Shown: piece after piece, positions 1 through 64,000 of the stretch
Layout: each line of letters begins with the position of its first letter
Position numbering within the stretch: the stretch's first letter is position 1
Assembly (NCBI GenBank): GCA_031310005.1
Contig: CM062383.1
Span: 1,054,001-1,118,000, forward strand
Origin: Dactylellina haptotyla
Taxonomy: Eukaryota; Ascomycota; Orbiliomycetes; Orbiliales; Orbiliaceae
DNA: 64,000 nucleotides
Direction: 5' to 3'
The notes under the pieces: generated by a model
Told to the model about the DNA's origin: nothing
The model's database searches: none
The model's input: only the letters and a program-made list of their open reading frames with translations
Position numbers and translations under genes: made by a program

Positions 1-2590
1 GTATTGTTACACAGTGGCAGGATGAGAATATAATGGAATTATGATATTGATTGAGCAGCTGTAGTTGCTCATCGGCACTTTTTAAAATTTGTCGCCTTTT
101 CGTTCTTTTCCGCCCTTTGCCTCTTAAAATTTTTCCTTGTTGCAAATTGTCAAATTATCCGAAAACGCAAGAATACGATAACTAGCGAGATTATGCGATT
201 CGAAGGGAAAAACAAAACAGCTGTGCGTCGAAGGGTAGTCAGATGGTACCATGGCTTTACCCAATTGAAGCTTACCATCATGTAATATATATCCGGTAAT
301 AGATACTGCAACCTTAAAAACAAAATCCCACAAGAAATTAATATACCCGCCGCGAGCACCACCGGCCACTGTTGCTACTGTTGACTGTTGCTGCTGGTGC
401 TGCTGTAAGAGAAAAAGCTTAAGAGGCGGAAAATAATCACATTCCAGAACATGGGGGCATTTGCATTTGCCTTTCTCTCCTCTCTCTTCGTTCTGTTTCC
501 CTCCGAAAATATGTGCAGCTGCAACAGCCGTTCAGGCCGTTCTGCAAGGTGTGCCCCTGCCCCGGACGATAAATTTCCTGTTCATGTGTCTCTGCCCTCA
601 CTGTCTCTTCTGGTTCGTTCGCGCGCAATGAAAAACCACATCCCCGGCTATCGGAGCCAGAAACGGCAATGGGTCGTGCAGAAATGGGACTTACCTTTTC
701 TTGCTCTTTTTAATGTTTCGAATTTCGAAATACAATACCACAAATCTCGCTCATCCGCCGCCACAGCACCCTAAAAGGCCACAACTATCCACTCAATTGC
801 CGGTCAGTCTATGTCTCCGGGAACAATGGGCGATGGCGCGGACGGGGTATCGTAGGATGAGCAGCGGATGGGCAGAAGGAGAAACATCGACTAGTCGTAC
901 TACGTACTCCTCGGTAAATGCCTTTAACAATCGTTAGTTGTTGTTGTTTCATAAGGCAGACGAGTAACTTTATAAACCGAGGTGTCATCGTGAGACAGCG
1001 AGAGAAAAAAACCCGCCGATTGTTGAAAAAATTGAATTGAATATGCTAGGTTTAAAAAACACTAGTAGAATAACCTTTTGTGCGATCGTAGTAGCGTACG
1101 TTTTACTTTTTCGCTTTTCTCTCTATCGGAAAAGCTCCTGTGCGCGGGCCTGTGCGAATGAAACCATGAAACCCACGAAAACGAGAAAAGCGCGAGGTCA
1201 GAACCCAGCGGGGAAAGTCCGTAGAATTTTCCCTTACTTCAAGGGACCCGCGAAACGGGGGATGACCTTGCTAGCACGCGACCAACGACCCATTTTCGCT
1301 GGCTGGTAACATTAATTGAAGTATTTATGGTTTATTATTATTAACAACAAAGCAAAGAAAGAAAGAAAATCGGGGTTTCGCTCAACGGCCGGGGGAGGTG
1401 CCATGAGGGGAAAGAGGGTCAACTATAGGGTTTCCCCCGATTAATACTGGACGGTTTGTGAATCAGGGTGCTTCAATTGACGTCAGTTGGAACTTGATCA
1501 TCCCAGGTATAACCCATACTTTTCGAACCTGGTGCAGAGATGAACGTTGGAAATAGCCCGTTCGAGTAAAATAAATGTAAATAATTGTGATGTGACAGAT
1601 TTAAAGTAGGTTAAAGTAGATTCTTTAAGAGGGTGATGATATTAGATTATAAGCCTAAAACAGCATCTGATCTGATCTACAGGGCCAGCTTCTTGCGAAG
1701 ATTTTGAATGTACAGGTGTGTGAGAAGGTGCCAGAGCCAGCTAGTAAGAGAGATATCCCAACCGTCTATGCAAAAATGCGAAAGCAACAGAATTAAGCGC
1801 AAACAAAGAATAAAGCCGCAAAAAATGGTGCTATGCTATGCAGATGGAGAAAAAGGAGGAAGTAAAGGAAATATAATGGTGAAAAACGCTAATGAGAAAG
1901 AAATATGAACAAAGGAGATACGTATCCATACATGTACAGAGAAAAGTAATAAGAGGCGTAACCATTAAGAAATGTTGTTGTGGTGGTGATGATAAAGGGG
2001 GATATTGGTGGAAAGAAAGCGAACCCGAGCAAGCTATGCAAAGAAATAATGGAAAGAGAAAAGAAAGTAACCCACAAAAAAATCGCAACCCGCACCAGAA
2101 AATGTCGACGCGTTATTACAAAAATATGCGTGAAGATTGCAGCGGATGCAGTCTTCGATCCGCGAAAAATGAAACAAACTTGCAGAATGGAAAAGCGAAG
2201 AAAACAAGCAAAAAAACCAAGTCTATCAGAAATCTATGGGGTTATCATGTTCGTTCAAAAAGCAAACAAAGCGAATAAAAAGAGACAAGCAGGAATAGAG
2301 TTGAGCTGAGATTCGTGGGGTCATTAAGCAAAAAAGAAGTAAAAAAGAGTAGAAAAAAAGAGAAGAATGTCGCCCGGTGGTATCATCGTGCAGGTGGTAT
2401 CACTATAGCCGAAAAAATATGCAGAAGGGAAAAAAAGAAAGCGATGCGGATTTTTTGGAAAAAAAGGGTACTCCGTGGAGAAGAAGAAATAATAATATAT
2501 TCGAAATGGAGGTTATCCGAGGTCCCAGGCGCCGGATGGGGTATTCGTTGGAGGGAAGGGAGGAGCTGGTGTCGCGTTCTTTCGTTCCCT
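1..2590. other. Gene-free left edge
   Basis: I see no supportable gene. The longest open frames are short, lysine/arginine-rich translations of a purine-rich tract (about 1700-2540 on the plus strand) and show no family resemblance. The tract lies just downstream of the 3' end of the DUF1445 gene and may include its 3' flank. Confidence 0.6.
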
Positions 2591-3673
2591 TTACAACAGG
2601 AGCGATTCATCTTCAGGATCCAGATCCGTGACAAACATAGAACTAAAAAGGCACCAATGTTAGCGATTTCGCTCGTGAAAATTTTTCTTATGAGATGACG
2701 ATGACAACAACGAAACAGCGAGAAGCGAAATTATTTTTCTGGTGCGTTTGCACCAATTGCTCCTTGTCCGCCTGCGATCGTGCATATGCACCTCCAAGGG
2801 TTCGGGAACGGAGAAAGGCTGAATAGGCCCAAGAAAGAAAAGAGTTGTTGGGGTAAAAAAAAAGAAGGCTGCAATATATATTTATACGTACCCAGGTAAA
2901 TGCGACATGACTGTACCCTTCAGCCTGCTTTCCTGCACCGCCACCTGCGGAGTGACACCACAAGCCCAGAAGACGGGAACCTCGCCTTCAGGAATTGGAA
3001 CAACATCGCCAAAGTCGACCTGATCTAGCTCAATCTTGCGCCTGACTCCGATGCGCTCGGCGTCCTCCCAACCCCAGGCGATTGGCTCACCGTGCTGCTT
3101 GATGTATTCTCCAGTGATTTCTCGCACGCGAGGGATATCGCATGGCTTGTAGCTTCGCATGCTGACAACGTAGTATCCGGAGAAGACGCCGGCAGGGTTG
3201 AGTCGGATGTTGGTGACGTACATTGGAACTGCGAGGTTCCTCTTGGAGCACTCGGGCTCGAGGCCGGCGCGCTTAAGGGCGGTTTCGAAGCTGTAAGAGC
3301 AACCGATGAGGAAGCCGACGTGGTCGTTGGTCCACTCGTCAATGATATTGGACTTGCGACGGGAGACCAGCTTTCCGTCCTTGAAAACATTGTATGCTGG
3401 GATATCGGTGCGGAGGTCGGACTCGGCGGCGAGTCTGCTGCGGTATTCACCGGGTGTTGTGTATTCGAGTAGAGGGCAGGCAACTGGATTGCGCATGCAG
3501 AGGTTTCGAAAGTCTTTGGCGTATCGGGATGGGAGGACGATGAGGTTTGCTTGCATCGTTCGAGCGAGGCCGGATGTCGAACCCTTAATTTCGCCCCTTC
3601 GGATTTTTCGTCGGAGCTCGAAGCTCGAGCATTCCGGTTCGGGCGAGGAATAGCTTGTTATTAATGCAGGCAT
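2591..3673 (-). CDS. D-glutamate cyclase / putative hydro-lyase family protein (DUF1445, PF07286)
   Basis: Two exons, 3673-2892 and 2642-2591, joined over a 249-nt intron (donor GTACGT, acceptor TTTTTAG), give 277 residues. The protein matches the DUF1445 family across its length (established family; some members act on D-glutamate/5-oxo-D-proline), with conserved blocks such as NDHVGFLIGCSYSFE, VPMYVTNI and VFWACGVTPQ. Without splicing the frame stops right after SHLPGYV. Splicing restores the family's characteristic end, here LPGSMFVTDLDPED, which is why the short last exon is included. The start is the ATG opening MPALITSYSS; no targeting signal is evident. It is likely a cytosolic enzyme of amino-acid side metabolism, but its exact substrate in fungi is not shown by the sequence. 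The gene is isolated, with 3.7 kb to its divergent neighbour. Confidence 0.88.
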
Positions 3674-6600
3674 TTTGAGTACTGTGGGTAATTGCTGCTG
3701 CTGCTATATTCTATAGATATAAGGAAAGGTGAGGTCTTATAGATATAGTATATTTATATCTCCTAGCTTATATAAATGGTTATATATAAGAAATCGACTG
3801 TTGTAAAAAACAAAAAAGCAGACCAGAAGGAAGGTGTCAAGGAAATATAAAAAAAAGTTGAGGATTATAGCGCAGTAGTAGCGCGAGGTTGTGTCATGCA
3901 AATGGGTGGATGTCGAGTCAATTCTTCAAAATATGTAATTGAGAATTCTAATGATGGAAGGAGGAGGTGAATATGATACTGGCGCTAAGAGCGAGGAGAG
4001 GCTCGAGGAATGTTGGAGATATGTGCGATATATTCAATAATTGGAGATATTGAGCTACAGAAAAAGGAGGGATGGTGGGCGGGGGACTCATAATTCTTAT
4101 ATATCGGATCTCGCACAGAATCGTCCTTGAGAACGAGGGACCATTAAAGTGACTGTTGTTGGATGGGCCACCCGGAAAGAGATGCCTAGACAAGCTAAAA
4201 AAAATTATTACGCTGGAAAACAGAAGAAGAAAAGAAAGAAAAGAAGGGACCGAAGGGGAGGGAGAGGAAAAAGAAAACGCACCGCCGCCGAAGAAACCAC
4301 CTTAGCTTAGCTTGCTGCTCAAACTTCATGCCTGTCTCGCTCTCGCACATTACGGCAGCAGGCCATTTTCCAGAATTGTCTTGGGCATGTTTCGGTGCAT
4401 CCACCTCGCATGGCCCTGTTCCTGGGCCCCAGCTGTTAGCGTCGATTGTGGGTGCTTTTTCTTTTTCCCAATCAGCGGTGGGAAAGCGACCGGGTTTTGG
4501 GTCAGATGCTGGGTCATTTGATAGGGCTAACGCTGCACCTCCGGGGACAGAGCAGGGCCAGGTACCCAAGGTATCTCTGGTTCTTTCGTTCGTTTTTCTT
4601 GCTTTCGTTTTCGTTTTCGCAAATGGGAAGGGCGAGATGGAAGGCTGCTCGACCTTCCGCCACCTCGCCGTAATATGCTGTGGTAACGTAACTCAGAACA
4701 CACAAATCTCGGATGAGTTAAGGATGTCTGGTCGTCGGTTTCAACCAATACGGATTTGCGAACGGCCAAAGCACACGCTTCCAACGGGAAATTTAGATCC
4801 CACCAGCACCCGAAGGCATCTACGGAAGGGAGGGCTGTTGCGCTTCTCCCTTCCGCCCCAAATCAAAATGGAAAGGACATCTGGGCCGTCGCAAATCCTG
4901 TTGGAAGCCGGGACATGGAACGATCAATAACAATCACGGATGAACCACGGAATTGCGTTGGAGGGGCATTGAACGGAAGACTGCACGTTTGTTGGTGGTG
5001 GAGGTGGGAGATCAGAGTATGTATCCGTCCCACTCTGATCTCGTAATCCGCCTGGTATTACGAAAAGAAGAGAAGAAGAAAAAACGATAGCATAGCGGGG
5101 TGGGTATACGCTATACGCTTCTTCTGTGTCTCCCGTTGGGTAGCTGCAACGGCATCCAAACAGCATCAAGACAAGCATGGTGATGTTGGATAGGCATATC
5201 ATTCGGATGGTATGGTGTATTGGATCTTGAAGCATACGTAGCTGGATGGATGCATTGGCTGTGGATGGATGGGTTCCGAAGCGAAGTACACAACCCCGTC
5301 CACCAGAAACACCACGAACACCACCACACCCCCCGGGGAGGAGGTGATTGTCGGGGGGCACAGCTGGGAAGCTAGTATCCTGAATCCTCCAATCCCACCT
5401 CCGTTTTGCGACTTCGAGGCTAGTGCCGCAATTTCCTGCCAAAGATAAGAAAAATGACCCCGAGTGCTTGGTCGCTCTAAGAATAAGTCTGGTTTTCCCC
5501 CATTCTCGACTCTCTGACATGCAACCACCATCTCGGAGCCACGTTTTTTTGCTCGCTGTAACAGACTCTAAAAAAGACGTTATTTTTGCCCTTCCGTCGT
5601 TTGGTACCGGTAGGAGCTCGTAGGCGGGATTACCGTTTCGTTTCAGCAAAGCCCGATCTTCAGGCACGATGCATCCGCTGGGGGCCCTTCTGTCACAAAA
5701 GATCGGATGAGATTTGTTTGGAGCCTCAATTTTTTTTATTTGCGTTCTTTCTTACCGATGTTTCTGCCTCGTGTGTGCTGCAGAGCTGCATACAGGTCGC
5801 CCTTCTAGAAGCTCGGTAGATTTCGTGCTCTGCTGGGAGGGTGGCCGCTAGGTGGAGAGAGCTGGTCAGGCATCATGCAGCATCGGAGGGAGGGGGGGGC
5901 ATTGCCAGCACGTACGCTGACGCTGCAGCACATGCATCATCAGCATCCTTCCTCACTTACTTTTATGACACTTTTTGCGACTGCTGCTGCTATTATCGTC
6001 TTCGCACAGAGTATCGCTTTTTTGGACTGGGCTCAGACGCCTGTTCATCTGGTTTAATTTTGCTAGTTAATTCGGAGGGAGATACAAAAGTTACCGTCGC
6101 AGCGCGAGCCCGAACCGGTGCTAGTGCCAGCCTGCTCACCGTACACACTACTACGAGATAGTATATACCCAGGACTGCGAGTAAATAATAAGTCCTGCGA
6201 AGGGAATAGGAGTGGGAGCTGCAGAAAGCCATCTGATGCGCCCACGCACATGGACGCCTGTCTGCATTTCCCGGTACATCGCGATAGCTTGCAGGCCCCC
6301 CTCCTGGCCAGCCAGCCAGCTTCAGCCCATGGCCATCTCCGCCCCCAGCCAGGACGCGCTCCTATTGGTCGGTGCACTTTGACCGAGGCCTGTTCTTTTG
6401 TGCGAACCGAGCGAGGAAAGTTCCATCAGCCTTCCACCGGTCTCAGTCGCTCGCCCAAGATGGCAGTATGGGGTTAGTGAACAAGTAAGTAATTTACCAC
6501 CAGTCAGATATCGCGCCACTGGCGGTATTGGCATGAGTAGAGTTACTCCGACTAGCCTGGGTCTCACTCCGAAGCAGTAAGTCGGAACTTGCAAGTCTAG

Positions 6601-7366
6601 CCGCCTGTACGCTCTGGGGCCTGACTGATGATTCATGATACACACGATACATCTGATACGTGATACCGTACTGAGAATAATAATGTGATAGTTTGATAAT
6701 ATGCGTTTCTCGCGGTGTTTTGCATAAACCTCCCAATCGAATCTTATATCATATATCACAAATATTATGCCCCCCCGAAACGCAGCCGACATATCAGCAG
6801 CATGATTCAGCTTTGGTCGCTAGAAGGGTAGCGATGGCGGAGTAATGCTTCGATGCGTCTTTGCTGACCGACCTGCCTGCTGGCCTAGCAAGTGCAAGCT
6901 GGCTCGCAACGGCTTCCGTCGCAAACTATTTCCTGCTTTTTTTCATTTCTGTTTCCCGTCGGCCATGGCGGCCATACGGATTTGAGATATTATTTTCACG
7001 GCCCCGAAATCGATGCGAGGGCACACGTGTGCGGTCTGCCTTCTTTCCTGCTTCCCCGACTGGCTGCCTGGTTGCCGCCAGTTGCTGATGGACTGCGAGT
7101 AATGTAATAGCGTGTCGACGAAATGTACACTCTGGTATCCGATAGCGTCTTTGTGATATAGTAATTCGTTATTTTTCTATATTTTTATTTTTAATCCTTC
7201 GGCTATGGCTCGCATGCAATACGACTATCGATAACTGGGCCCGTGTTTTATTTTCGGGTCCACCACACACACACTTTGCACCACCCAAAATATTATCATC
7301 ATCCTAACCCCCACAAAACCAACCCTCGCAGACGAGCCCGATGACTTATCCCGTTCTATTTTCACA
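3674..7366. other. Long divergent intergenic region (3.7 kb)
   Basis: It separates two divergent genes. Open frames of 200-247 codons occur, but they lack family resemblance and the longest (about 4924-5667, minus) begins at a non-ATG codon. I treat them as chance. The region contains homopolymer and CA-type tracts. It may hold long 5' leaders or an unrecognised non-coding transcript; nothing in the bases proves it. Confidence 0.5.
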
Positions 7367-9079
7367 ATGAATGCTTGGTCATTCGCCTTCATGCTCTCAC
7401 CCCCCGGCCCTGCGACCGCCGTTGCCGCTGGTATTACGCGGGGCACTGCTGCTTCAGTCGTCCTGCGGCCGTCATTGGTGCCACGGCTCTCCGCGAGGTG
7501 CTGGTGGGGTACACGCACAGCTGCAGTAGCTCCTTCGTCCCTCACGAGACCGCTATCGACATCGCCATCGCCATCTTTACCATCCTCACCATCCTTACCG
7601 GCATCGTCGTCGTCGTCGTCGACAGGTCGAAGAATTGCGACGGGCGTAGCGGATTCTTACACAGCAACCTCCCGGCTGTGCGGCTCGCTTCCGTCTGGAT
7701 CCTTTCTCTCACGGCAGCAGCCGACAGCTGGCTTCACACGCGTCGTTGCATCCCTCCGTCAGCTTTCCACCAGCTCCCGTCGTACCACCGCAACCCCCCC
7801 AAACAAGGCCAATCCCTCCGCATTACCTCAGAATGACTCGTCCTCGTCCCCCTCACCTTCGCCCTCACCTCTCCCGCTTCCGAATGCAGCCAGCCCCAAC
7901 GAGCCCAAATTGAAGATTCTGTACTCCGCCGTCGAGGACAAGGCCCGTCGTGCCCCTCCTCCCGACCCGCCAAAGGGCTCGTTCCAGCACTACCGCAACT
8001 GGGTCTTCCGCACCACAGGTCCCGAATATGCCGAAAAGACAGCCTGGACCTGGTTCAAATGGCACGCTTGGGGCGCCTTCCGCGTCTTCATCTTCGTCGG
8101 CTTCGCGCTCGCCAACATCTTCGCTTTCGCCTTTGGCTGTGTGACCTGGTATATCGAACGGCAGGAGCCCACGCCCTCGATCTTCACGGAATGGGCTCGC
8201 ACGAGCCTGCACGTCATCTACTGGTACACCAACTTGAAGCCAGACCTGCCGCTTGCGGGCGTCTGGGCGCGGGATCTGATGGACACGCTTGAGAAGCAGA
8301 TGGAGAAGCTCGGCGGGTGGGACAAGTGCACGATCGAGTGGAAGCGGCAGTACGTCGCCACTAGCTTCAAGGTTGCCAAGCTGCTGGCTTCGGTAGCGAA
8401 GGACGAGGACGCATATGTCATTTACAGACGCATTCTGGCCATGGAACCCGACGTTGTGGATGCGAAACGGCGGTCGCAAGCGGCCCTGGGGATGGCCAAC
8501 TGTGCGGTCACGTTGGGGCTTACGGACGAGGTCACGGAGCTGCTACAGCGGGCGATCAGATCCGCTTTGGAGGCGACACCGGAGGGTGAACGGTTTAATG
8601 TAGATATCGCGAAACCGGTGCTACCGGAACCGCAGAAGGGGGTCAACCCACCTAGTTCCGAACTGCTCGGGGCGATCCAGGCCCTGGGGGTGCAGTACGC
8701 ACGGCTGGAAAAGCCCGCGGAGTCACTTCCTATTTTCCTGAGCTTGCTCCGGACCTTGCAATCTCTCCCTGACAAGCAGCGGGATAACTGCAGGGAGGCA
8801 TCCATCATGGCATACATTGGAGAGGTTATTTGGGCAATTGGAAAGAGGGCAGAGGGACTAGCGTGGACCAAGAAGGCAATGGAAGAAGCCGAGAAGGACG
8901 TAGAGAAGCGGGATACATGTCGAAGCTGCGCGATTTATGCGGTTGCGAACGCGATTACTATGACCGACGAGATGGGCGTCGGGAAGGGTAAGACCGCAGC
9001 TGATGTTCAGCAGGAACTAAGCGCGCTGAAAAGCAGACAAGATTGGTTGGATATGCTACCGCGCAGGGATGCTGAGTGA
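7367..9079 (+). CDS. Mitochondrial membrane TPR protein, possibly Mgr3-like
   Basis: A single-exon ORF of 570 residues starting at the ATG that opens MNAWSFAFML. The first ~150 residues are rich in Ser, Thr, Pro and Arg with few acidic residues, as in a long mitochondrial presequence. A hydrophobic span follows near residues 240-262 (FRVFIFVGFALANIFAF). The C-terminal half is helical and TPR-like: paired helices such as ATSFKVAKLLASVAKDEDAY and ALGMANCAVTLGLTDEVTEL, then a third group ending in AIYAVANAITMTDE. This architecture resembles yeast Mgr3, an adaptor of the inner-membrane i-AAA protease, but I recall no diagnostic motif, so the name is tentative. The upstream 100 bases carry a CA repeat. 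The next gene is 2.6 kb away. Confidence 0.7.
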   Translation: MNAWSFAFMLSPPGPATAVAAGITRGTAASVVLRPSLVPRLSARCWWGTRTAAVAPSSLTRPLSTSPSPSLPSSPSLPASSSSSSTGRRIATGVADSYTATSRLCGSLPSGSFLSRQQPTAGFTRVVASLRQLSTSSRRTTATPPNKANPSALPQNDSSSSPSPSPSPLPLPNAASPNEPKLKILYSAVEDKARRAPPPDPPKGSFQHYRNWVFRTTGPEYAEKTAWTWFKWHAWGAFRVFIFVGFALANIFAFAFGCVTWYIERQEPTPSIFTEWARTSLHVIYWYTNLKPDLPLAGVWARDLMDTLEKQMEKLGGWDKCTIEWKRQYVATSFKVAKLLASVAKDEDAYVIYRRILAMEPDVVDAKRRSQAALGMANCAVTLGLTDEVTELLQRAIRSALEATPEGERFNVDIAKPVLPEPQKGVNPPSSELLGAIQALGVQYARLEKPAESLPIFLSLLRTLQSLPDKQRDNCREASIMAYIGEVIWAIGKRAEGLAWTKKAMEEAEKDVEKRDTCRSCAIYAVANAITMTDEMGVGKGKTAADVQQELSALKSRQDWLDMLPRRDAE

Positions 9080-11696
9080 GTTTTTGGATTTATTGAAACC
9101 TGAGGATGTGTGACGTCAACGCCCCACGCTGGGACACACTCGAGCTGAACAAACACCCAAAAAGGTACCAAATAGCCACACTCAGGGGGCAAAACTGGGG
9201 GGCGTGGGCCGAGGGAAAGGGTTTGTGCCTCGGGGGGTCAGAGCCGATTCTGGATAAACGCCGATTAGTCACACAGTCCGCATCCCATTTCCGGAGCTGT
9301 CCTGCGAAGGAGATAACCAGCCCTTGTTGCACATTGTGGGTGTGTACATAACGATATTGGCATTGTAGATATATCATTTTTCCAATTTTTCTATTCGTGT
9401 GAGATGATACCATCAAATAAATATTAATGGCATCTTATGGGGAAAGACACCCGCTATCTCGGACATAACTGAAAGGCGAAAGATAAGCTCACTGAGTCCA
9501 TGGGAGTAGGTCTGTATGCCCTTTTCCGCAGAAATTCTCCAGGAATCAATGCAATTACCCATCAATATATTACGTACTCGATACTCCATGAATCTCTGGG
9601 CAGTTTAACGTTAGCTAGCACCTGACGAAGACTCATTCTTCCGTTAGCTGGATAAAAAAATTTTAAATCATCATATTCATCAACGTATCGCGAAATGTCC
9701 GGTCGGCCGACGGTTTTCGGCATCATGCGCCCGGCAGCAGGAAGCGTTCGGATGCAGCTGCCAGCGATCGTTACGAATCGACAGATTGCCTTCCAGAAAA
9801 AACCGAATCCATGCCTCAGACATGGATCCACCCTTCCTTATTTCTCTCGTGCAATTGCCCACGTTTTTTCTCTCCTATAGCGAGCGAAAGAAGGGGGTGG
9901 AGATAATAAACGTATCCAGCTACCTAAAACCTCGAGACGAGCGAGAAAAAATACCACCTCAGATGTTGAACGTGTTTGACCAGCCGTGGGAGCCGAACTT
10001 CCCTCTTGAGTAGTATTAGAGTATCACAGGTTCGTCAATCTGACAGCTCTATACGTCACGACACCTGGTGAATACGAATCCGGTAGATTTCTCGCCTTTC
10101 TTTTTCAGTGTAGTATCTCAAAAGAATCCCTGATGCAATTGAATCCTCGCAAATCGATCAGATCCACTTCCGCGAAACCCAGGGAAACCTTCTTTCGCAT
10201 TCTTTTTTGGGAATCATCACCATCTGCATCCGCCAGGACCGTTGCGCCGGGGGCAGGAACACGCCCTGAATGCCCTGGATGTCCTGAATGCTCTGGGGGA
10301 TGATAACTTGGTGAGACGCCGATTGCTATGAATATCACGTTTCGACTAAATAATAATTTAAATTTAAATTTAAAATTTAAAAATACCGCCGCATCTCGCA
10401 ACGCATTGCCCGGAAAAATGCATCCGCCAAGTCGCAGGTTTCGGGTTTTGCATTGCGCATGAGGATTTCGAGTATTCTTGACATCAGTTGGGAGAGAGAT
10501 GCCCAGATCGAAACCGGAAACAGACGAGGGAATTCAGTAATCAATCAGATCAGATCTCTCCCCCAGCTGAGTAATCGCTATCCTGTCAAAAGAAACGCGA
10601 GACACACATACGTACGGTTTGACTTGCAACCACCACAGAGGCTGCATTCGCATAGTTATTTTATTACTCCTCGCTCCCCAGTTTTGACTGTTTACTGCAC
10701 CCCAGGCCGTTTCATCGAAATCCGGGAACCATTGCCTTGGGTTAGAGGTGAGGTAAGCAAGCAACGTGCGCAACCAAGCAGGCACGCACGGTCTTTGCAC
10801 GCTGGGTCAGGAAAGCGCACGAAAAAGCTTAAGGCGTTTTTAATCTCGCTGTGTCCGACGCGCGATGTATTCTACTCGACTCCAATCGATCCATTGACTC
10901 GAAACTCCGCTTTAACGCATGAACGTTCGCTCGCTCGCTCGTCCCTCTGCATCGTGCAGCGAAGGTCATTTCCTTCTCGAATGTTTTGCGCTCGGAACTT
11001 CTTTTTTCCTTGGTATCTTCCGGAACGGTGAAACTTGCAGGTTTTTTTTCTCCCACTGAGTCTTAGGGCTGGCGGTGTGTCATTTGCCTTAATTGGTTGC
11101 TATTATAGATGCTCTGTGCTTCCAAGCGATCCGCTACGTTAGCATTGAAGTTATAACCCTTCGATTCGGTTCAGTAATCTACGTCATGCAGCATATTAAA
11201 CGTCTTGAATGTACATGCAAGTACACGTTTTTCTCAGATACATTTTATTTGTGTTCTGTTACTCATTGGGCGAAATTTTATTTCTATTTCGACATCATCC
11301 GGGTTGTTACCTCGCCCTCGTGCGAACGTCGCGGATGCTACCTACAAACGTTCTTTTTACTCTTTTCGACCTACTCCAACCGGGGTGAAAACACCAACCA
11401 GAGGTGCATTTGCATAGCGTCCGAACAGATCAGAGGCCTAAACTAAACTACAATCGACCACCAATCCATCATCACGCAGCGCACAGATTCACTGTGCTTG
11501 ACTAGGCAAAAGCCACGCGTTTCTCACCCAATCAGGCCACCCGCTGGACCAACATTCCTCCAATGGACTTCTAGTGGAACAAAAAACCCAGCATATCAGC
11601 ATGTAAAGAAACGTAACCAACAATTCAAAAATGGTATAGAACGGGAAAGTATAATAAGTTTAAACATTACAATGTGCGAGCGAAACGAGAAAGGCC
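9080..11696. other. Intergenic region between convergent genes
   Basis: It lies between the TPR gene and the aspartic-protease-like gene, which end towards each other. No coding region can be supported: a 192-codon frame at 10453-11031 has no family features. An A/T tract of (AAATTT)-like units lies at about 10350-10383. Confidence 0.55.
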
Positions 11697-13139
11697 TCAA
11701 ACGAGCCACGAAACAACAACCAATGACGTCAAGACGCTAATGCACACAGCACTGCGCACCGCCCTTTCTGCAGCTGTAACACCACCGATCCCTCCGCCGT
11801 TCGGCGTATCTTCTTCTTCCTCTGCGCCACCACCAACCGATTCAGAAGCCACAGGCGGTACTTGCCCGGTCTGGTTCGGCACCCGGGGCTTCGAGCCGAG
11901 AATGTTGCTGCTGTTCGCCGCGTGCGCGATACTCCACTGCTCCCGCTCGTAGTCGACCATGAGGTATGAGAGCTGGAGCAGATCGTACCCAATGATCGGA
12001 CCGGGAAGTACTAGGTTGTCGGTCAGTGAGGGCGCCTGTTCGACGTTGGTGAATCTGGTGACGCTGTAACCCAATTGGTCGACGTATAGCAGAAGGTATT
12101 GTTGGGGCACCCGGAGCTTGTGGCCGTTGGAGAAGCGGACGGTGAGGGCCCATTGGTCTTTGATTTTCTCGGGGATCTTGCCATCGTAGAGGAGGAAATC
12201 TCCGGTTACGAGGTCGTTGGTTCCTGGTTTTCTGCCACCTGTGGCCTCTCCGAGGAGTCTGAAGACGTCCATGGGAAGTGTTGTCGGTAGGTTGACGTCT
12301 ATGTTCGCTTCAAAGGGCGTGGTCACCAATTCCTTCCCCTTGACGGACATGGACTCGACGGTCAACTTGAACGGGTACGCGCTTAAATCCTTTGGCAAGG
12401 CTTGCGAGTATATTTTACCCTCGGATTTGCCTAGATCGACGCCACCCACATCGATGTCCCTGCGGACGGGGACCTGCGTTCTTGACTGCCAAGGGTAAGA
12501 GATACCGAAGACCTTGTTCTTCGGGTAGAAAGTTTGCAGGAAGGAAGAGTTACGTCCTAACCCGAGCGTGCTGTGGGCTATTCCTTCAGGAATCTCGTGA
12601 GTAGCGGTACCCAAAGCGAATGTGAAATTCGCAGTGCCGAGATTTGGTGGTGATGCCTTAGGGAAATTCACACTATCCTTGCCATACTTACCCTTGAGAA
12701 CGAGTCCATTTGTAGAGGAATTTCTCGTCCACGGCATCGGGGGTATCATTGCAGTCTGGTTAGTGTTGAAGAACGATGAACTCGAATGACTTTTGAATAG
12801 GCCCATGGAAATAAACTCGCACCAGGATGCGTGCCTGAGATCCGTGAAGGACAGCTCCCGGTACACCTTGTCGGGGCTGCGGTAACAAGAGGATACCTCG
12901 TTCACCGTGATGTCCGATAGCGCCAACGAAGGGGCCAGCCAGACCGGTTGAGGGGGGTACCCGATATGCATTCTGATGCCAATTCGGTCACTCCGTTGTT
13001 CTCGATAGATCAGACCATCATCGAACACTACATCTTCGGGCTTAACATATGAGATTTCATATGGTAGGGTGTTCATGGCCTGTGCGTGAAGACACCCCAG
13101 CACGACAAGAATGGTGGAGCTATGCATGTTTACCATCAT
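11697..13139 (-). CDS. GPI-anchored aspartic-protease-like protein lacking catalytic motifs
   Basis: A single exon of 480 residues. I use the ATG pair at 13139/13136 (MMVNMHSSTILVVLGC) because the frame upstream has only a GTG. The N-terminus is a secretion signal. The body has the layout of the pepsin (A1) fold: the GYPPQPVWLAPSLALSD strand where active members carry the first DTG, many NxS/T sites, a flap-like IAHSTLGLGRNSSF region, and ANIDVNLPTTLPMDVF where the second D-T/S-G motif is expected. Neither catalytic triad is intact. The C-terminus is acidic and Gly-rich, followed by a hydrophobic tail (VCISVLTSLVVVSWLV) typical of a GPI signal. I infer a cell-wall or plasma-membrane protein with a non-proteolytic role. 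The fold assignment is by pattern and residual motif position. Confidence 0.72.
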   Translation of the reverse strand: MMVNMHSSTILVVLGCLHAQAMNTLPYEISYVKPEDVVFDDGLIYREQRSDRIGIRMHIGYPPQPVWLAPSLALSDITVNEVSSCYRSPDKVYRELSFTDLRHASWCEFISMGLFKSHSSSSFFNTNQTAMIPPMPWTRNSSTNGLVLKGKYGKDSVNFPKASPPNLGTANFTFALGTATHEIPEGIAHSTLGLGRNSSFLQTFYPKNKVFGISYPWQSRTQVPVRRDIDVGGVDLGKSEGKIYSQALPKDLSAYPFKLTVESMSVKGKELVTTPFEANIDVNLPTTLPMDVFRLLGEATGGRKPGTNDLVTGDFLLYDGKIPEKIKDQWALTVRFSNGHKLRVPQQYLLLYVDQLGYSVTRFTNVEQAPSLTDNLVLPGPIIGYDLLQLSYLMVDYEREQWSIAHAANSSNILGSKPRVPNQTGQVPPVASESVGGGAEEEEDTPNGGGIGGVTAAERAVRSAVCISVLTSLVVVSWLV

Positions 13140-15763
13140 TCCTTTTTTTTGTCTTGAAGCCTTTTCCACCGAGTACTCGGAGAAATTCGGCCGCTTACTT
13201 TATAACACAGACAGCAGAACCCTCAGCTGATCGGAAGATGACCGTTATACGCAGGGATCGAGAGAGAATAGAAACCTTGTTTAAATTCCTCGGTCCTCGT
13301 GCGTACGTATGCCTTGTGCGTCGTTACAAAGTTACACAATATATTATATATTCCCTTTTAGTGCGTTCCGGGGAAGCTGAAAGGGAACGGGGTTATGGAT
13401 TCGACTTTTTTTTTTAAGAAATTCCTTTCTCCTTGCGCGAACCCCCTTGTGTTTGTTTCAGCTGACAGCTGCCTCTGATCTTCAGGTCAAGGAATGTTAT
13501 AAAAGATTTTATGATATTGCGCTTTTTTATACCCAACGTACAACTCGCCTGGATTGCGTTGCCCCGTTAGGCTGGATAGCGGTCAGCAAGGGACGTTGCA
13601 GTCTCCACAGGAATGTTGTGTGGGTGCGCGTGTGGTTCGTATGTGTGTGTAACCTTAGCCGAAAGGTTCAGGGAATAATAATAATAGGTCGCAAGAAAAT
13701 TCCGAACGTAAGGGAGAAAAGACGGACAGAAAGGTAAAAAATTAGCGGCTGTAAAACGGGCGGCTGAGCTGGAGGAATTTTTTCCTTTTCGCTCGGAATG
13801 ATGGGGTTGGAATGTGAATGAGTGAAATATTCCCACCGAATATGATGTCTCGAATCCTGTGGCATAAAAGTATCACAATCGTGAGAACATTCAGGTTTCT
13901 TATATACACGGACAATACTTGGAAAACGAGAGTCATATTTTCCGAGTAGAGGCTTAGGCAGCTCACATGTCCGTTTTCTCAGCGATGCAGCAATGGTTAA
14001 TGCTAGGGTTGCGATTTCAGTCATCTCGGCAAGCTGAGAAAGGCAGCTCCGGGATGTCTACATTGACAAGCTTCGCGAACGAAGCCGGGGTCTAAATAGA
14101 GCCTTGCGGCTCGCCGACAATCGATAGAACTTGGAAAGATCGATATACGGAAAGATACGTCTATATGCCCAAACTCGTAGAGTAAGCTAGTCCGTCGGCA
14201 ACATATAACTCTCCCAATCAAGCTCGACAAGCCCAAAACATAGGCTACGAATCTCATTCTGAACTTGACTCTCTAAGGTCTATCTGCAACATGAATTTTT
14301 TTTCTTTCAGAATCTTCACAGTCACAACTCACTATCGATCTGCTGTGCCGCAGGCGAACCACCCCTGAGACAAAGCTGGCTGGTTGCCGCCTGGTATACG
14401 AGTCAAGCGTCCTCACCCTGCCCACCTACTGCATCCTACTATCAAGACCGGGTTCTACCTGCGATTCCATGGCAAAGCTTGCAAAAGCAGCTTCGGAATC
14501 TAGATTACCGGTCCTGGCGTTTGCGGCACAGCCAATCATGGGATTAGCGTTGGGGGTCTGGACAATGCCTCACAACACCGCACGCTCCGAACCAACGACA
14601 CCAGACCTTCCACTTTGGACGCACGCGTTTCGCCCGTGGAAGGAGTCGCATTGGTCTAAGCCTATAAACCTATAACCTTTTACGTAAGGTATCGTACGCC
14701 TGCATAAATGAATGAATAAATGCACTGGTTATCGACGATAGCATCATATAATATAAATTTTCGTAATTTTACTTCCATTTGTTCTTCTACCGCTAATATT
14801 ATAGTAGGGTGGGTGAAGACTTATATACCACACTCGAAACTCCACCTAACAATCTCTCCATTTCACCCTCCGTAATCCTTTTCAAAACCAAAAACAACGG
14901 CACACCATACCCCAGCGAACGAATTATACATATTATCCATAATAGAATCGAAAGGCCCGCCAGAGGGGCCTTTTTGAGAAAATCCAGCAAACAAAATAGG
15001 AAGAATAAACCCTTCTTCCGTCCGAAAAAAGAAGTATACACATTGAAAGAATATATATAACGTAAAAAAAAGCATCTCAAACGCCCCTTTCTCTGAATAT
15101 TTCCTAAAAGAACAAAACCGAAAAAAAAAGAATATCGTTCATCGTGTATTCCCGCGTTAAGAGAACGATGTTAAAAACAAGAGGTACTACTTTCGACGCT
15201 AGCTAGCTTTTTTCTTCGTGTGCAAAAGTGTATAGAGCGATAGAATCGGAAAAAGTAAGATAAAAGACCAAAAAAAAAATCGAAAAACCCGGTGGATGGT
15301 GGAAACAAGGAAGAAAAAGCAAACTCCGTGTAAATGGTTTTTTTCTGCTGAGAATAGAAACAGATCGAGTAATTTTTTCCAAAACGACCAATAAAAAGGT
15401 TTCGAGTTTCCTAGAGTGCAAAGGCCGTACTGTAGTTTTTGATAGGTATGCGGGGTGCCTTTGCGAATCGGAGAAACGTGTAAATTACATTGTGTATGGT
15501 AGTTTATGCCTTTCGTTTGAGCAATTGTAGTTGGCGCTCAAGTAGGTATTATTCCGTAAATTGGTGGGAACTGATATAAATAGTAAAAACGGTGCAAGCG
15601 AGCGTTTCGAATCATAAAATAGAAAGGTAATAAAAGAGGATCATAAAGCCCGCAGATATTCGTTGTTCTAGGGGCAAAGCTATGAAGAAGTCGTAAACTG
15701 AGGCGGGTGCTCGTGTCGATGCTACATCTCCTAGGATGCGAGTATCTGCTTCCCAACTCTTTT
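13140..15763. other. Intergenic region
   Basis: About 2.6 kb upstream of the protease-like gene and downstream of ERF2. No gene is supportable. A 68-codon ATG frame at 14469-14675 has no recognisable features. The segment next to ERF2 (14700-15760) is AT-rich with many A-runs, as expected of 3' flank. Confidence 0.5.
14951..14975 (+). other. GC-rich hairpin followed by T5
   Basis: AAAGGCCC (14951-14958), a 7-nt loop and GGGCCTTT (14966-14973) form a perfect 8-bp stem that runs into TTTTT. The shape resembles an intrinsic or Pol III terminator, but no RNA gene is recognised upstream. Confidence 0.3.
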
Positions 15764-17803
15764 TCATTTCGTCGGAGACTCGGGGCCACTAGCGGCGGTG
15801 ACTGCAGCACCGCCTTGGCTGGCTCCGCTCCGTCCGCTAGCGTCGCTGACGCCTCGGCTCCTCCCTCTGTCGCTTTCAGCATCGGCGTTCATTTGTGGAG
15901 TCTGAATAACAGAGCTTCTCATCTTGAGCTTCTCTTTCACCTCGAATCTTTGATCACCAACGATGTGCTTATTCTTGAATTGCACGTAGGTGGGAGGACG
16001 AGGACGGCACAGCACGGCGATAAAGTTGGCGAGAGGGTGGCTTCGCGTGAACGGGCGGTGGCGCTCCGAGGCTACGAATTTGTGATTATTCAAATATTCC
16101 CTGGTGCTCTCACCTCGCCACATAAGGAAAACGTGGTAGCCGACGAGGGCGATCGGGTAGAGGGCAGCGAGGGCAGCATAGATAACCATAGCGAAAGGAA
16201 CGCGCCAGGTTTGGAGAGCCACAACGAAGGTGGTGTGGTTCATCTTCTTCCAAACCATGAGATGGGTTAGAGAGAGTGCACAGAGGTACAAGCCCAGGAT
16301 GGAAGCGGCAGAGAGGAAGGTGAAGAAGTATCTGTAGTTACGTCGTCCGATGCAGTTGTTCAGCCAGACGCAGTGGTGGTCTTGTGTTTCGATACAGTTG
16401 TCGCATACCCTGCAGTGATGGCAGCGGGGTGGGCGCCAAATGCGGCACGTCTTGCAGTATTTGACAGGGACCTCGAGCGGCTGGCTACCTCTTCGCTGAT
16501 TTGGTTTTATCATAGTCCAGCCAGTTTCGGGCGGACCAACAGCCAAAGGGTCTTCTCCATCTTCGTATTCGAGAGGGTGGACGTTGCGAGGGAAGATACC
16601 CGGGTCGGTCACGGAGGCTCGAATGAACGAGCTCATGCAGACGAGGAAGACATAAGCAAATGTGATGGGGAGAGCTGGGTGGACGTTATGCCACAGCCAG
16701 GGGGCACTGAAGCCGAAGAAGAGACCCGTGGGGACAACGATCATGGTAGCTGTCAAGACGTTCATCGGAGCATCTCTAGCTGTCTGCCATCGCCCGCCGA
16801 AGCAGAATAGAGTATTACCAGGGAAGAACTGATAGTTCTTTCCCTTGTACGTTGGCGTTTCAGCGCCGGTTTTGTGCGGGGATGCAGTGGACGCTTGCGA
16901 TGTTTCCCTCTGTTCCTCCTTGGCCGCATCCGTCGCAGCCTCGTTCGTGTTGCTCCTCCGTCGCGAGCCAGTCCTGAGAGGGGATGCGGACGTGATAGTT
17001 TGGTTTGTTGGGGATCCGGTAACCTGTCGTCCAAGGCTGTACCTGAACGGGTTTGACTCGTCCATTTCGCTGGGAGCCTGAAGCGAAGTGCGATTCGAGT
17101 GATGGATCACGGGGCTTTGGGCCGAGAATCCAAAGGGGTTGTCGAGGGAATGTTGGTTTTGGGAGTAAGAAGAGCGAGGCTGGGCTACAAGACCGCTGGT
17201 CAAGGACTTCAGGGGAGCATCAGAGGAAGTGGTGACGGGAGCGACCTCCGAGATATTGGGTCTGTCGCCTTCCTCGGAGACCTTTCCTCGTTGCGCGGAG
17301 AGCTTTGTCGAGCTCATGGGGTTGTAGAAGGCGTGACTCGTGATCGAAGGGACATGGGTCCGACTGGCAGCACTGGGCGGGCGGTTTGAACTTCTGAAAC
17401 TGCCTCCAACGGGCGTCATGGCACCTCTCGATCTCGGCCTGGCACCCCATTTGGCTGTGTTCATACTAGTGGCGGTGCTGGGTCTGGTAAGCGCAACTTC
17501 CGCTTGAGGGTCGCCTATTGAGATTCTTGTGTTTGGTCGCCCAAGTGTTGGTGGGTGTAAGGATGAGAGAGCCGAGTTTCGATTCGAACCCGGAGGCGAG
17601 GCTAGACCGGGAACTTGGTCGATTTCGTCGCCGTATTCGCTGTTCATATCAGTCATCCGACTGCTAATTATCGAGTGCTTGTCGGCATCGTCGTTATTGT
17701 TGGTAGGGGTAGCGGGAGGGTCGGCCAGGGAGAGGGAGAAGCCACCAGTCGGAGCCTTTGACTGGGGCGGCGATGAGCCGAATAGGCTTGGATTCGAGGC
17801 CAT
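15764..17803 (-). CDS. ERF2: Palmitoyltransferase Erf2 (DHHC family)
   Basis: A single exon of 679 residues from the ATG at 17803. The first ~300 residues are Ser/Pro-rich and disordered. Then come two membrane spans (around VLTATMIVVPTGLFFGF and LPITFAYVFLVCMSSF), the Cys-rich DHHC domain (KYCKTCRIWRPPRCHHC, then DHHCVWLNNCIG) and two more spans (FLSAASILGLYLCALSL; FAMVIYAALAALYPIAL). The catalytic DHHC is at residues 475-478. The post-TM4 motif appears as GESTREYLN, close to the usual TTxE. Established role: in yeast, Erf2 with Erf4 S-palmitoylates Ras at the ER. The domain order, the four-span topology and the length fit Erf2 better than Pfa-type enzymes. No intron is apparent. The upstream gap is long, so the 5' leader may be extended. 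Confidence 0.92.
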   Translation of the reverse strand: MASNPSLFGSSPPQSKAPTGGFSLSLADPPATPTNNNDDADKHSIISSRMTDMNSEYGDEIDQVPGLASPPGSNRNSALSSLHPPTLGRPNTRISIGDPQAEVALTRPSTATSMNTAKWGARPRSRGAMTPVGGSFRSSNRPPSAASRTHVPSITSHAFYNPMSSTKLSAQRGKVSEEGDRPNISEVAPVTTSSDAPLKSLTSGLVAQPRSSYSQNQHSLDNPFGFSAQSPVIHHSNRTSLQAPSEMDESNPFRYSLGRQVTGSPTNQTITSASPLRTGSRRRSNTNEAATDAAKEEQRETSQASTASPHKTGAETPTYKGKNYQFFPGNTLFCFGGRWQTARDAPMNVLTATMIVVPTGLFFGFSAPWLWHNVHPALPITFAYVFLVCMSSFIRASVTDPGIFPRNVHPLEYEDGEDPLAVGPPETGWTMIKPNQRRGSQPLEVPVKYCKTCRIWRPPRCHHCRVCDNCIETQDHHCVWLNNCIGRRNYRYFFTFLSAASILGLYLCALSLTHLMVWKKMNHTTFVVALQTWRVPFAMVIYAALAALYPIALVGYHVFLMWRGESTREYLNNHKFVASERHRPFTRSHPLANFIAVLCRPRPPTYVQFKNKHIVGDQRFEVKEKLKMRSSVIQTPQMNADAESDRGRSRGVSDASGRSGASQGGAAVTAASGPESPTK

Positions 17804-20800
17804 AGTGACAGATTCGATATTATATTATTCTTATTTTATTTTCATCGACGATTCATCTGGCTTGTTTGGGAGGGAAAACGGGGAATGAAAAAAATGATAG
17901 GGTGGTCAGAACGAGACGTGAGTGAGTGGGAAGGCTGCGAGCGAGCCAGAGAGTTTTAAGCGGCCGTTCGCAAGATTTCTACAGTTTTTGTGCGGTAATG
18001 AGTGTCTGGGCGAGATTGCGGTGCGTACGTAGTCCAAGCCGTGTGCTGGGCGAAAACCCTCCTTGAATGATCGGAAGCAAAGTGCAGGTGAGTGAGTGCT
18101 CGTCGGGTTTGGGCTCCTTTCAATGCGGGTGGGCGTCGGAGAATGCCTACGCGGAGGAGTTCATGCGAAAAGGAGCGTCGACGTCACGGTCGTTAACGTG
18201 CTGGTAAGGGCGGTAGTGATGGAGAGGATGGAGATGAAGAACGAGAGATGAGGTTGGAGGAAGATGGCGATGGTGGAAAGGAGTACTGGAAGGGGAGCAG
18301 ATGGGCGAGATGAGAAGGGAGAGGAAGGGAGCCAGGGGACGGAAACGAAATTTGATTTGAGGAGCAGCCGGGCACCCGCCCAATCACACTCCCACAGAAC
18401 AGAAGAACCACCACCACGAAAGGAATCACCAAGAGAGGAACCGCAGGCGGACGAGGGCGAGTCCACTCCGAGCTTGCGAAGATGCTAACCTCCAGGCGGC
18501 AGGAAGAGGCAGACACGGCTACGCTCGCGCAGGTGTCACTCGTCTATCTATGCCCGACGGTTGAGATACAGTCTATCAATCAATCCTCGACACTCGATCC
18601 CATTATACAGCATTATGTCACTCGACGATTGCAGCCCGCTGAGACGCTACGGGATTGATATTAACAGACACGAAAAAGGAGCCTGGCTCGCAATCTAGAC
18701 CGGAACATTATGGGAAAAAGGGAGTGTGGGGTCTGGACAATAGGCCATTTGAAAACTGCCGTATGTGGGTGCGCGCGCACTCCCTCACACAGACTAGCAG
18801 AAGCGTCTGCACGAAGACTCGAAAAATAGCACCGTCGACGAGGATGTGCGGTTCCTCCTCCTCCTACGCGCTGCTATCTCCGTCGTTCCCTCGCTTTGTT
18901 TTTTCGCACAAAACAGGCAATTTTCAGAAGAAAAAGGGGACGCTTCCAACATGAACGAAGGATGCTGCTGCTCCTCATGCACAGAATTCATCCAGCCCGG
19001 TCTGTGTCCCTGCGGAAGAGCTTCAGAATCGTCATGGGGTCTCGCAAAGGGGACGGGGCTCCAACTTCAACAAGCGCGCACAAATTGCACCTCGTGATGT
19101 CTCCTTCTCTCTTCGCTGAAAGAAACAAATCCTATCGATTGCCACACCGTCGAAGACGTTTCACGAAACGATAGGGAAACACCCGCCGGGAGACTCACTC
19201 TCAGATTGTTCTGTTTCTTCTCTTTCATCTCCCCTTCTCTCGTTTGTCTCTCCTTCTGGAATTGTGTCTTTTTTGGGCCTCCACACAAAAAAAACCACCA
19301 AACCCAGATTCTGAGCGTCCTAGCGTCAGGAACAAGGGGTAAGGGAACCCACCCAATCAGCCGTTTCCAGCTCCCGGTATCCTCCAAATGCGGTCGACCC
19401 AGTGGGTCTCCTCGCTTTCCCATTCGTCGACCTGCCCCATTCCCACTCTCCTTGCGGGCGCACTCTTTTTTGCTCTCCAGCTGGCTGGGTTGAGCCAAGC
19501 TTTCTAGCTCAAATTCGGTACCTAATCCAGTTAGTGCCGCAGAGCTAGGATTATTCCATCGTTTCGAGTTGCTCGAAAGTATCAGTCTTTGGTCGTTTGC
19601 GCTCGGTAGAGCTGGGGCGAGACCTCTCAAAATCGTGCTTAAAAAATAGCTTGTATTTAGGCTTTCTCCTCCCCTCCAGCTGTGTGCATGATGCATGATG
19701 TAATTCTGGTCGGCGATTTTGAACAACAGGTGACATCGAGGAAAAAGACGATAGGCTATCAATTGAGTTACGCATGCGGGTGCCAGAGGAGTGATGCCTT
19801 ATCGCACAAAATGTTGGGCGGTGTTCGTATCCGGTCCATTTCTGTTTGGTAACGACTTCAAGCCCTTCTCCCTCACGTTGTTGACCGAATGGGCGATTGA
19901 TTGGATCGAAAATCGCAAAGCTCTCTGCATCCCTTCAATCGGATGTGCTCGCTTGCTTCAAAATGCGATACTGCATCGAACTTTACTGGGATCGTCCATG
20001 CACTTTTTCTTTTCTTGAGAGGTTCGTGATTCCAGCTGATAACCGGGGCGCCAAAATCGAACCAGTGCTCGGGGAGGGCCAAAAACGCGTACATCTAGTT
20101 CGAGATTTGGAGATCCAAGAAGGAACCCTGGTGCTGGGTCCACCGCACCAACACTTGGATATTAACTTCTCGAGCTAACGACGCATCTCAGATCTCCAGA
20201 ATTAATCCCCATGCCCATCTCCTACTCTCCCAGGGCTAGGACTGAAAATCAAACCGTGGAAAGCATGGCTAGCCCGGCGAATATCCAACCGCTCAAATCC
20301 GCACACCAGCAGCGCATCACCAGCACAGCTTTGATGCGATTCGCTTGGACATCACTTTGGTACAAAACCTTATCGTGAATCGATCCGAGACAAATTCAAT
20401 TGTGCAATTGTATTACTATACAAGTTGTCTTCCCATGGATAGTACCCCCGTTGGCCTCAGGAATCATACGATCATTACGACATGGCCCCAGAGCCCCAGG
20501 GATACGATACAATACTTTTGAAAAAGATCCTACAAGGCCAATTGACCCCACCGGGGGCAGGGTCAATGCTACCTTGCCTAGCTCGACTTAAGCTCATGCT
20601 CTAAATTACTATTATATCCGACTGAGACATGGATATTATAGAAGTTTCACTATTGATGGGTCAAGCTCTAAGATCCCATTCACTCGCTATCAATTCACAG
20701 CCGATTTTCGCAAGCAAGAACAGGATCTGAGAGTTAATTATTTAGTGTTGTTTAATGTTGGGTGGTGTTATAAATTAGTTGCGAACTATGGCGTCGCTCA

Positions 20801-21635
20801 ACCTCCACCGGTCAAATGACTTGGATTAATTATCGTGCCGCCACGGAGGCACGAACTCAACAAGGAAATTAATCAACATAGTCCTCTCACTAACACGAAG
20901 ATTATCGTCTAACATATGAAGTAACCCGAACATGGGGTCCGTAGATTGTGCGGCAGGTTGCCGACCAACTTTGTGATGATTGGTAAATTGCAATTCGATG
21001 CGTGTGGTACGGGGAGGTATGTCTGGTCGGGGACTGGAACTATCGCCGTGCTGAATTTCCAGCGGAATACGGTCAAAAAGGTAGACTGATAGATTGGTAG
21101 ATTGATTACCAACACCAACGGTTCCCTTGCCGTTTTGATATCAAAGGAATTAAGGACCGTTGTGCGACTCGGACTGATACATTCCTGTACCACGAGTCAA
21201 GGAATGCTATACCTTTTTTATCTCTAACAATTTCTGATACGAAACACCCAACACGCGTGCCATAGATTATCGTGCCCCACTAAATCCAACATCCAACAAC
21301 ACGTTTTTTTTCCCCTTCCTATTCAGGGGACTAGGGAAACCCTTGCTGGATTGATGAAAATTATCACCAGGGGTGGAAATTTTTTCTTAGGTATTCTAAC
21401 AGACCTAAATACCAAGTCACAATTGGGATCACGATTGGAACCAAAGGCATATATTTGTTCTTCTTTTTGTTCGGGCTAGGCCTGTAAATAATCACCTAGG
21501 GCGAGATGAATGGATATTACTATCCCGGTCAAGATATATCTAGTAACCAAAACAGTAGTCATATGCATGCATTTAGCAAAACCTAGCACCAAAAAGAGAT
21601 AGCAAAAAGATAACCAGGCGTCTGGTACCAGATAT
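17804..21635. other. Long intergenic region between ERF2 and the tRNA gene
   Basis: About 3.8 kb without a supportable protein gene. Pyrimidine-rich tracts at 18150-18450 and 19190-19300 suggest promoter or leader sequence for ERF2. The part after about 20.1 kb is AT-richer. The longest frame (19067-19762, minus, 231 codons) begins at TTG and shows no family features. Confidence 0.5.
21605..21609 (-). terminator. Pol III T5 terminator of the tRNA gene
   Basis: Five T residues on the minus strand, 27 nt after the tRNA 3' end. A perfect 12-bp palindrome (TCTGGTACCAGA, 21621-21632) lies between them. Confidence 0.6.
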
Positions 21636-21656
21636 TGGACCAAGTAGGGCTCGAAC

Positions 21657-21724
21657 CTGCGGGAACTCTGTTAGTTAATTTGTTCGATTGGAACCGGAAG
21701 GTATTTATGTCTGTGAAATCTTAC
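21657..21724 (-). other. Spliceosomal-type intron inside the tRNA T-arm
   Basis: 68 nt beginning GTAAGA and ending CGCAG, with a branch-site match CTAAC (in TTAACTAACAG) about 14 nt before the 3' end. The flanking junction reads TAG|GTAAGA...CGCAG|GTTC. Length, donor, branch and acceptor all match the mRNA introns of this window (typically 50-80 nt). It sits between bases 52 and 53 of the tRNA, where no tRNA-endonuclease intron belongs. Confidence 0.7.
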
Positions 21725-21739
21725 CTACGACCTTGGCGT

Positions 21740-21753
21740 TACATGATTGTTCA
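21740..21753 (-). other. Canonical tRNA intron (after position 37)
   Basis: A 14-nt insert TGAACAATCATGTA between A37 and A38 of the anticodon loop, the position cut by tRNA-splicing endonuclease. It is separate from the T-arm insert. Confidence 0.7.
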
Positions 21754-21791
21754 TATTAGCACCACGCTCTAACCAACTGAGCTATAAGTCC

Positions 21792-22311
21792 TGGATGAAT
21801 TGTAGATGGAGGCCGTGGGGTGGCATTTTCGTATATGGGGGTAGTTTGGGGGCTGATGCGATTTTGGCATAAGGTTGAGTGGGAGATGGGATGAGATTGT
21901 ATGGTGGTTTATTGGTCTGAGATCCGGTCTCTGATGTAGACTGTTGCGGCCAAGATCGCGAATAGATATATGATTGACATAATCATACAATTTTCCGGAT
22001 ATCTTAAGTTTGCGGCATGATTAAGTCTTCGAATTCGCTGTGACAGCTCAATTGAAACACTTTCAGTCCCGTGAATTTACTAGAATCCTTTCATCACGTG
22101 TATACCACTAAATTATGTATCGAATATTAAATTTTGCTATGATGCGGAGATTGACAGTGACTTCATGACTACTGCCCAATAAAGGGAATTGATAGGAGAC
22201 CTTCGAAATAATCAACAAGATAAAATCCTTAGGTCTTTTGAATATTTCCCGACATTACAACGCCATTTCCAGGGCAGAATTGTAATTCTAATTTTTCAGA
22301 AGTCTTTCAAA
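21792..22311. other. Spacer between tRNA and the orphan gene
   Basis: About 520 bases, AT-rich. A CTAAT...TTTTTCAG tract ends 10 nt before the ATG at 22312 and could be the end of a 5' UTR intron. Nothing else is recognised. Confidence 0.4.
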
Positions 22312-23170
22312 ATGACACTCGGTCAACTGGGATTACTAAAAATGGTGATGAAGAATCAAAAAGAACCGGATGAATATTTGGAGGAAGATATGAAAGAAGA
22401 ATCGGATTCTGCTTCGGAACCAAAGAAGTTAGAGGAAGAGAGTGACACCGAGGACAATGAACCAGAAGAGTCCAGTGGTACTAATACGAGCGCAAACCGG
22501 TCACCAATCAACAATCCCAGAGTTGGAAATGATTTGGAAAAGGGAGATCTTGCGGATATGCACTTCCTGAATGGAGTCCGCGAACTGAAGCTCCAAAATG
22601 AACGTCTCAAGGAGCTAGTCCGGAAGCTGCTAGTAGAAGCTGAAGAATCTGATAAGAAAAGTCTAACGATAGGGCTTGCGAGTTTACGAGACCAGTGTCT
22701 GCGGAAATTGAAAAGCGCGGAAATTTTCCTATCGGATTCTACAGGGGAGTTAGTCAATTTTGACTTCACCTCCGCTGGCGAGCTCGATAGATTTGGTCGA
22801 TATCTAGAATCTGATTCACATCTGAACGATATTTTTGAATTAACAGGGGGGCGACTTGAAGGAGTGGACTGTGAAATGCAGCTCCTATGTCACGAAAAGG
22901 TATTTGAATTGAAAACTTCACAAAAAAACTTTGGTATTACGCTGTGAATAAGCCATCTTATTAGAGATTTTATTGCTAACTCGGTATATTTGTCATTAGA
23001 TATCACAGTGGAGACATGATCTAGTGACCCATGATTGGCAGGAGTTAGCCCGCATTCTCTCTAAACCAGAGTTCGAGAATATCAAGAAGAGTGTGGACAA
23101 AATGTTCGTCTATGTGACTGGAGAGGGGATTGATGTAGTGAAAACGAGAAAAGCTCTGCAGAGTTTCTAA
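22312..23170 (+). CDS. Orphan acidic coiled-coil protein
   Basis: I do not recognise this gene. Two exons, 22312-22899 and 23000-23170, are separated by a 100-nt intron (donor GTATTTG, branch TGCTAAC, acceptor CATTAG) and give 252 residues in frame. The ATG at 22312 has an A at -3; the frame extends upstream only to a TTG. Residues ~20-65 are strongly acidic (EEDMKEESDS, DTEDNEPEE). A heptad-like helix follows (RELKLQNERLKELVRKLL). The last ~90 residues are mixed and look folded (CHEKISQWRHDLVTHDWQEL). There is no signal peptide or membrane span. The composition would suit a nuclear or chaperone-like partner, but no function is claimed. It converges with the DUF1989 gene, which ends 380 nt away. 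Confidence 0.65.
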
Positions 23171-23551
23171 TAGAAGTAGGATAAGGGTGTTGCTTTGTGT
23201 TTCGTCTGGTTTCGAGACTAGAATGAGGTAGTAAGTGCAGAGTTAGACAGCAGTATGTTGACGTTTAGCTACGTGAGCGACAATAGGGTGATGAAGGTAT
23301 AAGATCGGTGGTAGCTCGCATTGGGTACTCTATTTAAACCGTGCATGAAAGACATCTCCTATGGACTTTTTTTTTTGTTTGAAACTTCGTGATATTCTAG
23401 GTTTATGCCTAGGTGTAAAAATTTCGGTGCTCCTTTGAGCCTGAGGTTTAGTTCTCGAGCTCTTAGTCATGTAAAATAACATGAGTACCTGATGTTAAGT
23501 TATTTGACTTATTGCGTGAATTCTCCAGTCGAATTTACAGAGGGATAATGA
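23171..23551. other. Convergent 3' spacer
   Basis: 380 bases between two converging genes, with a T10 run at about 23369. No gene is seen. Confidence 0.5.
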
Positions 23552-24582
23552 TCAAGGGGTTTCTTCGGAGCGGGTTTCCATCACTCCCTCTCCAATGGGA
23601 ACCATCATCCCGTGCATACCCTTATAATCCGGCCTCTTCGGCTCCCTCCACCCATTTAGCACTTCGGCTCTAACACCCTCTTCGATCTCAAATACCTCAA
23701 CCGTAATTTCTCTACAGCACTCCAGCATCCCACCCTTCTCATTTTCTTCATTCGCACCGGCAGCTCCTTCACCCCATCCCCATTTGGATAAATCACCACC
23801 AGGACAAGTGCTTAGCGCCACTAGTAAGTCCTGCTCTGCGAAGAATTCGATATAGTCTCCCGGTCTCGCAGGTGATGCTTCCATGAAGTATTTACCGGCG
23901 CCGTTGAGGCCGGTTACTTGGAAGATGTTGAGGACGTCGTGGACGTCCGGTTCACTGGTGGTATATACGTAAAAATCTGTTTTATCATTTAAAACCTCAA
24001 AAAAGATGGCCTTACGTGAGTCCGAAGGGCAGGATTGCTCTGACGAGATTCGAGTGGCAGTGGAAATCGTAGTCGTCGCCCGTGAGCATTTTGTTGACGT
24101 AGGGATCACAGCGTGTTCCTTCAGGGTGTTACTATATTATTGAATATGATATATAAATAGTTAAGTATAGGCAAACCTAATAGATCATGACATCTGCCAC
24201 CCCACTTTGAAACACCAAAATCTTGCAGGGAATCTGCGATAATCGTCGTCATTGGCCGTAAATACGGTAGGCAACTCCACAGTCTGTCGAAGGTGGTCAC
24301 ATGACTGGCCTGCAATTGCCGGGTTCTCGAGGCCCAGAATCTCTCACGCGGATTTTCGGCATTCCAAATATTTAAATCACCAACTTGAGGGCCTGAAGGG
24401 GTGGAGAAGCGAAAGATACAGCCGGCTGGGACATTGACTGCTTTGGCGGAGCGGGGTGGGATGGTGATTGAGGATTTTAAGATGCGGGGCGCAGAGGCGA
24501 CTGACGAGTAGAAGGACCTGTCGACGTTGAGTATAGACCCCGGAGAGGCAAGATACGCCGGTTGCGGCTCCCTCTCTTCCAT
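23552..24582 (-). CDS. DUF1989 urea carboxylase-associated family protein (PF09347)
   Basis: Three exons, 24582-24177, 24118-24016 and 23954-23552, with introns of 58 and 61 nt, give 303 residues. Family hallmarks are split over the exons: RSAKAVNVPAGCIFRFSTP, KWGGRCHDLLGTRCDPYVNK (the join runs through LLG/TR), DFHCHSNLVRAILPFGLTEP and DVHDVLNIFQVTGLNGAGKY, then the EFFAEQDLLVALSTCPGGD core and a long C-terminal extension. In bacteria such proteins sit beside urea carboxylase; in fungi the role is poorly defined and this copy stands alone. The conserved Cys, His and Asp residues would suit a metal or nucleophile site, which is inference. Its start lies 259 bp from the divergent small membrane protein gene, so the two may share a promoter. 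Confidence 0.88.
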
Positions 24583-24841
24583 TTATACCGTTTTTGTAAT
24601 ATCAGCTGGTGTATAATCAATCATCAAATGCAGAAGTGACGTCGGTTGTGCGTTGGGCTGTTGGATAATTGCGGCGGGCTTGGCGTTCGGAATGTTTCAT
24701 CATTTGATGCTCTGCCTGTCAGGCCACTCACTCCCAGCAGCAACCTCGCTACAACTCCGTCGACACCTCCAATTTCACCAATTGACCCTCAATACTCCGC
24801 CGCAATCGATTGCATTTTGCGACTGCATACACTCCGACACA
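24583..24841. promoter_or_regulatory. Bidirectional promoter region
   Basis: 259 bp between the two start codons of divergent genes. No single motif is decisive. Confidence 0.45.
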
Positions 24842-25440
24842 ATGGCCACGAAAGCGGGAGCATCTGTCCTCAAGCAGGGAGCCAAGCGGGATCCGGAATT
24901 ATACGTGAGTCGGGCGGCCGGGACCGAAGCGGGATGGAAAGGCATCAAGTCTGCGGTTGAGGTGCTGATTCGGGAGAGGGTTTTCTAGATTTTGGGAGCC
25001 ATCATGACTGGTGTCTTTGGCGTTGCTGGATACTATTTTGGTATGGGATTTGCGTAATTTGCGAGAGAATGTCTATCGTGGGAAGGACGAGGTTGCTGAT
25101 ATCACTTCCGAACGTTTACAGCTAGCAAGCCTACCACTGCCTCATCCCACGAGAGCGTCGCTCACCCGCGGGAGAATTCCATGCCGTGGCACTCCGACGA
25201 TGCCAGCGCTACTTACAAGTACAAGTACCACCCTCACGGCGACTTCAGCAAGCCACCAAAGGAGGCGCCGTCGGCGTTGCACTCTGTCATCATCCCTGAT
25301 GTTGAGCTGCCAAAGGTGAGATATATAGCTTTTTTGGAGGTGGTATACGTGGAGAATATAACCATTGACTGTGTGGTTTTTTTTGGACGATATAGGCTCT
25401 CCACGAGAAGTTCAACAAGTTCGGCAAGGAGGACTGGTAA
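24842..25440 (+). CDS. Small single-span protein, probably mitochondrial
   Basis: Four exons, 24842-24904, 24989-25040, 25122-25315 and 25396-25440, with introns of 84, 81 and 80 nt, encode 117 residues. All junctions are GT-AG and in frame. The N-terminus is basic (MATKAGASVLKQGAKRD), followed directly by one hydrophobic segment (ILGAIMTGVFGVAGYYFG, residues 22-39) and a polar tail with MPWHSDD, YKYKYHPHGD and PKEAPSAL. I recall this type of protein as conserved across filamentous ascomycetes. The layout resembles the NDUFA4/B12D group of small respiratory-chain proteins (charged start, one span, MPW after it), but that link is a guess. Four exons for 117 residues, all kept in frame, argue strongly that it is real. 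Confidence 0.78.
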
Positions 25441-26645
25441 ACGACTTGCGGGGATGAATTGATAGCTGGAAGGGGACAAAACATAGACGGCGATTCGGTT
25501 AGAAAGCATTAAGGGAGACGGTGGCGCAAAGATATCGCCAGGCTCGTGATCCGGTCGATATATCTAACTCGATGGATCTATAGTCTGTTTGATATATGTA
25601 ACAGGAAGCAGACGGCGCTCATACTAGCTGTTTTACAAAATCAATTGTGCATATGATTGTTTTTTTCTTTTGGAAATATATATATATTTTTGCTAGCTGT
25701 AAAAAATGTCAAAAACTGTTGAATATTTTTATACGCTTTCTGAGGGTCTATCCTGCGTGCCGGCAGATGCTCGTAAATACGATCAAGACGATGTCTCGTC
25801 GGGGAAGGTGGCAGACGGACCCGAGAAACCTCCCACGAACCCACATTCGCAGCTGTCACATGGGCGCGCAAACCAGCCGATCCAAAGGGCAATTTAGAAA
25901 CAGAACTGGACTCTTTGAATTCGGTGAATAATTGCCGCATGGGTCGGAGAGGGCAGCGGATAACGGCGGTGCAGGCCCAGTAACCCGGCCCAGCGGTGGC
26001 CTCGAGCCTGACAGGATCCGCCCTTCTTGGCTGCATTCTCCGTACCGTCGATTGTCCATTACCTGGCCGGTATTAATTAATCGATTATAGCGAGTAAGTA
26101 AGTAATATTGCAGGGCCGTTAAGAGGTGTTCGTTGTTCGCAAACCTACGCGAGCTCCTTTTCAGCCACACACACTTTCCCTTCTCTCTCCTGGCACTTGC
26201 ACCAGCGGCACCTTCATCAAATCTCGAAACCTCGTCAACCGCCATCGCTACTTCCTCCTCCCCCAAACTCCCGACGACGCCCGCCGCCCTCCACCGCTCT
26301 CTCTCCAACCGCTCCCAACTTGTCCATCGTTGTCCGGCGACTCTCTCGAACCGCCTCTGACCCCCGGCTCCATCGAGTTCCGTCTGCAACCCTCGGCCTG
26401 GAAAGCCAACAAAACCTAGCTACACGCGGTTAAGCGAAATCTGATCATTTGGTTCGTCATGTACTAGCTTTTCCGTCTCCCCGGCCCAAAATCGTCACCA
26501 TCTCGAATCCGCCCCCCGAAATCAGGGAAACCAGGGAACAAAATACCAAAATCCAACTCCCCCCGACACATATTCCACTCGAATCTGTGGGAGTAGCCTG
26601 CTCTGGTCTACTCCCACTCTTCCTCCCGCCACCATTCCTTCCGCG
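25441..26645. other. Upstream region of KOG1
   Basis: 1.2 kb with a TA-rich start (about 25670-25690) and a C-rich, pyrimidine-biased stretch from about 26150 to 26640, as in fungal 5' leaders. No gene is supported. Confidence 0.5.
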
Positions 26646-29600
26646 ATGACTGCCCTCCAGCGACCGAACGGCTCGACATCGGTCGCAGCGGAGCGACGGC
26701 AATCGAGCCAGTACCATGCGAACGGCCAAGCAAACGGCCAGGCAAACGGTCATGTCAACGGCCAGGCGAACGGCCACGTAAACGGCAACGGCAACAGCAA
26801 CAGCAACGGCAACAGCAACGGTAACGGCCGGCTGACTAACGGATATCACGATGAAGCTCCCGCCCGGAGACCTGCTGAGTTTCGGAGGAACGGACCAGAC
26901 TCTGGCTCCATAAGAAGACGGAGCGTGAACCCGCTGCAATACCCCGGAATATCAAAAGATGGCGGTCCCGGCTCGATTTCGACACCCGACCAGAGTGGCG
27001 ACTCCGAGGTTGAATCGAATGCCAGCCACCAGCTCGTCAAACGTAACTCGTCCGCCGCGAAACTCAACGGTAGTGTCCGAAACAGCATCCTGCGAAACGG
27101 CTCGTTACAGAAGAAGGACCAGCGCGGCCACAGGATGTCACTCGCCCTCATGGCCGGCCAGGGCCTCGTTCCCGACACCTCTCTCTACAATCTGAATGGC
27201 GATATGATGGGCAGCTGGACCGAAGAAGAAAGCTCGGTTCCTGACAACCTCCCTGTCCGGCACGGGTTCGCCGAACAATACAACTCTGAAGAATACCTGC
27301 AACTGCTGGAACAAGCGTTCTACATGTACTACAATGACAAACGGCACGACACGGGAGGAAAACCTCGAAATACGGATGCTACCTTTGTCCAGGAGTGGAG
27401 GATGAAGGATAGATTGAAGACCGTCTCTGCAGCCCTGGTGCTTTGCCTCAATATCGGAGTCGACCCTCCCGGTTAGTCACAAGACTCCTCAAGTGTTCTT
27501 TTTATATATAACTAACAAATTGTTTAGATGTTGTCAAGACGAATCCCTGCGCGAAACTCGAATGCTGGGTCGACACTGCCTCTCACCCCAGTCCTAAGGC
27601 GCTTGAAATGATTGGCAAGAACCTCCAATCCCAGTACGAAACCCTCAGTATACGAACCCGATACAAACAATACTTGGATCCATCTGTCGAAGAAACGAAA
27701 AAGTTTTGTTGCTCGCTGCGAAGGAATGCGAAGGACGAGCGTATTCTTTTCCACTACAACGGCCATGGTGTACCGAAACCTACCAGCAGTGGCGAGATCT
27801 GGGTGTTCAATAAAAACTATACACAGTATATCCCGATATCATTATATGACCTACAAAGCTGGCTAGGCGCCCCCAGCTTGTTCGTTTACGATTGCAGTGA
27901 TGCCGGGAATATCGTTGCAAATTTCAACCGATTTGTCGAGAAGCACGAGCAGGAGAACCGCGACAACCCGTCAAAGGATCCGGGGTCCGCCGTATCCTAT
28001 TCTGATTGTATTCAGCTTGCGGCTTGTGGACCCAAGGAGACCTTGCCGATGAACCCCGACCTCCCGGCCGATCTTTTCACATGTTGCTTAACCACTCCGA
28101 TCGAAATAGCAATTCGATTTTATGTGCTGCAAAACCCTCTCCCATCCCCGGTTACTCTCGAAATGGCCCTCAAAATCCCAGGGAGACTTCAGGAAAGACG
28201 GACGCCATTGGGTGAACTCAACTGGATATTCACGGCTATCACCGATACCATCGCTTGGGGCACCCTCCCTCGACCGTTGTTTAAGAAACTATTCCGACAA
28301 GATTTGATGGTTGCTGCACTGTTCAGGAATTTCCTATTGGCGCAGCGCATAATGAGGGTTTATAAGTGCCACCCCGTCTCGTGTCCTGCGTTACCGAGCA
28401 CCCATCATCATCCACTTTGGCAGTCGTGGGATTTGGCGGTCGAGACAGTACTCTCTCAACTACCCCAACTACTGAAGGCACAAGAGGGCGGTCCACCATT
28501 CGAATATCAGCATTCCTCTTTCTTCTCGGAGCAGCTGACTGCCTTCGAGGTCTATTTGACCCAGGGCACCGCAGACCGACGACCTCCAGACCAACTTCCA
28601 ATAGTATTGCAAGTTTTGCTGAGTCAGGTCCATCGTTTGCGAGCGCTTATACTCCTCTCAAAGTTCTTGGACCTCGGGCCGTGGGCTGTCAACCTAGCTC
28701 TAAGTATCGGTATCTTCCCATACGTCTTGAAGTTGCTCCAGTCGGCCGCCGCTGAATTAAAGCCAGTCATGGTTTTCATCTGGGCTAGACTTTTGGCTGT
28801 TGACCCCTCCTGCCAGATCGATCTGTTGAAAGACAACGGATACAGTTATTTTACCCAGATACTAACGCCGAACTCGGGCATTCCTATTCAGAATGCCTCT
28901 GAACATCGTGCTATGTGTGCGTTTATATTGAGTATCTTTTGCAGAGGGTTCCACCAGGGTCAGGTAGTCTGCATTAATCCTGGAGTTCTACAATCATGCC
29001 TAGCTCATTTCAATGAGCCAGAGAACCCACTCCTCAGACAATGGGCGTGCCTGTGTATCTCGCAGTTGTGGGCTGATTACCCGGAAGCTAAATGGCTCGG
29101 TTACAAGGAGGAAGCTCATATCAAACTTTGCGCAATGCTTATCGACCCAGTCCCTGAAGTAAGGACTGCCGCCCTATACGCTATGTCAACGTTGATAGGA
29201 ACTCCTGACAACGAGTCCGGGAAAATTGCGGCCTTTGAGGCTGAGATGGCAGCTGCGGCGGTTCATATCACCAGCGACGGAAGTAGTATGGTCCGTAAAG
29301 AGCTCGTGGTCTTCCTCTCGATATATATCAAGAGATATGAGAGCAAGTTTTTGGTCGCCGCGTTTGAGTTCCTTAGGTCGGAGCTCGCGCATATGAAGGG
29401 TACCCATAGCAGCTTGAGAGATAGGATTGATGGTATTTCAGAGAAGACGATATACGCAAGCGTCTGGACGACGACAATGATGCTGTCTGCGGATCCGTAT
29501 ATTGAGGTTTCGGAGAACGCGACAATCATCGTGGACTATATCCACCGCGCATTGTTGCTCTCTCCTCTCGGAGAACCTACTCAGGAGATTATCGATGAAA

Positions 29601-31349
29601 TTTCAAAGCTCCGGATTCGCCCTCCCAGAGAGCTGTCCCTCGCACAAGCAGAGCTCCAGTCCACAAAATCCGCCCCCGTGTCGCCTGGTATCACAGCAGT
29701 TGACGGTTACTTCTCGAGCACCTTCAAGAGAACGTTTAGTATTGCGACGTCGTTGAAGAATTTGGCTCTAGGAGGTGGCGGCGATGTGACACCAACGGAG
29801 AGGATTCCCACTAAGATGCTGTCTAATGGGCGGCCAAATACGGGAGATAAGAAGATGACGGCAGAAATCAAGCCTTCTGATATGGGTATATTTGGAGGCT
29901 ATTCTAAGAAGAAGCAACCAACGCCTAAGCATTTTGTGCCGAAGCTTGAAGAACCCCCAACTATTCCTTTGGCAAGCACTTTCTTCGAATGGAGTGTTGA
30001 GGTACGTTTATTTCGATTTAAAACACCATAGAACTGAATATTTCTGACAATGGATCTAGTACTTCCGAGAACCACAAATGAAACCAACCGAGGCTGATGA
30101 ACCTGGAAGTTTGGACTACAACCAACGATTATGGCGCCGTAATAGGAACGAGAACATAATCTCTAGGACCCAGCCGCAGAAAGAGAGAGCCATGGTTGGC
30201 AAGTGGGACGCTCAGATTGGCCTCTTCAACAATGGCGGCCAGCCAACCCGTTTGCTTCTCCACCAGTTCGAGGATCATATGATCTCTGTTGATGATAAGG
30301 ATACGGTTTCGTAAGTGCAAACAATAGTCGCAAGGGAATCTCATCTGCTAACAATCATATTAGGGTTTGGGATTGGAGTAAAGGTTACAGACTCAACCAA
30401 TTCAGCAACGGGAACCCCTCCGGCACCCGTATTACGGATATCAAATTCATCAACGAGGACGATACAGCTCTCCTCCTAACGGGCAGTGGCGATGGTGTCG
30501 TGCGGATTTACAAAAATTACGAAGAGGACAGAAATATAGAGCTCGTTTCGGCCTGGCGAGCACTGACCGACTTGTTACCTTCCAACAGAAGCTCAGGCTT
30601 GGTCGCTGACTGGCAGCAAGGCCGTGGTTCTCTGCTCGTCGGAGGTGATATGAAAGTCATCAGAGTCTGGGATGCGCCGCGTGAGGTCTGCTTGCAGGAT
30701 ATTCCCGCAAGATCGGGTAGCTGTATAACTTCCCTCACGTCCGACCAAGTTGCTGGCAACATTTTTGTAGCTGGCTTTGGCGACGGTGCGGTGAGAGTAT
30801 ACGACCGCAGATTGGACCCGCGCGACGCAATGGTGAGGGCGTGGAAAGAACACAAAGCGTGGATCACCAAGGTACACATGCAGCGCGGTGGATTGAGAGA
30901 GCTGGTCACCGGTAGCACGAACGGTGATGTTAAGCTTTGGGATATTCGGAATCCGGGCGCTCTCTTGGATATCATGGCGCACAAGAGTGGTATGAGAAGT
31001 CTGGCGGTGCATGAGCATGCGCCTGTATTTGCTACGTAAGTTTTCTATCATTTTCCCGTATCTCTAAACAGTCAACAGTTACTAATTATCGAATTTTTCT
31101 AGCGGAGGACTAAACCACGAGATCAAGTTCTGGAATACTAATGGTCTCCACACATCTTCTGTCCGGCCCTACTCGACATTCCTTCACCAGAAGGGCTCCT
31201 CTCCAATCTCCATTCTCGGCTTCCATCCTCATAGAATGATGCTTGCGTGCGCCACGAGCGGTGATTATCATATCAACCTTTATGCTTGCGATCACGAGTA
31301 TAAGAATATGGGGCTCGACGACCCTACCGAGGAGATCTTGCAGTTATAA
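26646..31349 (+). CDS. KOG1: TORC1 subunit Kog1/Raptor
   Basis: Five exons, 26646-27471, 27528-30001, 30060-30310, 30364-31035 and 31103-31349, with introns of 53-67 nt, give 1,489 residues. After a disordered N-terminus with an Asn-Gly repeat comes the Raptor N-conserved, caspase-like domain. It retains the His motif YNGHG (H355) and the VYDCSDAG motif (C398). An armadillo/HEAT region follows (for example PWAVNLALSIGIFPYVLKLL), then a linker and a C-terminal WD40 propeller (from about residue 1190: DDKDTVSVWDWSKG, TGSGDGVVRIYKNY, GGDMKVIRVWDAPRE, GSTNGDVKLWDIRNP). Established role: scaffold that presents substrates to TOR kinase in nutrient signalling at the vacuole. The gene converges on SLA2, leaving about 1.1 kb between their ends. 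Confidence 0.97.
26721..26830 (+). repeat. Asn-Gly coding minisatellite in KOG1
   Basis: Tandem AACGGC-based units encode NGQANGQANGHVNGQANGHV and then NG/NS dipeptides. It lies in the disordered N-terminus, before the conserved domain. Confidence 0.85.
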
Positions 31350-32425
31350 AAAATGAACCGTGATTAGATCTCCGGTGATACCTTTGGTCACGCACTCTTT
31401 ACTTGGATTCCTTTCCCATAGTTTTACCCTACTCCCCCTGCCATGCGAATCTACCTTGGGATGCTCCTTTACCCCTCCGTACTACCCTGCGACGGTCTCG
31501 ATACACATACGGGACACTCCTAATGCTATTATTTAATCCCTAGCAAATTCTGTTTTATGTTCTCTCCCTAATTGGTATTCAAACGCATTGATATGGTGTA
31601 TATGGGTCGTTCCTTGTTATTCTCTGCTCTTCTATTCTCTATTCTCTGTTCTCTTTTTTTTTTCTCGGCGGGGCTTGTTTTCTTTTTTTTTGATAATGGT
31701 AACGAGGATAGCAAAACTGCTCGATCTTGGTTTCAAATACCTTTACCTTGCTTGTGATCTTTCACGCGGAATGATTTTGATTCTTGACGTTTTTTTTTTT
31801 TCGGTTCTTTTGAACAAGCTGCTATGGTTCGATTTATTAATTATTTTTTGCGAGCCTTTGCCTTCTCCTTCTCTGGTTTTTTGTGTCGGATTTTTAGTTA
31901 TAGCTTCTATAGTTTGAGGCAACCAATATAGACCATTTTATTCTATCAATTTATCTTTTCTCTAAACATAAGGGTTTGTTCAGAATACTAGGCTGTTACT
32001 CGTGCTGCGATGCAGAGATCCTTGGACAGGAATTCATCTTAGTATATCTCAAATGGGGACTCAAAATGTGAATTTTTTTTTCAAAAGCTATAGATAGAAA
32101 CACTTCATGCACAAGCGATGAGAGCAAGAAAAGCTGGTATCTCAAAAAGGTTCCAGAATGGGAAAGAGAAAGAAGTTATACAAGAAAAGAAAGGTAAAAT
32201 ACCAAACTTGAGAGCGGGCTAACAACATAAAATTAAGGGGCGGCGGGCAATATGGCGCTTCTTTTTGGTTTCGAAGATGATAAAACGACCGATATGGCTA
32301 TAATGCCAGATGGGGGAAAGCTGAAAGGAATCAAGATATCAAAAAAGTTCTTTTCCTCCTCGCACATAAAAAAATAAAATACGGCGGGTCGGATTTTCCA
32401 TCAATCGCTGGCATGGTTGTCTTCT
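31350..32425. other. Convergent 3' region of KOG1 and SLA2
   Basis: About 1.1 kb with several long T-runs (31649, 31685, 31790). It probably contains both 3' UTRs. No gene is seen. Confidence 0.55.
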
Positions 32426-35400
32426 CTACTCATCATCCTCGTCTCGGTAAGAGTGCTTTCTCATCTCGCCCAAATCCTTCCTGGCTCTCTCAAGAGAACG
32501 CTGGAGTTCCAAGATTTCCACCTGTAGATTGAACATATTAGTAAATAGACCCTAAGCTGTATCCCGAAGTGTAAAGGATAAAAACGTACCTGCTTCTCCA
32601 TCTCTTGGACCTTGAACTCGTGTGAGCTAAGCTTCGAGTAGTCAACATCGTCCTCAGCCCTATCCTTAGCTGCAATGATCTTCTGCACCTGGCTAACGAG
32701 AGAGCGACAAGCCGCGTTGACGGCCTTCGAAGCGCTTTCCAGACGATCTTGAGTCTTGGAAGCGAATGTTGCCTTGACACGGGAGGCAGCCACGAGTTGA
32801 GCGGTGGAAGCGGTGACGTCGTTACAAGCGACAATTCTGTTCGATCATGAATATCAGTGATGGGGACCGGAGGTCAAAGGAAGGTAAAATGCACATACAG
32901 TTGCTCCAACTTGTTCCTACCAACAAGAACACCGTCGGCAGTTTCTATCAACAGATTGGTCGAGGCGGCGACAGCCTTAGCCGCAGAAATAAGACCCTCA
33001 GTCCACCTGTTGTTCTTCTTGTAGAAGGCGGTTCTGGTGAGACCGCCTTTACCCTGCGCTACAATCTCCCTCTGCGAGTCGGTAGCAGCCTTGATAAGCG
33101 CTGCAATAGCGGTGGTAATCGCAACTGCGGAGTTGAGGATGGAGTCGTGGACCTCCAATGGGAAGGTATCATAGTCCCGGTTTCTGTTGGCCATCTTAGC
33201 CAATCGCGCGGCGGCAGCTTCGATAGCAGCGGCAGCATTGTTGAGTTCTCGGTCGACAATGTCCTCCAAGCTTCCGGACTGGTTCGCAAGGCTGCCGCCC
33301 TTTGGCGCGAACGCTTCGGACAATTTAGAAAGTTTTTGGAGATTCTGTTGCACATCGTGGTACCCGGAGAACACAATCTCGGCCTTCTTCTCCTTCTCAT
33401 AGTCTTCGATTCTGAAGGACATCAAACTGCCAAAGAACTTGGCGGTTGAATTAGCGGATGCTCGGGCAGCATTGATGATAGCGTCGGATTTCTTCTCATC
33501 AGATGCAAGACGTGTGATACCCTTTGCATTGTCGAGGACGTCTGCGATGGCGGAGGCAAAAATCATAACCGACTTGATAATGTCAGAATGGTCGCTGTTT
33601 GGACCGTCTTCAACATAGCTGTTGAAAGCGGTCGCAAATTCAGTAGCGCTGATTCCAGCCTTTTCGAGTTGAGAGAGCAGATAAGCCGCAGTTGCGCTCT
33701 GGTTACCAGCTTGCATTGGAGAGTCGAGCTCGTAGAGGGCATCATCGACACGCTTGATACCACCTTGCAGAGAGGCGTCAACGATATGGCTGAGCTTGCT
33801 GATATGGTCGAGGAGCACATTTCCGATTTCGTCGTCAATGGCATCTTTTCCGGTGGTGGCGGACTATCGCTTGGTTAGTTTCATAATTATAGAAGCAAGA
33901 GAAGAAATTACCCACATCTTCGAGTTCCTTGATCTTGCTAATAAGCTGGTTGATTGCTTCTTGCATAACTTCGATTTCATCATCCTTCTCTCGAAGCTTG
34001 CTATCGTGATCACCGTCAGTATCTTTCGCACGGTCCGAAAATTCGTCGAGCTGGCGTTGTTTATCCTGTGCGTCATGTCAATAAAAAACCAACTCGTGGA
34101 GCGAATCACTTGATGCCTACCCTCAAAACTCGCTCCAAATCATCAATCTCTCGAGTATGCTTGCTGATGAGCGACGAGAATTCGGATCCTTTGCTCCTTT
34201 CCGCGCCATCGGCTCGATCAAGGGCCATTCGTAACTCTCTTTGAAGCTTCTCCAACTCCTCCTTATTACCACCTCTAGCTCTATCCAGGTCAAAGATAGC
34301 CCGATCCCTCTCTCTGATCATATCTGCCAGTTCAAGATTCTTCGTCTTCATCTCCCTCTCAAGTTTCTCTCGCTTATCAATCGCCTCTTGCGCCGACGAA
34401 GCCTTCAACTGAGCAGACTTGTACTTTTGCAAGAGATCGAGATGCTCGTTTCGTAACTGGGAGTATAGCTTCGCCAAGGAATCGTACTTGCTCTTCCACA
34501 AGTTGACCTGCTCCTGTAGGGACTTGATAAGGTCATCTTTCGACGCGGCAGCTTGCTGCGAATTGAGCTGGATGTTTTGGAGTTCAATTTCGAGTGCCTT
34601 GACCTTCTTGTCATACTGTTCTAAGAGGAGTTGGTCTCGTTCGTATTGTCCACGCATGTTGAGGAGCTCTCTCTCCATCTCAGCAAATTGTCCCTGTACC
34701 TGTCGATCGTACTGGTCCTTCAGAAGCTTCTCCTGTGCGAGTCTTTGAAGTTCGGCCTGCGCCATCTGTTGGCGTTCAAATTCCATCTGCTGGGCGCGTT
34801 GCTGCTCTAGCTGTCGCAGTCTCTCTGCTTCAAATTGCTCTGCCAACCGCCTCTGTTCGTCTTCGTATGCTCTTTGCTGTTGCATCTGCAGTTGGTCTTG
34901 CGCCTGCTGAGTCGACCAAAAGTCGGCAATGTTCGTTGGCTCGACAGACTTTGCGGGTGGGGGAGGCGGAGATGGCGACCTGGGTTTTGGTGTTTCGTTC
35001 ACAGGCCTAGCCGGTAGCGCTGGGGCCTTTTCGTCTTCCGCGAGAAGGTTCGGTGGCTCCTGGGGTAGCTTCGGAACGGTGATAAGGCTGGTAAGGTACC
35101 GCAGGTTGGAGCATTCGTAGTAGAACTTGACGAGACGGTAATGCTGGGAAGTGTATCGCTTCCGTAGCGGTTCGAGAATTTCATCCTCGCCAAGAGCTAT
35201 ATTCAATGATTAGCACCATCGAGCTTTTGAAATCCAAGTGCTGATAGGTTGCCTTACTGTGGTGCATGGCACGCAACATGCTGGTCAAGAACTTGTAGAT
35301 CCCGTAGCTCTCGTGCACAAGCGGGACCAAAGCGGATATTCGGCACTCATTGTTCGTTGAGGGTCGGAAATGGGCGAATATGAGTTTCTGGAAGGTATCA

Positions 35401-36339
35401 ATCTGGTCCTGTAGAGTCGCCAAATCGGAAATAGTCTCGTAACTATGACCCTGGTCAGCTCTTGGTGAGAGGGAAGGGTATCGGGAACTCTTCAACCTAC
35501 CCTTCATTCGGATCATTGATAGTCTTCAAGCTGATGTACTCCTCATACTCGAAGGTGCCATTAAACTCCGGGTGGTTTCTGTGGAACTGAAGCTTTTTCA
35601 GGAGGAAATAGACGTATTCGCGGATAAGCGGTCCGTATCCTGTGCCGGCGGTTAGCTGCATTTCCCTACTGTGGGCTTATCAAAGCGGATGTTCCACCGT
35701 ACCCCTGAGTCCTTCTCCACTCACGCCACGGGTGAGACTCTCGATCCATTGTTGGTGCTGCTGGGCTTCTTTGAGGGTTATCGGGGCACCTTCTTGGAGG
35801 ACCTTGTGTATGCACTGGAGGGCCTTAAAGGTCTGGACTTCGTCGGCGAGGATGGGTTGCCTGTAAAGTACCGGTTAGGATAAGCATGTGCGTGACCGAG
35901 AGGGAGATAGGTGTCTGGGCAGGGTTTCGTTGTTGCCGTACACTTTCATGCCCGCCCAAAACGACTGCGACGACTTGTGGTCCCATGTGTAAACGATGCA
36001 GCTGCGCACATGTTTTCCTAAGGGTGAAGAGATGTTTAGAATGGAAGGTATCCGGATGGTGCGGATGTGGTTCAAGACGTACTCTTTGGAGCGGTTTCCT
36101 CTTAATTTCCCCAGTGGGCAGATGTCAGCGGGCAGTCCGGCTGAAGGATTGCGGTCACAGCGACAAAGGAAAACGTACCGATGCTTGTAGCTTTTCTGAT
36201 GTTGACGGCGAGTTCAGACTCTGTCCTGCATTGACATATTAGCACCTATCGCCTCCAGATGAATACATTCAAAGCCCAGGCAAGGAAAGTACCTTGACAG
36301 GTCGACGTTTCGTGATGGTCCGGAGTAAACGGTCGTCAT
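32426..36339 (-). CDS. SLA2: Endocytic adaptor Sla2 (End4/HIP1R)
   Basis: Twelve exons: 36339-36293, 36225-36179, 36100-36083, 36017-35942, 35860-35703, 35639-35501, 35442-35258, 35196-34121, 34065-33916, 33863-32899, 32836-32590 and 32521-32426. They sum to 1,067 residues. The N-terminal ANTH domain (SELAVNIRKATS, KHVRSCIVYTWDHKSS, QPILADEVQTFKALQ, RYTSQHYRLVKFYYE) binds PIP2 and clathrin machinery. A proline-rich linker and a long Gln-rich coiled coil follow. The C-terminal I/LWEQ (THATCH) actin-binding domain is clear (KLEQLIVACNDVTASTAQLV). The third exon is only 18 nt and supplies EETAPK of the conserved block; without it the ANTH sequence is broken. In many ascomycetes SLA2 flanks the mating-type locus, but no MAT gene is visible here. 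Confidence 0.96.
36083..36100 (-). other. 18-nt microexon of SLA2
   Basis: AGGAAACCGCTCCAAAGA lies between a 78-nt and a 65-nt intron, with AG before it and GTACGT after it. It joins ATC-G and GA-AAA to read SIEETAPKRKHV, the sequence expected of the family. Confidence 0.88.
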
Positions 36340-37029
36340 GATTTGGTCGGTATACACAGACGAGACGAGGTGGAGTTGCCGCGACGAGGGTGTGGGTTGT
36401 AGTAGAAGAAGTACGGGAGGGACCTCCTATTCAGTTCGATAAGAGGGATGGAAAGGTGAAAAAGAAGCCGGATACGGAGCCGGGGTATAGTCGGGAGTTT
36501 AAGAAAAGGAAACCCTGGCGGAGGGCAGGCTTCGGGGTGGAGCGGTTCAGGGAGGAGGACCGCCGTGAAGCTGTTTGGAGGTAACTTAGCAGAGAACAGT
36601 GCAAACGAGCCGGGCGGGATGGGATGTGATGTGATCTTCGGCCGTGTGTTGAGGAGGATGTTGGCTTGTGTGGAGGTGGCGGCACATCACTTTGGCCCTG
36701 TCTCAGTTCAGTTTGGCGGGCAGGCAGCTAAGCTGACCAACGTTACGCAATCCCGAAACCCTTAAGGGCGACGAGGCGGTGCACCGGACGCGTATTACCT
36801 TCTTCAAATATTAAATTTTATATATTCACGGCATGCGGAATGTTCTTTTAAATGTGCCATAAACATATATCTCTATCCTGCGGATTGTGCAGTTGTGTAG
36901 AAGGAGTACGGTATGAGTGCTGCCTGCGCCGATAGAGAAATATATATATGAAGCATTATATATTATATATAAATAAATAAACATCAACCATGGCAGCTTG
37001 GACAGCCTAGTCCCGTTATTCGTACACAT
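36340..37029. other. Spacer upstream of SLA2, downstream of EOS1
   Basis: 690 bases. TA repeats lie near 36940-36975. No gene is seen. Confidence 0.5.
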
Positions 37030-38242
37030 TCACAACTCCCTCTGAACCCCATCTTGGATCCTCCCTAGCCTCTCCCACCAGACCGCCACCAAATCGCCCA
37101 CCCAGTCGCTCCACTCCTTCCACGGCGGCTTGTCCCTCTTCTCGTGCGAGTCCTCCAACAAAATCACCATGGTCGAGAAGCACAGGCCTGCAAACACCGT
37201 AATACTCGTCGACAGCTCTCTGTACTCGCTAATCCGCATCCTCATAATATGAAACCCGACGCCGATAGTCTAACAAAACAAAATGTCAATTGTCTAAACC
37301 AAAAACGAGTAGGACGTATCGAGCTTACGCAAAATATCATAATCCATGAAGGCAACAGCATTCGCGTATCGCTCTTAACGCCCAAACAATAATGTGCTCC
37401 GGAAATAAAATAGGCAATGATGCCCGTGATACTGATCAAGCGTACTAGTGTCGCTTTACGTTTCCCGAGGGATCAATTAGCAGCCTAGAAGATAATATCC
37501 GATTGCTGTAGCAAACCAACCTAAGGGTGTATATTTAACAAGCCTAGAAATGTTAGCCTTGGACTTCCCATAATGAACCTCAAGCATTCGACAGCCTTAC
37601 CATCTCGTCATCAAGCTATCCGTGAATCGAAAACACTGGTATCCCGCTCCGAATGTCTACCAATACCGGTCAACTAACTATATTCCATGCAAGCGAGACG
37701 AAAAAAGGGACGATAAGAAGCGTACCCAAGCAGCCGCTAAAATAACCTCCTTCATCATAGTAGCAAACTCAGGGTTCTCCCGTCCGAGCTTGCGCCGTTC
37801 CCATTCCTCCCAGCCCGCATAGAGACATTTCGCGAAACCGAGCGCGCAAGGTAGCGTGGACGCGGCTCGCGCGAGCATGAGCCATTTGTGGTACCGACGG
37901 TCGACTCCAAGGCTGACATCATCCGCGTTGGTTAGCAATTGAAAATTAACAATCCAAAGGTAAAAGGTAGACGCACGCAACCGCGATCCTGGGATGCAGC
38001 CTGCCGTTTCCAACCTTCTCATCCCCACTGTCTAGACCATCTCCTAGGTCGAGGCCGACACCGGGGCCAACCGTAGCGTCATCGGGAGGCAGAAGCTCCT
38101 CGAGCGGCGGGGGCACGCGGGTCGCCAGAGCTTTGGAATGTACCGCAATCGCTGCGCCAGGGGGAAAACCGGTGTAAAGGCGGACGAGGGAAGAGGTGAA
38201 TTATATAACGTGGCCGACGGGTATCGTATTGGCGTCGTACAT
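37030..38242 (-). CDS. EOS1: Eos1-like N-glycosylation membrane protein; 5' end unresolved
   Basis: Six exons fit well: one ending at 37977, then 37912-37726, 37656-37601, 37543-37521, 37453-37329 and 37269-37030. The introns are 57-69 nt, one with branch TGCTAAC and one with TGCTAAT. The spliced protein carries features I associate with the EOS1 family (PF12326): LHPRIAVALGVDRRYHKWL, FTDSLMTRWLVKYTPLATLV, TGIIAYFISGAHYCLG and LLPSWIMIFCTIGVGFHIM, with about four membrane spans. Yeast Eos1 is an ER protein needed for normal N-glycosylation and oxidative-stress tolerance. The first exon reads back through LEELLPPDDATVGPG to about 38160 without an ATG. The ATG at 38242 is the nearest candidate, but its junction is uncertain. 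Two exons are short (23 and 56 nt). Confidence 0.78.
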
Positions 38243-38970
38243 TCGTGGGCCAGCAGACGGAATACGGGTAGACGGAGTGCGGGTCGTATATTTGCTTTAT
38301 ATATAGACGATATATAGGCTGTAGGTTGCTTGGCCGGGCTGCCTTTTTCGCGGGGAAAATGGGGAGTTTCGGGGCAAGTGACAAGTTGCACAAATGAGGC
38401 CTGTCGCTGTGCGGCCAGGGTTGGTGGTATGGGTGTGGATGTGGATGTAATGTACAGATGTGGTGGTTGTGCATGTGGTCGAGGTGGTGGTGGGGGCCTG
38501 CGCAGTTATCTCGCTCCAATCACAGGCCAACGCCAACCGGCCAACAGCAACCGACCAACCAGTCGAGAGAATCACAGGCCGCAAAGGAGAAGTTGGCTCG
38601 AGCGGACAGGCTAGCGGACGGAAGCTATGTTGCTTGGGGCAAGTGTCTGTCGACCTGCGGGCCGGGTTTCGGATCCTGTCTCCCAAATCCAACACCCGCA
38701 ACACCAAACTTCTATTTACACATATATGTGCATATATCTCACGGGCAGTGGTACTGCAATACGCTATTTCTTATCATTCTGGTCGATTATATGGCCCTAA
38801 TTGATATCCTACCACTATAGCAATCATAAGAAATCAAAGTGGAAAAGGTAGTGTTTGTAAAAATGATATTAATCTAGATTTCGCTACCCTACAAGCTTGT
38901 ACAAGAGACATCCTATGTTGGGAGGGAAGAAATATGCAAATACCCACCCAAGACGCTACTGATGTATAGA
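38243..38970. other. Spacer between EOS1 and the ankyrin gene
   Basis: About 730 bases, partly a GT-rich tract at 38430-38500. No gene is supported. Confidence 0.5.
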
Positions 38971-39869
38971 TCAAGAACCAGAGGCCGACGAAGGCCAGCT
39001 AGATATCAACTTGTATATATCATTCTTCCCCTGTTCTAACGCAACCGCCGCTGGCGTCTCAGCCCCAAACCTCTCCAGATTCGATACCGCCCCATTCTGC
39101 AACAGCAGTTCAACATAATCGCTCCTACCCAACCCCACAGCGCAATGAAGCGGTGACCTCGCGTCGTAGCAGTTGTACGTATTGTAAGACCTCCCGAGTC
39201 CGTTCACATCGATACCATGTTCGATAAGGAACTTGACAATTGAAATCCCACCTCCTGGCAAACTCCACATCGCCGCAAATATCGCCTTGGGATCGAGTAT
39301 CGCACCGTGAGATAGTAAAATCTCCAACCTGGAGGTAGTCTTGAACATCGCAGCTAGTTCTGTCGGAGTTATATGTCCGTTGCATCCCCTGTTTCGCTCC
39401 GCGTTAGGATCAGCCCCGTTAGCTAGAAGCCACCGTAGGAGATCCTCGTGGTGCACCGCACGGCTGGTACTTGAGAATTAGCTCGGCGCTGTATACTGAT
39501 GAAAAATATTCATCTTGTCTTTAAATCGTTGTCGACTCACCATACAGGGGTGTCTCCCTGTATCAGCACATCGTTTATATTCCAGCCGTAGTTGAGAAGT
39601 TCCTGGAAGACTTCAACTCTGCGGCTTCTGAAGGCATCGCCCACCGTTGCAAATGTGAGGGGGATCTTGCGTCTGAGTAGAAGCTTCAGAATCTTCGCAT
39701 CACCTACTCGAGCGGCGGAGTTGAGGAATGCGTGTTTCTCATCGGCATCGAAGAAGTAGCTATCCAGCAGCACTTCTAGACGGTTGATATCTCCCCTTTC
39801 AATGCTTGCGTCTGCCTCGCGGAATTCCAGACTCAGTGGATGGTTCAGGCTAGTTTTCATGTAGATCAT
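38971..39869 (-). CDS. Ankyrin-repeat protein
   Basis: Two exons, 39869-39541 and 39463-38971, over a 77-nt intron (GTGAGT...ACCAG) give 273 residues. At least five ankyrin units are visible, for example GDINRLEVLLDSYFF, GDAKILKLLLRRKIPLTF, HEDLLRWLLANGADPN, SRLEILLSHGAILD and ISIVKFLIEHGIDVN, then ARSPLHCAVGLGRSDYVELL. No other domain, signal peptide or membrane span is present. Such short ankyrin proteins are abundant and variable in filamentous fungi and generally act as protein-binding scaffolds; a specific partner cannot be named. The join restores the helix-turn-helix across TPVCRAVHHEDLL, which supports the splice. The ATG at 39869 has a second in-frame ATG three codons later. Confidence 0.85.
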
Positions 39870-41245
39870 TATATTTGTTCTTTTGTTTCTCTATCATGTC
39901 AGATTGTTTAAGGTTTTCGTGGACAGATGTTACTCGAGGCATTTTACGTACGTTCGGAGGGAGTTCGCTTGTGTGAGTAGTAAATTTTATTGTTCTGTAA
40001 TATATTAATAGACTTATAGTTACTGAGACTTTGAATTTTCCAACGAGACCAAATTTTCCCGTATCTCGGAACCTTCGCCATTACGTTTATATAGAATACG
40101 GATTGATCTAAACCTCGCCGCTTGCGAAAAACTGTGAAGTCCATTTCGACCCACCCAATTTGTGCCACCCATGCCCACAAACCACACCAGCTGTCCGACC
40201 CACGATGTCACCATATTGGGGCCATCTGATATCAATTCGTACATTCAACAAGTAAAATTTTAAACAATTATACGCCATTGCCCGTGCCACCTCCCCCCAC
40301 ACAAATCCAAATTTCAAGCGCCACTTAGCAAACCGTTGTTTCAAACGTTAGAAAAAAGTTGATTCTGCGCATATCGGCTTAAGCGCCCTGCATTATTTCT
40401 ACGCCATATAAAAAAATCACGAGCACAGAATTACGAGTCCCTGTGATCTATCTGATTCATAACTACCCTGCATTACACTTCGGTGCGGCCCGCGGCATAG
40501 CTCGTCGACGCGTCCAGGATCCTTCATCTAGAGAATTCTAGACTTTTGCCAAGTTTACCCTTGCCCTCCTACAGGGCTGTTTGTGCATAAAACCCATGAA
40601 AAGTTGATTTTCCGAGAACCGAAGTCAGGCGGCAAATCTCAGATGACTACGCCAAAGTTCGTGCCGCTTTGTGATGTTTGAGAAAATCGAGTAGGGCTAG
40701 AAAAGTACATTCTTCCCAAAATTACTCTAGATTATACTTCTAACACCCCCTCAGATACCAAATTGAGGGCGAGGCAGTATCCGTATACAAGGGAGCCCGT
40801 TAACTTACTTCCCCCACCCCTCCGGAAAATATCTTTTTTTAGAATAAAAGATCATAAATGGCATGATGGAAGGGGTAGAACAACCCTAGTTTGTAGCTAC
40901 ATTGAGTAATAGGATAAGCTAATGATTGGTCCAGCTTGTATCCATTGCCGCAATTTGGTGGCTCTATCGCTCCTGTGATTAAGAAAACACCTGCACGGCG
41001 GCAAAGGGGATTTTAATTCGATACCTAGATATATATAAAAGCGAGACCCTCCTCTCTTTGCGGTTAATCAAACAAGGAACCAACGCCTTCTACGCTAATA
41101 AATCAGCATTAACGATAAATTTGCTGGAGACCATCATTATAACTATTATAATTCACGTCGATTCTCCTCCTACTTTCTCACATATCTCTAACTGTGTGCT
41201 AGTGACGGACATCTGCTACATACGCACATCGATCCACCCGAAGCC
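39870..41245. other. Intergenic region with a restriction-site cluster
   Basis: About 1.4 kb, AT-rich and without a supportable gene. It contains the dense palindrome cluster at 40504-40538, and near its right end a TATATATAAAAG box followed by a pyrimidine-rich leader. Confidence 0.5.
41029..41040 (+). promoter_or_regulatory. TATA-like box
   Basis: TATATATAAAA precedes GCGAGACCCTCCTCTCTTTGC. The first downstream ATG is at 41246, preceded by about 200 nt without any ATG, as in a fungal leader. Confidence 0.4.
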
Positions 41246-41700
41246 ATGAGATCATTCTTCTTGTTCTTTATCGTATTCGTTGCCGGATTTTTCATTTTCC
41301 GTTAATCAAAATGGTTCTACACCGCAACGTACGTACCAACGTCTTTTTAGTAACTCTATGTAGTTACGATAATATAAGTACTGATAGCACCTCACCAAAG
41401 GTACAGATTTTGGATGGAAGTTCTGAAAACGAGACAAAACGCAGGCAAAAGATGCCTATAGTTAATGAAGCCTGGTGGCAGGAGATCGAGCTCGAGTCTC
41501 AAGATGACGATATGTCGAGCCCGCTTCTGGGTGGAAAGGGTATCGGGAAGGTGCTTTACAATTATGACCTCGAGTTTAATGGTACAGAAACTCCCGGGGA
41601 GATAATCAGAAAAGTGGCGCTTTGGATGGAGAGGGAGATGAGGAAGGTTATGAAGCGCGGGAGGTCAAGGGCTTGCTTCGTTAAAAGCAGTTGGAAATGA
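41246..41700 (+). CDS. Uncertain small ORF with hydrophobic upstream peptide
   Basis: I do not recognise a family. The 129-codon frame at 41311-41700 begins in a good context (TCAAAATGG). Its last ~85 residues look protein-like (MPIVNEAWWQEIELESQDDD; TPGEIIRKVALWMEREMRK). Upstream, the first ATG of the presumed transcript (41246-41305) encodes a 19-residue hydrophobic peptide, MRSFFLFFIVFVAGFFIFR, ending 5 nt before the main ATG. This could be a regulatory uORF. It could instead be the signal or anchor exon of one spliced gene: a GTATTC donor at about 41273 or GTACGT at 41329, paired with the CAG at 41404-41406, keeps the frame of ILDGSSENETKRR. The bases alone cannot decide. Confidence 0.4.
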
Positions 41701-42351
41701 ACTCACACTCCTTCACATTTAAGCTTCTCGCTATTCGTTTACTCTCATTCGGTCTTTAGATGGTGTTTTAACGGCGTTTTAGGCAATCTATTTTGACTCC
41801 CTCTTCAAAATCCGGATATCGATTACTCGATATATAAACATATATGCCCATGACTTCCAATCGCAAGTAACTGGCGATACCTCCACACGTGCGCCTGCAT
41901 GTATGTATACTCACTATGCAGATCTCTAAAGCAAGAAAATCAATGATATTAATAAGCTAAAATCTCTGTTCTTGGGATCAAAGGGGTTCTCGTCATATAC
42001 CTGCCTTTATCACAATCGTAATATACGTATGATTTTTATTTTTTAAATTATTTTTTTTGACAAATAGTTATCAAGGTATTTCCCCGAGCGCACCCATGAT
42101 GGTTGATATGAGGCTCTGTGCAGGGATTATGGCCTTAAATCAAAGGTGTCGCCGCTAAACCGCAAATTCTAAAAAAATTTACCACACCAACACCAACCAC
42201 ATCTCAATCCGCATGCCATCCACAATTGACGGCCGGCGGCGGTGACGACGGTCTCTCGAACATCTCCCAAGGTACGCCAACTCGACTCCCCTATACCACC
42301 CCAGTTGCTAATTTTATCTTAGTTTGGGTCACACTCTGCCTCCCGCTCACA
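41701..42351. other. Spacer
   Basis: 650 AT-rich bases. No gene or strong motif is seen. Confidence 0.5.
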
Positions 42352-43515
42352 ATGGCGTCCCACAGGCCGCTACAAATCACCTCGCGGATCTTATCCAAGC
42401 GCCCCACAACGGGCGCCCTCCAACCATTCACCCGCTCGCAATGTCCATTCTTGCTCCCGGCGCAAACTCGGTCCCTCAACGACCAGAAGAGAATGGAAAG
42501 ATCGTATAAATCCCAAATATCCCGGTCAATGGAAGGCAGTGCAGAACCCTCCATGAGGGTTAGCCAGACGGCAGCCATGATGAATGAAATTGGAGAACTA
42601 TTACTACCCAGTACGTCCAACTTCTCGCCTACTATTGAACTCAAGCGGCGGCGGCAGCTATGAGCTCCTAACTACGCATCGTACTATGACAAAGGTGGAG
42701 CGGAGGCTGATACCTGAGTTCCGAATCGCGAATAGACACCTTCGTCGTCCCGCCGATGTCCCGCCGTCCATCCGCTTTTAGCGACACCAGAAACCGCATA
42801 CAATTCGAATGGGTACGGACAAAGATAAGGGTCCAAGATTTAGTCTCGTATGTTTAACCCACCGCATTTACTCCATCCACGCAGCCCGTCCTAACGCTCC
42901 AACGCAGTCGTATCCTCTCTCGCGTATGGCATAGCGACCAATTCTTCCGAAAGGACCTGATACCCTCGGCCGAAGCCCTCCACCGAAACATGTACACCGC
43001 CTACGCCCGTGGCGACATCGAAACTCTCTCCCAAATATGCGGGCGTGATCTCTACCATACCTTCCGTAACCGCATCCTTTCCCGGCCGCAAAATGTCCAG
43101 TTTTCGTGGAAGTTTTCGGAATACAACTCCAGGTCTAAAGTCATGAGTCACAAAGTCGGTATGCTGGGTGTAGGCAAAGGCGATGAGAATAATGTCCGCC
43201 AAGCCGTGGTGCGCATCGATTCGACGCAGACGTTGACAAAAGGTGTCAACGGGAAAGTTGTGAAGGGTACCGGCGAGCCAACGAGGACGACGGAATATAT
43301 TGTGTTAAGCAAGAGGAAGAAGAAGGACGAGCCGGAGACCCCGTGGGTGGTGTGGGGAACCGTGGAGGAGAGCGATAGTACGTATATGCTTTCGTATGCT
43401 TCACTTATGCATTACTAGTATGCTAACAATCAGTGTAGTGGAGGACGTTAGGGCGTTCGGTATCGTGCCTAATTCTGGCCAGGACACAACGGTTGGCCAC
43501 AACAGGTGGGGATAA
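42352..43515 (+). CDS. Mitochondrial Tim44-like protein of the mL45/Mba1 group
   Basis: Four exons, 42352-42610, 42736-42847, 42908-43377 and 43439-43515, with introns of 125, 60 and 61 nt, give 305 residues. The N-terminus is basic and Ser/Thr-rich (MASHRPLQITSRILSKRP), as in a mitochondrial presequence. The body follows the Tim44-like fold used by Mba1 and ribosomal protein mL45: LLPNTFVVPPMSRRPSAF, FRKDLIPSAEALHRNMY and YTAYARGDIETLSQICG, then beta-rich segments with YIVLSKRKKKDEP and WVVWGTVEESD. Established role of the group: binding mitoribosomes to the inner membrane for insertion of newly made respiratory subunits. Assignment to the group is good by pattern; the exact orthologue (Mba1 or mL45) is not settled. 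Confidence 0.82.
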
Positions 43516-44605
43516 GCTAAGAGCATCTCTGCTTGTAGATGAGTTCTTGCCAGCGGTGTCTTGAACTATTTCACGAATATCGGCTCTTGTGTTATGCAGA
43601 GGTGGGCGGGACACCTCGCTCGCTGCTATCAACCACAGTGAAATGTGTATGTACGACAACGTTATTAACATACCCAAAAAATCTGTCGCAGAAGCTCTTT
43701 TAAGAAAGAGGGCTCCAAGTTTTATTTTTGATATACATGTACTATATGTCTAAACAGCCTGTATATATTCATACTTGAAATATGTAACTTTGCAGTTTCA
43801 AGACCTTCGTAACAATTTAATGTACACAGTCCACCATGGCCAAGAAGTCTTTATGGCCAGTAAGAAATCGGATTTGTATTAATTATTGAAGAGTGCTACA
43901 TGGCGCCTAGAGAACACAGTAAGGTCTGCCTTGGGATAAAGTACGGTTGAATGGATCCATGGAGGGCCCAGGTACCTAGGTATATCGCGATTGAAATAGT
44001 TCTTTCGCCTTTGGGGCTATAGTTATCTAATGCAGAATGAAGATAAATTAACATCTGCCGAAACGTATCTGAATTTCGCTGTCCTGTTAACAGCTATTCC
44101 ACATGTTCCAATTACCGCTCCGCCCCCCAAGAACGGCGCGGTAGAGCAGTAGGCAAATTATTTACTTCTCCATGTAGACAGGCTGATAGAATTGATTTTT
44201 CCTCGTTGAGGAATATGCCTACTGGAAGTGTGTGGATCCTTGTGCAACCGTTCATTTCAAAAGGATGTAGCACAGCAGCGATATCTGATAGGAGAGGAGC
44301 CGCAGCATCGTTTGCAAGGGAGAATTAGCTACCAACACTATAATAGGCTTGAGATCTGACTACTGTGCTGCATGCCGAGAAAGGCACAGCACAGGGCCCG
44401 AATTGTTGTTGCCTCCTCAAACACGGGACGTAAAGGAATAGGCAATAGGAATGCCAAAGGAACAGATGGATAGTGGTATAAAGCTCGGCTCAGACCCTCT
44501 TATCATCTGCGTTGTCGTTGATAATCATCTGTATCACCAAGGAATCCTTGGCCTTGAATATACACTTTACCACTAACTTTTCTTTAAATAAACATATTAG
44601 AAAAA
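43516..44605. other. Upstream region of the 544-residue membrane protein gene
   Basis: 1.1 kb with no gene recognised. TATAAA at 44477-44482 precedes the next start codon by about 125 nt and is a plausible core promoter. Confidence 0.5.
44477..44482 (+). promoter_or_regulatory. TATA box
   Basis: TATAAA within GTGGTATAAAGCTCGG, followed by an ATC-rich leader without AUG up to 44606. Confidence 0.4.
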
Positions 44606-46240
44606 ATGTCCGAGAAGGAGCAGTCTAAAGATGGCTTCTTTATCAGAATAAAACTTATTGGGACTGGTCCTATGCTCAGCTTGTTTCTAGCTGGGGCGAT
44701 TTTCTTGACCATATCGCTGAACTGTCTCTGCGGACATTATGTCTACCAGGGATACGGAAGCGCACCCTACCATATCTGGTTCCCCTACGACATCCGAAGA
44801 TTCGCATTCGGTTATTCTCTCCCTATCAATCTATGGCTATCCATAATCGGAGTAGGATTCTCACTTATCTTCTACGGTCTCTCCGATGCATGGAAGACGT
44901 TTGCCGACCTTTTCTTCGCACGATCCGTCTCACTGGACGAGATACTCGGCTCCAAGCCTTCTCGTAAATGTAGCGGATGGGACAGGCATACAACTGGAAA
45001 TTTGATCAAATCCATTTTCATCCTGTTGGGGATAGTTCTAGCCTTCATGTACAAATTCACGCTTCAAAATGTCCCTTACCGATCGATAAAGACTCTCAGT
45101 CCCGATCAGATAAGGACATATCTACCAAACGTCGGCCCATACCACCACTCTAGTCTATGGCCTCGCGATGCCAGCCCGATCTTGACAGACACATACTCGA
45201 ACTACGACCACAAGAACGAACTCTTCGAATTCGATAGATACGTCGACATTATTAACGGAGTGAAACGGATCACTATGATGGCACATCCGGATTGCGGGCA
45301 GTGGTCTTTGGGTCCACATGACAGCGGCAGACTCTATACCGAAGAAGTAGTCATGGCTGCGAGCAGAGTAGACCTGCGGTACGTAGCCAACAAGCCTATG
45401 AAGAATTTTATGGCTGCAGAGAAACCGAGCTGGGTGCACCGCGTTCGAGTAAACACCCTGAATAACATATGGGCACGAGAGCCAAATACCGTGTATAACA
45501 TTAACGACAACCCTTACTACATTGTCGAATTTGGGATTCCGTCGCCAGGAAGGATTATGATACGATGGGCGCCAGACTTCCCCGAATGGAACTGCGGTAC
45601 CAAGTCCCGACCTTGCAGCGAGAAGAATTACGAAGTCATCCGCCAGATCACATATTATGTTGAATACGGCGTTTCCATCGTCCTGCGTACCCACGACGTC
45701 GGGGATAAGATATGCGGCGTTTCTCCTAGAAAATTTGGAAGGGCGTTCTCACCGGTCAACCGCCCGTTCCAGGCGAAACCTTTCCTCCCTTCGGACACCA
45801 AATATTTGCACGATAAGGTTATCGCGTCGTTGTACGATTCGGACAGCTCGCCGGCGGACGTTGCAAATACCCTCGTTAAAGTCGCAATGGCACTCTGGGC
45901 TACTAAGAGTGTGGATGTGCATTTAGGCAAGATCCACGGACCAGCCAAAGATTTGGTTGACGAACTACCATCACCAGTCACTTGGTTTGATTTTAACGGT
46001 AAAACGCCATTATTTTCAGGGGAGAGGAGTGATGGTGTTGGATGTTATATTGAGGGAGGGATTATCTTTTTGATCCTTAGTATTATTGCTTTCGTCGTGT
46101 TTCTTATACGCCTGGGGTTTGGTCCCGATCCACGGGAGACGATATATCGGCTGGAGCAGTATGCGGATGAATGTATACAGAATGCCCATAAAGGTAATGC
46201 GGATGAAGAGGCGCTAGTGGAGCAGGATGACAAGGCCTAG
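44606..46240 (+). CDS. Orphan four-span membrane protein
   Basis: I do not recognise this gene. It is a single exon of 544 residues with the start in AAAAAATGTCC context. Three membrane spans lie near residues 22-42, 72-92 and 132-150 and one near 487-510, leaving a loop of about 330 residues between the third and fourth. The loop has scattered Cys residues (HPDCGQW, WNCGTKSRPCSEKNYE, DKICGVSPRKFG), suggesting disulfides and therefore a lumenal or extracellular face. A terminal EALVEQDD-type acidic tail is cytoplasmic if so. Codon usage and length argue that it is real. No enzyme motif is evident. It has no paralogue in the window. It may be a lineage-specific surface or ER protein. Confidence 0.75.
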   Translation: MSEKEQSKDGFFIRIKLIGTGPMLSLFLAGAIFLTISLNCLCGHYVYQGYGSAPYHIWFPYDIRRFAFGYSLPINLWLSIIGVGFSLIFYGLSDAWKTFADLFFARSVSLDEILGSKPSRKCSGWDRHTTGNLIKSIFILLGIVLAFMYKFTLQNVPYRSIKTLSPDQIRTYLPNVGPYHHSSLWPRDASPILTDTYSNYDHKNELFEFDRYVDIINGVKRITMMAHPDCGQWSLGPHDSGRLYTEEVVMAASRVDLRYVANKPMKNFMAAEKPSWVHRVRVNTLNNIWAREPNTVYNINDNPYYIVEFGIPSPGRIMIRWAPDFPEWNCGTKSRPCSEKNYEVIRQITYYVEYGVSIVLRTHDVGDKICGVSPRKFGRAFSPVNRPFQAKPFLPSDTKYLHDKVIASLYDSDSSPADVANTLVKVAMALWATKSVDVHLGKIHGPAKDLVDELPSPVTWFDFNGKTPLFSGERSDGVGCYIEGGIIFLILSIIAFVVFLIRLGFGPDPRETIYRLEQYADECIQNAHKGNADEEALVEQDDKA

Positions 46241-47064
46241 GGAGACACGGATAGCAAGAGCTCGAAACCAATTACTTCCGGTCTCTGATGTGGGCTGAAT
46301 AATAGCAAGAAAGGGGAATTCTACTTGTCCCACAGACTTTCTAATATTTTTTTTTTGATGAAATCTTAATTAATGGCTCTACAGAGGAGTTTATGGCGAA
46401 TGTATGTACAAAATTTTGTTTTCGAAAACTGTATTTCCTCAAAACATCTAGCTTAGGTTGGAATTTTTTATAAACCGAATCAACTTGAATATCCGGGTGT
46501 CGGCTCCCATATGGGATTACTGGCCTCCCTTCTACCTAATAATAACACCTTGACCATACAATCCCGTGATCTAGGACTTCACAAGTGCTCTTGAGACTGG
46601 GTTTGCAACAATAACCACTGGCGCAGACAACGCAGCCGTACTTTTGCTGTGTTGGAGAACCTAGCTTTGCTTGAACTGGGAATGTTACCCAAATTAGATT
46701 AGTTTAAAGCGAGGCGCAACCAACATCACCTGCGCCTATTCTCCCCCAGAACTTCGGCTTCACGAAGCAAGGCAAAGTTTGAACATTTAAACGAGTGGCA
46801 TTGCATGATGTAGGCTGACAAATATTAAGTTAACAGAATCCAGGAAACTGAAAAAAGAGAAGTAAAAGGATATGGGTTGAAGACATTAACAACTAGCTAA
46901 CTTTCCGTCGAATTAAACGCTCGGTTTGATGTATTTTCTTTTCTGCCTATGCGACAGTGACCAAATTATCTCAGTATCGTGCAACTGGATTTACCCCAGA
47001 GAACCTTGCATTGATAAGGCGAGATCACCGAATACTCAATGATCTGCCGTTACCCGTGCCCCGA
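46241..47064. other. Convergent 3' spacer
   Basis: About 820 bases between the membrane protein gene and the urea-transporter gene. No gene is seen. Confidence 0.5.
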
Positions 47065-49342
47065 TTAGAAAACCTGCTGGGCGCGGTTGTAACTCCCAGT
47101 GCCCTTGCCACCCTCGCTCTCTTCCTCGTCTGGCTTTCTGACCTCTTCGCTTCCTTCCACCACGTCTCTGCTATCAGCTTTGACGACTGGCCTGTCCAAG
47201 CCAGTGAATCTAGTGCCCTTGACCTTCGCCATAATCCACATAACTGACAGCCTGAGGGCGCAGCTGGCAAACATGAACAAGACCCCTCCGACTGGTGCAG
47301 CAACATACGCGCCAAAGACACCCCAATCATCAACATAGAGTGTCTCCATTGCAATCAACTGTCCTCCTGCCTGCGCGCTACCGTAGTAAATGGTACCAAA
47401 GATGAAAACACTGATTATACCCCCGCATCCTGCAACAATAACATCGACCCCGTTCAAAAAGTACAGAGCGTCGACCAATCCCAAAAGCAGAGATGGGATG
47501 GCCGCGGCGCTGACAATATCCGAAATCAAAAAGATCTGAAGCACGCTCGCGTCCGCTTTAATAGCCACCACGATGACCGGGATAATCAGGATCACCACCC
47601 CAGCTCTAATATAGATCAAGGGTAGCTTGTTCCTAAACAAATCGTTCGAAGCGGTGGAAATCATTGCTGACTGTAGCGAGTCGAAGATCGCAGTGGAGAG
47701 GGCTACGACCATGAAAACAACGAGTCCGACGACCCACCCTGGGAGTTCTGCGATCAAATAGAAGAAGGCGACGGAACTCCAGTCTGACACTGGACCCCAT
47801 TTGTCTTCTCCGTGCGCCCAGACGGCGATGATACCCGTGAACCCTGTAACGGTGAGGATGACAAATATCCAGCCTGCAGCGATGGATGCACCGATGTATA
47901 AATCTCTATCCGTGCGCGAGGCGAAAGAGCGCATCCAGAACGGTGAGAGGAACATGAAATTTGTGGCGACAGCAACAGGGAGGATATAGAGAAGCTTCCA
48001 GCCTAGTAGAGTAGCTTTGGTGAGGCCGGAGGGATCAATGAGCGCTTGGTCGATGTGGGATTTTGTGCCGATCGAGATTGTGCAGATTACGATAAGTAGG
48101 AGCACGAGGGCACCTTGAATGTTATCTGTGACGAAGGAGACACGAAAGCCACCGAGGGAAGTGTAGATTGTTGTCACTGCGACTTCAACTATGAGGGCTG
48201 GGAGACCGTTGAGGCCCGTGAGGAGATTGATGACAGAGTTCACAGCGGAGAGTTCAGCAACCATGTACAGGAACATGGTGATAATGCTGAGTATACTGAG
48301 GTACAGCGCAGCGGCAACTCCGAAGCGATCGCGAGTCCATTCTGTAAGAAGGAAGCCTTCTGGCGTGCGGCGACGAATTATTGGCGTGAGAAATGCGAAC
48401 AGGAAGATGGGCAGCGCGGATGCAAGTGCGTAGACTAGGACGCCCTGTACGCCTGCGAACGCGCCAATGTCCGGGTACGTGAAGAGAATACCGGAGCCGA
48501 GACCTATAAACACACAAAGGTTAAGGAAGACCTATATCAGTTGCTGTGCCCCTGGATACTGTGGGGTTATAGAGGGGATGGGTTAAAGCGGCAACACGTT
48601 CCTCACGCAAGTATTAACTTGATCGAGTTCTGACGGTAAAGTCTCAGCTGTGAAACATCCTCTGTTCGTCTGAGGCTATCATGGCGGAGGAGTAGGTGTA
48701 TCTACATCCACCCGAACATAATAGGACAGCGAAGGCGTTCGAAGCACCCGCAGTGTAGCCAAACGGAGGGGGTAGTGGGAGACCGTCAAAGACGGCCAAC
48801 CACGCTCCACCCCGATGAGAAACCTTCAAGTTTATTTGTTACAAACCTCAAGTCTTCGACTACTTGGAAAGAGTCCGTATCCAGAAATTATCCGTATACC
48901 GTATGAATAGAAATCCACGTTTGGGAAAGATCCCGATCAAGTGTTTGTGCGTTGCAGGTTGCATATCCGAGTGCCGCTTTGCAATTTTCTGGTGCGAAGG
49001 ATTGTTGGAGGTCCTTTCGGCCATTTACTCACCGCTGGCGATAAAGTTCAACGCGAGCGGTATAGCTATGGCGGATTGGAGCGGAACCTATCAGTATGAT
49101 ATTATATGATTATTGAGCGTGTTATATTCAAACCTCGCTGCGTCCTGTTGGACGACAAGAACTCGGCTTTGGATTGGTTCCTGAACTTCCAGGCGAAAGC
49201 CAAGCCCATGATCCTGTATGTCGCGCGACGGGTTAGTAACCTGGAACATGCATGCGGGAAGGACATGGGGACTGTCGTACAGAAACAGGCCATAGGTAAG
49301 ATAGATGATGGCATTAGATGCCTGAGTCGATGGGAGGCCCAT
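47065..49342 (-). CDS. Urea/polyamine transporter of the sodium:solute symporter family (DUR3-like)
   Basis: Four exons, 49342-49281, 49213-49134, 49065-49033 and 48503-47065, give 537 residues. The first three exons are small (62, 80 and 33 nt) but reconstruct the expected N-terminus: NAIIYLTYGLFLIMGLAFAW, FRNQSKAEFLSSNRTQ, then AIPLALNFIASGLGSGILFT. About 13 hydrophobic spans follow, with family blocks TSLGGFRVSFVTDNIQG and LSTAIFDSLQSAMISTASND. The SSS family (PF00474) includes fungal Dur3, which takes up urea and polyamines across the plasma membrane; the shorter N-terminus suggests a Dur3-related subgroup, so no symbol is given. The third intron is 529 nt, far longer than others here. 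GATA-type sites upstream fit nitrogen control. Confidence 0.9.
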
Positions 49343-50229
49343 ATTTAGATGCGATAATCAGGATAAAAGTTTTAAAATACTACGATATGTAAATTTTGCA
49401 AAATCAAGAGAAGAAGCTTAACAGCGGACGAGCTGAAGTTTAATAGCAAAGTGGAAGAGAATAGACTTCCCGCCAGTTGAGAAGGAGGAGATCGCGCAAG
49501 CTTATAAACCTTCCAAAAGGGACAAAATTCTGGTTTGGTAACTTTTTGGGGTAGCGCAGAGATTTTTCGCACAACCAACCTATTATCTCATCGTAATGCA
49601 ATGCGCATGGGAAGTTATCCCACACCCTTGGAAGGTTGGCTTATCTGGGGGAGCTCGGTAAACGGTTCATCAACGTTTTTGTGACGAAGCCGGGACACGG
49701 GACATGAATTGACTTCGGTATCGGGGTCCGAGTGGGGGTCGAGACGCCCATTCGATCACTAAACAATATGCCGGCTGTGAGCCGAATCGGCACGTTAGCC
49801 GAGCGAGCTCAGCTTTGATAAATTCAGTTGATAATATTATATCTTTTGCTATTGTATGCAAGGGCGCTAGTGGGGAACTGATTCCGCGTCCCCGTTTTGC
49901 AGGTCCAAAGTGCTGGGTAACACAAGCCGATGATACTGCGCGCTGCCTATCTAAATTCTGGTAGCAACAAATAAATGTGATTTGATATATGGTATAACGA
50001 AGATCTATGTGAGTAACATCCGAGTGTATCAAATGGCACCCGGGCTTACATACTTTGTTAGATCATGATGCATGATGTACCATTTCTACGAGCCGCAGTA
50101 TTGCTGGTAATGTGTTGATAGGCGGCACCTTCCGTCCAAATTCGAGTTTTGTGGAACCTCACTCCACACCAACTTCTCTTCAACCTCATCCCACCTCGAC
50201 ACCCCTCACCGGCCAATTGGCCCTCCACA
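49343..50229. other. Divergent intergenic region
   Basis: About 890 bases between the urea transporter (-) and CIA30 (+). Apart from GATA-like sites, no feature is supported. Confidence 0.45.
49352..49646 (-). promoter_or_regulatory. Candidate AreA/GATA sites upstream of the urea transporter
   Basis: HGATAR matches: CGATAA at 49352-49357 (plus strand), AGATAA at 49583-49588 and 49641-49646 (minus strand). AreA-type factors bind such sites to switch on nitrogen-scavenging genes. The motif is short, so chance matches are possible. Confidence 0.35.
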
Positions 50230-51155
50230 ATGTTCCGCCCAACGCTCGCCCGCTTCCAGCAGTTCTCCAAAGATGCAGGTCTCCTCCGCCGGAGTCTGCA
50301 ATACGTTCAGTTCGAGGCGAAGAAGAGTACCACCACCCCACCCCACTAGATTATATCGCAAAGCCTGCCCACTAACATAGCGAAGTAATGTCTGGCGGCT
50401 ACCTCGACCCGAAATTCGAAGACCTGTATTTTTTCAACGCCGAAGATGAATTAAACCGGAATCGTATAGTCCTGATGTCGGATGCCCAGGACGGCGGCCA
50501 CACCAAAGCCGACTTTGCCATCGTCGAAGAAGAAGACTACAAGCCCGTCGTCCCCTCGCCGCCGATATCCATGGAAAACAATACATACAAGGACTACAGA
50601 CCCATCATACCGAAGATATACGGTCTCTTCCACGGGAATATCTCCACGCGCCTACCGAATCAGAAACACAGACCGGATATCGAGCTTTCTGGGTACGCTG
50701 GTTTCCGAACGATGGGGCTAGCCAAGACGATCTTCGGAGCGCGGTTCTACGATATCGAGTTTTACCAATTCATCGCGTTGAGGGTTAAATCGGACGGGAG
50801 GACGTATATGGTTAACATGCAGACGGATTCCGTCGATCAGAAGGATTTGCACCAGCACAGGTTGTTCACCAGGAAGCCCGGTGAATGGGAGACCGTCGTA
50901 TTAAAGAACGACGGGTTCGTGAGGACGCAGAACGGAGGGATAGTGCTGGACCAGCCGAGCATGCTGGTGGAAAAAGTCAAGACGATAGGGATAAGTACTG
51001 TCGATCGAGTGGAAGGACCGTTCAAATTGGCGGTTCACGGGATCTGGGCGACGAATACCCCGCCGCCGGACTCGGTTGATGCGACGATTGTCGATGGGAA
51101 GGAAGAGTATATCGACTGGGAACACGGAAAGCACCGGGGATACCAGGTTTGGTGA
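50230..51155 (+). CDS. CIA30: Complex I assembly factor CIA30 (NDUFAF1)
   Basis: Two exons, 50230-50326 and 50386-51155, over a 59-nt intron (GTACCA donor, CACTAAC branch) give 288 residues. The first exon supplies a mitochondrial-type N-terminus (MFRPTLARFQQFSKDAGLLR). The acceptor used is GCGAAG rather than CATAG, because the latter would meet a stop at once. The second exon holds the CIA30 domain (PF08547): FFNAEDELNRNRIVLMSDAQ, GLFHGNISTRLP, SGYAGFRTMGLAK, FIALRVKSDGRTYMVNMQTD and GISTVDRVEGPFKLAVHGIW. Established role: chaperone for a membrane-arm intermediate of NADH:ubiquinone oxidoreductase. Translation could also begin at the ATG at 50388, but that form would lack the presequence. 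It converges on CMS1 with 85 bp between stop codons. Confidence 0.93.
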
Positions 51156-51240
51156 TCAAGGAGTATGGAAGAGGAAAGAAGAAAAAAACTCGCTTTTGGT
51201 TCTATCGTACAATTGCAAATGCAAAGCATATATATCTATT

Positions 51241-52325
51241 CTAATAAAACATTACGCCGCGCGAATCGCCGTCGCTACCGCCTTCCAACCGTTTTCGTAC
51301 GCCTTCGATCGCCAGCAATTCGACAAGTTTATCCTGCACCTCTTTGATATCCCACAGCCCTCGCTTTTTGGTGTCGATATAGCTCACGTCTAACACGACC
51401 CTCTGCACATATTTGATTTGCAGCGCGCCGTCCTTTATCAGGTCGACGAGTCTTGCGGGTGTACCGACTGCGATTCCGATGCGGGTTTTCTTGGCGTACT
51501 CTACGGCTTCGGAGAGCTTGACGTGCTTGGCGAAGAATTTTGCGATGAAGGAGTCGGTTGTTTGGTATTTACGAAGGATGCGGACGACGTCGGCGGCGCG
51601 GAGGGCGGCGGGGGAGACGAAGATTGTGTGCGGGGAGCCTTGAGCTTTGGGGGAGGATTTGAGGTGGGATATCGAGGATTGGCCTTTCTTCGTGCAGACT
51701 GCAATAGTTACGTTAGTGGAGGGATCAAAATGTTTGGAGGGGGCTGTATAGGCTTACATTTCTCCATGAACTCGCACAAGTTGGCGAGAGATCGCTTGGA
51801 GGTGTATTCCGTTGTATCGAAGTAGAGGTTTTCTGTGTGCATTGGGAATGGAGTTAGGATCTCGGTTGTATATATATACTAGTATCAATTGGAATGCCAA
51901 TAATAAGAAAAATAAGTACCTGGAAGAATGCGGTCTCCGAGCTCGATTGCGGAGAGATCTTTGTTGAACTTTTGTATGCGCTGTGCGACAAAGTCGGCCA
52001 TGATCTTTGGGTCCATCATGGCAATCGAGTCATCAATGCCCGTGCCATCCTCCTTTGGCCCTCCAGTTCCATTCTTCTGGTTTGCTGCTGGCTTCCCCTT
52101 TGTCTGTGGTGCTTTATTCGAGGGTTTGGGTTTTACGGGTGCGCCGTCCGCGGGAGGAGATGTTCGCAGCTTCTTTGTGGGAGCTTGTTTAGCTTCCTGG
52201 GTCTCGAGCGCCTGGGCAGCTCTGAGGGCGCGCTTCCTCTTGCGGCGGGAGAGCTGGTTGGCGGTGGTAACGGTGCCCTTGGCGGTAGCGACAATGTCCT
52301 CGCCGGAGTCGTAGTCGTCGTCCAT
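51241..52325 (-). CDS. CMS1: 90S pre-ribosome factor Cms1
   Basis: Three exons, 52325-51920, 51832-51758 and 51698-51241, with introns of 87 and 59 nt, give 312 residues. The start is MDDDYDSGED. The N-terminal third is Lys/Pro-rich (LSRRKRKRALRAAQ; KKLRTSPPAD), as in nucleolar proteins. The remainder is a truncated DEAD-helicase-like fold of the CMS1 family (PF14617): ENLYFDTTEYTSKRSLANL, HTIFVSPAALRAADVVRIL, TRIGIAVGTPARLVDLIKDG and VQRVVLDVSYIDTKKRGLWD. Helicase motifs needed for catalysis, such as a Walker A, are absent, as is known for Cms1. Established role: component of the U3-containing 90S pre-ribosome. The start codon is 231 bp from the divergent CENP-T gene. Confidence 0.9.
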
Positions 52326-52556
52326 TTTGATACTCTCCACGGGTATAGCGACAGTGCAGTGTAATTGAAGAGATTGATGCCGCACGATTGTCGGCGGCGG
52401 ATTTGCTTTTGTCTCGCCGAGAAAAGTGCGGCAGCCGTCAAACAACGCGTTCGCTGCCCATCGCGCGAATCCCCAACACCACAACAACATCAACCTCATC
52501 TCGTCCGATTCAACCTCATCGCCAATCCGCCAGTTCGACGTCGCCCGTCCAACAGC
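52326..52556. promoter_or_regulatory. Shared promoter of CMS1 and CENP-T
   Basis: 231 bp between divergent start codons. The CMS1-side frame stays open across it, but no conserved sequence is encoded there. Confidence 0.5.
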
Positions 52557-54658
52557 ATGTCCGACGCCGACTTCAATCCCTTCGCTCCTCGAGCTGCCCT
52601 CCGCCGCTCTCCACCCGGGGGGGCTCGGGGCAGCAGCAACAGCAACCGCAGCAAGACCCCCGTCGCTGCATCGCGGGGTCTCACCAGATCGATCACACCC
52701 AAAGCTCCCACTCCCAGAGAGGCGACTCCCAGAGATGCGACTCCCAAGGTCGCCACCCCGCAAAGTGACACCAGAGAGTCGTCGCAGGAACCCGTTCTGC
52801 GGTCTATGACCTCGCCGATCCGGGATATCGACATTGTCAGTTCAATTCCTCATCTGTACATTCCTCTGTCTTGTCGTTGTGTATACCCTGCTAACAATGT
52901 AAACAGTCCTTCTCACAGCCTACAATATCTTCCTCCCGCCACCTCGCCGTCTCCCTGACTCCCAGAGCGTCCACCGTCGAGCCCGTAACACCCTCCTATA
53001 TCCGTCCTTCTTCCTCAGTAGCCGGTACCTCCCTACGGCGCAAGGCTACTACTCCGCATGCAATCCGCGGCTACTCCAACCGCCCAACCCCCCACAAAAA
53101 CCAGGGCAAACGGCGCAACTCCCGCTTCGCCGGCGAGGACGATGACATATTCCAAGCACTTAAGCAGTTTAGCAAAAGTATGTCTATTTAAAGTATCCAA
53201 TTGAAAGAAACGCACACTGACCGCAGCTGGTAGTAACCGCCCCGACGTCAAAACCATTCATCCCCACCCCCAAAGCGATAACCCCAAAAGCTGCCACCTC
53301 CCGCCGCCGCACCCTCGAGGGCATCCGCTTGAACCGCGACCTAGACGCCGTATCCTCAGAAGAAGACGAATCAGCAATCCGTGCGCCGCGCCTTTCCAAC
53401 GTGTCATTGAAGCTCATGGGCAGGAACTTCTCAATCAACGCTCATGACGACGACGAAGATGATGAGGACATCAGCCCGCCGCAACTCACATCCCCGCTAA
53501 TGAAGGACAACGACGACGACGAGGCAACCGGTACAGTCAACGGCACGCCGAGATTTGAGGTTGCCCGACGAGCGGTGGCGGATAACGACCGGCGGATGAG
53601 TTTCCTGCCGAATGCGTTCGACCGGTTCGCAGATTTTGACGATGTGGTAATGGATGATAGCGTTATCCAAGAGCAACTTCCCTCAGACGTGGGGTTCGAA
53701 CAGTCAAGTTTTGCGGTGGAGCAGGAAGGTTTGAGTTTTGCGTAGGCCTCACTCCCCCCTTTAATTCCCCAGATTAGAACTATACTGACAGCGATTGGTA
53801 TGAATGAATAGTGACCATACAGCCGATTTGAACGGAGATGTATCCAACTTTTTCGACCCGCAGGGCATGGGCAATCCCGACGACGAAACCGATTTCCGCC
53901 TCGAACAGGTGGATATATCCGCTCTCGCAGAAGAACCGCCCGAACTCATCAACGACGATTCCTCCCCGCCGCCATTTGCTGGCGGCTTGGAGCCTGGATT
54001 TGTCGATTCGGACTTCGACGAGGATGATGACGGAGATAGACCGCTGCACTTGCAAGCAGGGTTACAATCGGCTCTTGGAAGACGACCTTTAAATCTGGGA
54101 GACGACGACGACGACGACGAAATGAACAGTAGACCTGCCAAACGTCCTCGTACGAAGAAGGAACTACCACTCTCATCGTATGGTATTCCGTATCCTAGTC
54201 TACCGCCGCGAGTGATCAAGGCCATTATAGCGCGGACCAGCAAGCAGAAATTATCGAAGGAGGCGTTGAATATGGTTGTTTCGGCTTCAAATGCATATTT
54301 TGAGAATCTGGGGGAAGATTTGGGAAGTTTTGCGCGGCACGGGAAGAGGAAGACGGTGGAGGAAGGTGACGTCCTGCAGGTTCTAAGACGGTATGTTTAC
54401 ATTATTCCCTGGCTTTCATTCTTGGTATATCTTGGTATATATCTACAATTATTTACGGACTGTTGCTAATATACATTTTTTGGTTGTATTTACAGACACC
54501 GCCTACTGAACGACAAGACGACGGTGTTTTCGCTGGCGAACCAGTATTTACCCAGAGAGCTGCTGCAGGATATCAGGATCCAGGTGCCGAAGAGAAATGA
54601 AGTGAAGCCGAGGCGACGGAGGGCGCAAGACGAGGCTGACGAAAGTATGGAGGTATAG
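52557..54658 (+). CDS. CENP-T: Inner-kinetochore histone-fold protein CENP-T (Cnn1)
   Basis: Five exons, 52557-52835, 52907-53177, 53234-53741, 53812-54390 and 54496-54658, with introns of 56-105 nt, give 599 residues. The N-terminus starts MSDADFNPFAPRAALRRSPP and carries repeated TP sites. The middle is acidic and disordered, with a few basic, phosphorylatable motifs. The C-terminus holds the histone fold (about residues 480-560): YPSLPPRVIKAIIARTSKQK, LNMVVSASNAYFENL, EEGDVLQVLRRHRLL, followed by YLPRELLQDIRIQ and a basic tail. Established role: CENP-T binds centromeric DNA with CENP-W, and its N-terminus recruits the Ndc80 complex. The third intron boundary uses GGTAG rather than GCAG, which keeps the frame. 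Its stop is 47 bp from the SHY1 stop. Confidence 0.9.
52710..52769 (+). repeat. 15-nt coding repeat in CENP-T
   Basis: Four tandem 15-nt units of the type ACTCCCAGAGAGGCG, the later ones diverged, encode TPREA-TPRDA-TPKVA-TPQSD. Each gives one TP site. Confidence 0.75.
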
Positions 54659-54705
54659 ATGCTGTTCTCTCTGAGACATATGATTGTAGAAGGACAGGAA
54701 CGGGT

Positions 54706-55929
54706 CTACGCCCAATCCTTCTGCAATCGCACTTTCTTGGTAATCTCCCTCGGTGGACGACGGATGACTAGGTAGAACATTATCGAGGTCGCGATGCCGA
54801 GGGAATACCTGTGTTTATAAGAGGTTTATTAGCGAAATTGTGTATACGAGCGTGGCGAGGGAGTTATGGCGTTTTTTAGGATGGTTATTCTGGTCGTTGG
54901 GCGTTCTATCTAATGGAATCAGGTTTATACAACATACCATGTAACAATATATTGGAAATGATTATTCTTCAAGCCGACCTCTGGCACTCTACCGATTGGG
55001 ATACCTTTCGATTCACGGTCCATAATCCCAAGAATCGTATGGTCTGTGCGTGATAAACATCAGTATAGGACTCGTGAGAATGAAAAGCGTGAAATATTGG
55101 ATAAATACGGACCCATTGTTTCTTCCACGAGCACCTCCTGGCTACCCACCCATGCCGCCATCTCCTTCACATCCGGGAAATACCACTGGCCCTTCTCCGG
55201 CTGGTTGTCCGGTGTGAACATATTCTTCTTTGGCGCTTCTCTTAACAACCCTTCGACCAGGATCTCGTTGGAGGGCAATGCCCGCTCTCCACCGGCCTTG
55301 TACCGCTTCCGCTTGTCTGCCAGCTCTTTGGGGATCCATCCACGATTGACCAATATCGTAGACGCATTGTCGAGGGATCTGTCTAGCGGGGTGATGACGA
55401 CGTATCCGTTGTTGCCGTCCCGCAGGCGCGGGCCGATGAGGATCTCCTTGTCGTGGCGGAGGATGCCTCTGGCGACAATGCGGCGGTAATCGAAGTCTGG
55501 AAGGGCGGAGACGTCGAGGGAGGGTGGGAGGGGGAGAGGTGGGCGTGTGAGTCGGTCTTCGCTGCGGGCTATCAGGGCAGTTTTCCACTCGAGACGGTAG
55601 ATTTGCCAGGTGCCCAGGGCGAAGGCGGTGAGTGGGATGAGGGCGAGGATGACGAGGCCGAGCGGGCGGTGGCGGCGATTAGTGCGCACCAGGCGGACGG
55701 GTTGATCGAGAAGGGAAGTGAAGGCCGGGTCGTCGCCCGGTTGGGGACGCGGGACGGAGTAGTGTCGGCGGGGAGCTTGGAAGGGCCGGCTGGGGAGGAA
55801 GGAGGCGATGCGGCGGGAGCAGGAGGGGCAGACGGTCCGGCGGGGTGGGAGTATCGATTGCCGAAGGAGAGAGGAGGGGCCACGCCAGAAGAGGAGGAAG
55901 GGCACCCGAGGCGCCATTGACGCCGCCAT
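54706..55929 (-). CDS. SHY1: Cytochrome c oxidase assembly protein Shy1 (SURF1)
   Basis: Three exons, 55929-55113, 55043-54938 and 54808-54706, with introns of 69 and 129 nt, give 341 residues. The N-terminus is a presequence rich in Arg and Ser. One span lies near residues 89-108 (PLGLVILALIPLTAFALGTW), then the SURF1 domain (PF02104): TWQIYRLEWKTALI, DFDYRRIVARGILRHDKE, STILVNRGWIPKELA and EKGQWYFPDVKEMAAW. The last exons give HTILGIMDRESKGIPIGR, HFQYIVTWYSLGIATSIMFY and the second span, then a short basic tail. Established role: inner-membrane factor for Cox1 maturation and haem handling in complex IV assembly. The first donor (GTCCGT) is non-consensus, but the joined sequence MDHTILG supports it. 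Confidence 0.93.
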
Positions 55930-56219
55930 GATGTCGATGTCTACTTCTCGTCGAATAGTGCGCCGTCAATTGGCGAGGTCATCGTGAAACTGGGAGAAGT
56001 TCGGTTTGTTGCCGCTGTTGGATTTTGCGGCCAGCAACCCTGATATACGTATATATACACCATGCTTCTCATCTTTCTCATAGCAATCAACCAGAATATG
56101 AATATAAATAGATACATGTGCCTGCAGGATGAAGAAAACATCAAAGAAATACAATTACAAAGCAATGCTCCAATAATGTTTTGCCTACACCGTGCACAAT
56201 TCCCGATACCCCGGATACT
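55930..56219. other. Spacer upstream of SHY1
   Basis: 290 bases, no feature recognised. Confidence 0.5.
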
Positions 56220-57533
56220 TCAATGAGAATGGGTTTGAGAGTGACTGGAAGGCCAGACAAATGTATCCTGCCAACGAGGTGAGGGAAGCCCAATTAAAAA
56301 CATACCGGCTATCAAATCATTGAACTCATCCTTTTCCTTGCCTCTTCTCCGGAACCTTGAATTCAGAATCGCCAACCGATATATATATATATATTTATAG
56401 AATTCTCGTGCAAACGCCCGGATCATAACCATGTACACCTGCAATGGGTTGGTTCCATGGAACCGTCAATCAACAAGGTTGTTTCCACGACTGAGAGAGC
56501 CTTATAGTTCGCAGCATATATAGTGACCAATGTTTTCCACCGTGAAACTGTCTACCAGCCCCGTCCAGAAGCTAGGCCAAATACATAACATCATACCCCC
56601 TATATTGATCCTAATATATTGCCTCCCATAGAGGGCCGTTCATGAGGTTTCTAAATATCGGATGGATATATATACGTATATATATATATCGTACCGATAG
56701 TAAGAAACAGATTAAGCCAGAGCCGCTGAAAAGGGTGGTCAATCAAGATAGAAGAGAGGTCGAGGAGATGGTCAAGGAACCGGCGGAATTTTATAAAAGC
56801 GGACTCGTATGCGTCTGCTGATATTGACGGGGAAGAGTGAAAGGGTGAGGGAACATCTGTGTTGAGATTAACCTTGGAACGCTTCTGGATAGCATCAAAT
56901 CCCTTGGACAATATAGATTTACACGTCGCCGAGTTTATGATCGCAGGGTCCTGTTTGCGCAGGGAGGAGTTAGAAATATTGGAGAATTCGCTCTGCATAT
57001 GGAGTATAGAAAACAAAACCAAGAAAACAATGGTTGACCAGACTAACCGTCGAACCTCTGCACAACTCCCATACTGCCAGGTTGTAGCTTTTGGTAGCAT
57101 AGTCATTGCTAATCCTCGCAAGATAGGATTGATATATACCCCAAGCCAAGGACAGAACCGCGATAATAGTAGCCGTAATGGCAACGGTATTTCCTGTAAG
57201 TGAAGATTTCAGAAGCTTGAAGCGATTTAGTTTGTGGGGTTCTATTTCTAGTTGTGCTTGATGCGGCCCGGGCACAGGACTGGAAACCTGCACCCCTTGA
57301 GAATTTTGTAACGGGCCTGTGGAATTCGAATTAACAATGGCCATTAGAGACGATTCTGAGTTCTCGGTGGATGTCGCCATATCGCTTGTCTCCACATTTT
57401 GAGAAACCTGGCCCGGAACTGCCGAATTCCCAGACTGAAATATGGAAAGGGGTATTGTATCTACGATTGTAGTTGATGGCGGTGTGATTGCAGTTTGTGA
57501 GTTCGGCAGTCGCAGCCTCGTTGGTGCTTGCAT
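56220..57533 (-). pseudogene. Decayed tandem paralogue of the 58.1-59.4 kb membrane protein
   Basis: The start MQAPTRLRLPNSQ (57533) and the first exon (57533-57048) parallel the intact neighbour: LLKSSLTGNTVAITATIIAV, LSLAWGIYQSYLARISNDYA, AVWELCRGST. A 97-nt intron leads to DPAIINSATCKSILSKGFD (from 56950). Beyond about 56700 the match to the neighbour continues only in broken form: a segment of about 42 codons ahead of GTNPLQVYMVMIRAF is collinear with the neighbour but crossed by two in-frame stops, and the frame shifts once before it. TA-dinucleotide expansions occur inside the homologous region (YIYIY). A truncated product of about 261 residues ending at 56651 could still be made. I call it a pseudogene or a 3'-truncated paralogue. 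Confidence 0.65.
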
Positions 57534-58120
57534 GTGGAGAGCTCGAGAATTGCCCCAGCGCTGAGTTATTGCTGGAGCTAAAGATATAGATAGCGATGTT
57601 CCCAATATGATTCGAAGCTTTAGTTAAGTCAAAATAATGTATTTTTGGACTGTAATGTCATCAGCATTGCATGCTCGATGCAAATATATCCGCAGATCGA
57701 ATCACGATTGTACAGCCACCCAAGTTCGAATCCTTCCCCACAACCAAGAAATCGATTTAAATCAGCCTCATCCACTTAAAGCTTCAACTTAAGCTTCAGT
57801 ATTCGAACTACTTTACTCCCACCTCCCAAAGAGCAATATTTGGTACTTTACAAGTCCGTAGAACACAACAACGACATCAACAGCGAGACTTTTCAAGCCG
57901 ATGAGTATGATCAGAAAATAATGTAACTAGATTTGAAAAGCCAAGCTAAATAGTGTAACTGTAGCGTCCGAACTCTAGAATTGGAAATCAATATTTCGGT
58001 ACTCTCATAAATGTACCGAAGTAAATCCTTTCTTCTTCGGTTTCGTTCGTCGTAAATTCTATTTCTAAATTCGAACATTTCTGCACATACCTCATCCTAA
58101 TATCTCCAGGTCGGATTCTT
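57534..58120. other. Spacer between the tandem paralogues
   Basis: About 590 AT-rich bases. No gene is seen; it should hold the promoter of the decayed copy. Confidence 0.45.
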
Positions 58121-59433
58121 CTACATCAAGCTAAAGAATAAAAGAATATAACCACTCGCTTTTTTGAGACCACCCTCAAGGTACTCCGCTAATTCTGGAT
58201 CCCTCACTGAAAACTTTCCAAGCGCCCTCATCATCAAGTATCTCCCATAGTTCAAAACCAAAGCGCCAATAACAGCACCAAATCCCAGATCCACCGAATC
58301 CCTATTTCCCACGGACGCCCATTCCAACCGGATCCTCCTCACAATAAACTCGAATATTACCAACCTAGGTATCAAAGGCACCATAAACGCTACCAAGTTA
58401 ACATACACCTGCAACGGATTAGTCCCCATGACGCAATAAAATCCAAATTTGTAAGCCGGGTTCTGGAACCACAGGCATACTAAACAGTGCAAAGCATTTC
58501 CGAACGTCAAACTGGCGATGAAATTTTGGGAAATAAACGGCGCGAACCATATTCCCATGCTCGCAGCAAACCCTATTAAGGTCCCAAGGATGAATGTGTT
58601 ACAATATCGCGATGTACGATATCGACACCAGACGATTGGTAAGTTTTGGTAAAATTCGTTTCTAATCGCGATCATCGTAAAGAAGAGGGAAAACTGCACT
58701 ATATACTTAATACGGCCAACGACTTGTAGCTTGGCTCCTTCTATCAACGAGCGAGCCGCCCACTTCCAGATGCTTTTTCCATGGGTTGACGGCGATGCCG
58801 CTGGGGGAGGAGAAATGGATGGCCCGCGTTTCTCAAGATCATCGAAACCGTTTAATAGTATCGTTTTACATTTCTTAGAATTCGTCACCGTAGGATCCTA
58901 GTAGGAAATACACATGGATTGGAAACGTTAGATATATAAATTACTGGGAAAATTGAGTTTCTAAGCTTTGAGTTGATTATAGTAAAAGAAAGACTAACCG
59001 TGGAGCTCGTGCAAGTATCCCATACTGCAAGATCATAACTTTTGGCTGCATAGTCATTACTAATACTTGCCAGACGGGATTGATATATGCCCCATGCTAA
59101 GGATAGGATGGCAAGGATAGTCGCGATGATAGCAACTGTATTCCCAGTTAATGTGGACTTGATGAGTCTCACAAATGTTAATTCATGAGGTGCCTCTAAT
59201 GGGGCAGGATTAGATGGTGGTAGTGGTGTGGGCTCATGAGCTGGGGAACTAGCAGGTATCAACTGGCTCGGATTTCCAGGATTTAAAATCTGCAAAAACT
59301 GAGACTGAACTTGCAAAGAATTGTTTTGTGAAGCTAGTTGGATCGTTGTAAGCGGTATATCATTTTCATTTGGGACTGTAGAGGGTGCAGCTGTTGTAGA
59401 TTGTGGATTGGGCAACCTTGTTGATGCTTGCAT
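58121..59433 (-). CDS. Fungal multi-span membrane protein of unknown function
   Basis: Two exons, 59433-58999 and 58897-58121, over a 101-nt intron (GTTAGT...CTAG) give 403 residues. I chose the ATG of MQASTRLPNPQ because the paralogue starts the same way and the frame upstream has no ATG. The N-terminal ~100 residues are Pro/Ser/Gln-rich. Then comes the family block LIKSTLTGNTVAIIATILAI, LSLAWGIYQSRLASISNDYA, AVWDTC, one membrane span followed by a short conserved stretch. The second exon adds about five spans (for example FILGTLIGFAASMGIWFAPF; VNLVAFMVPLIPRLVIFEFI). I recall similar proteins as scattered multi-copy families in filamentous ascomycetes, with no known function. A role in stress or self-recognition would be speculation. 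Confidence 0.78.
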
Positions 59434-60024
59434 TTCACGACTAGTTTCCTCTGACCCTGAGGTAGGTGAAAAGAGCTTTGATAAAATGCATAGATATTTT
59501 GATATTATACATCGGGGTGAGCCAAGCCTTTTAACTTGGCTTACATCAATCGTCAATTTTAAGACATGGGATTAAATTACCCTGATCCTTCAATATTCGT
59601 GTTAACCTAAGGTCGGGAAGCTGAACAAGCTGAGGCTGAAAAATAACAGCCTCATCTCGCCAGACTAGCCGCGCAGGTAAATCCCCTCTTCAATATCATG
59701 AGCGTAGTACGATTACATTTATCAAACCCCAGCGATCAAAAAAATAGTAAGACACTACAATCGTAATCATACAATCCATCATTAAACCATAAATTAATTT
59801 GCCCACTCCGTCACTCTATAAGCATAAGCATCCTCTTATACTCCAAATAAAGAAAAAAAGAAAAGCAGCATACCCAAATGCCCATCGCAAAACGAATAGA
59901 AAAAGTAAGAAAACTAAAAGAAACAAGACTTCAAACGCCAAAGTATTATAATAACAATGAAACCCCAAAAACGGCCGCTAGTAGTGATTAATAACTCGAT
60001 CAACCAAATCAAACAGATATGGAC
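59434..60024. other. Spacer between the paralogue and MED12
   Basis: 590 bases, A-rich towards MED12. It probably contains the MED12 3' UTR and the paralogue's promoter. Confidence 0.45.
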
Positions 60025-63000
60025 TCAACCAGCGTACGCACATCCCACCTTCCTCGCATGGAACAAAGTCATACTCAAACTCGTATCATTATCTCCCGCC
60101 ACAGGCGTCGGGTCGCTAACCTGCTCCCACGCTTTCAGCGGGTAATCCACTAACCTTCCTCTCGACAGACCTTTCAACCACTCAGAACCAGTGGGTGCTC
60201 CCGCGCTAGCCGCTGCAGCTCTAGCATCGGGATGGCCGACGTTCCAGACTTCAATCCCGCCGAGTAAATACGATATCTGGGGTAAATCGTACCGCCGCTT
60301 CAAAAAGCGGCGAATATGCTGTCGTGATTCTTCATTCATATCTATCAGAAAAACAAAATTAGTCATCTCATCCATCATAAATTTGGAAAGTAAAAATTTA
60401 AAAGTGAACCCACCATCAACAATAGCGCACGCGATATCCAGTGCAAACTCAAAAACGAAGTCGTCGTTTTGTATAAACTTATTCTCCAATAATGCGCACA
60501 AACCAATGACGATACGCCCCTGTTCTATCGCGCTCGTCTTGGGCGATGCAAACTCCGCTTTATGTAGTGCGACAATGCGTAAGAATAATACAATCCTAAA
60601 GAACCTATTAGCCAAGTTCCATATAGAAATCTAAATTGTAATAACTTACCAGCTCCTCAACCTGGCATACCCCTTCTTCCCCGGCTCTTTCCCTGTAACT
60701 TCACCATCACTCTGAATCGCCACCTCTCCACCGACGCCATTCAGGTTCTGGAGCACTATAGTGATCTTATCCGCCAGCACAGGCGGCAACCAGGTACCAG
60801 AGTCGGTATTCCCGCTGCCGCGGCCACTCCCTGCGGTAACATCAATCGCGGATATCAGACTCTTTGCCAGCATTTCGCTCGCCCGCTTCATGCCTTCTTC
60901 ATCGCTGCCTTCATCAACAGCCATGAATGACGTTGCGGCATTAGGAAATCCGGGAGCATTTAACACCATTTCTTCAGTGTAAACCCTTATCTGCGATACA
61001 CATGCATCATCTAGAACGGACACAAGATCCGCCCAGATAGCGCCACGATCACTGTTCATTTCCGTAATAGAGCTAACGAACGCCTTCGTAACCGCATTGC
61101 GCAGATTCGCAGATTCTGCAGTATCAGATGCATGCGATATCTCGGCCTCGAAAATTAATCGCATTTTAAGCTGGCAGAGACGCACGCTGAAGTCGTTCAC
61201 ATGCTGTAGAAGTCTAGCAACTTGAACATCGGCGTCGACTTCGGATATGTCTATAAACCACCATATTAGCGTACTCTCCAAAAGAATGAAATATGTAAAT
61301 ACTTACCATTGCTATCATGCTCATCTAACAAATGGTCAATCAACAAACTCAAATACTTGGATATCAACGGATTCGACTGCGGCGCCAACGGCTCCACAAG
61401 CTCCGATACCAGCATGTCGAAATCACTAAAAGCTAAGTTCCGTAGGAGATCGAGCACGATATCATTGTTCATGCTGTCTTCCAATCTGCGCTCGAGATTC
61501 GGATCTGCCGCGGCGACGCACAGCTTAATCGCCTTCCTAAAGATCGATACGAACAGCTTCCCGTTCATAGCGCGGAACCGCTTCCTCTCCAGCCGCAGAG
61601 AATACATCTCCTAAATAAAAAAATTAGCATCTCTTTGAGATTCAAAGGAAAGTATCTTAACCTACCTGCTCTTCCAGATCCATCCTCCCGTCCTCCTCAT
61701 CCAAGAGCAACGCTAACGTCTGGAACGCCAGCTCTGTCACATCGGCAGCCTCGATACTTCCGCCACTCTCCTCCCCAAACTGTCCAATAATCTCGCTGGT
61801 AACTCTAACGACACTCTTCAACTCGAAACACCCAGCAACGAGCATATTCGAAAACGCAACCGCAAGCGTGGGCCGCGTCGAGCTCCGAATCGTCTGCACC
61901 ATCCACGCCTCCATTAACGGATCGAAAGTCGCCGCATCAATCTGCCTCAAAATCGACAACAGCCTCGGAAAGCGCTTGATCGTTGCCATATCCGTCCCCC
62001 GGAACCCAGCATCGACACTCTCAATCAGCACTTCGAACGCTTTTCTAACCAACATCGGCGTCGCTGTCACCGTTTCAGAAAGCAACTCCTCAACTCCAGC
62101 ATCCAGCTCTCCATCTCCAAAACTCTCTAGTGTATCAGCCAACACCGAGTGCGGTTGCATCGAATGCGTCCTCCCAAGCACAAAATCGCTCTCGAGACTC
62201 TGCCGGATCTCCGGATCACAACCAGGGTACTGCGCGAAATTAAACAGCGAAGTTGTAAGGTATTGTTCTACAGGCCGGTGCTCCATGGTTCGCTTCACCT
62301 GGAGAGCTTTATATCGGTCGAAAAGGCTCTTGAGCGTGTCCCCCACAACCCCGATGGCGAAATATACTTCAACATTACTAGAAATCGTATCTGCTGCCGC
62401 GCTGAGCATTTCCGGATTCTCGCTGGTTGCAACAAGCTTGATCACCTCCGCGAGAACACCGTAGTCTTCCAATTCCTCGAGTATTTTCCTGACGAGTAGG
62501 AATTCCGCAGGCGACACACCACCGTTCGCATTTTCCGCTACAGACGCCCGCCAGCCGACTGCATGCGCGTTCACATTTCCCGCCGCGGTGCCTTGCTGCT
62601 GTCTCTTCCTGACGGCATCACACATCCAGAATCCTAATTCGGACATGACGTTCCTCGTCAGTCCGTGCAGTGTTGATATCTCGTCAAAAGTAAACGCTGA
62701 CTCGGGTTTCGTGGCCGGTCGACTCGGTGTGCTGAATATACCCGGTATTCGATCGGCAATAATCTCCTTCGCTCGCGCCAAACTAGCTGCTTCAATGGTT
62801 ACCAGGAACCCTTTTTGGAGTAACAGATTGCTGCGTAGATTCCGCTGGGCGCTAGGCGTATGATGGTGGTTGACAGGTATCTCAGCTAAAAGCCGGATAT
62901 AGCATGGTTGTTCCTCGTCCACGCTCCCATGACGCATCAGTGCCCCGCGCGAGATCAGCCAGGACATATACTTTCCCGCTGTAAAGTGCCGTGATCGCAC

Positions 63001-64000
63001 CAGTTCGGAAATTAGTAGGTATACGTGTTTCTTAGATCTTCGGCCGCCGCCGATGGCGAGGAGGAAATCGTGAATGGGCGGTTGTATTTGCACGCCGAGT
63101 TTGGATAGTCGGCGGAGGAGGCGGACAGCGAAGTATAGTCTATGTAGGCCGACGCGAAGAGATGTTATTGCCCATTCGCAAAGTGCTTTGACGGTTTGGT
63201 GGTAGTCTTTTGAGATGGCGAGGAAGCGGCCAGTGACCTCTTCGATATCGTAAGGTGGGCGGATTTTATCAAGGAAGTCGATGGCGGCTTTGCGAGGTGA
63301 TGCGATTGTTGATCCTCCTGCGCCTCCGGATTTGGAGGCCTGTCGGGCTTCTAGGTTGCGGTTTCTAGCAGCAATGTTGCTGATGCTGGCGAGAACGGTT
63401 GGGTTTCTGGTGTCGACACACGCTCGGAGGGGTTGTTCGTTGATCGCCCAGCTTTTGGGGTTGACGAATGCCTGGCGGTGACTGAGCACGAGATGCTATT
63501 CAAAGTTAGTAAACCTTATTCATATAAAATTTTGGAATCGAATGCATACCGTCAAATGCACCGAAAGTCGTTGCAGTAGTGGCTTGTAAATATCAACCTC
63601 CTTTGTAGCAAGAATCTAATAGCCGTTAGCTTTGCATTTGATATACGTGTAGCGTAATAAACGTACTTGTTTCACTTTTCCAAGCAGCGCATCGACGAAT
63701 CTTCGTCCAAATTTGCGGCTGGAAACAATATGATCCCACGTCATCTGAAGAATGAGTAACGCCACGGGCAAACGATCTAGAGAACAGTTTTCCAAAAGGT
63801 GAAGATACCACTCCAAGAACTGACTTCTATCGAGCAGACCCTCTAGATATAACTGAGTCGTAAGACGCAAACTACCAAAGTCAGCTTCCATATAATGGAT
63901 CCCCCAAAGGGAGCAAACTTACATATAAGTCATCCGAGTTTTCCAACCTCCCTTCGGATTCGAACTCGTGCCCGCCACCTCTTTCCCAAAATCTGCCATC
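60025..64000 (-). CDS. MED12: Mediator kinase-module subunit Med12 (Srb8), 5' part outside the window
   Basis: Eight exons lie in the window: 64000-63923 (cut by the edge), 63871-63667, 63615-63550, 63495-61666, 61610-61307, 61250-60650, 60604-60414 and 60341-60025. The introns are 45-72 nt. The first visible codons read EVAGTSSNPKGGWKTRMTYI, then LRLTTQLYLEGLLDRSQFLE, SLDRLPVALLILQMTWDHIV and RKFGRRFVDALLGKVKQ, the conserved Med12 core. The long fourth exon has the Med12-type helical array, and the C-terminus ends LVDYPLKAWEQVSDPTPVAG before a short tail. Established role: Med12 activates CDK8/cyclin C within the Mediator kinase module and controls RNA polymerase II initiation. The usual N-terminal LCEWLFS-type region must lie beyond 64000. 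All internal joins keep frame. Confidence 0.93.

Follow-up and report, generated by a model that had tools for sequence, protein, structure and literature searches.

Of the roughly 91 nuclear tRNA genes that were examined in the genome of Dactylellina haptotyla and form a good cloverleaf, seven carry inserts of spliceosomal type, and these inserts are very probably true U2-type GT-AG introns, removed by the spliceosome from the transcripts of functional RNA polymerase III (Pol III) tRNA genes. The hosts are two tRNA-Ile(AAT) genes, one tRNA-Gly(UCC) gene, each of the two tRNA-Leu(CAA) genes located, and two of four tRNA-Phe genes located. They are spread over five contigs and hold their inserts at four positions, namely at 30/31, at 33/34, in the variable loop and at 52/53, none of which is the canonical 37/38. 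One of the two Ile genes lies in the window, i.e., the stretch of 64,000 nucleotides from contig CM062383.1 (positions 1,054,001 to 1,118,000; assembly GCA_031310005.1) that was analysed here. A model that saw only the letters of this stretch and a list of its open reading frames (the sequence-only reading) had reported that insert and had offered two interpretations, one of them being that the spliceosome splices a Pol III transcript. This proposal is now well supported across the genome, by recurrence in seven genes and at four positions, exact empty sites in the Phe family, exons that are conserved while the inserts drift, and the lack of TTTT in the inserts.

The tRNA-Ile(AAT) gene of the window

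The gene occupies positions 21636..21791 on the minus strand and measures 156 nt including both of its introns and 74 nt without them. Rfam model RF00005 covers all 156 bases (33.6 bits) and assigns the surplus stretch to the T-arm, and ARAGORN reads tRNA-Ile(aat) once both introns are deleted. The spliceosomal-type insert (68 nt; 21657..21724, minus strand) interrupts the T-stem between bases 52 and 53, as placed by a deletion scan, shuffled sequences and sequence motifs. Read on the minus strand (21724-21657), it is flanked by GTAG on the 5' side and GTTCGAGCCCTAC on the 3' side, starts with GTAAGA, contains AACTAACAGAG in its interior, has a CTAAC branch motif and ends with CGCAG; coordinates, donor, branch and acceptor are all as the sequence-only reading had given them. 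Removal of the insert restores the perfect T-stem claimed there, GTAGG/CCTAC, with five of five pairs. Both internal Pol III promoter elements are intact, as had also been seen correctly: the A box, TAGCTCAGTTGG, lies at 21773..21784 and the B box core, GTTCGAGCC, at 21648..21656 (both minus strand), and the G that precedes this core in the DNA and completes the B box is the final base of the insert. A run of TTTTT at 21604..21608 on the same strand, 28 nt beyond the tRNA end, is the likely Pol III terminator.

The earlier description of a tRNA-Ile gene with a single intron in its T-arm was right about that insert and missed a second, canonical tRNA intron of 14 nt, which follows base 37 in the anticodon loop (21740..21753, minus strand, i.e., 21753-21740 in the direction of the gene). 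This intron is located by comparison with two insert-free tRNA-Ile(AAT) genes, L002 and L010, and by the cloverleaf scorer, which finds a 14-nt intron and the anticodon AAT; ARAGORN, run on the gene minus the 68 nt, also reports a 14-nt intron, but shifted, and gives the isotype as Thr(agt). With both introns removed, the cloverleaf has 20 of 21 stem pairs. The T-stem, anticodon stem and D-stem are all complete, and the acceptor stem contains the single mismatch, U.U at 6-67, next to G.U at 5-68. Both of these acceptor-stem pairs had been overlooked in the sequence-only reading. In a comparison by eye with L010 and L002, pairing is broken at one position, 6-67, and five stem pairs (3-70, 28-42, 50-64, 51-63 and 52-62) are changed on both sides with pairing kept, which argues that the T-stem split by the insert evolved as a stem, not necessarily after the insertion. 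Considered alone, the gene is probably a functional tRNA gene; it is the weakest of the seven cases, having an acceptor-stem mismatch and no empty-site copy.

Genome-wide survey

The genome searched comprises 39.8 Mb in 11 contigs; a palmitoyltransferase gene in the window shows 99% identity to a protein of D. haptotyla CBS 200.50. The RF00005 list contains 62 tRNAs, 50 of which are nuclear, and it misses genes with such inserts, given that the window gene is absent from it; with the fast filters of Rfam, three of the seven insert genes match at the gathering score, and L142 has no Rfam match at E≤0.1 even with lax filters. An Ile anticodon-arm pattern occurs at 11 places in the genome, four of which are tRNA-Ile(AAT) genes. 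Besides the window gene, these are L036 (C6:1041057; supported by Rfam), which carries a 58-nt insert (GTAAAT...AACTAATAAG...ATAG) in its variable loop (CAAG/GTCGCG, the slash marking the insertion site) and no ordinary intron; L002 on C2, with a 23-nt ordinary intron and no insert; and L010 on C7, with neither intron nor insert.

A B-box-plus-terminator pattern gave 94 matches, some of which share a B box, vs 34 in a reversed control; 40 new places were examined and then 16 more, and these sixteen remaining matches are not tRNAs. The pattern yielded L095, a tRNA-Gly(UCC) gene with a 63-nt insert at 33/34 (GTAAGT...TTCTAAC...CTCTAG), and the tRNA-Leu(CAA) genes L089 and L118, with inserts of 78 nt and 64 nt, respectively, at 30/31 (GTATGT...CTAAC..., with TAG/CAG ends in the pair), each followed by an ordinary intron. 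A D-arm pattern, present at 31 places, yielded the tRNA-Phe genes L142 and L143, with inserts of 60 nt and 56 nt, respectively, at 30/31 (GTCAGT...TACTAAC..., again with TAG/CAG ends in the pair). The two insert-free tRNA-Phe genes, L140 and L141, lie 1.1 kb apart on the same strand (C2:1275203 and C2:1276326). An ordinary 37/38 intron coexists with the insert in five of the seven genes: the window gene, both Leu genes and both insert-bearing Phe genes. The six insert-bearing genes other than the one in the window had been overlooked by the sequence-only reading, as had the two insert-free tRNA-Ile(AAT) genes L002 and L010.

The total of about 91 tRNA genes is made up of the 50 nuclear genes from Rfam, the window gene, L002 and L036, and 23 of 40, 10 of 14 and 5 of 8 places from the pattern searches, and is a sample that is neither complete nor random. 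Two of the pattern searches gave 143 and 176 matches, of which those at the head of each listing were covered. Seventeen of the 40 places (L086-L088, L092-L094, L097, L100, L104, L105, L107, L108, L111, L120, L121, L123 and L124) and four of the 14 (L127, L129, L135 and L137) were excluded for a weak cloverleaf, and three of the eight (L144-L146) as containing no tRNA; L060 and L067 were counted as tRNA genes on the basis of Rfam. For an earlier genome of D. haptotyla, 149 tRNA genes were reported by ARAGORN and tRNAscan-SE under default settings (PMC3828140).

The cloverleaf scorer was run over 110 items, which did not include L002, L036 and the window gene; it flagged L089, L118, L142 and L143 and revealed no further insert case among them. 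For L118 it picked a GT-AG pair different from the one reported here, and L095 went unflagged because the scorer permits a long anticodon-loop intron. A pattern for variable-loop inserts matched at four places, vs none in the control, and only L036 fits. Two of the others, L163 (C2:645199) and L164 (C7:3170413), are by eye tRNA-Cys genes with an ordinary intron, and C5:2691889 is the tRNA-Lys gene L053.

Several further elements were encountered. L038 (G000:C1:5270317, minus strand) is a truncated, mutated Ile relative of L036 whose variable-loop site has no insert and represents an empty site within the genome. L087, L092, L097, L120 and L123 are tRNA-like, with a B box and a T-run, and have weak cloverleaves; they are possibly diverged or dead tRNA genes. 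L129 (G000:C1:3175356-3175720, minus strand) is a nuclear tRNA-like element with a weak cloverleaf that ARAGORN reads as tRNA-SeC(tca). L100 (G000:C3:1501031) is a B-box fragment resembling the 3' part of a tRNA-Lys, about 130-200 bp upstream of the complete tRNA-Lys gene L029; ARAGORN finds no tRNA in it. The mitochondrial contig G000:C11 (249,811 bp) contains the same tRNAs twice at a spacing of about 140.7 kb (176/140884, 22761/163480 and 89180/229899) and thus resembles a 140.7-kb circle (approximate size) read through 1.8 times; the published mitogenome of D. haptotyla has 146,101 bp (PMC7801010).

Intron signals and splice register

All seven inserts start with GT, end with AG and contain CTAAC or CTAAT, with the branch A 11-18 nt before the insert end. 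In 40,000 shuffles per insert, the combination of GT-AG, donor and branch arose 0 to 7 times, the highest number being that of the window insert. A set of 20 window introns (four established by homology and 16 predicted from ORFs, two of the introns overlapping) served for comparison; two reversed controls of the intron prediction gave three hits. The four homology-checked introns lie on the plus strand in the Raptor/Kog1 gene, where they were located by tblastn of P0122 and leave an open spliced frame: intron 1 (27472..27527; 56 nt, GTTAGT..AACTAAC..TTTAG), intron 2 (30002..30059; 58 nt, GTACGT..TTCTGAC..TCTAG), intron 3 (30311..30363; 53 nt, GTAAGT..GCTAAC..TTAG) and intron 4 (31036..31102; 67 nt, GTAAGT..ACTAAT..TCTAG). 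An ORF-predicted mRNA intron of 71 nt on the plus strand (52836..52906; a prediction only) has the donor GTCAGTT, which is also the donor of both tRNA-Phe inserts. The likeness in length and motifs to the mRNA introns of the window, claimed earlier for the window insert, agrees with this set: window introns and tRNA inserts have a common length range (the tRNA inserts measure 56-78 nt, the four Raptor/Kog1 introns 53-67 nt and the complete set of 20 introns 49-107 nt), common donors and a common branch motif. TTTT occurs in none of the seven tRNA inserts vs 11 of the 20 window introns (Fisher p=0.022), and the T content is 27.7% vs 35.4% (p=0.003), the statistics being computed from seven inserts, four of which form two related pairs, and from comparison introns of which 16 of 20 are predicted. 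Since a T-run ends Pol III transcription, the missing TTTT is suggestive of inserts that comply with what Pol III transcription would demand.

The deletion scan scored the cloverleaf after deletions of 35-110 nt that leave at least 70 nt (35-86 nt in the window gene). For the window gene the best result is one 68-nt deletion with five equivalent registers, one of which is GT-AG. The GT-AG register is also within the top-scoring tie for L095, L142 and L143, the tie of L143 including an unrelated 44-nt deletion as well. Six registers tie for L095, of which GT-AG alone gives the anticodon TCC and the next one GCC, also Gly; Rfam shows one non-standard D-stem pair in this gene. For L036, six registers score better than GT-AG and 91 tie with it under a score that is tolerant of long variable loops; Rfam, unaided, locates the insert in the variable loop, with zero non-standard pairs. 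The best-scoring deletion in both Leu genes lies 2 nt upstream of GT-AG, and removal at GT-AG leaves a U29.U41 mismatch in the anticodon stem. Minimum-energy folds of L036, L095 and the Leu genes form arms other than those of the cloverleaf.

The strongest case for the GT-AG register is the Phe family, which settles it without recourse to scoring: once their GT-AG inserts are excised, L142 and L143 match the insert-free L141 in 73 of 73 exon bases. The exons of L140 and L141 differ by one T-stem base pair, which is changed on both sides. ARAGORN reads these two genes as Tyr(gta) because it sets their intron two bases upstream of the usual site; an intron at 37/38 gives the anticodon GAA, and the naming as Phe depends on this placement. 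Three of the five distinct insertion sites are preceded by AG (GTAG/G, CAAG/G and CAG/A), as at proto-splice sites, and the Gly (CCT/T) and Leu (GTG/A) sites are not.

Conservation of the genes and alternative explanations

The A and B boxes are kept in all seven insert genes, each of which has a run of at least five T starting no more than 28 nt downstream. An unlikely alternative is that the inserts are dead weight, i.e., that the tRNA genes were killed by insertion and go unprocessed while intact copies serve the cell. Two insert-free genes each exist for Ile(AAT) and Phe and could supply the cell, the window gene has its acceptor-stem mismatch, and L038 is an Ile relative that has truly decayed. 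Against decay, GT, CTAAY and AG are preserved and TTTT is absent in all seven inserts, the stems of L036 consist of standard pairs throughout, and the exons within the Leu and Phe pairs are identical despite differing inserts and flanks. The insert interiors of L089 and L118 are 57% alike (shuffled mean 49%, maximum 56%), which, being above the shuffled maximum, suggests that the Leu inserts retain a trace of common origin; those of L142 and L143 are 56% alike (shuffled mean 48%, maximum 59%). The likeness of the upstream flanks is 0.49 over 150 nt for the Leu pair, vs 0.49 when shuffled, and 0.58 for the Phe pair over 22 nt only, vs 0.49 (maximum 0.64). With exons identical and with inserts and flanks diverged, the pairs do not look like fresh duplicates; that exons were held and inserts were not could reflect selection on the product, or gene conversion. 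A genome-wide search with the Leu(CAA) D-arm, allowing up to three mismatches, found five places, namely L089, L118 and three at three mismatches, and no insert-free Leu(CAA) gene, which also speaks against dead weight; Leu(UAA) could decode UUG by wobble. The narrower explanation by a single dead pseudogene is weakened by the existence of six further insert-bearing tRNA genes.

Excision of the inserts by the tRNA splicing endonuclease at bulge-helix-bulge (BHB) motifs, as for the ectopic introns of archaea and Cyanidioschyzon, is less probable still. The eukaryotic enzyme measures to position 37/38; the inserts lie elsewhere, and in five of the seven genes they stand side by side with 37/38 introns. 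The GT...CTAAY...AG signals found in all seven play no part in the endonuclease pathway. A BHB central helix is possible with 4/4 pairs at the Phe junctions and 3/4 in the window gene, as this explanation would have it, and reaches 2/4 in the Gly and both Leu genes and 1/4 in L036; two canonical introns also give 3/4, so that this helix count does not discriminate between the intron types. Ectopic tRNA introns do occur in eukaryotic algae (PMC3978253).

Slightly less probable again is that the inserts belong, as introns, to Pol II transcripts of host genes or lncRNAs that cross the tRNA genes and yield no tRNA. The intron signals are indeed those of mRNA; however, tRNA stems re-form in separate genes once the inserts are taken out, the inserts are free of TTTT, and at the window locus no ORF of at least 100 aa, stop to stop, overlaps 21141-22182. 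An assembly or sequencing artefact, for which nothing speaks except the rarity of the feature, is scarcely credible in view of the common architecture at seven loci on five contigs and of a nanopore assembly reported to be polished with ~123x short reads (PMC10580851).

Proposed maturation pathway

Spliceosomal introns in functional tRNA genes thus being the preferred explanation, we infer the course of transcription, spliceosomal removal and the order of events from the anatomy of the genes and the comparisons among them. With the internal A and B boxes as promoter, RNA polymerase III would transcribe the tRNA gene. The spliceosome would recognise GT, CTAAC and AG while the pre-tRNA is still nascent or unfolded and would join the tRNA halves, most likely in the nucleus and before the tRNA body folds. 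In the genes that also have a 37/38 intron (the window gene and the Leu and Phe genes with inserts), the tRNA splicing endonuclease (TSEN) and ligase would excise that intron separately. The yeast tRNA endonuclease acts outside the nucleus, and tRNA export favours a folded T-arm and acceptor; the spliceosomal step would therefore precede the endonuclease step. It appears likely that the spliceosome is a regular tRNA-maturation machine in this lineage, that several tRNA families depend on it, the two Leu(CAA) genes found among them, and that five pre-tRNAs need two splicing machines, probably sequentially and perhaps in two compartments.

Relation to known systems and significance

It is commonly taught that tRNA introns fall to the tRNA endonuclease and that spliceosomal introns belong to Pol II transcripts, with few exceptions (U6, U3 and lichen rRNA); U6 is a Pol III transcript. 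Among small structured RNAs, frequent interruption by an intron is described as known for U3 and U6 only (PMC5832005). The introns of fungal U6 snRNA and U3 snoRNA resemble the inserts in being GT-AG introns with a branch site within small structured RNAs, whereas the hosts reported here are tRNA genes of four isotypes, interrupted at four positions, and five of the seven have a second, tRNA-type intron. The nuclear rDNA of lichens bears spliceosomal introns, and one of 57 bp placed in yeast rDNA is reported to be spliced from the Pol I rRNA (PMC8527467). These introns too are short and spliceosomal and lie in a transcript not made by Pol II, but the polymerase is Pol I and the product rRNA, vs Pol III and tRNA here. 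In the present genome a typed 18S probe was without match, an approach that says nothing on rDNA introns.

Canonical nuclear tRNA introns, processed by TSEN and ligase, are likewise found in nuclear tRNA genes, one of them within the window gene itself; they sit at 37/38, and their recognition relies on structure, with no part played by GT-AG motifs (PMC13149111), whereas the inserts sit elsewhere and have such motifs. The ectopic tRNA introns of archaea, Cyanidioschyzon merolae and the Guillardia theta nucleomorph share with the inserts a location outside 37/38, the archaeal ones also occurring in the T-arm. Those of algae and archaea are mostly of the BHB type, many in Guillardia forming no defined BHB motif, and the account of them in PMC3978253, as far as available, describes no spliceosomal signals of the kind that the inserts have.

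Fungal introner-like elements have been proposed to give rise to new spliceosomal introns (PMC4457414), and an introner-like insertion had been the other possibility raised for the window gene. Such elements multiply as related copies, whereas the 68 nt of the window insert, when searched for close copies, matched only itself in the genome at E≤10, which leaves a recent introner copy or mobile family unsupported. The word 'tRNA' is absent from the main text of PMC4457414. Among the matches listed in a search of titles and abstract openings of the open-licence literature, there was no precedent for spliceosomal introns in tRNA genes. Set against the precedents in U3 and U6, lichen rDNA and the BHB introns of algae and archaea, the finding adds a new class of host to a known type of intron.

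Annotation of such genes is misled, the isotype given by ARAGORN differing from the one assigned here in five of the seven: one Ile gene is read as Tyr, both Leu genes as His, and the two insert-bearing Phe genes as Asn and Ile; the program misreads the insert-free Phe genes as well (Tyr in two of two). Because the empty state of a tRNA insertion site is exactly known, these genes offer a natural test of intron gain, and the absence of TTTT predicts which introns Pol III genes can tolerate. If the reading as spliceosomal introns is true, the spliceosome would act on short, highly structured Pol III transcripts, and the supply of tRNA would be coupled to the availability and capacity of the spliceosome.
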